Shown here: in pieces, positions 1 to 64,000 of the stretch
Layout of the letters: every line of letters begins with the position of its first letter
How positions within the stretch are numbered: the first letter of the stretch is position 1
Assembly: GCF_000003815.2 (NCBI RefSeq)
Contig: NC_049993.1
Location: 10,912,623-10,976,622 of the forward strand
Direction: 5' to 3'
Length of the DNA stretch: 64,000 bases
Source: Branchiostoma floridae
Taxonomy: Eukaryota; Chordata; Leptocardii; Amphioxiformes; Branchiostomatidae
Translations under genes and position numbers: made by a program
The notes under the pieces: model-generated
Database searches by the model: none
Seen by the model: the letters and a program-made list of their open reading frames with translations, nothing else
Told to the model about the DNA's origin: nothing

Positions 1-1565
1 CTCTGCTGTCTAGAGGAGGGAAGAATAGGACAGGCAACTGAAGAATACTCATTAGAACAATCTATGCTGTGATGACCTTACAGCAGCAGTGAACAATAAG
101 ATGTACTGAAGAATAATCATTCTGATTGTGTGGATGTTCCCAATTGTAGCATTTCAATCAACAGTTAAAGATTGACAGATGGGCCACTAAACCCCAGTAT
201 TCAACCAAACAAGTTTTTCACTATTTGTTGATGAGTAAACAGGACAACTCAAAAAGCACAGCTCAGAAGAGAAGCTGACTAATACCAGTTGCAGTTTTTT
301 CTTCTCCTCATCCTGAATTTTCTCCAGTAGTTTGACCACTTCCACCTGGTTATAATCATCTCTGAGTCGATCCCTGATTGCGATGACATCGCTGGAGATT
401 CTCTGGAACTCCTAACAGATAGAGCAAGAAGAGTGAGACACTTGGAAGAAGCAGAAACTTTTTTCATGCATTTGATCATACTTTACTGTCCATATCATAA
501 CTGAATACACATGAGGGGACAAGCATGAATCACACAGAAAGATTTGTGTATTAAGTAGCATTTACCGCATTAAAAGAATTATGTTAAACTGATTAATCTA
601 ACAAGAATACACACCAAACTGTACTTTTTCAAAAATGCATAATCATGGCATCACATATTGACTTTAAATTGAAGATTTCTCCCAATTCAAACAACTAAGA
701 AGTACATTGTAAGTCCCAAAGACATGTTGAATGTTACAAATTGACACTGGCTTGCATGCATCCACTAAGAGAGTACTGACCTGTGTGACATCATGCACAA
801 GTTGACGGTATGGCGCAAAGTCATAATTTGGCGATGTGTTCAGGTATGTCTCAAAACCCCTGTATTAGAAGAAAAAGGTCTTTATTGGAATTTTGTTCTA
901 TATATAGCAATACATATATTAGTAAGTCAAGTCATGATTTTAGCACTTATATCTTAGGTGCATTGACCCAAAGTAAAAGATAACATGTAAAACAGTTAAT
1001 GTAAAAAGTTAATATCACCAATGATCTACTCACTCCTCAAACCTGCGGTACACTTTGATCCTCTCCTCCTGTAGACCATAGAACTCACGGATCAACTGAT
1101 GACACTCTGAGCCCTGGAAGAATATGGCATTGTATTATATACTTTGGTTTTAACCTCTTGCATAATACTAGTATTTGAAGTATCTAAAAAGTGTGATTAA
1201 AATATTAATTTGATATTTTAACCACACTTTTTAGATACTTTGAATACTAGTATTATGCAAAAGGTTATCAAATGTTCAAAGAAGGAAGTCCATTGATCAT
1301 ACCAAAACTTGGGGACGTTTTCCTATTATCATCTAGGTATTGCCTCCAAACTTTCACAGAAATCAGTCCCCGAGCAATTCTAATAATTTCTATACTACAT
1401 TAATTGTGTTGATGTTTAACTTTAATAGATTTACAGAGCCCATAACAATGTTCAGCGTTACACAGCACTTTTGCATTTAGTTGATTTGCAGCACATGTGA
1501 CGTTGCTGAATGACCAATTCTGTATCTTACAAAGTTTGCATACAACAAGAAATGTCCCCTACCAT
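1..1565 (-). CDS. REX1BD: REX1BD-like protein (Required for excision 1-B domain), 3' end outside window
   Basis: Minus-strand exons read from splice sites and phase: 1563-1565 (ATG directly before gtaggg), 1034-1113, 781-859, 286-411, and 1-9, where the window ends. Together they give 99 in-frame codons. The protein is short, helical and charged: a GSECHQLIREFYGLQEERIK start, RRFEEGFETYLNTSPNYDF, PYRQLVHDVTQ, then FQRISSDVIAIRDRL and a Lys/Glu-rich helix ending KKKLQL-TAE. The YDF-PYRQLVH and FQ-ISSDV-A-RDRL blocks are the signature I know from animal REX1BD (human C19orf60). The family is named after a Chlamydomonas DNA-repair locus; its biochemical role is poorly defined. The first exon is the weakest part, because only ATG is coding there and it was chosen because it abuts a GT donor in phase with GGC TCA. 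The gene is divergent from the CLIP4-like gene and shares its promoter region. Confidence 0.75.
1151..1267. repeat. Short palindromic (fold-back) element in REX1BD intron 1
   Basis: Two arms of about 55 bp (1151-1206 and 1213-1267) are near-perfect reverse complements around a 6 bp AT loop. Each arm holds the core cataatactagtatt and a shared taaaaagtgtg block. This looks like a miniature fold-back element or a long RNA hairpin. No target-site duplication is obvious. Confidence 0.75.
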
Positions 1566-1897
1566 TTTTGTCGCCTAGAGTGACTCTGTGTGCTCAAAAA
1601 CCACGATTACATTCACAGGATAGAAAATTCAGCTGCACACATGCTCTCAAACCCGGAAGTGAGTTCTTGGGATAGTCTATTCAGTTATCAGGGTTGTCTT
1701 AGAAGTACATTAAAAATCAAACTGCCTTTGACAAGATAGACTTTATTACATTACTATCATATGAAACTTACGTTCATAGTCTTTATAACAAAAATTGAAA
1801 AAGTAAATGGGAATATAATTTTGAGTTTCTACAAAATATGAATTTCCCCCTGTGCAATTGGTATCGTCAGCGCTATGCCCGGCGGGAAGTAAACAAC
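1566..1897. promoter_or_regulatory. Shared divergent promoter of REX1BD-like and CLIP4-like genes
   Basis: This stretch lies between the minus-strand REX1BD ATG exon and the plus-strand 5' exon that ends in a canonical donor at 2003. Head-to-head genes a few hundred bases apart usually share a promoter. I see no TATA box. CpG density rises just downstream (CGCGTGCGCGCG near 2094-2105), as expected of a CpG-type promoter. Transcript starts cannot be placed from sequence alone. Confidence 0.45.
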
Positions 1898-2003
1898 ATG
1901 GCGCATGTTTACAGTTGGACATCGAAGTTTGTCCGCGTTTTTAACACCGGTTCACAGCCGTAATGTCCGGATTTAGCTACCCATACAGGACACAAAGGTC
2001 CAG
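1898..2003 (+). other. Candidate non-coding first exon of the CLIP4-like gene with two abutting uORFs
   Basis: The exon end is set by the strong donor CCAG|gtaagc at 2003/2004. The next plus-strand acceptor (acacag, 4235-4236) precedes the CLIP4 start codon. An ATG at 1898 opens 21 codons closed by TAA at 1961-1963. A second ATG overlaps that stop (TAATG, 1963-1965) and runs 13 codons plus two bases to the donor; after splicing to 4237 it would stop within two further codons (about 15 codons). Both would be upstream ORFs that limit translation of the main frame. The true transcription start is unknown. Confidence 0.4.
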
Positions 2004-4236
2004 GTAAGCAGGTGGAAGCTTTTAGGTGTTCTTGATCTCTTTAGATCTACCTATATTATGAGAAATTGAGGTCAGATGTGATTGTTTGCTAAGACGCGTG
2101 CGCGCGTTGCTTGGTTAGTAATTATATTTTCCAGGCCATGCGGACAAGCTTTGATTTTCTCACTTTTTTTTTGCAAAATTTCACTCATCAGATGATACCA
2201 GCTTGTTCTTCCCATGTATGTTTGGCAAGTTTCCTGTGCATCCTAGCGTAGTTCTTGTTGTATAGGGTGTTTCAAAGTTATCCTTTTAATAGTTGTCAGT
2301 TTGCAGACAGTGCCCTGACTCCGCAGGGGGTCAGGTGAGCACAGGTTGACCGATAGCCAGGTGTGTGTTTGGCACGTGGCGTTGTTGTGGCAATTTCGGT
2401 TCTGTTTGTTGACAAAACCACAAGGAATGTGTACTACCCTAAGGAAGCTTTGACATTATAATTTGTTAGACGGTCTACTGCTGACTTTTGGCTATTCATC
2501 TTCATTTCCTTAATTTGCCCTTTTTTCCACGGTATTTCAATTAAGGCTCCTAACTACACAACAACAACTACACATTGTATTAAGGTTTGAGCCACAACAA
2601 AGATAACGTAGAAATGGAGAACACACAAAGTTGACAGTTATATGACTCAGTCATGTTTGAATGTAAATGAAACTTCTTGAGGCAATAATTGCATGTAAAC
2701 ATTGTAAACTTTATTGGGTATCTTGTTGGAGACATTCTTGTATAAAAACCTGACGTGATAGCCAGGCCAGGTAGACAGGCCAGGTAGCCTGGCCCGGTAG
2801 ACAGCCCAGCCTTTTAAGCGAACCCAACGATTGGAGTAGCACTTGTTTGATCAGGGGTTGTTCCAGTGTTGGTTCTGTTTGTATAGGGTCGGCTGAAGTG
2901 TTTGAAGGTGGGCACACTAACGTTTCCACGGTTTCACGCCTCTGGCTATCATTAGTTTCCACTTCATTACTGATGTTATACTGCATTTACAGCATGTACG
3001 TTCACAGCAGTTATTACTCCCTATAGTATTATGAAATTTCCAAGTAATGGTGACTGAGTGACTCACAATCTTGCAATGTTTGCAAATAAAACAATGATAG
3101 TAACACAATGACAGAGCATATGTCTGGACTGGGGTGTGGGAGGTCACACAAAAATTAAGAGCACCCCAAAAATGTTGGAATTTACAGTATATTCATACCT
3201 TGTAAGGCATGCTTTTGTACACTAGGCTCATGTGGTTGCTTTAGAAATGGTGAATTCATCCCTCCAGATTTTAACTTTCAGAGTTGATACGTCATAGTTA
3301 AGTTACCACAGAAATGTATCAAATGTTCACGTAAATTCACTTACTATAAAGCACTATGTTGTATCATGGTTGCAATCCAGAACTTCATAACAAAGCAAAT
3401 TTACCTGTTCCTGCCAGAAGTTCCATGTTTAATCAAAAGCTTACTACACTGTTTGTCAGCAAAGTTGTCTCCTCACTTCTAATGTCTGATGTCTGTTTCC
3501 AATGTTACATTGTATGTGGTGTATGATATAGTCATTATGTAGACTGGTCAAATTTATTATTGTTTGAAATGCCTTGTGTGCATAGATCACTTTGACAAGT
3601 AAGCAACTTCTGTTCCATGTTGCAAAATATTTTAGTTGAATGTACAAATGCCCACAGTAGGTGTTTAATCATCATTATTGAAACCTACTAGTAGGTACTG
3701 TTGTGGAATTAATTACACAATTACAGGTAGTTGATTGACAGTATCTTGGTCACATGATCTTCCCATAATTTGTCTATAATAACAACTATCACATACCTCC
3801 TGCTCAATGTAACTTACAATACCTTAAGTGTGTATTGACTTGTCATCAGCCTCAATCTGCACAGTTACATGTAGTATCATTTAGTTTTAGGGAGTACTAC
3901 CTAACAAGGTATATTTAACATTATGAGCTTATAATGTCAGATTCTTTAAAAACATTTTTTAATATGATATCTATTTAGGTCATCTGGAAGGGGCTATCTC
4001 TTTAATTGGACACATGAATCAGTAATGTCTGTAGACAACAAGGACTGTTGGCATCGCTTCGTTTAGTTTAGGTAGAGCTAACATCTCTTTTAAAAGTCGT
4101 TTTGAATGTATCAGTAGGTCCTTGCCAAGTATTTAGTAATGTGTACTTGTGTGAAGCAATGTTGTTTATAACTGGGGTGATTTACAACTGTGTATAGCTT
4201 TAAGTTAAGATAACACTTTTGCCTACCATTACACAG
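2004..4236 (+). other. Intron 1 of the CLIP4-like gene (5' UTR intron)
   Basis: About 2.2 kb of AT-rich sequence between the 2003 donor and the 4236 acceptor. A short CCAGGCCAGGTAG-type direct repeat sits at 2762-2810. I found no coding exon or conserved element in it. Confidence 0.45.
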
Positions 4237-4253
4237 TCCCTGAATGAAGTAAA

Positions 4254-7200
4254 ATGGCGCTGGGTGACCACAAGGCTGAGTCCGAGACACAGGAGAACGG
4301 CCACGCAAATGGCGAGCTGTCTCCTACCAACTTCTCCGTTCCTCCGCGTGAGCGGCCCATGATCCACCGTGCCACCGACGCCCCATTGTGCGAAAGGTGC
4401 CGTGACTTAGAGCTGACGTTTTTCGACCCAGACTGCCCGGGATGCCAGCTGCTTCTGCAGGACATGAACCTGTCAGTCAGTCAGATCTTCGCCATTATCA
4501 GACAGTGGGTGCCGCAGGTACAGCGGAGGATAGACATTCTCGGAGAGGAGGTTCGTCATTTTGGATTAAGTATAAAGAAACAACATCCAATTTGCATGTA
4601 ATTTGCCAGGAAGAACATAAAAGCAATGATGGGAAAGTCTGTATATTGCACAGTTTCAAGAAGTCAATATGGTCCAGTCACTCCAGTGCAAGTTTTCCTC
4701 CCAGCCCTCTTAGTTTTTATCCATGCCACTCTTGCTCTAGACAATACTCTCTGTTTTTGGTAACTTGTTTTGCCCCTTACAATAGTAGCATTCCAAAGGA
4801 TTGTAACACTAACATCAGTAGTCGTGTTATTATTTACCCTTAATGGTAGCGGTTAATCTTTTTGCAGGTCCTGAGAAGGGGAGCTCATGTGAACGATCGT
4901 GATGGCTTGACTGACATGACGTTACTCCAGTATGCCTGCAAGGCAGGTGCAACTGGGATTGGCAGTGTTGAAGCAGGTGACTTTTAAGAGCCAACTCTAT
5001 TCTGCATATTTTTTTCTACTTCTCTGTTTCCAGTGCTCAAAATACCCCCTTGCACACTTGCAAAGGCAACTGTGAGAAGCAGTTGCTTGGTGCAACTTAA
5101 TCTTAAACCTAGGTAGCGCAGTGTGCAACCGGAAATTCTGCAGTTGGAACACCGCTTTCCCCCCACCTACGTCCACCTATGTGCATAAGCTTTTGCATTT
5201 ATTTCTTGATAAGATAAGATAAAACAGAAGTAGTTACATGTAACTGGAAGAAAAGATAATGCATAGTAGCTGATTTGAAGAAAGTAATAATTTGGAAGTG
5301 AGGCAACCTGAAATGTCGATTGCGCAACCTGGCTTTTGACTCAGGTTGCCGCCTAGGCACCCTGACTGAAAGAAGTATTTGGAGCACTGTTTTTTTCTAA
5401 ACCTTTTAAATGACACCAAAAAAATGCACAGAATTTTCTGCTTCAAAATGCATGATAGAGCTTATAAGATAAAGTCGAAAAAAAAGAAATTCCAAAGAGA
5501 TTCCACAACTTCTGTCTGCATTTCCAGCATCAAGACTGGCAGAGCTGCTGATCTCCAAGGGCGCAGAGGTCAGAATCCGCTCCAGATGGACCAACATGGC
5601 CGCCCTCCACTATGCAGCGTACTTCGACGTGGCTGTGCTGATCAGCATGCTGTTAAAAGCATCTGGCGGGAGAGGTAAGACTGAGAGGTTCTAAAGCCGG
5701 GCTGAAAATCTGTATTGAAAATGTCCTTGGCTTTTGTCATTGCCCATGTCTCATACATTATGTGAGAAGCAAACCCTCTGACAGGTGTCTGCTCCATGCC
5801 AAACCCATAGATGAGAAGTTGCTAATGAATTATGGATATGAATTTGAAAATTTTGAATTGAATATTGGAGGTAATCTGCTATCAAACTACTAGGTCACCA
5901 TTAGAGTTAGTTAGGTCCTCTTATACAAGTTTGACTGTACTCGCACCCCCTAGGTATGCCCAGGGTTAGATAGTGAGGTTGAAAATAATTTAGCATTTTT
6001 GCTTGTGTTTTGTGAGTGGAAGATCTTGTTGAACCACCTTTTTGGTGCAAGATTTGCAAGAGTAATTACTGCACTACCATATATTTACAATGTGTGAAAA
6101 TTAGCCATATTATCATTATTATTGTAGTCACAATCATTAGTAATTGCACAAAACGTAGGAAGTAAGCAGTGTTTCTGGGAATACTCAGGTAATTTATGCT
6201 CTAGAAAACCCAGCTATTGGGTCGGAGAACAAACCTTGAAACATTGGACCATGATTATTTCTGACTTTTTATGGCCCCTTTGATTGCCACCTGTTGCTAA
6301 CACCTGTGTCAGGTGTGTTAGTATGGGGATAGTCTGGAGTAACATCCCTGTCCACCTGGTTCTACGCTTTTACTTTGAAAACTCCGGTAACATTTACCTC
6401 CTAAGTCTGTCCTACAAGTTACATGATAAATTTGTACATGTTTAACTTTAACTGCATTTCTAAAGCACCATTATTTGTTAACCTTCAGCATGCTAAGATA
6501 GCTATTTAGAACCAAATTTGCATTGCTTATGGGGTTAGGCAGCAGTGTGAAGGTCAAGTGTATATACATTTTTGTAGTTTTATCCAATTTAGTATACATA
6601 CAAACTGTTAACTATTTTCTGACAACTTGTTCATGATGAAAGTCTTTGTTGTTACGTATATTTCTGGACCAGCCATGGTAGCGTTAAAATTTAATCTCTT
6701 TTTGGAATAGCATTTGACTTCTTAACTGGTTCTTCTGTGGGAAAATTGATATTGCTGCTGTGAAAATTGGCTGAGTTTGTGTGTGTGAATGAAGCAGGTG
6801 CCAACAACTGCTTTGCTTAAGGCTTTATTTACTCACCAGTTATTCATACCACAGGTGTTATCTGTACATGACTACAAAGCAAACTACTTCTTTACAACAC
6901 GCTGACCCCCACTGTGCACTTCTCTGCTGAGAAGTTGATTTTTCTCTGTTGCTAGGCTTTGTCACATTGCACGTCGCAATCATGTCTCTTGTTTGAAAAT
7001 CCAGTCCGTTACAAACTTTTGTTCTGTATGTTTGCACCAAGCAAACAGCTGTGACCTACATGTGTATGGAATGTTATAACAGTCTGTTTGAAAAGTTACT
7101 ACCAGATTAGAGTGTTAAACGTTTGCAAACATATAACATAATCGTCACTCAAATACATGTACACAAGGAAAGAAGATACTGTAGTATGGTGGAATTACTA

Positions 7201-10200
7201 CAATATACAAAGAATGGGAAAATTGTAGCTCAGGGTATCTTAGTGTAGTTGAGAAAAATAAGTTATACAGTTATACAGTTATAAGTTATACTGTATGATA
7301 TAACAACCCTTTGTTTGAAGTAAAATGGTATCCTCCATGGATTTGGATATTTTGTGACTAGAAGAGTTCTGATCTTTTTTCAGCTGACTTCTCTCTCGGT
7401 TTCCTCCAGATGTAGATAACTTATGCCGAGAGTATGACAACGGCACGCCGCTGCACATCGCTACCACAAACCTCTGCTTCGAGGCTGCTCGCTGCCTCCT
7501 CCAACATGGCGCTGACCCAACGATAAAGGACGGAGCCGGGCGCACGCCTTTAGAATGCATTCCAGACACATCAGGCCTGGACGCCACGTCAGAAACTGCC
7601 ATCGTTGCCACAAAAATGCGAATCTTGCTGAAGGATGCAGAGCCACTGACATTGCAGAAAAACGCACCTCAGTACGACATGCCGAGCTACGAGACTGTAT
7701 CAGGGAAGGTGCTGCTGTCATCCAGGGGGCTGAAACTGGGGGAACGGGTCATCATCGGGGGAGTAAAGGCAAGTTACTAAAAAGCATGATTTTGATGTTT
7801 GTTGTCATAGAGAAAGTTATGCTCAGCATTATGTTCTATTGAATAGAATCTAGTTTGGCTTTTGATATGTGCTGATTGCTGAACATAAAAGATGAAATAT
7901 TTTGATTCCAGGAACTTACTGTAAATGCAGAAATATTCGCGGTGGATTAATATTCGCGGTTTTCGCGGCGGCCGCTTCACCGCGAAATTAAATCCACCGC
8001 GAATATTTCGTCTGCTGGCGCCGCCTAAGGTGCCCCTTTTCCGCTCCATGTAAATACTACTACTGTCTTTGTCACTGTACAATGAAATGTTGGACATACT
8101 TACTAAGGTAAAGTCTTGACTGAAGACACACATGTAATTTTTTCATACGACCAACTGTATTACAGTACTGTACAGTATGTTCACCATGATACAAAGGTCG
8201 TACTACTGTATACTATTACGTATTGAGAGGGTAGATACGATTAGATCAGTAACAGTGGCTCACGCAAGAACAAGTCAAAAGCATGGAAACTGTTCTATCC
8301 GTCTGTATAGGACCCTTACCGGGTAACCAGAAAGTGTTTTCCGACTGGCGGTTTGTAGAGGCGCCGGGTTTTACACGGCAGTTCGTGACTACAGTGCAGT
8401 GCTGAAAATGCATTGAATTTCGCGGGATGGCGCTACCGCGAAATTAAATCCACCGCAAAATGTCCATTTTGCCGCTACCGCGAAATTAAATCCCCGCGAA
8501 ATTAAATGCATTTACAGTATTTCAATGTTTGAATGGAAAATCTATAACAAATCAACTTCAATTGTGCACAATAAAAAGGCATGTAAGTCAGTTTAATTGG
8601 GACTGAAGCACCAAGAAAAGTGCCGGGATGGAGATTATTTCCCTACATATAATAACAGAATAAAGAATTTTTTTCAGATGGGCACGCTCCGATTCTGTGG
8701 CACGACAGAGTTTGCATCAGGCGTGTGGGCTGGGATTGAACTGGACGAACCTGAGGGGAAAAATGATGGCAGCATCGGTGGGATCTACTACTTCAAATGT
8801 GCTCCTAAACATGGTGAGACGTGTTCTATTTTTTTGTAGAACTCATAATTACATCAGAGATATAATGTTATACAGTTACACTTCAAGATTTGCTTTTGAG
8901 GAAGTTGGCGGTCATTGTGAGGCAACATTCTAGATGAGTTCTATGTTTTACATGGAAACCAATTGTTTGCTGTGGGTTTTTTTTTCACAGTTTGATAGAG
9001 CACTCTTGATATTTCCCTACAGGCATCTTTGCTCCCCTGTCCAAGATCACCAAATCTAACTCCCCTGCCACCACCCCTCGGGGCAGTCGTCCCTCCACCC
9101 CCCAGCGCCGCAGGCTCTCAGCACCAAAGATGGACTTCTCACACGTCACCGCTAGGGTGGAAACAGGTGGGGCAGGAAACATCAGGAAACAACAAATTCA
9201 GTCTTGGAAGTGCACTAAGTCTTGTCTTTTGATTAGGCTGATGATAACAGTTCTCATCCAATATGCACAGAAGACAATGAAACAGACTCCATATTAGCTT
9301 TCAGGAAGTGGTAATAGTAATCATTCAAGTTGCAAAGAAAATGTGTCCATGCCATATATTCTATTATGAATAATAGTAAACTAGACAGGTATTAAACACA
9401 CAAAAATGTTCATGTTTGTCTCATAAGAACCAGGTTTGTTAATTGTTGTCTATAACATCACCATGACACCAGTATAATCTTAGTAGGTTATAATCCAATT
9501 TTTCCCTTCCTTTTCTCTTCAAGCTTTTTTTGGGTTCATTTGATATGAACTTTTCTATTGATTCCAGGACTTCGGAAGAGGTCATCCAGCATGACCTCTG
9601 AGCCTGGAGAGCTAGAGGTCGGAGACAGGGTCATCGTGGCAGGTCAGAGGACAGGGGTCATCAGGTTCAGTGGGAAGACTGACTTTGCTCCAGGTAAGGA
9701 TGGAGACATGTTGGTAGTGATTATTGCTGGAGATGTAAGTGACAAGACTAGACAAATGCTACATGTACAAGACAATTTGGTACCTGTTGTGGCTGTATGA
9801 TTGTACATGTGTCTGCATCACAAGCAAATCCAAATTCCATGCAGAAGTAAAGTAGAAGTAAAGTAGAAGTAAAACTTTCAGACATCTGACATATTGTGTA
9901 CCCTTGTTTTCCCCAGGCTGGTGGTACGGTGTGGAGTTAGACAAACCCCGGGGGAAGAACGACGGCTCCGTGTCAGGGGTTCGTTACTTCAGCTGTGAGC
10001 CCATGAAGGGTGTGTTTGCACCCCCCTCCAGGGTCACAAGGTAAGTCAGAAACAAGAGTGGAAGCCCAGGTACAAAGATTTTCTCTAGTGGTTGTCAGGA
10101 CCTAAATGAAATGGTTGCAGAGTTCATGAATTTTCTTTGATTTAGTCTACAAGTTACACAGCACTTTTTTTCTTTGATTTATCCTTTGTGCCTTTGATTA

Positions 10201-12695
10201 TAAAATGACTTCTGATTTTATTGTTTACTTATTCCAGTTACATGCATGTGGCTAGCATAGAAAATATTCTTTATCATATTTGCAGACATATATTTAAACA
10301 ATGATCATTGTTTTGTTTTTTACTAAGTTTGTTTTGTATGCTTCAGTTTTGTTTGGTCCCTTTTATTTCCAGAGCTACTCCCTCTCGTATGGGCTCCATG
10401 GAATCTTTGTCAAGTGTGGGAAGTGACAGTAAGTAGTCAAGTAAAGGTCAAAATATGAATGGGTCAAGGTCATGTATTTTTTTTTAGATTTTTGTCTCTG
10501 TTCTCTCTCTAAGTAGTCAAGTGAAGGTCAAAATATGAATGGGTCAAGGTCATGTATTTTTTTAGATTTTTGTCTCTGTTCTCTCTCGTTCGGTATTGGT
10601 GTTGTTTTCAACTAGTAATATCTGTACTGTTTGATTGACAGTTTCATCCGTCCACCGCACGGCCAGCAGCGCATCCTACAGTGGCCGCAGTCCGCGAAGA
10701 GACCGGGTCCTCCTACAGCGCAGGTTAGCGGTTATTGTTATTACAGACATACATGTGTCCTCCTACAGCGCAGGTTAGCGGTTATTGTTATTACAGACAT
10801 ACATTGTACATGTGTTGACTACACCTACAGCGCAGGTTAGCGGTTATTGTTATTACAGACATACATGTGTCCTCCTACAGCGCAGGTTAGCGGTTATTGT
10901 TATTACAGACATACATTGTACATGTGTTGACTACACCTACAGCGCAGGTTAGCGGTTATTGTTATTACAGACATGCATGTGTTGACTGTTCCTACAGCGC
11001 AGGTTAGCGGTTATTGTTATTACAGACATGCATGTGTTGACTGTTCCTACAGCGCAGGTTAGCGGTTATTGTTATTACAGACATGCATGTGTTGACTACA
11101 CCTACAGCGCAGGTTAGCGGTTATTGTTATTACAGACATGCATGTGTTGACTGTTCCTACAGCGCAGGTTAGCGGTTATTGTTATTACAGACATACATGT
11201 GTTGACTACTCCTACAGCGCAGGTTAGCGGTTATTGTTTTACAGACATACATGTGTCCTCCTACAGCGCAGGTTAGCGGTTATTGTTATTACAGACATGC
11301 ATGTGTTGACTGTTCCTACAGCGCAGGTTAGCGGTTATTGTTATTACAGACATGTGTTGACTGTTATAATTTTCCAAGCCTGACTACCATCCTTAGTAGT
11401 CACCACTGGCTCAGAGCCAGCATGCACAGTTATTATGGAGGAATATTCAGTCTAGTCTTTCCCTGCTTGATTGGGATTTCACTTGTTTCAAATGTCAGTG
11501 AAGCTAACGTTGTCTTCCAGTATTTAGAATGAATATTCCAAATAACCAGTAAACCACCTTTTTAAAAGTCTAAAACACCAGTTTTGTACAGCTGTTACAA
11601 TGAAATGGGATTTGCGGATTTTAAGAATTTTAAAACCATCCTGAGAAATTGCCTGCTAACGTCATACCATACATCTGATACATCCAGGCTAATATTTTCA
11701 GTTAGTGATGGCTAGAACCTAAATGTCTTGAGTCTGTGTAGTCCACAAGTGAACAAACAAACTGTACTCACAAACATGTTGAAAGCTTTTGAACTTTGAT
11801 ATTGTAATTCCCCAGTGCCAAGGCCACCCCCTTCAAGAGATCCCTGAGCGGCTCGGGTCCTGTGGACTTCGCCCTGACGGAGGGGATGACGGTGCTGGTC
11901 TCGAATATTAATGAGCTGGGAACCATCCGCTATATCGGACCAGCAGACTTCGCTGAAGGAGTGTGGCTGGGTGTGGAGCTTAGAGCTCCAAAAGGTAACC
12001 AGTTGAGCTTCAACGTGCTTTACTAGTTGAGATGATGCTAGTCCATTTGCAAGAAGCCACCAAACAATCAGTAAAACCACATGACAAAAATTAGATTGGA
12101 AGTTGCCTGACAAAGTGTATAGTTTACGTAATGGCTGACAGGCTGAATAAAAGTTCAAAACTTGAAATATGCAGCTCCAGATGTTTTTCTGAGGAGGGAC
12201 TGCAGTGTGCAAGATGTCGGTAGCTTGAGGGATGAATCTACTGTACTATAAAGTGTATACATAATCCTGTTTTTAAACATATAGAAAGTGGCAATTGTCA
12301 CAGGTTTAATTTGATGCACTTACAACACGGTCTATATTTTTAACAAACCTTCCTCAAGAGTAGTAAAAGTTAAACTACATGATAATTATCAGCTTTGTAG
12401 TATAGTATGTTGTTTTATCAAGTGCAGATTATACATGTATCATTGTTACCTGTATGCCTTTAAAACATTGATTGACCCCCCTCAATGCATTGCAGGCAAG
12501 AATGATGGCTCAGTGAAGGGAACCCGATACTTCAGCTGCAGGCCGAGCCACGGGCTGCTGGTACGACCGAGTCGCGTGACGTGTCGCGGAATCAACGGCA
12601 CCAAGCTGCTGGGTGGAAGAGACCAAAAGGGCTTTGGTCCGGGGGTGCGAGCTGACCGCAGCAGCGTGGACATGTCCTCCTCCTTCATACAATAG
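4254..12695 (+). CDS. CLIP4: CLIP4-like CAP-Gly domain linker protein with ankyrin repeats (complete)
   Basis: Twelve coding exons: 4254-4550, 4868-4976, 5528-5674, 7410-7768, 8678-8813, 9023-9166, 9568-9693, 9917-10040, 10373-10428, 10642-10723, 11816-11994, 12496-12695. They sum to 1959 bp, 652 codons plus stop, with every phase matching. N-terminal motifs [10 protein letters not shown] and [10 protein letters not shown] are the CLIP3/CLIP4 signature. Ankyrin repeats cover roughly residues 105-225 ([42 protein letters not shown]). CAP-Gly 1 lies near 285-352, CAP-Gly 2 near 408-481 and CAP-Gly 3 near 541-612; each has an intact GKNDG motif, which in this family binds C-terminal EEY/F of tubulin and EB proteins. 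Linkers are Ser/Arg-rich. Three CAP-Gly domains point to CLIP4 rather than two-domain CLIP3. The likely role is microtubule plus-end or membrane association. The acceptor after coding exon 4 pairs with a GC donor. Confidence 0.93.
7769..8677 (+). other. GC-AG intron inside CAP-Gly 1 of the CLIP4-like gene
   Basis: The exon ends GTA AAG and is followed by gcaagt at 7769-7774; the acceptor is tttttttcag before ATG GGC at 8678. Using this GC donor keeps the CAP-Gly spacing between ERVIIGG and MGTLRFCG identical to the family. The only nearby GT (in ggagtaaag) would delete two residues. The intron also hosts the 599 bp MITE at 7919-8517. Confidence 0.75.
7919..8517. mobile_element. MITE family A, full-length copy (599 bp) in a CLIP4 intron
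   Basis: Terminal inverted repeats CTGTAAATGCA and TGCATTTACAG are each flanked by TA, as in Tc1/mariner-type insertion. The interior is a chain of CpG-rich near-palindromes (ttcgcggtgg, ccgcgaaattaaat) that could fold on themselves. No ORF. Related copies lie at about 49010-49195, 53533-53633, 56213-56421 and 59276-59484. Confidence 0.8.
10431..10587 (+). repeat. Direct duplication of about 80 bp at the start of CLIP4 intron 10
   Basis: Copies at 10431-10510 and 10511-10587 share the block ggtcaaaatatgaatgggtc and a following tract of T and CT. The first copy begins inside the splice donor of exon 10 (10429-10434). The second copy lacks the GT and so does not recreate the donor. Confidence 0.85.
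10711..11365 (+). repeat. Minisatellite of 12 units made from the 3' end and splice donor of CLIP4 coding exon 10
   Basis: Twelve copies of cctacagcgcaggttagcgg occur, the first being the true exon end and donor (CGCAG|gttagc at 10723). Units are about 50, 55 or 62 bp and differ in a variable block (acatacatgtgtcctcc, acatgcatgtgttgactgtt and similar). Each unit repeats a donor-like cag|gttagc. It also has a pyrimidine-poor but AG-ending segment (gttattgttattacag) resembling an acceptor, so each unit could act as a 27, 32 or 39 nt micro-exon. The spacers are not unique sequences, so this is not a CRISPR array. Confidence 0.93.
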
Positions 12696-14950
12696 ACTAG
12701 TCCTCGTGTATCCCATAAGCCACCTTGTTCAGGAGGGTTGAAGAAAACGAAATGTGTAAACTGTGGGGTGATTATTAGTTAATCTTGCTGTTCTATGGAG
12801 TAGTTTAAAGTTCAAATCGTACTGTAAAATGCCAAATACTTCTGACAATCCGTAGAAGAATCTCTGGTCTCACAACCAACATAGAAAATCACACGGTAGT
12901 CACTGAACCCGTTGGAAGAACAGCTAAGACTGACAGGGCCTTCCAGTTAAACTTAAACTTATTTCATTTATCCGTTCATAGCTGTTGTTGTTCGTGTAAG
13001 TTTTTAGTTAGAAATGACTGCAATCTTCTCCAGCCTACCTCAAGTCTTTTGTTTGTACAGAGAAATTTTGATTGTTTGGTTTTCAGTAGGAAACAGTGGC
13101 TTATGGGATACATTGTGACTGGCCCATTGTGCCCTATGGCTGAACCTGTAATCTTATATGTGTGTTCAGCACATGAGTGATGTGATGTTTGATAAAGACT
13201 TGAGTTTATCTTCATATGTAATGACAGAAGCCCAAAGAAAGAGTCTGGATGACGGTACTAGAGTTTGGTTTTAGGTGTGTATGAAATATATGATTAGAGT
13301 CTGAATCTGTAACAGTTGCTGGTTAACAATTCCTCATATAGTACAATCACAGTAACTTACAGTGTTTGTTTATGTCGTGAGATTTTTTGATATTCCATAT
13401 AACAGACACTGAAGTGTTTAAGAATATTTTGGATCTGTGTCCTTCCCTTTATAGTAGTCTTCTCAGTGATTCATTGAAATTATTGTATTCTCATGAACAT
13501 ATCAGTGAAGGAAATTACAAATATGGTTTTAGTACTACTTTTTATAGTCTATCATCCTGAAGAGTGAAGAATGCTCTTGTATTAAAATTATCAAATTGAT
13601 AACATTTGCCCAGAATTGATACTTGCAAAACAGTCCTCATGCCAGCCAACAAGTTCAGTTCAATATACAGTCAGTCACATCAAGGAGATTAAAAAAACAT
13701 GGTCATGGTCATGGTCATCTAAGGATGTTGATTTGAAAGTACTTAATGCCCTTGAGGATCAGTATTTGTGAACATACTGAACTAACAATTATATTTTTCC
13801 TATCACATGAGAGAAGAGTGTTTGTACTTAAACATGAATGTCCCCTATGCACAATTTGTATAAGGCAGGTGTACCTTAATCCTGAAAAAATGTAGCTATA
13901 TTTTGATGGAAAAATTCAGAATATGTTTCAACAAAGTATAAAGTAAGGCCGACTTCTCACAATTTGGATGAACAGTTTGTATCAGAAGTGGTATTTGTGA
14001 ATGGGAATTTAGAGTATTTTTGTAGTTCAGGGTGTTAGTTATTGTTTCTGTATGCTGGTATATGATATTATGTACTGGTAGATGTCTTCATAAATGGGTA
14101 TACCCCCTTTCCCCCATGTGGACTCTGATAAGTGTAGTTATCCATATGCATAGAAAGATGGCTCTAATACTATGATCCAACTCCTATCTGACAAGCGCAG
14201 CTCTGTTCCTCTGATGTATATATTAATAAGCAATCTTGGCTCATATCTGTATATTTAGTAAGTTTGGGATCACAGAAATTCAAAGTATTTATTCTTTGAT
14301 AGTTTGATAGAACTAGTTAGGTAACTAGACCTCTGTTCAGATTAAATGTGGTGAAAACTGTCCAACATAGATGTATTGTGTTATAGGGTATTTTGCCTTG
14401 AAGTTAAAATGTTTAAGCTAGTACTTAACTTTGTGTTTACTTTGTTCACAAAGTGTTTAGCATAAGCAATGAAGTAAACAGCTCTCAGGTGTAGGTCTCT
14501 TCAGGTAGATACTGGTGAAAATATGATGTGGTGGCAAGTGTTCATATTAAGAAAATCCTGTTAGTTAGAAATAGGTCATATTTAAGATTTTATTATAGTT
14601 TCCCATATGAGACATAGCTCAACTATACATGCTGAGTTGCATCTTACACTATGTCCTGTTTTGTCATGAACTTAGATGTACTATGATTAGATCTTCTCTC
14701 AATAACCAGACCATGTTCTTGCCATGTCCACAGAGCGTTTTTTGTCAAGAATTGACAGTTAAGATGAACTGTGTGAAGATAAGCTGCCTTTTCTGTGTTA
14801 TTCTGGTAACTTCATACAAAAGTGGGTCAAATGTATTTCAGAAAGGAGATTTTGTCCACTACATGCATGTATGAAACATGTCTCACTGTACAATCAGTGC
14901 CTGCTTCCTGAAATGCCTTTTCTTAAATAAAAAAAGATAGATGACATTCA
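12696..14950 (+). other. 3' UTR of the CLIP4-like gene with poly(A) signal
   Basis: About 2.2 kb of AT-rich non-coding sequence after the TAG at 12693-12695, ending soon after AATAAA at 14926-14931. A short tandem ggtcat run sits near 13700. No other gene is seen here. The exact cleavage site is inferred. Confidence 0.6.
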
Positions 14951-15425
14951 TGTTGTGGATTTATCTCCGTTGTCTATTGCTGTTATATCACTCTGTGATG
15001 CTGTCAACCACCAAGAGATTTGAAATACATATGATTTTATATGAACCATTTTTGTCATGTTTTTCTTGTGTCAAAATACGATTATCAGTTAAGGGACTCC
15101 GTGGGCAGGAAAAGGAATTGTGTATCACATTTCTACAAAATAAGATCTTGGTAGTTGTCATGGACATAGACAGATTGTCCCTATCAGGTACAGACGATTT
15201 TCACAGATGAATTGGGAGGAGGGGGTGTTTTTTTTAGATTTAAAAACACTGTGTACCATATTTGGGACTGAGCTTTCAGAAAGAAGGGACGGAGTTGCCT
15301 TGTCCGTGTATACATTTTGTATGGCAAAATTAATTCAATCTATAATTACAAAGCCGATGAACAGTCGAGTAAAAGGCCAAAGTTGTTCCATAAAACGAAT
15401 AAGGTTTCTTTGAACGTTTATTCAT
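14951..15425. other. Intergenic, nothing supported
   Basis: Lies downstream of the CLIP4 poly(A) signal. Two short open frames are present but have no family resemblance, no splice context and ordinary AT-rich composition. I see no feature. Confidence 0.5.
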
Positions 15426-15429
15426 GAGA

Positions 15430-18220
15430 TTGAGAAGCTCAGATCGGCCGGTGTCTCCAAGCAGATGTTGGGTGAAAGATCGTAATGTTTTCTGAGTAAC
15501 TGATGGGCTTCTCTGACAGCCCTTGTCCCATACAAGCAGATGAACAGTTTAGTAAAGGATCAATTTTAAGGAAAAACGTCCACATACATCCTTGACCCAC
15601 TCATTACGTGAAATATATGACATGTACATGAATATAGGTGGCGCTTCAATGGGAGGACATAGCGTTACATGGGCTCCTCGGGCAGGCCCTAAAATTTAGT
15701 CTTTCTATGCTAAGTAGTGTCTTAAAGGTCATTATAGATGTATGTAAAAATGTCTTGACTACGTTGGGCGAGTTTTCACGGTCTTAAGCCTAACCTCTCG
15801 TGTGCATTGACATTTTGCAAGTCGGAACTACATACCCTAATAGAGCCCAATCTGCAGTACCACTCTCGACCGTCTCTTGAAAAGTGGCTAAAACGACCGC
15901 CAAATTGCCAAATTCCCTGCTTTTCGGGAATGGGGAAATCGTGAGAGGCTCTTAAAGGGGTTTGAACTTTTTCGGCATACTTGACTTTATGTTCGAAAAT
16001 ACGACCATTTGAAATTAAGAATACAATATTCAAGAGATTTCACAAATAAAACTATGGGATAAGAGGTCATAAATGACGTGTTTCCTTCACCGTTAGACGT
16101 AGTCGGGCGCACATGTCTACACTGACGTTCTGAAGAATACACATCCAAATTGCACTTTGTACTTTATGAGAGAAGTAGACGGTGAATAAATGCAACGGGA
16201 GACTAATCCTGACTGTTTATTGATCAGTAAATTCAATTTTTCTTTCAAACTACTGAAGGCATTTAGATTACTTGTGGAGAATTTGGCGTACTGCTAATAG
16301 ACACAAGCTCTCATCAAAATAGCGTCAGATGTATTTCATGTCAGACACATTTATGCATAATATGGCATATTGGTGTAGTTATGTGTAATTTGTTGGATGT
16401 TCCTATTAGCAAGTATATTTCTTTTGTTGTGGTATGAAATAAACCACAAGTAAAACTCTCGGAGTCCTACTTAATGGCAAAGTCATAACCAATGTTTACA
16501 ACATTTCCTACAAAAATGTCTTACATTTATTCAAACTTAACCTGGCAAGCAATTGCAAGGGTTTTAGAAAGTTTGGAGAAAGATTCTGTTAAGATGATAT
16601 ATAAATGAGTTACTTACATATCATTATTATCCGTCCGAACAGGAAATCACTTCCACCGTTTACAGTTACGGTTTTCTTGTCTATGTTGTTGAAATTGTCG
16701 AGAATAGTATACTTGTATATTTTACTAGCTTAGAACACAAAGTTCGGAATGTAGTCAAATGTACGTTGCAATTATGAATGTAGTCGTCTTATCCAACTAG
16801 CACTACGTTACAGTAATATTTTACTAGCAATACTGTTTACTAGGGAAACACAACTTGTAGATTTTATTCATGACTTTGTTATGATGAAGGACACAAAGAG
16901 TTTTCCTTGTGGTTTTCCTTGGGGTTTATCACACTTTGTTATATCAGCAGCTAATTGATTACACAAAACTCCTCCAATATATTATAATATGCATAAATGT
17001 GTCTGACCTATATATATGACGTTATTAGATAAAAGCTGGCATCTATAAGTAGAAAGTAGAAGGAGAAAATTATCGTGGATGAATTATGATAATGACCCGT
17101 TGTATTTGCTTTGTTGTATTTGCTACCGGTTTCTGTCACAAAATATGGCACTATCTTATCCATCATTTGATGCTTCAAAACCAGTTTGTAGCAGTTAGCT
17201 GCAGGCAAAACTTGTGAATATGAAAATATGAAAAGAATCTACATGTAGGTATATCTCCTACCATGTCAAATTTTTAAGTTAGAGATACCTTCATTCTGTG
17301 CTCCTGCTTTGGCAAAAATTCTACAAAATATTTTCAAACCATTTGATCCACCTTGGCAAATTCAGTAGCAAAGAAAATAAAGCCCATTACTTGATACATG
17401 ACATCCTCTGGACAATATAATAAGAACTGACGATAACGCATAATGGTTTCATAAGTCAGAATCGACCATTGGATGGATGTGGTAGCCATTCAGAACGTGA
17501 CAGATTACACTCGACCACTGGCAAATCTATTGGTAAATTGTAAAGTAAACATGTCATTTATGACCTAATATCCCACTGTTCCACTTGTAAATGTTCTTAA
17601 ATATTGTCCTTTTTAATTTTGAATGGTCACAATTTCAAATAAAGCTAAAAGATTACAAACCCTTTGTGAGCCTTTCACTATTTCCCCATTCCCGAAAAGA
17701 CGGAAATTTTGCAATTTGGAGGTCGTTGAAACCACTTTTCAGGGGACGGCCGGGAACGGTACTGCAGGTTGGACTCTATTGGGGTATGTAGCCCCAACTT
17801 GTAGAATTTTAAAATATGAGGGGATTAGGTGTTAAGTCGGTAAAAACCCTTTCTACTATGGTTAGACATATCTACGTACATCTGCAATGATCTTTGAGAC
17901 ACTAACGTTAGTTGACATTAAAGAATGGATTTTTAGGTATCGCGTGAAGAGCCTAGTAACACCATGTCCGTCCATTGAAGCGCCTCCTACAATCATGTCT
18001 ACATCGTGTTTTGAGCATGAATTAAGATAATTAAGGATATATTTGGACATCGTCGTTTGTTTTCAACATCTTTGCCTTTTACTCAGCTGTCCATCAGCTT
18101 ATATAGGGTAAGGGATTGTCAGAAAGCCCGGACGTCACTCAGAAAACGTTACGATCTTTCGCCCCAACATCTACTTGGAGGTCAGGGAGCTGTGCTATTT
18201 GAGACCAGATTTGAGACATT
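15430..18220. mobile_element. 2.8 kb imperfect inverted-repeat (fold-back) element
   Basis: The left arm (about 15430-16085) and right arm (about 17550-18220) are diverged reverse complements along their whole length. Matches include tttccccattcccgaaaag (right arm) against cttttcgggaatggggaaa (left), ggtactgcag against ctgcagtacc, and cattgaagcgcc against ggcgcttcaatg. Cttacgatctttc-type blocks and gtcatttatgacc against ggtcataaatgac also pair. The centre (16086-17549) is AT-rich and without an ORF. This is the structure of a fold-back transposon or a non-autonomous DNA transposon with long terminal inverted repeats. Confidence 0.75.
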
Positions 18221-18484
18221 TCGCGGAAACTGTAAAATAGTAATGTATTATGAATAACAGTTAACGTTATTACAAATGTAAGCCCCCTTGTTGACTCCAA
18301 TCCTAGTCCGTGCTTTCATAATGATAACCGAAAAACTCCCAGCATTTAACTCTCTGCGGTACAAGGACGCCACTCTTGCTCAGCGGAATAAAGTAGAAGT
18401 GCAGCTAAGCCTGTCAAAGTTGCAGAATATAGTATTGCGCTTGACTGACATCGACGAAGCTACTCCGACACTCTAATCTGACTG

Positions 18485-19460
18485 ATTATACCACCACACA
18501 CTACACTTCAAGCCTCTCTGGCTTTAGAGTTTACAAATGGTATACAAATAGCGGGAATTATACAGAAAGAAGGTAAATACATTTAACATTTCGGTCGCAC
18601 TATTTCTTTACCGCGTATAAAAGCTGCGTTGTGCGGTCCGGAGATAATATTGACTCTGATTGGTCGTATGAATGTACATTCAGATAATACTATTGATATA
18701 TCACTGCACATCAAACTTTGCTGATTGGTCAACTAGAATTAACTGACCAATCGATATGCAGGTATTATTACACTGTAGTAAATTCACAATACGATCTAAA
18801 AGCCAACTTATTATACCGGCACATAGTAAAGTTCAAGCCTCACTGGCATTCAAGTTAAAATATTTACAAATAGTGTACAAATGGCAATCAATATACAGCA
18901 AGAAGGTGAATGATTTGAAGATTTCGGTCGCACTATTTTTTACCGCGTATAAAAGCTGTGTTGTGCGGTCTGAATGTGATCTTGACACTGATTGGTCGTG
19001 TGAATGTACGTTCAGAAAATACTATTAACATAACTGCACATCAAAGTTTGTTGCATGCTGATTGGTCGCCTAGAATTAATTGACCAATCGATATGCAGGT
19101 ACTATTACACTGTAGTAAATTCACAATACGATCTAAAAGCCGACCTATTATACCGCCACACAGTAAAGTTCAAGCCTCACTGGCTTTCACGTTAAAATGT
19201 TCACAAATGGTGTACAAATGTCGGTAAATATACAACAAGAAGGTGAATAATTTGAAGATTTCGGTCGCACTATTTTTTTTACCGTGGATAAAAATGTGTT
19301 GTGCGGTCTGAATGAGACATTGACGCTGGTTGGTTGTATCAAATTACATTCGGATAATACTATTGATATTACTGCACATCGAAAATACTATATGCTGATT
19401 GGTTAACTAAAATGAATTGACCAATCAATGGCCAAATAGTATTACAAGCTACTCAATTTG
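18485..19460. repeat. Tandem array of three diverged units of about 330 bp with TATA and CCAAT-like boxes
   Basis: Unit starts marked by attataccNNcaca occur at 18485, 18810 and 19147 (periods 325 and 337). Every unit carries ttcggtcgcactatt, then an ACCGCGTATAAAAGC-type box (degraded in unit 3), then gattggtc and gaccaatc CCAAT-type motifs. The array directly follows the fold-back element and may be part of it. No ORF or RNA gene is recognised. Confidence 0.8.
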
Positions 19461-21140
19461 CAGCATTTATTTCATCCACTGCTAGGGGTCGCTCTTAAAT
19501 AATCAATGCAAAATCCCATTCGCAACATTAGACTACTGTCGTTCTTTCTTAATTCGCTTAGTGGCGCCCTTGACACGCAGAGAGAAGTCGCCAGTTGCCC
19601 GGATTGTTACCAATGACTATTTTGTTGTTGAGCGAAAAGAATTAGGTATTAACGTTACCACATTAACGGTAATTTTGATGGAAAAGGCAAATTACAGTCT
19701 TCTTATATACCGGGATTATATCAACCTTGAAAAAGATGTCCATTTTCTTACTGGTGTCATATTTAACTACTTAAAATCGCCCTGATATCCCATTAGTGTT
19801 GATCCCACACTTATTTAAAGATATAACGTAACGTTACATGTGTAATTTGTTACAGGTAGACAACTACTAGTAACAAATATTACCTGTGCTGCAGTATAAT
19901 CTTACACAAAGTTAAGAAACAGACTGAACAATCTGTATTTCTTTTTAATTACAGTACTTCAATGAATGTACAGGAGATACATATTCATATATATATTTAC
20001 ATTGGTCTGTACAATAGAAACTTAACAGTAAATACAACAAACTCTTTTTTGACATCAACTTGAACTTAAATCAACTGCATCATCTTGGATTACCAAACTT
20101 AAGGCAAACTTAAGCAGGTTATAGAAAAAAGTCATGTTTCCATATCTTTATTTAACGCATCATAAACTGCATATTACACTCGCTACTCTAAAGTCCCGGT
20201 AGAAATCAGATGGTACCCAGGCTACTGCATATCAGACACAGCTACCAAAGAGGTTTCCGCAAAGTGCCAACTAAAGGTAATAACAAGTATCGCATGTTCA
20301 CTACAATTGCAATCCTGTTAAAAAAAACAGTACAGTAACACAATTATGTAATAGATAAATCATTTGCAATTTGAGTGTTCTAGAAGCCACAACTATTTTT
20401 CTGGTTTACTGATCACCTGGTGTCTCTCATTTTAAACAAGAAAACTGCTTCTCTTACTATAGGCAGGGAAAATGTTATCCATCCGAATGCCTCAAGCATT
20501 CTTACAAAAGCTGAGATTCTTCCAAGGGTGTTGACTTAATTTTTATTGCAAAGAGATCTACCAACACTTTGGGTGTCAAATCATTTTTTACAATTAAACC
20601 CAATTGTATGGCACCAAAAGCAAACTTTTCCATTTTTTTTATCAAAATCTAAAACCAACTCTAATCCTCTATCTTGTAACAACGTTTGATTGTTCCCAAC
20701 ATTGTCTTTCCTATATATACAATAGTTTGCCTTTAAACATTCATTTCATACTTGCACTTTCAAAAGAAAGTTCCACTTGCTCCTCTTGTACCAGCATTTT
20801 ATCTACATGTTTAGATTTACATCAACTCAATTGAAAGGATTACAAAAGTTCACATGTTGAGCAACAAAGGTTTGTCTCTACCTCTGGACTGATTGAGAAA
20901 ACTCTTGAATCAAGAAAGATGTATCATAATATTACAGTGTGAACATTGCAAATTGCTGTTATAATATTACAGTGTTCCGATGCCTCTGAGCAACATTTGC
21001 AAAGCCGACAAAAATCATGTTACTTAATGCCATTCTCAGTAAAATGAAAAATGGAAAATAAGTTGGGAGCAATAACACAGTGTCCTTTTGTAAAATGAGG
21101 GCCTGTAACTGTGCTACATGTACACATACTGTACAAAAGG
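19461..21140. other. Intergenic between the convergent CLIP4-like and MuSK-type genes
   Basis: AT-rich sequence with only short chance frames. Candidate alternative poly(A) signals for the minus-strand gene (tttatt on plus) occur near 20542. Nothing else is supported. Confidence 0.45.
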
Positions 21141-21161
21141 TACATGTATGCCTTTGTGCTG

Positions 21162-21167
21162 TTTATT
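21162..21167 (-). terminator. Candidate poly(A) signal of the MuSK-type gene
   Basis: AATAAA on the minus strand, about 470 bases after the kinase stop codon. This is the first canonical hexamer downstream; another lies at 20542-20547. Confidence 0.45.
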
Positions 21168-21634
21168 ATAATCTTCGCCATACAAATACTTGTAGCTTTC
21201 TTATCTGTATCTTCATCAATAGCAGGAGTTCATTATGAACATGATTTTCATTTTATCTTGTTCCCTTTGTTTTTTTGTTTTTGTTTTTCTAGTCCAACTG
21301 GCAAGATTCCTGCTCCAAGACTTTTTCAAAGCATCATTTCAGATCAGTTCAGTTCAGAATCTTAGACAATCAAATATAAAGAAATACATGAACATCTCAA
21401 GTATACAAGTTCTAGATAATCCCTCCACTCCTGTTTGTACAATTTGATTGCTATAAATGTAGTACCTGCAGGACATTGTACAAAACAGTCATTATGATTA
21501 TGCAACAAGAGAAAGTTGCTATACATGGTAGTGACATCACTACACTTTCTCTCTTATTCCGTTCTTATTATCAGTTTGCTCCTGGTTTGTCCAAATATTG
21601 GATATACATATACTGGCTTAGCAAAGGGAAATCT

Positions 21635-24600
21635 TCACGTGACGTTGGTCACCATGGTAGCTCTGTTGACGTACTCGTCGAAGATTGTGCACAGCGCCTT
21701 GTAGATTGTAGCGAAGGAGGGCCGGTTGGACGGAACCTTGGACCAACATCTCCTCATCAACTGGTAGACCTCGTGCGGGCAGGTGTCAGGCTGCGATAGG
21801 ACGTTCCCGTCACGGACGTATCTGTGGTGACGGGAGGTCATAAAATAAGTCTGGAGGGTCACGTGTGTAATAGGTTCAACGGGGAACAACCATGTACTGC
21901 AGTGTAATAAGTTCAACAGGGTACAACCAACTATTCAACGTAGCGTAATAAGGTCAACATGTATTGTAGGGCAATACACGAAGTTCAAGGGAGTACAACT
22001 ATGCATGGTAGTGTAATAAGTTCAACAAGTTATAACCATGAAGTGTACTGTAATAAGTTCAAAAGGGTACAACCATGCACCACAGCATGAAAAATTCAGC
22101 AGTGGGTACACTAGTGCATTGTAAGCAGCAAGACCCCTGAAGTCAAAATTGACTGTAATAGGCATTATAAATACACAAAAAAATTATTAAGAAATGTAAA
22201 CAGATAGTGGACCGCACCTGATGACCTCCTCATGTGTCATGCCATAGTAGGGCTGCAGAGCGAAGGAGTAGATCTCCCACAGTACCACCCCGTACGCCCA
22301 CACGTCTGACTCAGTCGTGTACTTGTTGTACAGTATAGACTCTGGCGGCATCCATCTGATCGGCACCGCGTCATTTTCATCTGCCTTGTAGTAATCCGAG
22401 GAATACATCTGCCGTGCCAGTCCGAAGTCTGCGATTTTTACCGTTAATCCTTCGCCGACCAAGCAGTTCCGCGTGGCGAGATCCCGATGTACGAAGTTCT
22501 TCCTCTCCAGGTATTTCATCCCGGAGGCGATCTGTTTGGCAACGTGAAGCTGATCGATGTTGTCCAGTTTCGGCAGGGTGGCCGTAGTCCTGCCCTCCCG
22601 CCGGATCAAGTACTGGCTGGAGCTGGACAGGCGCAGAAACTCGTTCAGGTCTCCGTGACCCATGTACTCGAACAACAGGCACAGTGGCCTGCCGACCGCG
22701 CACACGCCCAGCAGTTTCACAATGTTGGGGTGATCGAACTCCGACATGAGCAGAGCCTCGTGCTCAAAGTCGCGCTGCATGTCTAAGCTGGCCTCGTCCT
22801 TCAGCATTTTCACCGCGACCATGATGTGGTCCTCCCCGGGCACGATTCCCGGAGCTTTGGCCTGCGAGAAATGATAGTTCTTGTTCAGACACTTGGCCTG
22901 CGAGAGATTACAGGGTTAAAAGGGTTAAACTAAAAGAATCATCATGCACAACATTCAAGAAGATCACTTGAGGTTACTGTTAGAATTGGAAAAACTGACA
23001 ATTTCTTCTGTATTCTGTCATCTGGCAATACATAAGTTGAGAGTTTTTCCATTCTTTTAATTTCATCTACACCTACATCTACTAAACTAAAACTCAAAGC
23101 CAAGGACAGATATACCACAAATCAAACAGACAGTAACGTTAATGGTAATGATACAGACCTGGAACACCCTGCCAAACGCGCCCTCCCCCAGGTCACGTAT
23201 GAAGACGATGTCGTTCCTGGGATACTCCAGTTTCTCCAGTTTGGGGTTCATGAGGGTGGGGGCCGAGCGGTGGTACATGGGGTTTGCTGGCAGCTTGTCC
23301 AGCATCAACTCATCAGGGAGGGGAGGGGGGGACGGTCCACTGAAGGGGGAGAAGGTTCAAACAGCGATTAGTCATCATACACAGGAGTGAAGAAAGGACT
23401 GACTCTAATCAGGCTTCTCTGACTTGTGGAAAAATATTTTTATAGTTTTTCAGATCAAAAACTCAAGGCAACTTGCAAAATAGTAGGACTTTTGCCTGGT
23501 AATGTGTCCTTTGTCCCGTCCTGTTCTTTCACATTTTGCTGTTTTGGGTCCCTCCAATTGATTTCATCACGGCAGAGACATCCTTTTTTTTTACAAAATA
23601 AAACTGGGGATATGGTAAGAATAGCTGTGCTTTCATTTTATGCTGTTTGAATCATCCAAAAGAAAAGGTGAAAGTAGAATAATTATTCATGTATACATGA
23701 AATACAGCATCATGAACAAAAGTACTCTCAATGACATTCCATATCAAGCATATAAAAGAAAAATGGCTTAGCAGATAAACAAACCAAGATGCTCAGCTGG
23801 TAACATATAACCTGGAGTGTTAGAAAGACGCCCAAAGTTTGTATACACAAAGTGGTCAGCCTCCAAATAAAAACTCAAAGCCAAGGCCAGATATATAGAC
23901 AATCTGTCAAGAAAAGAAATTCAGACTGAACATGCAGAAAACCACTAAGAAAATCATACTGAAAACCTAGTACAATCAAACCCACACCTGAGTAACAAAC
24001 TTCAAACAAAGATTTTGGTTAGTGGAATGAAGAACAAAAGAGCAACTAAATGGAAGTTGGTGGCAGTTAAACAAAGACATGCATGAAACAAAGTGGTTAT
24101 CAAGTGAAACACAGCACAGCAGACATCCTCCCACAAGAGGAAAACAGAAGAGCTAGAACAGACCGTATAGAATTGAAGGTGTTACATGGAGGAAGGCCAA
24201 CACCCCTATAGTATAAGGAGCAACAAAAAGCCATGAAGATGTGAACACAGCGCCTCATTTGATAATGAAATGAAACAACACTGTGCAAACTCTGTGTTTA
24301 ATGTCTCTCATTTCATTATTATAGCTGCTCATAATCAAACCATCTAAAGACATCACTTAGAGACAGTTACAGTTTTCTTGCCATACAGCAACTTTTTGTA
24401 ACTTACGAAATAAAAATGTGATGGCTGGAAAACAGAACCTTTTACCGAATTCAAGTGCAAAGTGGGATATTCAGATTTTACAGAATGATGTAGAAGTGAG
24501 GAACAAAAAAGCAGGAGAAGTGGAAAGAGGACGGTACTGTACCCTCCGTTACTGGTGGCAAACTTGGGAACAGGGGATTCCGAAGCTGCCTTTTCCGCCT

Positions 24601-27600
24601 TCCTGTCATGGTGGAAGTGAGAGACAGTTACAGGCAGGATGGACAGAAGGAGTGAAGAAGGATAGGAAGAAAGATAGAAATGAGAACAAAAACCTCTGTT
24701 GTTCAGTCACTCTCCCTAGTACATAGTTCTTTGTTAACAATGGCCACAATAACAGTTAGAAAAAAAACAAGGGTAAACTGTACGCATCACTCAGCCCAGA
24801 ATAAGAAGAGAAAGTACCGTATCTGTGGTTTGGAAACCAACAATGTCATATCTACAATGTACCACAACAGAGGTTTTCTAAGCAAAGATTGTTAATGAAA
24901 TTTTGTGTTTGAAGAGGGAAACACAAGAGATCTTCACACAATTAGCAAGAAATTACAAGAAATGTATTGTTTATGTTGATATTAAGAGTGTTGTATTAGA
25001 CACAGGGCTCAATTTAGCTTAATGAATTGATAGTCCATACAAATGTAGTTCATAGCCCTTGGCTCTAGTAGAGACTGTACAGATTTTGAAAAAAGGCTGA
25101 CAAATGCCTCTTCTCCGTGATCAGACCTAAACTGAGCCCTGCCAAACACAGAAGACAGTAGTTGAATAGAAGAGCGGTGATTACTCAGATGGGAGTTTGG
25201 AAGGTGTGTCTTCTTCCTCCCTGGTGGAACGCACACAGAGAGAACAACATGGAACATGGTTAACTTCTGCAGTATCAACAGCAGGGTTCATACACCATGG
25301 AGTCAGATTCTATTCTCACATCTGTGGACTGACTTTCAAGTGTTATACTTCCAAAACTGCCTTGTAATTTTGAAAAAAAAGTACTGTAACACTAGTCATC
25401 TGTTTTTGGTGTATAACATTGTTTTATAAAATTGCATATGAAAGCAGTTTAATTTTTTCCATAAAAGTGACACAACATTTTTGCTCTCCAATCTTGATTC
25501 CATGTGTATGAAGCCTGATTGATGTATGCACCTATCAAAGTAAACCCCACAGAGAGGGGTGGTGTCATGACCCAATCTACCATGCAGAGTTGATGCATGA
25601 TTCTATATGATTTTCTCCTATAACAAAGCTGCATGTACATTATAATACATTGTGAAGATTATTTCAGATGTCCTTCAAGTCTTCTGAGCTACGAGACATG
25701 TCTTAAAGAAACGTGCAAGGAATGAACACGTGGCAGAGGAGACAAAAGTGACAAGAACAATGGAAGAAATGAGTGACTGAAGGATGGGTCACCAAGCTAC
25801 AAAAATAATAGGATTAAAATTAGATTAGATGGCTACATTAAAAGTAACATGTAGTACTAGTCCATCTTCAAGATGTCATTAAAAACAAAGGTATTTTTGG
25901 AACAGATAGAAAGCTGCCAATATGTATGAAACAAAAGCAAAAAAAAGAAAAAGACGATTCTCAATCATCACAAGTTTTGGCAGCAGCAGACAGAGGTACA
26001 TGGTATGATGTTAAGATCTAGGTGTGAGGGAACCAAGGAAAGGTATATGTTATGCAGTGAATTACATGTAACACAGGTTAACATCATGTGAATGGTAATG
26101 ACATCACTAGCAGCTGTGGAGTAGACATCATTAAAGACAGTAGCAGTGTTAATTGCATCGTATCCTACTGTGAAATGAAGTTTGTAATGACAATGGAATG
26201 ATAATCTTAGTATCAGTTCATCAGTCCTGGTGATCCTAGTGTGCTGTGGGCTGGTCCAACAGAAAATATGATGATACAATTTTTCCTCAGATTCAGAATA
26301 AACGATTGTGCCTAAACTGTTGTAGTTTTGGGAACACAGGCATTTTCTTTTAAGAAAAAGCAAAATCAAATGAGATTTTGGGAAATGTAATGTTACCTTC
26401 ATATCTTCCAAAAATTGGTAACGCTAGTTCACCTTTATCCGTGGGGTTACCTTTATCCGTTGTCTTTAAAAACAGCACATTTAGGAGTATTAAGTCTGCG
26501 GACAGTGGTTTCAAATTTGTAGTCGTTTCAAAATATTCCAATTTAAAACCACCATCTGTCGACTTCATATCCCTAAATACGTTTTTTCTTACAAACAACG
26601 AATATAGGTTACCCTCGGATAAAGGTGAACCAGCGGTACAACCCAAGAAATTTTTTTTTCAAAATACTTAGACTAATAATCATTTTTAAGCAATCCTACA
26701 TGTTTCTACAAAGCACACAGTCAATCAAAAATAGAAGCCGTGGCATTTTCTGGTTGAAATTAGTACCAGAAAATATAGCTTTACAGATCAACTGGAGCCA
26801 AGACAGAACAGGTCCAGCCATGTAGCCACAGAGACAGTTGAGTCATTGTAAGTTCTGAACTAAAGACGTCCAAGGTGCTGAAATGCCTTCCACTGTCATG
26901 TACAGAAGATGTGAATGTGAATGCGCCATTTTCACAATGTTCTTTGCTTGGCATGCATTTCTAAAAAATTTTGCTCAAGCATACAATTCTCCAAGAACTT
27001 AAAGTTTGGTCTGCATTTTGATGGTGGCTGTTCAGAATTGCAAGTGCTTTCCACAGTCATGTACAAATAATTTGAATGTGAATGTGCCATTTTCACAATG
27101 TTCTTTGCTTGCATTTCTAAACTTTTTTGCTCATGCATATAACGGTTAATTCTCCAAAGAACTGTATTTTGATGGTGGCAGTTCAGCATTGGATGGCTTT
27201 AGTTGCTGGTATGTCTGTGCCCAGCACATGGATACAGCAGGACAGACGGCCTGCCCGTGCCAGCGGAGTGACTGTACCTGTAGTGGGGATAGAAGGGCAG
27301 GGAGCGCGGACGCAGAGAGCTACAATACACAGAGGAAAGCGGGGAGGGACAGGAGCGGAAGCTGGAAGCACGAGGAGGAGGAAGGTCGTAGCTGACAGCT
27401 TGCGCAGCAGCAGAGGCGCTGCAAGTACAGAAACACAGTTAGACTCTTCCTGTTTTCTCTCTTACTACCATTTTACTCTCTATCACTTTTGTGAATACGT
27501 TCATCAGGCTGGTTGATTATCAGATATTGGAGTTTTTCTTGTATCCAACTAACGTTAGGTCACCTTTATCTCCTTAACCCGCTGTATAAAAAAAATGTGT

Positions 27601-30600
27601 AATATCTAGGGATTTCAGGTTAATGCACGTGGATTTCAAATTGAAATATTTTCAAAATATTGCAGTGTGAAACTACTGTCTTTCAACTTGACGATCACAA
27701 AATACCCTATTTTCAAATACAACGGATATAGGTAGCCCCACGGATAAAGGTGACCTAACGTTACATGTGAGTTGTTCTCCCTACCTCCCAATTGTTTTGT
27801 TAACTATTCTGCTACCTTCCTAACTACAGGATTGTATAGAGCACAGAGGAAGGTAGAAGAAGGATAGCTTAAGCCTTGAGATGTAAGAAGAACAGCTTGT
27901 TTGGGTACAAGGAAACTTCGATATCTCAACCACTTTTCCTCACATGCCTTTCATATGGCACATGCTGTTTTACTGTTTCTTGCTCTACTAGACACTTTCA
28001 CAGAATTGATTTCTTCATGCTTCTGCCAAAATCATTTTGCTTCAAATTACAAGGATGTTCAGTGACAATCTTAAGCTTTGACACTTTTACAGACATTGTC
28101 ACATAGCAGAAGTGTTATAATTGTCTTCTACAAACCAGCTATTCAGGAGAAAACAGTTCTGAGTATGCTGAATTGTGACTCCAAAGTCATAGTGCTAGCT
28201 ATACTATTGGTCTAAGCATTTACAAACATTTTGTCACTTTTGTCTCGTCTGCAAAACATAACAGCCACCTATATGTACAGGTAAACAGTGATGTGTGAGC
28301 AAGTGCAGGTATTTTTGTAACCCTACTACATATGATCTAACAAGACTGCACATTGACTACTACATGTGTACATTGTGACCATGTACAAAAGATGAACATT
28401 TTAGTCAAAACAAAAGTCACCTCAGTGCAATTCTAATCAACTATTACTACCAGCAAGAAACAATCATTAAATTTTGGTGATGTCTCATTCACTTGTTATA
28501 GTCAACCATTCATTCATTGGTCCACTAAGCAAGCATTTACATTTGAAATACAACTTCTAGAATCTAAACCTATATTCAACATCATTGGTGAATCACTGCA
28601 ACCAATCAAAATTGAGAACACAGTTCACTGCTTGGCAGGCACTACTATGCTGATCACAGGGGTGACTCAAATGTTTTACTGGTCCAGGAACAAAAAGAAT
28701 TCTCTTTAAATTTCAAAGCATTCCTTACTCCGTAACTGTTAGTACTAGGTGCTATGTTAGACTTATGTTCATGTAGAGAGAATGACTTACTTCCTGCTGT
28801 ACTGCTTGAGGAGTTTGTTACACATCATGAGGATACAGACCACCAGCACCAGGACCACACAGCCAGACACCGCTGAGATCACGATAATCAGCGTGGTGGA
28901 CGACAACACGATGTTCTTCTCTGCTACCTGCAGCTCCTCTGTTGCCACAGAGTCTAGCGGGATGGTGAAGTTGTCTGGGGGAAAATTTATGGCTTTAAAG
29001 TTAGTTATTTTGGGGTGTAGACTTTTCAGGATCTCTATGAGAGTAGAACAACATAATCAAGAAAAGAGATGTTTAAATCAACATAGAAAGTTAAGTTGGA
29101 GCATATTACAGTGTACAGCACTGTGAATGCACACAGTAGCTACAGGTTAAGAAAAAAGTATTGGCAGCTGTCAGACAGAGAGAGAGAGAGAGTGAGTGAA
29201 TGGATTCTGTGCAGGGTTGTCATGCAGCCTACCGCTGAACACATTCAATTTTAGAAAAGCAAAACTTGGGGGTCTTTACCGGTCATTTTTACGGGTCCTA
29301 TCACCTGCTTGACAGATCTCATAGTCTTGATAAGTAGTTTTGAAAGAAATCATGGACAATTTAGAGCAAGGCATTAACTTTTTCTCTCTCTTGTATAGGT
29401 TGGAATATGATATATCCTTAAAAGTTAAACACCAAATGGACTGTAATTTCATATCAACCATCTTTTAAGTAGCATGCTGCTTTCAACCATGCATTGATAC
29501 GGGACCTACAGCTAGCAACATCCCTGCAACACAGCATGCCCATTTGTTTGTTTGTTTGTTTGTTTGTTTGTTATACCTGACTTGGGGTCAGCAGTACCCT
29601 CAGGTACCACTAGGGGTCTCTGCGTGCTCCCAGCGACAGCCTCTGCAGGTGATTGGGCGTTGTTTGCCTGAGGAGGGGCTGTGGTGGCGCGATGGAAGGG
29701 GACAGAAGAGTTGGAGATATCTGTTGCAGAAGGAGGCACAGGAGAAGGGGGGCCTGGGAGGGATGGAGTGAGAGAGAGGGAGGAGGGAGGAATAGAAGGA
29801 GAGGAGAGGTGGAGAGAAAACACAAGTACACCCGGTTTGGTTCATTGTCTTCGTCATTGAGGTCCAAAATTGACAGGAAATGGCATGACTGGTTGGTTGA
29901 TGGGAAAAATGATGGAATTCTGACACAAAATCTGCAGGCAACTGATTGGTTGTCAAAAAAGGGGAAAAGGGGCAAGGTCAACTGTATGAATCACAAAAAT
30001 GATACTCAAATCAATGGAATATACAAGTTGATCACCTACTACCTTTAGACAACTAAAAATTATGTTATGTTATGTTTTGTGCTGAAAATGTATAAGAATT
30101 GTTGTGAAGTGCAAAAAGTTAACAAAATGCTGAAAAACTGATAAAAAAAGCAGATTACAAGCTTAATGCCAAAATGGGACGAACAGGAACTGCCAGTAAT
30201 ATTGACTACTACCTTGAACATGAAAAACTTAACATGGTAAAAGAAACTTTACCTTGCCATGTAATGCCTTCCATATCTTTTAAGGCACAAATATTAAATA
30301 ATGGAAAAAACCCTGCTCAATCAAACTTAAATCTACTTTGCTTCTATAAAGCTATTATTCAAACTTAAGCCAAAGTGGAAGAAATATGTTTATTCCATAC
30401 ATTTATTTCACAATCATAAGGTTTGTATTAAGGACAATACCTTTACTTTCACATCAGTCAAAAAATACAACTATCAAAATGTCCATTTTTTCAGCGTGAG
30501 TTATCTTCATATACAGGCTTCTATTGCACAAAAATCTGTTAATCATATAGCAGCCAAAAAATTGACCATTAAATTGTGTTTAACAATGTTTGTCATAGAT

Positions 30601-33600
30601 GTGAAATGTACATATGTTGAGACTCAAGTGAATACATCTTCAATTTTTCAATTAGCCATTTACTGTGCATACTGAAAAATTTTCTGTACGTCACAGGTAT
30701 GAGTGCTTCCCTTTACTACATGTTACAGTATTATACTCAACTGTAAAATAAATTTGAAATCATGAATCGAATTAGGTAAATGTAGAATCCAGTAATGACA
30801 AATTAACTACATTTTCCTACACCGTGCTACATTGTGCATGTAAACAATACTAATGCATCAGTAAGAAGTTCTTGACTTGTTTGTAAGAGCCACAATTGAG
30901 CAGTTAAAAGCTGGTTTAGGGACCCTAAGCATAATCCTATACTGCTGGATGGACAGTGATTCATGCAGATTTCACCTGTCATCATGCCCACCAGCAGTTA
31001 GACAAAGCAGATGCTTAGGGATATATTACTACTTGCCCTCTGTCACCCAGACAGATGCATTCTTTTAGAAACAATAAACTATCACATGCAAAAATAGAGT
31101 CACACGACTGACATCAGCGAATTCTGTACAACATGAAATATGCTTGTCTTACATTTACACCCGTTTCCATGGAGAGGCACGCCCAGCCACATAGAACGTC
31201 ATATCAGATCCCAAATAAACCTCCAAGGTCAATAATAAACATTCCGGATGAAAATTCTTCACATGGTTCTAAAGAAGTCCAACCAGAAACAAGGCCATGC
31301 ATGCCTAGGGTACAGTTACTGTGGTTTAGCTAGGGCAGGCATTCAGACAAAAACAGAACTTCTAATGTTACTTATCAGGTAAGGGTTAACATAAACCAAT
31401 TACAATTATCCATTATGTATCTTTGATCATCCTAAATTTGATCTGTCTGTAGATATTTCCTGAAATAAAAACACTGAGTCACCATTCTTTGTTTTCATCA
31501 ACCCTGTCAAATCTATTGCATAGATAACATTTCAATCTTAGTAGTAGTCCACTGTCAGTTTTTCTCCAAATCTCTACTTAATTCTGTTACTGTAGTTTTC
31601 TTTCTTTCAATCTTAGGGCTCCAAATTCAATACAGAGATCTTGAAATTTACATGTGCAACTTACTTAGCCACAACAAAATTTGATGCAATAGAAATTGTT
31701 GAGATTTCAACTTTTACATTAAAACAAAATTGATAAAATGATAACAGTAAACAATTTTGATGGTTGTACTTAGATATCAAATCATTTCAGGACTAAGCTG
31801 TATTATTTTGATAAAAGAATATAACTGCAAATCAACAGTTTTGGGGGTATCGAATGTGATCCTAAACAGCCACACATCACTCAACAAGTGTAAACAGCAA
31901 AACTACACACACACCAAACAAGACTTCAGGCTAAAATGCTAGCTTAGACTATCTTTTTAGTCCAAACCCCTAACATATCAGTACACTTAGCATCCAGCAA
32001 CAGACTAGCAAAACTATCATCAGGCCCTTCTGAGCTGAGAGAAGTGAACTCCCTCCAGTCCCGCCCCGCCGTGCCTCATAAGTTACAGGTGCATCAGTCC
32101 CTTCCCCTCTCTCATCAGCTCCTCTGCTTTGCTCATCAGTCCCTCCCGCTTCCTCATCAGTCCCACCCCCCTGTTCATTAACCCCGCCCCCTTGCTCATA
32201 AGGCTCCTCTAACTCTTCCTCCAGCTGTGCGATGGTCTCTTTGGCCGACTCGAGTTCCTTAGTCAGCATGTTGTAACGTGATGTCATCTCCTTCTCTAGA
32301 GCTTTTACAGTTTTGTCCAGCCTTCTCAGCTCGCGGTCTGTTTCTTCTTCTTCCTCCGCTAGCTTGTTCATGTTGCGTACGAGAGTCTGGAGGACGTCCC
32401 AGAGTGTCGTGATTTCGTCCTGCAAAGCCTGGTTGCTAGGCTGGGAGGGGACAGGACTGACGCTGACCTGATTGGTTGTGGCTGTTGTTTCGTCGTACCA
32501 ATCGCCACTCGGCGTGGTACCCGCAACAGTGGTCGTCACGTCACGTTCTAGCTCTTCCTCAATAGCCCACTCAATTTCACTTTCAACTTCTTTTTCAAGT
32601 TCTTCCTCTTTCTGTTTGGCCACAACTTGCATGTCTAGGTCGATAAAGGTTTCTTCAGTCCCGTCTTCCATCTGGGCTATTTCAGGAGGGAACCGGGGCA
32701 AGGCAGTTACGCGCCAGTCCTTTCTCGAAGGCGGAGTACCGTGTACCTCGTCTTGTGTAGGCGGGGTTCCTCCGTACCACCACATGTACTCCTCCTTACC
32801 ATCCGACCAATAAGGAAAGTCATCCCTGCCGAGCGTCCAGGTTTCCTCGTTTTTGTCGGCGTCAATTTGTACGGTACTTGTGTCTTTGATGGAAAGAAGG
32901 AGGAATAGACAGAGAGGAGAAAGAAGAGGGGAAGACAGACACAGGAAGGGAGCCTGACACATCATTCTACTAAACCTTCAAAGCCTAAGAAGTGACAACG
33001 CAAAATGGCTGGATAGATTATTAACACACATGGATGCTGAACTGAAAAAATAATTGGCACAAAAAAACAAACATGAGAAATAATGAGTTGGAGACACAGC
33101 ATGTATGATGAAAACTGACAGGACCAAACTAAACAAAACTACTAAATGACAGGGGACAAAAACATCAGGATCACTCAGCACTTTTGTCATCGATTTTCTT
33201 TGTACTCTTGTTTGTCCATTTCCTTGAATATTTGCTGAAAATTCAATATTAAATGGTATTTATTTGCTGAAAATTCAATATTAAATGGTATTTACAAACT
33301 CTTGAAGTGAAGTTTGTTCTTCCTTCCTTGTGACAGACATCCAACTCACAAACAAGACTTAAACTTCTTTCACCAAGGTAGCAGGGTTATGTCTGTAGGT
33401 TTAAGTCAAACTTTTTAAATTCTATGTCTGTAGGTTTAAGTCAAACTTTTTAAATTCCACTGCCATATTGTCTTTAGTCCATAGTTAAGTGTCTTTAAAA
33501 GGCACAATGTAAAATGGATCAGCATCACATGGCTGACTGTACAGGCCTTGTCACCATGGCAACCTGATCACAGCCACACCTACCGTAAAGAGATTTACAC

Positions 33601-36600
33601 AAGACAGTAGAGTTGACATTTCTTCCAAGGGCAGAAATGTCTGACTATTGCAATGTATAATTTGTTAACCTCCCTCATGCATACCCACGTTCAAGTACAA
33701 GATACGTGTCAACAATGCAGTATAAGAGAATTCATCTCCACTGGTGGCAGTAACTAGGTTTCCCATTAGGTAAATCACTAAGCAAAATCAATTGTAAATG
33801 GGAAACCTTGTTACCTGTGATTTCTGCCACAAGCGGAGATAAATAAGACTGTAATAGTGTATTGTTGACATGTATCTTGTACTTGAATGTAGGTATGCAT
33901 GAGAGACGTTAACAAATCACACATAGCAATAGTCAGAAATTTCTACCCTTGGAACTTGGAAGAAATGTCATCTCTGCTGTAACAGTTGTTCTCTGTACTT
34001 CATCAGTTTGACATAGTGACACCCATGTGATACTGATCCACTTGACAGTCCTCTGAAGACATTATGATACACTGGTTAGGAACTGTAAGTAGTATGTTCT
34101 GTGACTTACCATCCTCACAGCGGGGGATGTTGCATTTCTCCCAGCGCGTGCGGAGGTTGGTGGTGTAGCACCAGGGCTGGGGCTCCTCACCCCCAGGGTT
34201 ACGACAGCTGTTCTCTGCGTTCTGTAGCTCAGGGAAGTATTCAGGTAGGCGGTCGTGCTGGTGTGGCTCCTGTGAGACAAGTGATCAGACATTTTTTGAT
34301 CAACAACGAATGATATTTAAAAGTAACATGAACATACTTAACATTCATTTAACAAATCTATAATTCTAAGTAAATAGGCAAGCAAATGTCAAAATTAGAC
34401 CATTCTATAACTCTCCAAGAGACATTACATGAATAAAACATGATTTGGAAGTTTGTGGTGAATGAAGAGGACTTTTTATCTTTAGTGATGACAATTCTCT
34501 TCTGTTTTATGTAAGTTAATAACTTGTAAATCAGAACTGAACATTGCTACTGTAGCTCCCAGCTGTACTGACCTGAGCTGCCCAGGGTTGGCAGGGATAT
34601 CCTGACTCAGTAACGTTCAGCGTACCCTGGTAATATCGGCCCTTCCCACGGTAACAGTCAACTGGATGGAGCAAAAGCAACATGTAAGATCAACAGTTGC
34701 ACATGAGTTAATGGATGTTATCTATGGCAAGATCTTAATGCAATACATGTAGATCTTTGATAAGCACCTAGTAATCTAATGTAGCAGTCATCAGCAACCA
34801 AGGTAGGAAGAGAAACTTCTCAATTGCTGCAATTTTTTTTTCTTTTTTGCATTTTGGTTTTGTTGGAAATTTGCTTGAGATGTTCTATCATGATGTACAG
34901 TAGAAGCCTGAGCTAATTGCCAACAGATTACCGCACACTTCTGTTAATTGTGCCGAATCCCCAAATCTCAAACCGGGGCATTCCTGCTGGATAACTTCCT
35001 CTTATTGTACCACCCAGATAATTGCACGAAATACACTGGCAAATGGGGTGTGCAATTAAACAGCTTCTACTTTAATTAGGATAATGTATGATGGCATGTC
35101 ATTGGCAAAGGGCAGAGGCAGATTAACTGGACAATGATGTCAACTTGACAGGGTCTCTGGCAAAGATAAAGTATACATGTACATGGATCAAAATCATAAC
35201 TTGATTTCCTCCTTTATTTTCAGGACACTGGAGCACCTGTCATACATGAAATAGAACATTTGTCCAGTTCTCGACCAAAAATAGAATATACAAGCACAAT
35301 GACCAACAACATTCTTTCCGCTTGTCGCCACTCCGACAGATGACTATGCCAAATACGTCTCTCCTCCTCCATGATCCACGATTAAAGTCGGGTGACAGAC
35401 TGTGGCGAGAGCTGCCTGTCACTTCCCAGACCTGGCAAAACACTTTCGGCTCCAATAATAGCTCCAGCAATGCTGAGCACCCCACTCTTCCCACATGGTA
35501 TTCCTCCCAGTTATTCATCTGCATTTTTCCCAAGGTTGATGATTCCGAGGTTAAGCGGCGGACTACACCATGGCACGAGACACGAACGCTGCCGATATTA
35601 TGCGCTCTACAGGATGGAACCCTGCTGTTATCTGCCCCAACCTTGTAAACGAACTACCACGCTAGATGTATCACAACAAGAGCTTCTCCCTATAAATTTT
35701 CACTGGCTCCTTGCAGACAACCACTGCAGGGGGCCTCAACTGTCATAACCGAGGCACATCCACCGCCTGCTGTCGGCATAGCTGGCATACACAAGCATGT
35801 TTTCCTTACTGAGGTATCAAAGTCGGCCATGTTTGCTCTAAAAACTGAAATAGAACCTTAGACCATCAACGCCCGGTAGGGGGTGGAGCATATATGCTGG
35901 CCACACTTGGAGCAAAAACAGCATGGGTGGGACAAGGACCAAACTTCAGATTCAAGGTGACACCAGTTGTCAACTGTCTCACTTTATTGATAAGGTCTGT
36001 GCTGCTGCTTTTTTTTCTTTCTTTATGCCAAGTCGATGGAATGTGGCATGATGGGCGATGACAAGGGGACAGCTGAGATTGCAACAACAAATCAAAGACA
36101 AGGCTTAAAGGTCGCACGAGAGGTCAAATAAGGAGGGCATCCTCTCTGTGCCTCTTATACAAGACAAACTAACAATAGAAATGGGAAAGAGACTCTGTCT
36201 TATACACATGCAAGTCTAACATAATCTGTGACTGTTTTTTGTGAGGAAGCAGGCAATTTCTTTCTTCTTCAATAACTAAGCATTACAGTCCAAATGTTTT
36301 GGTCTATGATACAGCAAAGTACAATACATTCTTTTTGACCTCTGTAATGTGAAAATCCATAATGGGATGATTGGAATAAGCTACAGGAGCAAATGCTATC
36401 TTATGATCACACTTACCTGTCACCATCTCTGACTTCATCTCTGTCAGGGGTCGTCATGGTAACATGGAACACAGATCAGATCAGGCAGGGTTAGTGATAT
36501 GGCATCATTTCATCACATCAGGTCATCATTTACATATTCATACAACTGTACAAGATTTTAGAACGTCCACTTTCCAAACGAACTAAGGCATGAAGCAAGG

Positions 36601-39600
36601 CAATAAGAAGCTATCATCAACTCAATGATTATTGTTCAACTTGCTAAGGTAGCCAGTTGGCACTTAATTTGTGTTGGTTGCTGGGTTTGGCAGTGGATGA
36701 AAGCATACTTACCAAACACAGAAGCATTAGAGCAGGTCCTGGTGCCATTGAAAACACTGGGAAGGTCCTCGCAGACCGGGAGGCGGAAGTGTCCGCGGGA
36801 ACGTAGGTAGATCCCCGAACGCTTCTTTTCCATCAGTAGGGCCCACTCCTGGAAACATAAAATGTTCCGCACAGCTAGGCACTGCTCTCTGTGGGAAGAA
36901 AAATAATACATTACAATGTGTTTCAATGTTTGTTTGTTTGTGTATCTCACAGTGAATTGCACAGGGAACCTTTGCCATATATATCCATCCTTACATACTG
37001 CACAAAAGCATTATACAGTAATAGCAAATTCTGATAGACTAATATAGCATAAAACGTTTGAAAAAAGAACTGCAACTCAGAACAAATTATTCCTATCCTG
37101 ACTTCTCTATACAACTGTACACTCTAGCAAAAAGAACATGATTATATTACAAATAAAGCTAAGTACACAAATGTGACAAGATTTTGCACTAAGAAACAGG
37201 TGTTGCAAATGGGCGATAATACTATCAAGGTACCACAATGTCAAAATGTTCCCACACACCTGCATAGTGGTGCAGGCCGGGGCTCGCCAGTGTCAGTGTC
37301 GCAGTAGGGGAAGGCGTAATGGCACAGCAGCGCCTCCGCAACGGGGCGGCACATGCTGCTGACCGTACTGAGCAGCTCGATCTCCAGCGCCTGCACGATG
37401 GCCTCGTTCTGCTGTTCAGGATTCTCCAGCGAGCTGTTGTACCACACCATCCGGCTGCCCACGTGTTTCCGGCACATCTTGCCTGAGTAGGGCGCACAGT
37501 AGCCTGCAGGGCTCTGGTACTTGCTGGGATGGATGGTAAACAAAGGTAGTAAAGTTAACATTATTCAAGTACAGGCTTGTACTTACATGTATGAATGTTT
37601 TAAACTTATTTTTAGAGGTCAAACATCTAGATCCTTGTTTTATTTGCTACTGAATGTATATATAGCATTAGAAAATTAAGCTTAAACAGTTAACACTGGC
37701 AGAGTGTTCTCATGGAGCCAGAGAAAGGAGGAGTGGAAGAGGCTGGTACTGGATGCCATCGTAGCCCCTGAGCCTCAGGCATGAGGATGGGAATTGGTAC
37801 CGTACGGTATTTAAAGGTAAGTGCAACAGATGTCACAGGATTCCATACTACACACAGATTTGTATTTATCTTTAAATGCCACAACTACTATGATGCATAA
37901 ATAAGCAAATATATATAAGACTGCTTTGTTATTAGAATATACTGAGACTCATAATAAGCCCTACTCAATTGCAACACTATATCAAAGACTAATATGTTTG
38001 CCGTTGTTGTTACAGCAATTAGGATGTTAAGCTTTATTCTATACCTTTATTTTGTAATAAGTGTAATAGTTGTTGCCATAAATTGTACCATGTACAAATG
38101 TCATGATTGGCTTCATCTGTCATTTCCTTCTCCTACACAGCAGTCATGTTCATTTTTCAAAACTCTTGTACGCATAATGATAACATTAATAAGAAGACAA
38201 ATTTCATCTAATTAGAGCATCTATTCTATAGGGTATTTGACAAGGGAATTCTTCTTCACAAATTTGAGATACAATGATACTTATTGACTGTCGGACCGTT
38301 AATCAACACTTAATAAGCACTTACAGTGCTCAAAAGAGTTTTTCTTAGACCTTGGGTATTAAGAAAAGTGTCATATTTACGTAGATGTAACGACTAGATT
38401 TTTCTGAAGGCTTCAATCATATTCATAGGGTACAAATATAAAAATAAATTCTGGATGTAAACAAAAATGGTAGAATACACAGGACTGATTGCTGATCAGA
38501 AACAAAAACTTTGAAAGTTTGAGGGGCTTTGCGCTTGTACTTTGTGTTTCTTGTGGAACTGTCTTGATGTACAGAACATTGTTATTGATTTTTAGTATCT
38601 CCATTTCAAATTCTATTTGCATTGTCTTTGTCTAGCTTTGTCATTGCCACAGGCTACTTAAACAGCCCTGGCTGTGAGTTCTGAACAGTCAAACCAATAA
38701 GTAAATACTATTAGATAAATCTTTGGGATGACAAATGTTTTAACAAATCAGTCATCACCAAAAAAAGAACACTCATGGAAAGAAGGATAAAAAGTGTTAT
38801 GTGTGATCATTACTCCTGGAAGAGTAGATGTTGCAGACTGTGAAAAGCAACAAAAAGGAGTAAATAAACAATAAACAGGTTCGGAGTGTACCTCTTGTCC
38901 GTGATGACGACTCGACCAGTTCTACGGAGGACGGTGACCCCACCGGAGTGTTGGTTTCGCGCCTCGCAGGTATAGTTAGAGGGGGAGGTGGCCTTCACAG
39001 TCAACATGGACTCTGTGTAGGTGGTGTTGGTCTCTGGGTAAATCAACTGGGAAAAATAGAGGCACATGTATCAGTTATGTATCAGCTAAGTATGTACAGT
39101 TATTTAATCAAATCTCTTATAAGGATTTCACAATTTCAAACTGTAGACTTTCTACTGTAGACTTTTTACACTTAAATGTATGAAAGAACTTCTTGTGTCA
39201 TGCATTGGTTCCAAATAGTTGCTAAGTAATTGACAATGTGCTTTTAAGCACAATAATTTTTTTATCTTGACTTCCAAAAGAATGTTAAATTAAAGCATAA
39301 ATTGTGGTGTGCTTTGACAAATAGGAAATATTTAGATCTGTATTATTGTAGTTAACTCTAAACTTGCTCCCATGCAAAAACTTGAGCCTAATACCTTTGA
39401 GTTTGACCACTTGCCAGTAACTACACAAACACTATACATGTACACTACAAAGACTTATACCATGAACAATTTTTTTACCCTTTCCTTTACATTGACTTTC
39501 CTTGCTCTTCCAATCTGCCACAATCCAAGGAACGCACATAAACATATCACACAATACAAGTGCATTAGAGATTCTGAAGGCACTTAAGGGAGCAACAAAC

Positions 39601-42600
39601 AACCAAAAACACCCATAAAAGCTGTGGTAATGAAAAACACTGTGCCTTGTAATTAAAAACTATATGTTCCACTTGAAACATTTGCACCTTGGTAATAAGC
39701 TTATGAAAACTACCTTAAAGCTATCAAATTTTTAAAAATCAAACATTATAAGGCAGGGTAGAAAAATATTGTATCATACGTTATGCACGTGATCTTAAAA
39801 ACTACTGTCACGTTGCACAGATTTTTCCTAGTGTTCTTAACTTTTGTCCTATACAGGAAACACTTCAAAGAAGAAGTCTGAATCTTAAGAGGTAATTTGG
39901 ATGCCTCAAAATCCAAAGGGGGACTTACATTTAAATAGCACATGTTAAACAGCGCCTTTTTGCATGGGGAGATAAAGTTAGTACGGAACACAAAATGCAC
40001 TATACTCACTCTCTTGATATTTTGTATGGTTGAGAACCGCGGAGACAGCTACAGACACAAACGGAACAACAACGTCAAACAAGCAAGGTTGTCCCATTAA
40101 TAGGCAACCACAAAGGCAACTAGAAACAACCTGCCACAAAATCTCCTGAAAATTGCTTTCACTGAAACAGTTAAGTGACTGGGAACACAATACAGAATTG
40201 ATGCAATACAACATCTGTCAACACATGTACAGGGCAAGACAAGATTGGCACATGTAATTATAAAGGTTTGCCATGGGTTAAAAACATACTCAACATCATT
40301 CTGACAAGGCTCTATATAAACAGTCTAAACATTTTTAATACACAATGTACAACATATATCTTGTATCCACAGCACCTGGACAATATACTCTACTCATGGC
40401 CTAATTAACCCATCTTTTATTATTCAAATGTTTATATAGGACATTTGCTTGAGTGGTTGCTAGGGAACACAACACACTTCAAGAGCCAAAACACAAGATG
40501 TTTATTATACTCACAGGTTTGCCGTTCTTGTACCAGGTGATGTTGGGCTGCGGAATGCCCCAAACGAAACACGACATCGTCACCTCTGTGCCGAAGGACA
40601 CGTTCCTATTGGACGGACCCTGTAGGATCTCAGCTGGGACTGTACAACAGAGTTATGACAATTGTCAATACTTGTCTATCTAACAGCACATTTGGGAAGA
40701 TACAGGCATGGCCAGTACGCAAAATAAAAATTGTAGGTACATGTACAAGAACTTCAACATTACGTACCTTGAATAGTGAGGTATGCATAGTTTGAGTAGG
40801 TCTGCCCGTATTCATTGCTCGCTACACATCTGTACCGCCCTCCATCGCTCAACTGCAGTTCCTTGATCCGCAGGTTTCCCGACTGAAGGATGCTCTTTCT
40901 TTGGTCGATCTCGATGGGGTATCCCTCGCGCTCCCAGATGACCACAGGACTGGGGTTGCCTGTTGCGCCACAGCGTAGAGATGTTCTAGTGTTAGCGAGG
41001 GCTGTCACGTTGATAGGTGGTCTTGTGATCTGAGGTCCTGGACAGAAAAGGAAACATCTCACGTCAGACAAGCGAAGAAATCACTTTTTGTTTGTGCTGC
41101 TTTTTCAAGACAAATCTGTATCATGGTCATAAGTTTAGCTAGGGTAGTCTTAAGAAAATCTTTATTGCAAGTTACTGTGGCAGTTACCAGGAAGAAGTTT
41201 TACAACTTTGCTGTTATGCAATCAACTACAGATGCTAGTTTACAACAATCATTGATTTTTTTTACCCAAAGCAACTGCAACATGAAATGTATTGCCATAA
41301 ACAAAACAAAACAAAAGAAAACAATACAAATATTTTCATATGGGTAATTTGTGTCAGCAAAACATAATTCCTGTTCCCCTTTCTCTTGGCTAATACATTA
41401 ATGTCATAAATAAAGTATCTTGTCATTTTGAAACATACATAATTATGACTCATATCCGTTTCTATGTGTAGGTACAGTTTCGTAACAAGAAATATGACAA
41501 AAGACAACTTTGGATAAAGATTTATTGACAGAATAACATACACATCAAGAAGACAGAGAACACTCAGTACAATACTGTGTATCAAACAGCAAACAGTAAC
41601 AGGAAGAAAGCTTAGCATGTTTGAGATATACAAATACATCATATACATTGTATAAACATACATGGAAAGAGAAGAAAAATGATCATGAAAGAAGAGATCT
41701 GATGACACATCAATAAGAAGTTTACAACAAGATTCAAAACATGAACTTGTGGATAGTAAGACAGTTTATTGCATCTATAAAAACATGCGTGGAAAAAATC
41801 TATTTGCACTTACATTTCTAGGACAAAGGCTGATTAAGCTACAAGTAGTGGTACAAGACCTGTTCTAATGGTGAAAGCTCTTATATGTCATCTTGGGGAG
41901 AAGACTATGCTATAAGGGCAGTATACTAATACAAATGTACGTACATGCAAAGGTAAAACATGCACTCTGTGTAGTACCAAATTTTCTCCTAGGATAGGGG
42001 ATCTTTAATTTTAAAACATAAAAGCACAGTCAGTCATAAATCTCAAGTGTCCTTTCCCCCATAGATTAACTTCTTTTCCTTTAATTTTCTGGTATAAGAT
42101 AATATCAAGACTCCCCCTCTTGATGATTTAATGGAAAGGCCTTGGGTAATCAAGACTTGCTTCTTTTGTGTAATCTGTCCAAGGTAATCCAAGGTCAGCT
42201 TGGCTTGCTGACTTCTAAGACTCCCAAATAAGGCCTTGAGGATCACAGGACAAACAAGAAGAGATAGATAAAGGAGATGGCAGAAAAGAGGCCAGGGCTG
42301 GAACAGACAGCATGAAGAGAGAAAGAAAGAAACACATTAGACAAAAGTGTTTTTTTCTTATTCTGAATGAGTCATTGAAAAGCAATTGTAATCGATACAA
42401 ATTTGGTATTGACTTCTAAGATTATGTACTATATATAATATAATGATGCAAAATGCAGAAATTGATCTTTCATGAAATTCATTGGATATGCATATCCTTG
42501 GTGTGACCACAAAAATAAAATCACCCTGACAAGTTTCAAAACTTACAGTATACATTCTAATGTTAATGTAAACATGATATTTTTCTTCAGTTTGTGATAA

Positions 42601-43008
42601 AAGATTATCCCCCCCGAAAAATCCCTAAAGGTACTTTTCCTGTTATCATTATGTCTTGCCCCCTATAGCTACCTGTTCTGACATCCAGTCTAGTACATGA
42701 CGACCACTCGGGTTGTGTCCCGTTCCCTCCGAGACAGCAGTACACGCCTATGTCCATCGTGGATACGCTCAAAATGGTCAGGTTTTGCCCATCAGGCGTC
42801 AACCTGGTATTATTGTTCTCCCTGACAACCATCCCATTGTGTGTCCATCGAGTTATGGCTGAGGACGCTGTCACGACGTTACAGTCAAACATGGCGCCCA
42901 GTCCAGTGAAAATGCGAATGGTGCGGACGGGAGTGCTAGTGGGGCGTCTAAGGACACTAGAGGATGTTGTTGTTGTTGTTGTTGTTGTTGTTGTGGTAGT
43001 ATTAATCA
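21635..43008 (-). CDS. MUSK: MuSK-type receptor tyrosine kinase with kringle domain (signal-peptide exon not found)
   Basis: Minus-strand exons: 42673-43008 (Ig1), 40768-41037 (Ig2), 40515-40639, 40010-40048 and 38892-39046 (Ig3), 37260-37523 and 36713-36888 (Frizzled CRD, ten Cys), 36417-36440 (microexon), 34573-34661 and 34110-34269 (kringle, six Cys), 29577-29753 (stalk), 28791-28974 (transmembrane), optional juxtamembrane exons, 23159-23339 ([12 protein letters not shown] loop), 22218-22861 (kinase core), 21635-21821 (C-lobe, stop). All phases match. MuSK marks: GVYCC with the extra SSC in Ig1, ITRPPINV opening Ig2, [20 protein letters not shown], the Y-x3-YY activation loop (YSSDYY), and NPMY, which in vertebrates recruits Dok-7. 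In vertebrates MuSK is the agrin/LRP4-linked organiser of the neuromuscular synapse. The kringle resembles some non-mammalian MuSKs and ROR, but three Ig domains and the kinase favour MuSK. The C-terminus (VTNVT) lacks a hydrophobic PDZ ligand. Confidence 0.9.
21855..22115. repeat. Degenerate tandem repeat (about 40 bp unit) in the last MuSK intron
   Basis: About six diverged units of the form gtaataagttcaacagggta followed by caaccatgca. They fill most of the 396 bp intron between the two last kinase exons. No function is apparent. Confidence 0.75.
22218..22861 (-). CDS. MUSK: Kinase-core exon of the MuSK-type gene
   Basis: A 644 bp exon starting GCC (acceptor ctcgcag) and ending ATC AG before gtgcgg. 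It carries the ATP-binding Lys in VAVKM, the helix-C Glu (FEHEALLM), the hinge EYMGHGDL, catalytic [14 protein letters not shown], activation tyrosines YSSDYY, WMPPES and [13 protein letters not shown]. Fusing most of the catalytic domain in one exon, with the glycine loop on the previous exon, matches the vertebrate MuSK layout as I recall it. All catalytic residues are intact, so an active kinase is expected. Confidence 0.95.
24543..24602 (-). CDS. Candidate juxtamembrane exon (60 bp) of the MuSK-type gene
   Basis: Acceptor ccaccatgacag preceded by a pyrimidine-rich tract, donor GGAGG|gtacag. Symmetric phase (1+57+2) lets it join AA from the transmembrane exon and T from the glycine-loop exon without a stop. 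It would encode [20 protein letters not shown], a basic/Ser segment reminiscent of the Lys-rich juxtamembrane of vertebrate MuSK. No independent ORF is needed. It is unproven whether it is constitutive or alternative. Confidence 0.55.
25185..25220 (-). CDS. Candidate juxtamembrane micro-exon (36 bp) of the MuSK-type gene
   Basis: Good acceptor (tgtgtgcgttccaccag) but a weaker donor (TGA|gtaatc). Symmetric phase 1+33+2, open, encoding [11 protein letters not shown] between split codons. Compatible with inclusion before the 24543-24602 exon or the glycine-loop exon. The short length and weak donor make this tentative. Confidence 0.35.
   Translation of the reverse strand, partial: GGRRHTFQTPI
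26419..26639. mobile_element. MITE family B copy 1 in MuSK intron
   Basis: Inverted termini TAACGCTAGTTCACCTTTAT and ATAAAGGTGAACCAGCGGTA bound a palindrome-like 221 bp element. It matches the copy at 27550-27763 in its ends and internal cggataaaggtg motif. The overlapping open frames on both strands are a by-product of its inverted symmetry. Confidence 0.75.
26876..27192. repeat. Direct duplication of about 160 bp next to a juxtamembrane exon
   Basis: Two copies (about 26876-27040 and 27041-27192) share gccattttcacaatgttctt, ttgatggtggc and catgtacag/catgtacaa blocks. They lie just downstream (minus sense) of the 27278-27418 exon. Divergence is moderate, so the duplication is not recent. 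Confidence 0.8.
27278..27418 (-). CDS. Candidate juxtamembrane cassette exon (141 bp, Pro/Ser/Tyr-rich)
   Basis: Acceptor gtttctgtacttgcag and donor CTACAG|gtacag on the minus strand, 47 codons, symmetric phase (1+138+2). The segment is clearly GC-richer than flanking intron. It encodes [18 protein letters not shown] followed by a Ser/Pro/Arg stretch with tyrosines (SVYCSS, FYPHY). Inclusion would insert it between the transmembrane helix and the NPMY kinase-proximal region, adding possible SH2/SH3 ligand sites. Because it is a multiple of three, skipping keeps the frame. Confidence 0.6.
27550..27763. mobile_element. MITE family B copy 2
   Basis: Terminal inverted repeats TAACGTTAGGTCACCTTTAT and ATAAAGGTGACCTAACGTTA, 214 bp. 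No ORF. Same family as 26419-26639, both within the intron between the transmembrane and kinase exons. Confidence 0.85.
28791..28974 (-). CDS. MUSK: Transmembrane exon of the MuSK-type gene
   Basis: 184 bp exon between acceptor ttttcccccag and donor AGGAA|gtaagt. It encodes an N-glycosylation site (NFT), the extracellular stem, then a single helix [19 protein letters not shown] followed by the stop-transfer KLLKQYSRK. This is the type I membrane span. It starts in phase 1, as do the stalk exon (29577-29753) and the alternative terminal exon (31970-32883), so all three are interchangeable after the kringle donor. Confidence 0.9.
29545..29571. repeat. (GTTT)n microsatellite beside the stalk-exon donor
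   Basis: About seven gttt units on the plus strand, starting a few bases inside the intron from the 29577 donor. Length variation here could influence use of that splice site; this is inference. Confidence 0.85.
29577..29753 (-). CDS. MUSK: Pro/Ser/Thr-rich stalk cassette exon of the MuSK-type gene
   Basis: 177 bp, acceptor ctccatccctcccag, donor AGTCAG|gtataa, symmetric phase (2+174+1). It encodes [20 protein letters not shown] and a following TTAPPQ...[17 protein letters not shown] stretch, with an NSS sequon. Low-complexity composition suggests an O-glycosylated spacer between kringle and membrane. Skipping it joins the kringle directly to the transmembrane exon in frame, so a long-stalk/short-stalk choice is possible. 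Confidence 0.75.
29754..31969 (-). other. Intron between the alternative terminal exon and the stalk exon
   Basis: AT-rich, no supported exon. On the minus strand AATAAA hexamers at 30389-30394 and 30402-30407 are the first canonical poly(A) signals downstream of the 31970 stop, about 1.6 kb away. They would end the alternative transcript if it exists. Confidence 0.4.
31970..32883 (-). CDS. Alternative 3'-terminal exon: coiled-coil stem with predicted GPI-anchor signal (novel)
   Basis: Not recognised as any known family. One open exon of 914 bp in minus sense, acceptor tctttccatcaaag after a 40-base C/T tract, starting AC ACA in the phase (1) of the kringle donor at 34110, which would complete GAC (Asp). 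The tail is 304 residues including that split Asp. Residues 20-60 are acidic and aromatic ([14 protein letters not shown]); 85-115 are Glu/Lys-rich; 118-150 are Thr/Ser/Pro spacer; 154-227 form a long amphipathic coiled coil ([26 protein letters not shown]); 230-264 are seven-residue repeats ([14 protein letters not shown]); 274-280 are GGTGGSS; 288-304 are hydrophobic, ending at the stop, as in GPI signals. Splicing from the kringle would give a kinase-less lipid-anchored ectodomain. Alternatively it is a nested gene, since the frame extends to a Met at 32963-32965 with a hydrophobic leader, although that leader is translated polypyrimidine tract. Confidence 0.65.
32080..32200 (-). repeat. 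Coding minisatellite (21 bp unit) in the alternative exon
   Basis: Five imperfect 21 bp units encode [35 protein letters not shown]-like heptads between the coiled coil and the C-terminal hydrophobic segment. The open frame is kept across units, as expected of translated sequence. Copy number may vary between alleles. Confidence 0.75.
33234..33290. repeat. Two-copy direct repeat
   Basis: The block tttgctgaaaattcaatatt (continuing aaatggtatt) occurs twice in tandem. A second tandem pair, tgtctgtaggtttaagtcaa with the following ctttttaaatt, lies at about 33389-33457. Both are in the intron upstream of the alternative terminal exon. Confidence 0.85.
33600..33989. mobile_element. Fold-back element of about 390 bp in the kringle-to-alternative-exon intron
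   Basis: Arms of about 170 bp (33600-33775 and 33795-33989) are diverged reverse complements. Paired blocks include tcaagtacaagatac with gtatcttgtacttga, and gtttcccatt with aatgggaaac. Likely a non-autonomous palindromic transposon. It would form a long hairpin in the pre-mRNA just upstream of the alternative terminal exon. Confidence 0.8.
34110..34661 (-). CDS. MUSK: Kringle domain of the MuSK-type receptor (two exons)
   Basis: Exons 34573-34661 and 34110-34269. They encode [47 protein letters not shown]: all six kringle cysteines are present in order. A sequon (NVT) lies in the first half. Mammalian MuSK lacks a kringle, whereas some fish and amphibian MuSKs and all RORs have one, so its presence here suggests the ancestral chordate MuSK had it. 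The second exon ends phase 1, the joint used by three alternative downstream acceptors. Confidence 0.92.
35240..35780. other. GC-richer intronic segment open on both strands, function unknown
   Basis: Within the intron between the microexon and the kringle, a segment of about 450 bp has raised GC and frames of about 100 codons on both strands (plus 35322-35648, minus 35240-35533). I find no domain, no convincing splice sites in the gene's phase, and no repeat partner in the window. It could be an inserted element, an enhancer or a pseudogene fragment. Confidence 0.3.
36417..36440 (-). CDS. MUSK: 24 bp microexon between Frizzled and kringle domains
   Basis: Acceptor acccctgacag and donor GACAG|gtaagt bound 24 bases reading AG-ATG-AAG-TCA-GAG-ATG-GTG-ACA-G. 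Phase is symmetric (1 to 1), so it adds EMKSEMVT between the CRD and the kringle, and skipping keeps the frame. Both splice sites are strong and the phase fits both neighbours, which is unlikely by chance. Confidence 0.7.
36713..37523 (-). CDS. MUSK: Frizzled-like cysteine-rich domain (two exons)
   Basis: Exons 37260-37523 and 36713-36888. Ten cysteines in CRD order: [71 protein letters not shown] aligns with the MuSK CRD rather than Frizzled receptors. In vertebrates this domain binds Wnts and supports synaptic prepatterning. Sequons are present (YNSS, FNGT, SNAS). Confidence 0.92.
38892..43008 (-). CDS. MUSK: Three N-terminal Ig domains of the MuSK-type receptor
   Basis: Ig1 exon 42673-43008 opens with a poly-Thr run, then FDCNVV, TRWTH, LTILSV and GVYCC...SSC. 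The double Cys plus distal Cys is the extra disulphide found in vertebrate MuSK Ig1, where this domain contacts the agrin/LRP4 complex. Ig2 exon 40768-41037 has [20 protein letters not shown] and [12 protein letters not shown]. Ig3 is split over three exons (125, 39 and 155 bp; [29 protein letters not shown]). The 336 bp Ig1 exon starts in phase 1, so an upstream exon must supply the start codon and signal peptide; I did not find it with confidence. Confidence 0.9.
42966..43002 (-). repeat. ACA/ACC trinucleotide microsatellite coding for poly-Thr in Ig1 exon
   Basis: A run of gtt on the plus strand encodes about twelve threonines near the start of the mature receptor. Trinucleotide length changes would keep frame and alter a potentially O-glycosylated N-terminal tether. 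Confidence 0.9.
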
Positions 43009-45615
43009 CTGCAAAAAACAAAGCAAACTCAAACTGGTTAAAAACGTCAACAGCTACTTTCAATAGTTAGTATTGTTACTATTGAAATCATAAAAATAAG
43101 ATTAAGAGTCCCTAACACACCACGTCCTCTTACATTAAATTGAACAAGACACATGTCATGTTGGCGCCAAACTTTGGTAACATTTTAGATATGTTATAGC
43201 TTTATTGGATATCTCTTACATGTAGTCGAATGTGCTGGACAAAAAGTCCCTTAAATGCAAAAGTCATGCATGTGCACGCAGTGTTGGTCTTTCATCAATG
43301 ATGATGGTACAGTTGCTTTCTATATATACCTATGGCAAAACATGGTAGGGTCTGGTGACTATTGGATTACATTTGCTCATCATTGGTTACTGAGTACCTT
43401 AGCTTAAGCTGATCTACCCAACTGTCACGCAGTCATACCAAAAATGAACAAAATCTCTGGTATTCAAAACCCATCAGGGAGAAAAATCTTGCAGCCTGCC
43501 ACCAAGTCTGCATGAGTACGTGATGTGTGTATACCAATCCGACTGCTAAATACATGTTGAATTACTTGCATCATAGGTATTCACAACACAGTAGCATGAA
43601 AAATTTCTGGTCTGAATACCAAGTTTAGGCAGGCAAGTGATACCTTTAATGTTCTCCAAAGAGGTCAACCCTTAGGACCACTACCATTACCTGCAATCTT
43701 TTTAAAACACAGCCATAGACTGTCCTAATGCTAAGTTTAGTAGGGCAAGTAACTGGGATTGATTCCATACTTTACCAAGGGTAGAGGTGAATGGGTGTCT
43801 AGGCTCACTCTAACCCCCATGTCATGGGCTCTGACCCCTGATGGAATACTTTTGTACCTGGGTTTCACTCTCTTCACCCTGAAACTAATCAAGCTTTCCA
43901 GCAATGTCTGCTCAGATTGGCAGAGCTGCTTTTACAGAAAGTACAAGCAGGCTTTTTCGATTGCAATTTGGTTTTGGTTAAACTTTGTGCAAGAGAAGTT
44001 GTACTTCTGTAAGTACAAGTCTAGACAAGAGATGTGAGTAGAAGAGAAGAGGCTCAATTGGGAAGAAAAGAGGGTAAGAGAAATATTCTACTTTAAAAGG
44101 TCTTTCCAAAACTTTCAAAAATGGAATAACGTAAAGTCTGTGGATGGTCCCTGTTAGATAAGCAAAATACATTAAAAATTGCCCAAGAAAACAACTCAGG
44201 GAATTGATAAACTTTGGTCTATGTGTACAGGCAGCTACTTAAAGACAGGCCTAGGATTCTTAATATGCATTAATAAAATTTCATATGCAATGGAATCAAA
44301 TATGGTGTGTTTGATTTGGCAAATTAAGCTGCTAAAAACAGAAATTTCACAGATATAAGATTTTTCCTGCACTTAACTTAACAGTCCCTCACCCCCTACT
44401 TAACTTAACAGTCCCTCACCCCCTCCATTTTAAGTAGTACAGCCCATCCTCTTATCAAGGTCAAACCCATCTCTTAATTGCCCCTCCCCGATCCGGCCTG
44501 TCCCCCTAAGTGGTACAAAATCCATTCTTGATCCAACAGAAATCCAACAACATGGACTTCTGTCTCATCCGTCCTCCTATTAACATTCCTGCCACATTCT
44601 CCTACAGTTACTCAAACTTGGGCGGTCTGTACATCTAGCAAGAAACACTGAACGATGATCAACTGGGATGAATGGGGGTTTAAAGGTGTAGTGAGGTTCG
44701 AGGAAGTAGATATAGTAATGACATAACCTAACTTCAGATCACTGCACCTTTCAGCTACAAGGTTTCAAAGTACAAGTTCTTCTTTGTTTTTTCTAGTTCA
44801 TATATTTAAAATAACACCTTAATTACACTAATAGTACTACCTCTGAATAAATGACAGAGCAGGCATTATTTTCATTAAAATTTCCAAAAACTACACAACA
44901 GACATCAGTTTCTTCCAAAAACATGTTGAACTTCTTCTTTCATTTGTTTGATTCTTTATTGTCTGTCTTACAATAAAGAAGTGATTTTCATCATGCTGGA
45001 TTTTTATCACACATCTAATGCTCTAGTTTGGAACAATTGTAATGCAAATACCTAAAATACCTCCATCCTCAATGTCAAGTTTCCTTCTTTCTCCAGCCAG
45101 TCCAGGGGTTATACTCTATACAGGCACATTAGTGTGATAAAGCTAATTAGCGATCAGTCTTGCTTTGTTTCTGAGAGTAAGGCCACAGCTGCAGTGTTGT
45201 TTTATATCATGGCAGCTGACTGAGGCACTTAGTATATTGGACGTTTGCCAGTTATTGCTCTGGTGACACATAGCAGTACAGTTAACTCATAGCTGTTTTG
45301 GGAAAGGTCTGTCATTACATACAGCCAATACAGAAAAAGCCATGTAATGTTGCCTTTGAGTCACCTTAGAGTCATCACTGCAACATACTTCCTTCTTCTA
45401 GAGGCATTTATAAAGCAGTGAGAGATATTGACTTCTATATTGTTCAAAATTGCCTAATTTCACATTTAACGAAATGCGTGCAAACTTACGTAGTAAAGGT
45501 TAGACGTCATAAATAAATTCTTAAAAATCGCATTATTAATAACAAAAGGAGCTAACTATCCATTCCTTTTTTTTCTATTCCAGTTCTAAAACCAAACTTT
45601 CAGAAGTCTATGATG
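43009..45615. other. Upstream intron or flank of the MuSK-type gene, no exon supported
   Basis: AT-rich. It contains a tandem pair of cttaacttaacagtccctca near 44373-44426. No signal-peptide exon in the required phase was recognised. Confidence 0.4.
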
Positions 45616-45619
45616 CAGT

Positions 45620-45777
45620 TGGATGGATGGATGGATGGATGGATAGATGGATGGATGGATGGATGGATGGATGGATGGATGGATGGATGGATGGATGGAT
45701 GGATGGATGGATGGATGGATGAATGGATGGATGGATGCATGCATGGACAGGCAGATGGATGGATAAACAGATGGATG
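45620..45777. repeat. (GGAT)n microsatellite
   Basis: About 35 near-perfect ggat units with a few substitutions (gaat, gcat). It creates long spurious frames on both strands (Asp-Gly-Trp-Met or His-Pro-Ser-Ile repeats), which are not genes. Confidence 0.97.
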
Positions 45778-48700
45778 GATGTGGTTGGGACAAATCTATC
45801 CATTGCAAAGCCAAGTGACAAAGTCTGAGACACAAGTAATCGCATTTGTTGAGCCCTACAAAACTTAAAACTACTTACAAGTCCCTCCCACTGGAACTAC
45901 CCTGCTGAAGTTATAGTTATACCTGTAAGGTCACTGTTCTAACCCCTGTGAGGTCGTCTGTCTGAACTGGCAGTGACAACTTCCCTAATCCTCCCTCCCC
46001 TGTTTCCTGTCTCCCTCACTACTGCTGTCTGTCACATTTCCGACAACCTCCTGGCAACAATAGGTTAACTTTCCGATACTTGTCCTTCTCCCTGCAAACT
46101 TTACTGTTACATTACTTCAGTAATCCTTGCATAGCCTAAACTTTGGGAGGCAATTGGAAAATTTGTCACTCAAAAAATACTAAGAGAAAGAACACAATTG
46201 TTTGTAATGTAGCATATTTTCCCATCCTTCCATAGACCATTATCAAAGTCTATTGGTTAGTTTAGTGGTTAATGAATTTTCCATGGGTGGATTTTAATGA
46301 TATTTCTTTTCACATTGGAGTAAATAAGCCTTGTCCTTCGTGAAAAAATTCACATAGAAAGGCCTCTAGATCTTGCATTCAATTTAAATTGATGAGGATG
46401 AAATTAATGACCACAGGTGGCAGCACAGGCAATGCTGACTTCACTGAACCCTGACTTTGAACTGCACCTGTTCAACTCCAAACTTTCAAGTCTACTGCCT
46501 GAGGCACTTGCGGTTTTGTGGGTTTGTAACTTTCTTTAGCGGTTCGCTGATCAAAGGTTGAGATTTTCAGTGGTCAGCAAACAAGCCAAGCTCATCTCCT
46601 TCCTTCTGTTCAACTGGAGTTAACCTTCAGGAAAAAGCATTTAATCATTCACAGGGTTAACCAGTTGAAATGGCTTCTTTATTAGTCCACTGCACTGTAC
46701 TATAAGAATCCTATATCATTACCAAATGAATAGCTAACCCTCTAACTTCCCAGGCAATTGTGATACAAATTTGTTCCAAAGATTAGGTTTAAAAAAGCAA
46801 TCAGAATGATAAGCAAATTAGGTTATACAGTTTGTGACTTCACAGTAGTTGGCCATATCTTATTTAAAGCCAAAGGACCTGCTCTGTGAAATCGTGTTAC
46901 TCAATTGATAATAGCACAACCGATCTGTACCAGTTTGAACAGCCGCTCTCTTAATTGACTGTTCCCTTTTATAGCTCTTTGTACCGTTAATCACAGAGCA
47001 TTTCATGCTGCGCTCTCAAATGGGACAAAAATTCTGAGTATGTTTTGTGATGACACGTACTGAAGTGATCAGTCAGGACTTCCATACAAAGCAATATGGG
47101 GGAGGGGCAACGGTGTTGTTTCAAGCTATCCAATTTATCTTCTTGGTCTTCCAATATTTTTCTTTTTTTTTGCAAAAAAATCAGCATGAGGTCAACATAG
47201 GGGCTGATCGATGGGAGCAAATCTTGGAACTGGACAAAAAGCATATCCAGACTCAAAAGTTAAAAGGTTGAGAAAGACATACCAAAGATGAGACAAAAGT
47301 TAATGAGCCATGTCAGGACTGAGGACACTTCTTTTTCCATAGAGATGTCCGGTCCTTTGCTAGCATAGCTCAAGCAGTGCAACTTTGACAGTGGGAGGTA
47401 AATGACCTTGGCTTTCCTAGATGAAGTAGATCCTAAGCACAGGGATTTATTGAGCCAAACTGTGTGTAGTGTGCTGGACCATATGCCACAAAAGTGTCAA
47501 CCCAATTACCTTCCCCTGGTCTCCAACTTTCCCAAATAACTATGAAGTAAAGAGAACAAGATGTAAATTTAAAACCCAAGAAAAAAAAATATCAGTGAGT
47601 GATCGATACACCTTCTTGTAACCATCAGCAGAGATTGACAATACCAAAGGACAGCAAAAGAGGTAAATTTCTGAGGTGCCTATCTCAGTAACTGTGTGAT
47701 GAAATCGGGAGATTCCAAAATATATGTGATTAGGATTAGGTAAAAAGTCTTGATGGGAACATAGACATAAAACATGGCTTAACCAAATTGTGGTTTTAGC
47801 ATTTTCCCTTCCAATTTAACGGTGGATGAACAAGGAGCATTTGTCAGATTTTACCAGAATGAGCCTTCTCCATTCCCAGGTATGCATTAGTTGCAATGTT
47901 GATGTTCTTTCAGTCAAATAACATTCAGTAAAGTGTTACAGGTAAGGCAATGCCATTTTATAAAAGACTGTGCAATAAATCTACAATGTCCTTAAGTCAT
48001 CTACTCATTTAATTATACACACTTACTTAACACTCATATTACAGACAGACCGCAAAAACCTTCCTAAGTGACCTGCTCACAAAAACATTTTCAGTAAACA
48101 TATTCGGTACCACAATAGAAGTTAGAACCCATACCTTTGGTTATGAAATGAGTAATTGGGACCAGGCCTGAGGTCAAAAACTACTGATATCCATCACAGA
48201 ACGGAAGAGAAAAGCTATCAAAACATCAATGTTATTTTGCTGCAGGGAGCTCCACACAATGTAAGGACCTACTGCAACATTCCCTGCAGGTATCAGGATA
48301 CAAACAAGTCTGCAGGGTAAAAATCTTCTTTTATCAGCATTCAGCAATACAAAAACTTCTTAGGAGCCCCTCCCCTCTAAATGCAAGCTTCTTGAGAGAA
48401 AGACTTATAATCGATTTCAACGCTCTATAAAAAGGGGAAATGTTCACTGTGGTTTTGTATTCTAGGTGTTCATAATGATCTCCTCATTGCAAACTTATAA
48501 CCACCACAAATGTTCCCCCTTTTATAGTGATGCCAGTTTCAACCTCAAACTCAAAAACAACACTCTATTTTCTCCATAGCTCCGCAAAATTAGATCTGTG
48601 AACATTTGCCCTTTTACAGTATTGGTAGGCAATTGTCTAAATCTTTTAAGATCCTTCAAGCAGAAAAATAATTATTCTTGGGGAATCCTATGATCGAAAG

Positions 48701-49009
48701 AAGACATTGATTCCAGTAGGAAAACTGTTACAATGGCATCGGGATCACAATTGTGCAACAAGAGGAGCCAGAAAAATCCATGATTGTTTCGCACCCTGAG
48801 GAGTAATTGATCCTATGAATTACTTTGCGAAGATTGAATTTTAATTGCCACTGGTGCCTTAACAATGGGTGATATGCCCCGGGGAATCTGGCTCATTTTT
48901 TTTAACAAACACACCCACCACAAATGAGTGTGATTTATGTAGAGATGGGGACAATACAAAACCATTCTTTAAATTTGATCTAAACAAGCAGCAAAATGTG
49001 TTATGGCAC
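45778..49009. other. Non-coding stretch, nothing supported
   Basis: AT-rich, with only chance frames under 90 codons. No splice-bounded conserved segment was recognised. Confidence 0.4.
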
Positions 49010-49195
49010 AGTGGATTTATGTTTGCGGTTTTTGTAGTTGCCACTTCACCGTGAATTTAAAACCACAGCGAACATTTTTCCATGGCAGTAAGATACTACA
49101 GTGCATGGTGCTACCGCGAACTTAAAACCGCCACGAAAAGTCCTTTTTCCAGCTACCGCGAAATTAAATATCCGCCAACTTAAATGCATTTACAG
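49010..49195. mobile_element. MITE family A, left-truncated or diverged copy
   Basis: The right end TGCATTTACAG is followed by TA. The interior shares ctaccgcgaaattaaat, ttttccatggcagtaaga and agtgcatg blocks with the copy at 56213-56421. The left terminal repeat is degraded beyond recognition. Confidence 0.75.
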
Positions 49196-52100
49196 TATAT
49201 GACCAACAGACAAAAACAATAGTTGATAATTCTGAATAATCATACATATGATCATGAACACGAGTTATTCTGTTATATATGAAGTCACACATCTTTTTGG
49301 TTTTCACAGTTCAACATTTATTAGCCAACATTATGACAATATCCCATCCTTGAATCTCTGTGTAGTAAGGCACAAACTTTCATTTTTAACCTCAGAATCT
49401 TGATTCCATGTTGATTTTTCAGTCTAGCTCAGCAAATTATCTTCCAGCGTTAAATTCTTCCAACATGACAGTTTATTTGAGATTCCACAACCTGGACCCT
49501 GTATACTGACATCCAGCCTCAGTTTTATGTGAGATTAATACGTTGGAGAGCAAAAGTTATCCAAACTGAACTGGAAAAGTCTCCAGAAGTTATCCAAACT
49601 GATCCGCTAAGGCCTGCCCTGGTCACAAGGTCACACCAGAGGTGCGACATTCAACCATGAAGGGGTAAATATAACAGGATTCTATGAGAAACTCTACACA
49701 AGCAATATATACTGTACTATCTATAATGGCAATAACTTTATCATTTGTACTGCTAATGTGACAGTGTAATACTATGTCAATATTTCAATACCAGGTCACC
49801 ATTGTAAATATCAATATGTCTTGTGAATATATATTTTACAACTTATTGTCAATTTAAACATATACCATCCTGGTGAATCTGAAGTGGAAATGAAAAAATT
49901 TCCAAAAAAAGAGCTACACATTGCTCAAAATCACGACCGGAGCATGTCCAGACCGCAAGATAACGAAACCAGATGTTTTGCTGCCCTACTGTAGAAAGCT
50001 GCTAGGGGACTCAAAATCTAATCAATTGTTTCCTGCCAACCATATTAACAAACCAAACAGCATAAAAAAATCCATGCATGCTTTATCGGCTTATGCTGTT
50101 CACAACCACACAGACAGACACACAAACACACACACTTGACAAAGGTAACAAATTACAGATTCCACTCCTATTCCACATTGGCTATAGCAACAAGCCAGTC
50201 CTTGAACATTGAACTATAATGAAGGGAGTTTGGCTCTGGCTGATATATCCAGGAGATTAGTTTGATTTAGGGAAGCCGGCCAACCATCCCTCACTGTCGG
50301 ACATGGGCAATAGCCACGCTAAATAGCAATACACAGGGCCAATATGTCTTCAGACGAGGAGCCCGCCGCGCTCTTATAAAACCACCAGTTGCGGGTTGTA
50401 CGCAGGCTGGACACATACATCAGAGCAAGTCCCAGAAAATGAAATTTCATTTTCCTGTCAGGGGTGTCAGAGGATTAATGGGGTTAGGAAGATTGCCAAT
50501 TTTATGGTCCTACAGTTGTTGGTGTAGACATGTAGACTAGTGAGGCCCGCCTAGACCAAACGCTGATAGTGATGTCAAATTGGACTTGGCAAATCTGTCA
50601 TACTGCTGATCAGATTGTGGGTCAGGAAAGGTACAAGCAAACTTATGTGAATTCAACTGTTGGTGATGGAAATATGAAAAAAAACTGCTGCACGGAAAAT
50701 TTATACTCGCAGTATATCCTAAAAGGCACATATTAGTACGGAAAGTTTTTCCAGGATTTCGATCCATGGCGGTGCAAGCTACCATTTCAGCCCTGCTTTA
50801 CACACTACTGTGATGCCAGATTGGTCCAAGGAATGACAAAAAAAATATGTTAATTGGACTGAAAGTCAAAATTGAAACAGAAGTTCAAAGGGAGCAATAT
50901 GGGTACAGGATTCCTCAAAAACTCTCTGTTTTCATCTTGCAAAGAAATGTCTGACAACCATGTGCTTTGACTTTTATTAATGGAGTTACCTGGTCCTGTA
51001 ATTTTGCAGAATGCCATGAAAGTACAGGTGATAAGCTGCACATACACAAACATGGACGATGAACTCTCTTCAATTTGGCTTTAGACAGGAATGAGAGATA
51101 GCAATGCAACAATTCCTGGAAAGTTAAGAATACCTAAATATGGTCATACTGCTGCATTCCAGGATACTGCTGGAAAGACAGCAGAAATATGTGGAAATGA
51201 AGTAATTAAGTCAATTATCTCACTTAATCCCATAAATTTGTAAATCATAGATAGTCTGTAATCATTTACCAATTACAAGTAACAAGTACTGTATGCTAGC
51301 TTAGCCATATGAGTTGGTACTAATTACATTGTTAATAGGATGAGACAATAACTATGAAGTAAATAACTGTTGTAAACATGTCTTTCAATGTTTCTAGCTA
51401 TGAGCTTCTGGTTTGAAGGCTTGAAACTTGTACTGTGCAAAAGTCAAATTTGATACATACACATTATGCTTTTCATTTGCACAACAGACAACTACCCTCT
51501 TTAGATAATTTGGTAGGCCTTAAAATGCAGCTATCTTCTTTATCATTGGAAACTGTTTTCTATCTTTTGGCACTGACTTATTTGGCAAACGATAACAGCT
51601 AGAACTTGACTGGGCCCGCAGCACACCAGGCTTATGTGGGAATCCCTGGATATCCCTGGGAAACACCATCACTATTCCTTCCCAGAGGCGGCGCTCCTAC
51701 CTCCCATGTCACTGCCAGTAACAACTGATAAAGAACCTATTTTGGTACTTCAATGCAAGACACTTAGATATAACTTCATCACAGATATAAGGCTTATCAT
51801 CTCAAACATATACTTGCTACTATATGTATATGATTCAACTATGAAGTTTTATATGCAGGAAAACAAAGTTTACAGTTTGTTAGTAGAAAGGTTTGTGCCT
51901 TGATCTTGATGAAGAAAAAGTCACTAAAAACAATCAAAGGATGAGCAACTGTTTTGTTATTGAATCAAAATCTGAAGAACGGTACAACAATTTTCTACCA
52001 ACAGTTGCCACCACAAACGGATTGTCCTTCCTAAATTGATGTATTTATCAACAGAAGGATATCGATGCCAACAACAACAAAATCTTACAATAGATCTATG

Positions 52101-53532
52101 CAGCTCTGAGATTGTCCTCTTAGGGTCTCGTTCCGGTATTACTCCGCCGGTGGACACTCAAACGTAGATCCTTCCAAAATATAAATGGGGCCCCAAATCG
52201 TGTGTTTATGTAGGTGATAAATTGCCTTTTATCGCCCCCATGTCATATGGAAGGATTTGAGATGAAAGGTTGTGTATTTCTGACAGGATCAGTTGGAAAA
52301 GTTTCGGCATTCGGGCGATTCTCGGACGTGTACGTTTGTTTGTCCTGAGTAATGCGGTAAGCGGGTCACTGAAGGAAAGCCCCACTTTCTGGATAGTTTT
52401 TCTGTGCAGTTATAGATATTATAAAAATCGATCCATCGGTCAGATTTTGAGGGTATTTTTGTTATTGATTACTGGATAAGTGCTCTTGTAATAGAAATGA
52501 AAACATCTCCAGCAGAACGGTTTCTTTATTGGATTTTCGCCCATTAAAGTTGCATAATAATACGTTGTTTTCAATGAGAGAGCAAAAGTCCGGAATGAGA
52601 CCTTAGTTCTACTGTATCGCTGCCAGGATGTGACCTTCTGTCTGGTGTTGATAACTGACCTTTGGACTCCCAGCTGTTCTGTTTTCTTTGCTTCAGTGTC
52701 AAGAATCATCCACACTTCATTCAGACAGCCAAGAGAACTGGCCCAACAATTTTTGGCCAAGGATTATAGTTTATACACAACAGGGGTGGCTGCCAAGGAC
52801 AGAATGTCATTTTACTATTTTGTACTATGCTAAAAGAATCCTTGGACCATAAAAATGTCAATATGCCTAGAAACATTTCTACTACAAACTATATTTACCC
52901 TTCAAATACTAACTGTATTCATGAATGACTCCTTGTCTACGTTAGCTGACCCTTCTGAAAACTCCTTCTGAGTTAAATACCAAATTTATAATACTGTAAT
53001 ACCAAATGCTTCCCCTTTGATTTATATCTTTTGGAATATCCCTGACATTAGTCTCTTTATATACAGAAACTTTAAATGACATAGGAAATGACCTCATTTG
53101 TCACAAGACCTGCAGTCCCCTTCACCAGGTCACCGACCCCTTGGAGACAAGGCCTTCTGGGAAGGACAATTTCATGGGATTGATCCTTTGCACAAACTCC
53201 CATCAGCACTTGGTGCTGTGGGCACGCTGAACCTCTGTCAAGGCTATGATTCAAACTTCACAACACAATTAATCATCACCCTTAAGGTTCAGCTGCTACT
53301 GGGTGCACTTAATCACTTACTAATAACGATGTTCGCCTGGCCCGACTTTCTGAGGCATCCATCAAAACTTTGTGTTCATGGTGGTGAATGTTGAGTTTTC
53401 CGTGGCAAGCAAATTGACCAGTGCCTCGTATGATGCATCTGGTGTATGTGCTTCACATAAGAAGTTGTATAACACGTTACAATTCTATCTTTTCCTGTCC
53501 ATTACTTTGAATCGACTAATGACTAACAACTA
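49196..53532. other. Non-coding stretch between repeats, nothing supported
   Basis: Includes a GC-richer patch near 50340-50400 and short frames at 52270-52480 and 53098-53394. None has family resemblance or convincing splice sites. The missing first exon of the MuSK-type gene could lie here but was not identified. Confidence 0.35.
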
Positions 53533-53633
53533 CTGTAAATGCAGAAACTTTCGCGGTGGTTTAATGTTCGCGGTTTTCGCGGTGGGCGTGTCCCTGCAAA
53601 TCCCCGCGAACTTCATTACATTAAATTTTACAG
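53533..53633. mobile_element. MITE family A, internally deleted copy (about 100 bp)
   Basis: Left end TA-CTGTAAATGCAG; right end TTTTACAG-TA. Only the outer ttcgcggtgg and gttttcgcgg blocks remain. Flanking TA on both sides supports TA target-site duplication. Confidence 0.8.
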
Positions 53634-54519
53634 TAACCTGTAATTTAACTTTGAAAGGAAGGGAATATTTCTGGCAAGTGTATCTGGTAAACATTATGGT
53701 TTTCCCTTCTAACATCTGCTTGGAGATGAGATTCAGACCAGACCAAGGCTGTCTCCAGGACCCATTCCTCCATTCCGGTATGTTGTTGGGACGAACAAAA
53801 ATTTCACCTCATCCATCTCCAAAATAAGAATTTCGTGATATGAGATGCATGAAATTGTATCTTCGTGATGGATTAGATAACCAAAATAAACATGGGCTCC
53901 CAAACAATGAGTGGGACAAAAAAAAACTTCAATCTGGAGACAGCCCTGTTGCAGGCACTGTGACTTCTCTGTCATTTCCTGGGTCTGCCCTCTAGGCCAG
54001 CCTTTAGTAATCCTGTCAGTAGTGTACAGTTTAAACAGTGCTCAGCTGCAGTAACCCTGTACAATTAACCTCCATGCTGTAACCATGTTCCAGCTGCTAC
54101 TGTGTATTTTGCTGCACTTTTGCCTTGTGTCAATCATCATACTGTATTTGGTATTTTATTTTGACCTTTTCCCTGAATGTTCAAACTGGTGAAGTACAGA
54201 ATACTCAGATATGAAGATTTTCAAAATAGAATCCCTTTGAAATATTTACCTTATCCCACTCTAGTTTACATATTCAAAATCTCAATGTAGTGATATCTAT
54301 TATTGTCCACTTTGGGTCGTGGCCAAATCTCAAGGCGCATCATGCAAAAGCCATAGAGTTCTCATGAGCAATAAAGAATGGCAAAAGTATTATGATCTTT
54401 CACCAAGACTCTTCTTTATACAAAGGCAACCAGTGACACAACAGAATAAATAGAAACAATTTGGATGAATCAGCAAATGGGTACATCTAAACTTAACTCA
54501 TTATGATACTATAAATATT

Positions 54520-57389
54520 TCACAATGTTTTATCATTCAAAATGTAGGTCAAAGCGTACTGCTGCACTACTAGTGCATCATCAGGGAGTGCAGCGTTACC
54601 AAAGCCATATGTTGCCATGTGAGGATTGGATGAGTACAGATAAACAGTCAGGTCCTGAGCTGAGATGCTCCATAGATAACCCAACAGCTGATCATGATCA
54701 GCACCTGTCAATTCTAGGAGATTTCCTATGTCTGTACCACTTGTCCATCCTGGTGCGCTTTGGCCAAATTCAACAACACATTTGGACATTACCCAGTGGA
54801 GCTTAGCCTACATGCTACCCTGGTTAGTTTACCAGGGCTGCCATATCAACCCTCACAAACTAGTTGGTAAGGTGAAAGTTTGTAAGGGGAAATATAAAGC
54901 GCCCCAGTAAACTAACTACATTGGTACCAAAGCAATGGAGGACTGGCAATACCTCCCTGGATATCATGTACATGTACGTACAAATCTTTGCCAGTTAGCG
55001 CATAGCCTGGATACCAGACCCCAGCCCGATCTCAAAAACATCTATTGCAGAGATAGAGATTGGGCTGGGGTCTGGTATCCAGGCTAGTTAGCGCATGGAA
55101 ACTTGCCAGCCATCAAGCACTGTGCATCATGGGACAGAAGACGACAAAATTCTGTCCACAGCTGCTGTGCAAGGGCTCAAGCCATACACAGCCTTCTTCT
55201 TGTAGTGGTATGGCCATGAATTCCTCCCATGGTCAAGTTTAAGTTAAGTGGCAAGAGATCGCAATTGTTTGGTCTGAGCTAAAAGGGTCAGCAGCCCTTG
55301 ATAAATGCTGAAGTTGACCTTGATACACCTTGACTGCACAAGTGTGGCCAGACTGCTTAACTTTGTATTACATGCTTACACATGTCATCTCTCATGACAA
55401 TCCTCAAGTTCCTAACATGCATACACGTAGTACCCATTACAATGCATGTCTTGTACACTAATGCTGCTTATACTTGCATATACAATTGAAATGAAATAAT
55501 CTAAACATCTTTGACATGAAATAACCTACACGTCCCTTAAATCTATAAAATGCTCAAGTTTATGTTACTCCGTACAACTCCCAGCAGAAGCAGATCTTTT
55601 AATACAGCAAAAATTCTGAAAAAAGGCTGAAGACAAATTGTCCAGGAATGTTTAAACATTACTGGCTGCTAATGATGTGATCCAACCAAGACAGCACCTT
55701 TCAGCACTTATCGATGGTAGTTCTCCTAGTTGAAAGAGACCAGTTCCTGATTTAGTTGCTGTATAAGAGGAAATTTGTTATCTTTATTGTTTGGTCCTCT
55801 TGGCCGACACCTGTAGTAAAATGACAGACGATACGGATGTGATTTAGAGTTTAATTTTGCTGCAGATCGGCCTCCCTCATGCAATCTGTAGCCTTGAGTT
55901 TCCAAAATAAATTGCTGTAATATCAAACTGCAGTTGGACATTATTAGGCCACAAAGATTGAATGTCACTTCTCTTAATCACTTTCTGATATGTAAAACAT
56001 TGAAAGAATTTGGGACATTTGTCTAAGGCACATACATGTATGTGAAAAAGTTCTCTAATCTTATTCAAAGAAATAATGCTACAATTTACAGTCATTATCA
56101 TTATGTTTCCTGAGGAGGAATCATATTATTTTTGCTCTTGTGTTCTTCTTCTTCTGTCATGAACCAATCAGAACTTAGAACTGCTGGTGACATTTGGCTG
56201 TTCCAGCAAATACTGTAAATGCAGAAATGTTCGCGGTGGATTAATGTTCCCGGTTTTCGCGGCGGCCGCTTCACTGCGAATTTTAAACCACCGCGAACAT
56301 TTTTCCATAACAGTAAGAGACTACAGTGCATGTTGCTACCACGAAATTAAATCCACCGCGAAAAGTCCATTTTCCCCGCTACCGCGAAATTAAATCCCCG
56401 CGAAATTAAATGCATTTACAGCATGAGGAAAATAATAGCTGTTCCAGCAAATATGCAAAAATATTAGCTGTTCCAGCAAATATGACCAAAATATTTGCCG
56501 TTCCAGCAAGTATGACCAAAATATTAGCTGTTCCAAAATATGAACATTTAGACCTTTGCAATAGCAACACCTGTATTGGTGATTACAGGTTTACCATGTT
56601 GGTTTCGTAAAAGAAAAATCACTGGGAAAGAAAACATCCTGCATTTTCTCAAAAATGTTGTCTGGCTAGATCAGTATTCTTCCTGAAGTTCCTCCTAAAA
56701 TATTTACCGAGGTCCATTTATTAAAGTTCAATATTATATGCTATATGTTACTCTATATCAAAAAACAGAAAATGATTAATGCGAACTTTTTTTTCAGGAT
56801 ATACAATTTCCTCCTTCCCATGCTGACTGTACTACAATATTGAGTGGTCCACAAGCGCTATATAATCATGCTACCAATTACGTTTCCTGGCAGCATCCTA
56901 GCCTGAGTCTTCAGGATGTAATAGAAGTTGGAATCTCTACCATCCAGACCATGCTGAAGCTCAGGCCCTTGGGGTCTGCAGCAATGTGATCTCACCCTGG
57001 GGAGGGGGGCAACATTTGTTCTTACTTACCTTCCTACAAAGTTCATGGGAAAAAGTCATATCTTCAATTATCTGGTAAATGGTAGGCTCCAGGCTCTGTG
57101 GAACATTCTGGGGTGGACTGTATTTAATTTCAATACAGCCAAGGAGGAAACAAGGAAACACAAGTTTTAGGAAACATCATTCATCAAACAAGAGTTCCTG
57201 TCCCATAAAGAAGTAAAATAGTAGATTCTTATTCATTTAGAAAAAAGATAAAGAATATGTATGCACAAAGCGATGTAATTATATCATGGGGAAACATTGG
57301 ATAAATGTTTTGTATAACATATTCTGTGTAACTCAAACTCTACCATCCAGGGCTGTAACTGGTCGGCCGGATGCTGGGCAGGCTAGCTG
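54520..57389 (-). CDS. Unidentified gene, three 3' exons (partial)
   Basis: I do not recognise this protein. Three minus-strand segments fit one reading frame. 57344-57389 has acceptor ctcgcttacag and donor GGATG|gtagag. 57030-57117 has acceptor ttaaatacag and donor GGAAG|gtaagt. 54520-54807 has acceptor gcatgtag and ends in TGA. Phases match at both joins (2 to 1, 0 to 0). Read together they give SLPSIRPTSYSPGCPPQN, LEPTIYQIIEDMTFSHELCR, then AKLHWVMSKCVVEFGQSAPG, NLLELTGADHDQLLGYLWSI and ATYGFGNAALPDDALVVQQY, ending NDKTL. Composition is that of a globular domain, with no signal peptide, helix span or low complexity. A close poly(A) hexamer was not seen. It could also be a decayed gene copy. 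Confidence 0.4.
54993..55096. mobile_element. Short palindromic insertion with 11 bp direct repeats
   Basis: Arms 55004-55033 and 55056-55085 are reverse complements with one mismatch over 30 bp (agcctggataccagacccca...). The unit is flanked on both sides by AGTTAGCGCAT (54993-55003 and 55086-55096), which looks like a target-site duplication. It sits in the last intron of the unidentified minus-strand gene, if that gene is real. Confidence 0.8.
56213..56421. mobile_element. MITE family A copy (209 bp) inserted in a 30 bp tandem repeat
   Basis: Left end TA-CTGTAAATGCAG, right end TGCATTTACAG followed by ca. Flanks on both sides carry gctgttccagcaaat. The interior is CpG-rich palindromic blocks identical in order to the 7919-8517 copy. 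Confidence 0.85.
56428..56540 (+). repeat. Tandem repeat of about 30 bp
   Basis: Four units of agctgttccagcaaatatga with a ccaaaatatt tail. Another unit lies left of the adjacent MITE at about 56196-56212, so the MITE seems to have landed inside the array. Confidence 0.85.
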
Positions 57390-58211
57390 CTGTAAGCGAG
57401 ATATAATCAGGCTAGATATAACAGGCTATTTGAAAGAAATGGCCTTGAGCAGAACCCCCATCACCATTCTGTAGGTGCACAATCCTGTATCAACAAATTT
57501 CAGCCTGGGATTGCACGATACTGGATTCCGATGCTGCCATTTGGATGATTGAATGTTGACTAGTGGTGGTTCTGTGGCCCTGTTCCAAACCTTCGGAGGC
57601 TCACTGCCAGGTTTAAGTGGCCATAAGCCATATAGACACATACTTAGTTATCACCCCAGTAGGAGCTGTGCATCACGAACATACTGATTCACCCTTGGGA
57701 CGGTTCAAAGGAATACAACCAGATATAAATATCCTTATCCTACATTGGCATCAAATGATAATACAAGTGATAGATTATCATTTATTTCTACAGCCTGTCA
57801 TTTTCTCCCTTTGATCTACCTTAACTGCTACTAATATGGCAGTATAACATTAGTTACATACAAGCATCATCAACAATATCACCAGTCAAAAAGAGTGGAG
57901 CAAAACAAACATGAGCAGTTGTAAGGATTCACCTTTCTTTTGGTGATAATTACTTGAGGTAATTTAACTGATTTTAACAAATGTGTACATTTTTTTCTAC
58001 CTCCAGTGGGGCCTTCAACAGTTTGATTATTTTTAGTCCAGGACTCCTGGAAGCTGAACATATGAATCAAGCTTCAAACTGATCTTCCCAGGTGAACTAT
58101 ACCTATACAGTCACTCATTATAGTACAGTCTATACGTCAGAATGCAAACAAAAGAAAGGAGTAACTTATAACAAATGGATTTAACAACGACTAAGTAATA
58201 GTAGCTATGTT

Positions 58212-58678
58212 NNNNNNNNNNNNNNNNNNNNNNNNNNNNNNNNNNNNNNNNNNNNNNNNNNNNNNNNNNNNNNNNNNNNNNNNNNNNNNNNNNNNNNNNN
58301 NNNNNNNNNNNNNNNNNNNNNNNNNNNNNNNNNNNNNNNNNNNNNNNNNNNNNNNNNNNNNNNNNNNNNNNNNNNNNNNNNNNNNNNNNNNNNNNNNNNN
58401 NNNNNNNNNNNNNNNNNNNNNNNNNNNNNNNNNNNNNNNNNNNNNNNNNNNNNNNNNNNNNNNNNNNNNNNNNNNNNNNNNNNNNNNNNNNNNNNNNNNN
58501 NNNNNNNNNNNNNNNNNNNNNNNNNNNNNNNNNNNNNNNNNNNNNNNNNNNNNNNNNNNNNNNNNNNNNNNNNNNNNNNNNNNNNNNNNNNNNNNNNNNN
58601 NNNNNNNNNNNNNNNNNNNNNNNNNNNNNNNNNNNNNNNNNNNNNNNNNNNNNNNNNNNNNNNNNNNNNNNNNNNNNN
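58212..58678. other. Assembly gap (467 N)
   Basis: Unknown bases. Frames reported across it are meaningless. Exons of the unidentified minus-strand gene could be hidden here. Confidence 1.
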
Positions 58679-59275
58679 CAACAATGTGTATGTTTGAAAC
58701 ATTACTAGAAGTGTAGCTCCACCTTGCTTTATTTTAGGCTTTTTGACCATTGATCTGTGCTGTAACCTCATATAAAGTACGCACCCCAATTTTGGCAGCT
58801 ATGTTCTCAATCGCATTAGGTATGACTTCCCATTTACATGGGACTTTATTCGAGAATATACGGTAGCATAAACAACTACCCAAGAACCTAATCAATTACT
58901 ATTTACTTTACAAACATCTCCATATTTGTTGAATTGCTGCAAAGTGGACAAGCCCTTAGCTTTTCACACCCACTGTTATTCTTTCTGTTACTTATCACAT
59001 CTACACCTCCTCTCACCTTGCTGACAAGAAAAACACATAAATCAGGTCCTTTTGTCTGCAGTTAATTGGATGTCAAGCAGAGATTCCCTAATTAGATTAG
59101 AGAAAAACTCAGTGGAAAGACAAACACCAAAGACAAGGGACAAACTCCTGTGTCTGTAGTTCCCCATGGGAAGCCTAACATCATTATTATAAACAGCTGC
59201 AACTGATAGACTATAAAGTCTTTTTCAAAAGCTGTCATGCTGTCTCTTTACCTTGATCACTGATGGCCATGTATA

Positions 59276-59484
59276 CTGTAAATGCTTGAGTTCGTGGAGA
59301 TTTAAATTCGCAGTAGCTGGAAAAAGGACTTTTCGTGGCGTTTTTTTTAAGTTCTCCGTAGCACCATGCACTGTAATCTCTTACTGCCATAGGAAAATGT
59401 TCACGGTGGTTTTAAGTTCACGGTGAAGCAGCCGCCGTGAAAACCGCGAGCATTAAATCACCGCGAAAGTTTCTGGATGTACAG
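59276..59484. mobile_element. MITE family A copy in reverse orientation (209 bp)
   Basis: Flanked by TA on both sides (TATA-CTGTAAATGC and GTACAG-TA). Internal order is the reverse complement of the 56213-56421 copy (agctggaaaaaggactttt, gtagcaccatgcactgtaat, ccgcgaaag). Confidence 0.8.
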
Positions 59485-61240
59485 TATCCCAGACTATTGA
59501 TAAACCATTCTTGTTCCAGGTAGGACATCACCTCTTGTTTTATACCAGATTGGCAACCTGTTACTGGTACTGTGTTAGTAGCTTTTTTTTTCCATTTTAT
59601 TCCTTTGACCTATGAATTTTCGTGATACCAAAACTGCATGGACCAGGAATACATTTCAAAGGACATTCTTTAAACCAGAATAATTGAAAGGGTACAGCTG
59701 TGATATATAAAGAGATTGAAAGTTAAACCAGTGCATCTGTCATTGACCAAGTCTGCATAAATATTTTGGTTTAACCTGCTGGTCCCTATTTCAGTATTGT
59801 TGAGCCAAAGGACACAGAACAGTTTGTGCTTTACTATGATTCGTTTTATGACTGTATGCCTACTAGCTTTAATATCACAGTTGTAAATGGACACTGGACA
59901 AGGGAACAAAATAAAGGACATCCAACCATTTGTATATGCTCAGAGACTATCATGAGTTCAGGGATATCAAATAATACCATGAGCCATTTGATGTTGAACT
60001 TTCTGGGGAACATGTCGAGGAGGTCAGTAGTTTAGGCTATATGAAAAATATAAAAGCTACATTCCAGTCATCCTTACTAATATCAGAGGTTTTTAGTGTG
60101 TTCTTTTTTCCACAAACTTCACACAATCCTACAGCTGCTATGAGTATACAAAGCAACTGTTCCAAAGTCAGCAGAATGATAGTCTTCATTATACACTTGC
60201 ATGCATAGCGAAAGTGCATGAAAAAAATAGTCAATAGATCACGACAAACTTGCACAAATGTTATACAGAAGACTGAATTCACAGATCAATAACTCTTTTC
60301 TCCAGAGCCCAGACAAGTCTGTTTACTTAGCTCAGAGGTTGACCCAGTTACATGGTTTAGATGGATAAAGAGGAGGAGAAGGAGTTGCATGTAGGAGAAC
60401 AGCAAACATACCAGTAGATGAGATTTCTATATAAACTCAAACACCAGCAGGGAAACTGGGGTTATCTACATCATCAACTTGTAATCTAGCCTCTTCCCAT
60501 CTCTATCCTGGGAAAGCCCTAACTAGAATACATCATATGATGATGATGATGTATGTATACCTGTCATTTCCATCTGTTAGACTGCCTTGTTGTAATCAGC
60601 CATAAGTGTAATGTATGGGTTGTTGAGATGTCACATTCACACTAAAACAATAGAAAGTGGTAACAACAGAAAGTGGAGTATACATAGTTAAAACATATGA
60701 AAATTAAGGGTACATAATTATATGTACATCACTAAGTATTACACTGACCTCAATACCGTAACCAATAAAATATAATCTACTTCAATTTGATGCCTTGCAA
60801 TGATTAAAAAGGTTGCATGTTTGTCAAGGCAATAATTATGTTATACACAGGAAATTTCACAGAAAACACAACAATTTCAAGTATTTCCAGTAATATCACA
60901 GTAAAAGCTGTTTTGTTTGTCTGCCTATTATGTCAGTAACAGTCTTGTAATTTTGTATTCTATATTTCTATCTTCTTGCTCACTTCTAAAATGCCATTCA
61001 AACCACATGATACATTAGCCTAAGCAAAGAACCAATTTGTGTGGTGATCCCTTATAATTAGATTAATCCCCAATCCATATCGTCCCAGCCTCTACATGCA
61101 GATCGACAATGCTCTGCTGTACTTTGAAAAAGCACAACAATTTACAACCTTCCCATACATAGTAATTAGCCATAGAAAGTGATATTCTGAAACACAGAAA
61201 AAGTCAGTATCACTTCCCACCATTATTATACAGCCCCCTG

Positions 61241-61302
61241 CTCCTGTGTATACACAGAACCCTGCACTTGGCCGGAGAATCTCTTTCCCTAAAAATAAAG
61301 GT
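61241..61302 (-). other. Exon-like open segment, unidentified
   Basis: After the minus-strand acceptor tttacctttatttttag, a frame reads GKRFSGQVQGSVYTQEQGA before a weak GTATAA donor. A second frame is also open. Possibly an upstream exon of the unidentified gene at 54.5-57.4 kb; evidence is thin. Confidence 0.2.
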
Positions 61303-62014
61303 AAACATTTGGCTACACCATCACCATTAAACCAGACCAATTCCCTTCATCTCTGTTCACCACACAGAAATAATTAACCAGGGTGCTCCCTTCCCCTGAC
61401 ATGCCAACAAGAAAACCTACTCAGCCAAATTGCTTCCAGTTCTCCTGTGCAGCACCTTCATAATTTTTCTGTCGTTACTTGGGTGTAAAATACATCACTC
61501 GGAGCTATTTAACCCGTGGTTTAATTGCTTTTCATCCGGATATCCCCACCAAATTACCTTGTCTCACTGCATAACTATTACATGCCACATTTTGATGAAT
61601 TTTAATCCTTCTACAGAAAAGTCCCTGCCTTTGGTCTTGGAACTTTGCCAAACAGGCCTCAGGAAGAGATGGCACATGGGGTCTTGTTAAGTCCTGCAGC
61701 ATACCACTCACAAACAGTACTTCTAAACAACTTTTTCCATGGTAAACTCCTGAATAATATACTAGGAGCCAAGTTTATGTGGATGGCAACAGGTATAATA
61801 TAAATTAATTTCATTACGGCTCAAAATTACTATATTCCAAAATTTGTCTTAAAAAAGAAAAAGTCTTTTTTTCATATTTCAGGATTTCGACTTTAGTCTT
61901 TTTGAGATCTCTCCATCAACAGCTCATAGAATCTTTTATTTTCCTTCACTCCCCTCCCACTCCCACATTCCTGTACATTTACATGAATAAGGCTGATGAT
62001 ATATAGATGAAGGG

Positions 62015-62323
62015 TTGTATGAGACAATTGGACCTGCTGTAAGAGAATCAACACCAGAAGGTAGCTGTCTGCCATCAGTAGTGGAGGTGGCCCACCCTTG
62101 CTCAGGAGTATCTTTGGGATTTTTCACTGCCCTCCCTCCCCCAGGTAGGGACACAACTTCAAAGGGCTGCGAGTCTGGGTGGGATTTCTGTAGGATTGCC
62201 AGAGTTCAGGAGTTGACTGGGGGAGATTTTCTGGACTTACTTGATGACTGGGGAATTGGCCAACATTCCAAGGATGAACTCAGTGTCTGGTCAGTGCTCC
62301 AAGACTGGCATTGGAAAGAATAA
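62015..62323. other. Segment open on both strands, unidentified
   Basis: The plus frame starts MYETIGPAVRESTPEG and ends VWSVLQDWHWKE. The minus frame (acceptor atcctacag near 62190) reads KSHPDSQPFEVVSLPGGG and continues DTPEQGWATSTTDGRQLPS. Both look protein-like and neither is recognised. At most one is likely real. Confidence 0.25.
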
Positions 62324-62805
62324 ACTTTTTCTCCTGTGTCCTTTACACTATTACAGTCAATTAACAAGGCACATGGCATCAATAGCAGTATAATTGGTTA
62401 TGATAGATGCAATAATAGACAGGAACTAGCTATCATAATCACATTAAGCCAAATAGTCAACTCTTCTGACCGGCTTATAGGTAAAACACAAATAAGAATA
62501 CTGTAGACATAGTTGTCACATGAGCAACCTTTTATTGATAAAGGCAGGGGATAAAATGAGTAAAACTATTTGAAGGTCATTAACCTTAACTTGGACTTGA
62601 TTAATTTTGGAGACAAAATTGCTTTAGACTTCGTACCTAAATATCTTCTTTGATCACCAGAACAAATTATTTGGTGATAGAAATTCTGTACGCTAATTCC
62701 TCTGAAAACTTCAAGATTATGTTGTAAACATTAATTATTATGATAACTAAGCATGATTTTCTTACGATCAGCTATTAACTCCTTTGTTCTTTGATGTTTT
62801 TCTCA

Positions 62806-62989
62806 TCATATGGAACATATTTCCACTCCAGCCACAAAGTACAGACTTCCTCCTGAGAGCTGGCTTGTGATTGGTGGAACAGGAATGGGGTGACAGACTT
62901 TGTTGAACTGCAAGAAGGGCACCAGTGAATCACACATGATCTTCAACTTGATACTGCTCTCCATATCAAAACCTGCTGGAGATATCTCC
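62806..62989 (-). other. Protein-like exon candidate, unidentified
   Basis: Minus-strand acceptor aaactgtaaatacag, then an open frame of 61 codons including the stop: EISPAGFDMESSIKLKIMCD, then SLVPFLQFNKVCHPIPVPPI, then SQLSGGSLYFVAG. The amino-acid texture is clearly coding-like. There is no strong donor before the TGA at 62806-62808. May be an exon of the unidentified gene further downstream or a relic. Confidence 0.35.
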
Positions 62990-63849
62990 CTGTATTTACA
63001 GTTTGTTTATCCACGGACACAGAAGCATCTCTGTGCTGGGTTTATGGGAGCCTGAATTGATTGGCAGCATTTATTTGTTCAAGGTAATGATACGGCTGAG
63101 CCTGTGGTCCTTATCTTTTCACAGGGTCTTTTCCAAAGCCATTAGCATACTCTTATGAGACTTGAGGATGCCAATAAAGTATATCCTATAGACTGAGTAG
63201 TAATACGGTAGTAAGATTAGACCAACCAACTGCAATTAGTGCTCTTTGCAACTAGCAACTCACTTTTTTTATCTACCTTAAAATACATCAAAGTTTTCAA
63301 GTAACAAAATGGCAAAACAGTTTCTTAAAATGTAAGTAGCTTACTAGTATCTTTCTCTTAGTCCGTTGCAATGCTTGGGTAGTCAATGTATTAATTGTCA
63401 TGTTCCAGCTTTAATAAATGACTATGGGAGTTTCTCTTCCAACCCTCCTAATAAAAGTTCTATGTCCGTAGCTATTGGCTCGAGACAAGATGCTCAAACT
63501 ACATGCTGCGTTGGAGAGCAAAATCCAATAACACTACAACTTGTCTACAACAAGTACCACCTGAGAAAATAACAGAAGGAGTAGAGCAAAGTTTTCTTTA
63601 AGACACCTTTGCCAGTAGGGCATCTCTCAAGTCATGCTGTTTTTGTAACTTTAAGATTACAGCTGAACTGAAACACATGTTCACACCAGGTCATGTCCAT
63701 CAGTAGTGTAAAAATGTCTGTATATTCTCACCTGCTACTACATTACAAAGGACAAAGTGGCATCCAGAGACAAACCATTCTGTAGTGTATAACAGGATAA
63801 AACTTTGTATTTCTGCAGCCTAGAAGGATCAACTGAATCCGATAAACCT

Positions 63850-63965
63850 ATGTGTGTCTGTGTGAATCTATGTGTGTTTGTGTGTGTCTGTGTGTGTTTG
63901 TGTGTGTCTGTATGTGTCTGTGTGTGTGTCTCTGTGTGTCTCTGTGTGTTTGTGCATGTGTGTGA
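63850..63965. repeat. (TG)n-rich low-complexity tract
   Basis: Imperfect tgtgtgtc and tgtgtgtt units. The spurious minus-strand frame of Thr/His/Gln repeats is a by-product. Confidence 0.95.
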
Positions 63966-64000
63966 GTGCATGCATGTTGAAGAGCAAGTAAGACTTCTAG

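Follow-up and report, generated by a model that had tools for sequence, protein, structure and literature searches.

A conserved reading frame with a predicted coiled coil and a GPI-like end in an intron of an amphioxus MuSK gene

In the window, the whole stretch of 64,000 nucleotides of Branchiostoma floridae DNA that we analysed, an intron of a MuSK gene contains, on the same strand, what is near certainly a genuine single-exon coding unit, conserved in amphioxus. Among its possible uses we tentatively favour, at somewhat less than an even chance, a self-contained nested frame with a signal peptide, a coiled coil and a GPI signal. Two protein records carry the exon: P0001, muscle, skeletal receptor tyrosine protein kinase-like of B. 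floridae (1361 aa), and P0002, MUSK of Branchiostoma lanceolatum (869 aa).

The host gene is a MuSK receptor tyrosine kinase, by its domain set as well as by a kinase that lies nearest to MuSK. It spans 43008 to 21635 on the minus strand, and the phases of the 17 exons that we placed there agree. Exons for three Ig domains and Fz are followed by a mini exon, two exons for the kringle, one each for the stalk and the transmembrane (TM) segment, two for the juxtamembrane part and three for the kinase. Pfam found I-set in three stretches, Fz, Kringle and tyrosine kinase in this model, all above the cut-offs, and the top four PDB sequences for the kinase were all MuSK (8s9p, 9sn0, 1luf and 9snu). 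The order of domains, Ig, Fz, kringle, TM and kinase, is that of the kringle-bearing vertebrate MuSK of fish, amphibians and birds (PMC3927609, PMC6966886). The signal-peptide exon (MGRFGG...) of P0009, a B. floridae-like hybrid record, gave no exact-motif match on the minus strand of the window; the 5' end of the gene lies outside the window or was overlooked. The exons of the host gene that concern the frame are:

34110..34269, minus strand: second kringle exon of MuSK, with a phase-1 donor (ATG|GTAAGT)
29577..29753, minus strand: Pro-rich stalk exon of the kinase form, phase 1-1
28791..28974, minus strand: transmembrane exon of the kinase form; P0009 and P0010 agree at 61/61 positions
21635..23339, minus strand: juxtamembrane/kinase exons K1-K3, including NPMY

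Several pieces of this gene vary among records. The stalk exon at 29577-29753 is skipped in P0007/P0008, and P0001 contains a 12-residue exon and a 12-residue microexon (about 25185-25220 and about 24164-24205). A duplicated acceptor lies within the kinase at 22862-22897, where P0001 is 12 residues shorter, as if the second ctcgcag|gccaa were used.

In the intron that runs from the second kringle exon (34110) to the stalk exon (29753), the minus strand is open from 32977 to 31970 for 335 codons, a run with a probability of about 3e-9 given the background stop rate. An earlier note on this DNA had described an open exon running to a stop in the phase of the kringle donor, and we confirmed it: the 914 nt of 32883-31970, made up of 2 nt, 303 codons and the TAG stop, follow an AG and fit the phase-1 donor at 34110 (CED|D). 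The acidic, coiled-coil, repeat and hydrophobic C-terminal segments that it had listed are likewise all present there. The frame of 331 aa that begins further upstream consists, in order, of a signal-peptide-like start, an acidic part, a coiled coil, a repeat and a GPI-like end:

31970..32965, minus strand: self-contained reading frame, 331 aa plus TAG, conserved in P0002 to residue 301
32885..32965, minus strand: 27 signal-peptide-like codons; the same nucleotides, 79% C/T, would serve the supposed acceptor as its pyrimidine tract
32883..32884, minus strand: supposed 3' splice site, AAAG|ACA, phase 1; the intron would end at 32884 and the exon start at 32883
32426..32884, minus strand: residues 28-180, the acidic and Ser/Thr/Pro part; P0002 shares 106/122 and 31/33 residues in two segments of it
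32204..32425, minus strand: predicted coiled coil of about ten heptads (residues 181-254); 70/72 identical in P0002
32092..32202, minus strand: 21-nt in-frame repeat; 28/42 identical in P0002, with a 5-residue in-frame gap
32045..32065, minus strand: GGTGGSS, candidate GPI attachment (omega) site; P0002 exits after its first base, judging by phase
31973..32023, minus strand: 17-residue hydrophobic C-terminal end (mean Kyte-Doolittle 2.95), followed by TAG at 31972-31970
30389..30407, minus strand: two AATAAA hexamers, at 30407 and 30394, some 1.56 kb past the stop but ahead of the stalk exon

The predicted coil, a region picked by eye, gave a heptad score of 18.4, which none of 2000 shuffles reached. 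Its 3-4 heptad pattern exceeds what composition produces in this shuffle test, as expected of an extracellular coiled coil. We rejected the acidic stretch before it as a further coiled coil, with 1122 of the 2000 shuffles doing equally well, and we also rejected a known domain in the tail, every Pfam match being below the cut-off. Across 32100-32999 the G+C content is 0.50-0.53 and the CpG o/e 0.63-0.79, compared with 0.32 and 0.13 in 33000-33299; in 31800-32099, which holds the GPI-like end, they are down to 0.43 and 0.31. The codon score of the whole tail was 0.213 in this frame, against 0.143 and 0.260 in the alternative frames, and that of the final 30 codons was −0.306 against 0.005 and −0.209; neither here nor in the signal part did codon usage single out a frame.

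Our protein searches covered 5.8 billion proteins, with 7997 or 8000 candidates scored in each and lengths of about 182-2381 aa together. Among the candidates scored, the exon was present in P0001 and P0002 only, and no vertebrate MuSK had a counterpart of it; of 8000 candidates scored for it, none was a stand-alone record of about 182-580 aa. A match to P0009 in the exon-region search was read as the stalk, which the query overlapped, and added no further holder. The first 811 residues of P0001, from MFDCN to the last before the window stop, are identical to the window model. They include the 34110-32883 junction (kringle CEDD-TSTV) that the earlier note had predicted, and the ending which it called hidden is not so, the B. 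floridae MuSK record already carrying the frame behind the kringle. P0001 differs from the predicted model in what follows: it runs to SVLIC and then, as C-PPSP, into the stalk, TM and kinase. To judge from the protein set beside the window DNA, this exit falls at TGTT|AG, after the first base of the stop codon; the site is neither GT nor GC, and it looks to us like a model forced past the stop.

In a second amphioxus species, P0002 supplies an ortholog of the frame that includes the ATG start, with the frame kept and an in-frame gap only. This record starts MMCQ..., without Ig, Fz or kringle, and keeps the kinase. It leaves the frame at EARRG|PPSP, in phase 1, for the stalk, TM and kinase and so is without the hydrophobic, GPI-like end; the exit position in the window genome reads GGG|GCGGGA, a poor GC donor. 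P0002 and the window frame agree at 27/27 upstream residues; the figure is 106/122 for the first part, 31/33 for the linker, 70/72 for the coil and 28/42 for the repeat. These identities can be set against a scale from P0009 and B. lanceolatum P0010, which share 345/348 residues in the kinase, 88/91 in the kringle, 138/147 in the CRD and 50/59 in the stalk. On this comparison, we therefore consider the frame to be under protein-level constraint. According to PMC9673378, the B. lanceolatum annotation used RNA-seq assemblies together with protein hints from a B. floridae annotation, and P0002 probably comes from it. Because of these hints, the gene models of P0001 and P0002 need not be independent; their sequences are independent of each other. 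The juxtamembrane part of P0002 contains a 26-residue hydrophobic insert on the intracellular side, odd for a receptor kinase and apparently made of an extended JM2 donor and a microexon in another frame, which suggests that P0002 is a mixed model.

In the eight other amphioxus MuSK cluster representatives (P0007-P0014), behind which stand 46 member sequences outside the comparison, the kringle is joined to the stalk (six) or to the TM exon (two), and the exon is used in 0/8. Since the acceptors of the exon, the stalk and the TM exon all fit phase 1, the kringle donor is a branching point.

The beginning of the frame is a separate matter. The junction at 32883 given as the exon start by the earlier note occurs in the gene model P0001, but the acceptor that the note called strong reads ttctttccatcaaag|A and is the only non-YAG site of 18, the other 17 ending in CAG or TAG. 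With a rough matrix, this acceptor was outscored by 12 of the 17 others in the gene model and by the AGs at 33041, 33036 and 32984, within 160 nt upstream. A start inside the exon, at ATG 32965, had been overlooked: the frame continues upstream of 32883 through the pyrimidine tract to an ATG-ATG at 32965, and a leucine-rich stretch is encoded; the conserved MMCQ...SIK segment resembles, by eye, a signal peptide. This openness is in itself no argument for coding, because pyrimidine tracts often read open; 5/17 of the other acceptors are open over at least 28 of 31 codons upstream. The ATG and the 26 residues that follow it are nevertheless identical in P0002. Simulated as free intron, such a 27/27 identity had a probability of 0.32, 0.05, 0.009 and 0.003 at 2, 5, 8 and 10% nucleotide divergence, or of 0.34, 0.06, 0.012 and 0.004 with pyrimidines only interchanging. 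It would thus be unlikely for an intron unless nucleotide divergence is about 5% or less, and coding identities of 0.67-0.85 (repeat, stalk) suggest that divergence between B. floridae and B. lanceolatum is not tiny; no published figure for the neutral divergence of this pair turned up in a literature search. The 10 residues after exon JM2, which RefSeq-type models skip, are also identical in P0002; intron sequence close to exons may be well preserved, or these residues may belong to a true alternative exon. The conserved ATG and signal-peptide-like codons suggest that translation starts inside the exon.

At the other end of the frame, the sequence is GPI-like. GPI signals consist of a small-residue cleavage site, a short spacer and a terminal hydrophobic stretch. 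The earlier note had judged GGTGGSS and the 17-residue end to fit this pattern, and our counts show such an end to be rare by chance: of the 30529 simulated stops that followed 34 or more open codons, 28 had an end as hydrophobic (mean hydropathy of at least 2.3 over 17 residues) and only 3 also had a small-residue site. Within the window, the corresponding counts were 5/1042 and 2/1042, this frame included. By our own rule, which is not a published predictor, the frame has the small-residue site, the spacer and the hydrophobic end and no cytoplasmic tail. Such an end speaks for the exon being a terminal one in B. floridae. Between the coil and the stop we found no GT donor above 1 bit, while three GC sites there and one GT site below the stop exceed this value. 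The phase-1 GT sites in the hydrophobic end (TCT|GTTGCT, TAA|GTGTAC and TAT|GTTAGG) are all below 1 bit. Still, weak GT donors are no bar to onward splicing, because 4 of the 16 donors of MuSK itself (stalk, JM1, JM2 and Ig3c, by the rough matrix) also score below 1 bit and there are five phase-1 GT sites in 32260-31961. As for the hydrophobic end being the TM of the receptor, spliced to the kinase, this is unlikely given the separate TM exon at 28974-28791.

How the exon is used was weighed among several architectures; our confidence in each is a judgement, not a computed figure, and the remainder goes to mixtures. If the frame is a self-contained nested one, translation would start at ATG 32965 and the frame would be read alone within the MuSK intron. 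Guided by its predicted N-terminal signal peptide, the chain would enter the secretory pathway and exchange its hydrophobic C terminus for a GPI anchor close to GGTGGSS; at the cell surface, this acidic protein would oligomerise via the coiled coil of roughly ten heptads. Transcription of its own, signal-peptide cleavage, GPI attachment and oligomerisation are all inferred. The start of this frame is conserved in P0002 and its end is absent from there. In its favour, the 27/27 start is better kept than weakly conserved coding parts such as the stalk (50/59) and the repeat (28/42); the sole non-YAG acceptor, the forced-looking exit of P0001, the GPI-like end and the eight representatives that skip the exon also speak for it. 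Against it, the candidates scored included no stand-alone record, codon scores favour no frame, weak donors are usual in this gene, both holders put the exon in a MuSK with kinase, the probability of 27/27 is still 0.32 at 2% divergence, and the JM2-adjacent 10 residues are identical too. The exon could instead be an alternative last exon, spliced from 34110 to 32883 and ending below 31970, that yields a kinase-less, GPI-anchored, oligomeric ectodomain as a decoy or co-receptor, in which case MuSK's own signal would serve the GPI form. This was the proposal of the earlier note. We agree with it on the MuSK host gene, on the exon being coding, on the coiled coil and on the GPI-like end; the kinase-less, GPI-ended transcript is so far not supported, P0001 and P0002 both keeping the kinase. 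The fitting phase, the exact junction in P0001, a GPI-like end beyond chance, the two AATAAA at 30407/30394 and a decoy receptor of similar build known for another kinase, sFlt1 (PMC5610261), all argue for it, yet the AAG acceptor is weak, the conserved signal-peptide-like codons would fall in an intron, neither P0001 nor P0002 ends at 31970 and 0/8 of the other representatives use the exon, so we regard it as doubtful.

We likewise think it unlikely, if possible, that the exon serves a coil-bearing kinase isoform, as an alternative first exon with its own signal peptide or as an internal cassette, spliced to the stalk; here the coiled coil would replace or extend the ligand-binding ectodomain and pre-dimerise the kinase. 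P0002 is built in this way and P0001 also runs exon-stalk-TM-kinase, the annotation to which we attribute P0002 used RNA hints (PMC9673378), and weak donors are normal in this gene (4/16 below 1 bit). However, the exit of P0002 is a poor GC donor in the window genome and that of P0001 is neither GT nor GC, P0002 could be a mixture of models, P0001 and P0002 may not be independent as gene models, and the GPI-like end would be left unexplained. A dual use, with the conserved 81 nt acting as the polypyrimidine tract behind the kringle splice and as the signal peptide when transcription begins in the intron, appears quite improbable to us. If true, it would give three products, namely the kinase receptor, a coiled-coil decoy or co-receptor with a GPI anchor, and a kinase that carries the coiled coil but no ligand-binding domain. 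A frame without function, either open by chance in an intron or a decayed insertion, would agree with the exon being unused in the eight other MuSK representatives, with no Pfam family above the cut-off and with codon scores that favour no frame, but the frame-keeping conservation in a second species and the probability of about 3e-9 for 335 open codons make it very improbable indeed.

For a kringle-fused GPI decoy, the closest known working principle would be that of sFlt1. We know of no coiled coil and no GPI signal in sFlt1 forms. In soluble VEGFR1 (sFlt1-e15a and sFlt1-i13), intronic acceptors and poly(A) sites give kinase-less receptors (PMC5610261). Both would be receptor kinase genes with an intronic 3' end that omits the TM and the kinase, on the amphioxus side putatively; the sFlt1 forms are secreted, whereas the kinase-less amphioxus form is hypothetical. 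In open-licence PMC papers we found no report of a GPI-anchored or coiled-coil form of MuSK or of amphioxus MuSK isoforms. In vertebrates, MuSK acts with its partners to build the neuromuscular synapse, and its role in non-vertebrate chordates awaits investigation (PMC12445529). A conserved coiled-coil, possibly GPI-anchored protein made by the amphioxus MuSK locus would be a candidate lineage-specific regulator; alternatively, the locus would offer a natural case of coil-driven kinase dimerisation. Should the gene instead be nested, the fused models P0001 and P0002 would be wrong and would mislead comparisons of MuSK architecture.

Other elements were observed around the frame. The intron between the kringle and the frame holds a foldback, MITE-like element at 33508-34047, with arms at 33623-33728/33849-33954 (106 nt, 87% complementary) within outer inverted arms. 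Just upstream of the frame lie two perfect tandem duplications, of 32 nt at 33229-33292 and of 35 nt at 33388-33457. On the opposite strand, at 7388-7780 (plus), there is an ankyrin-repeat reading frame that probably belongs to a neighbouring gene.
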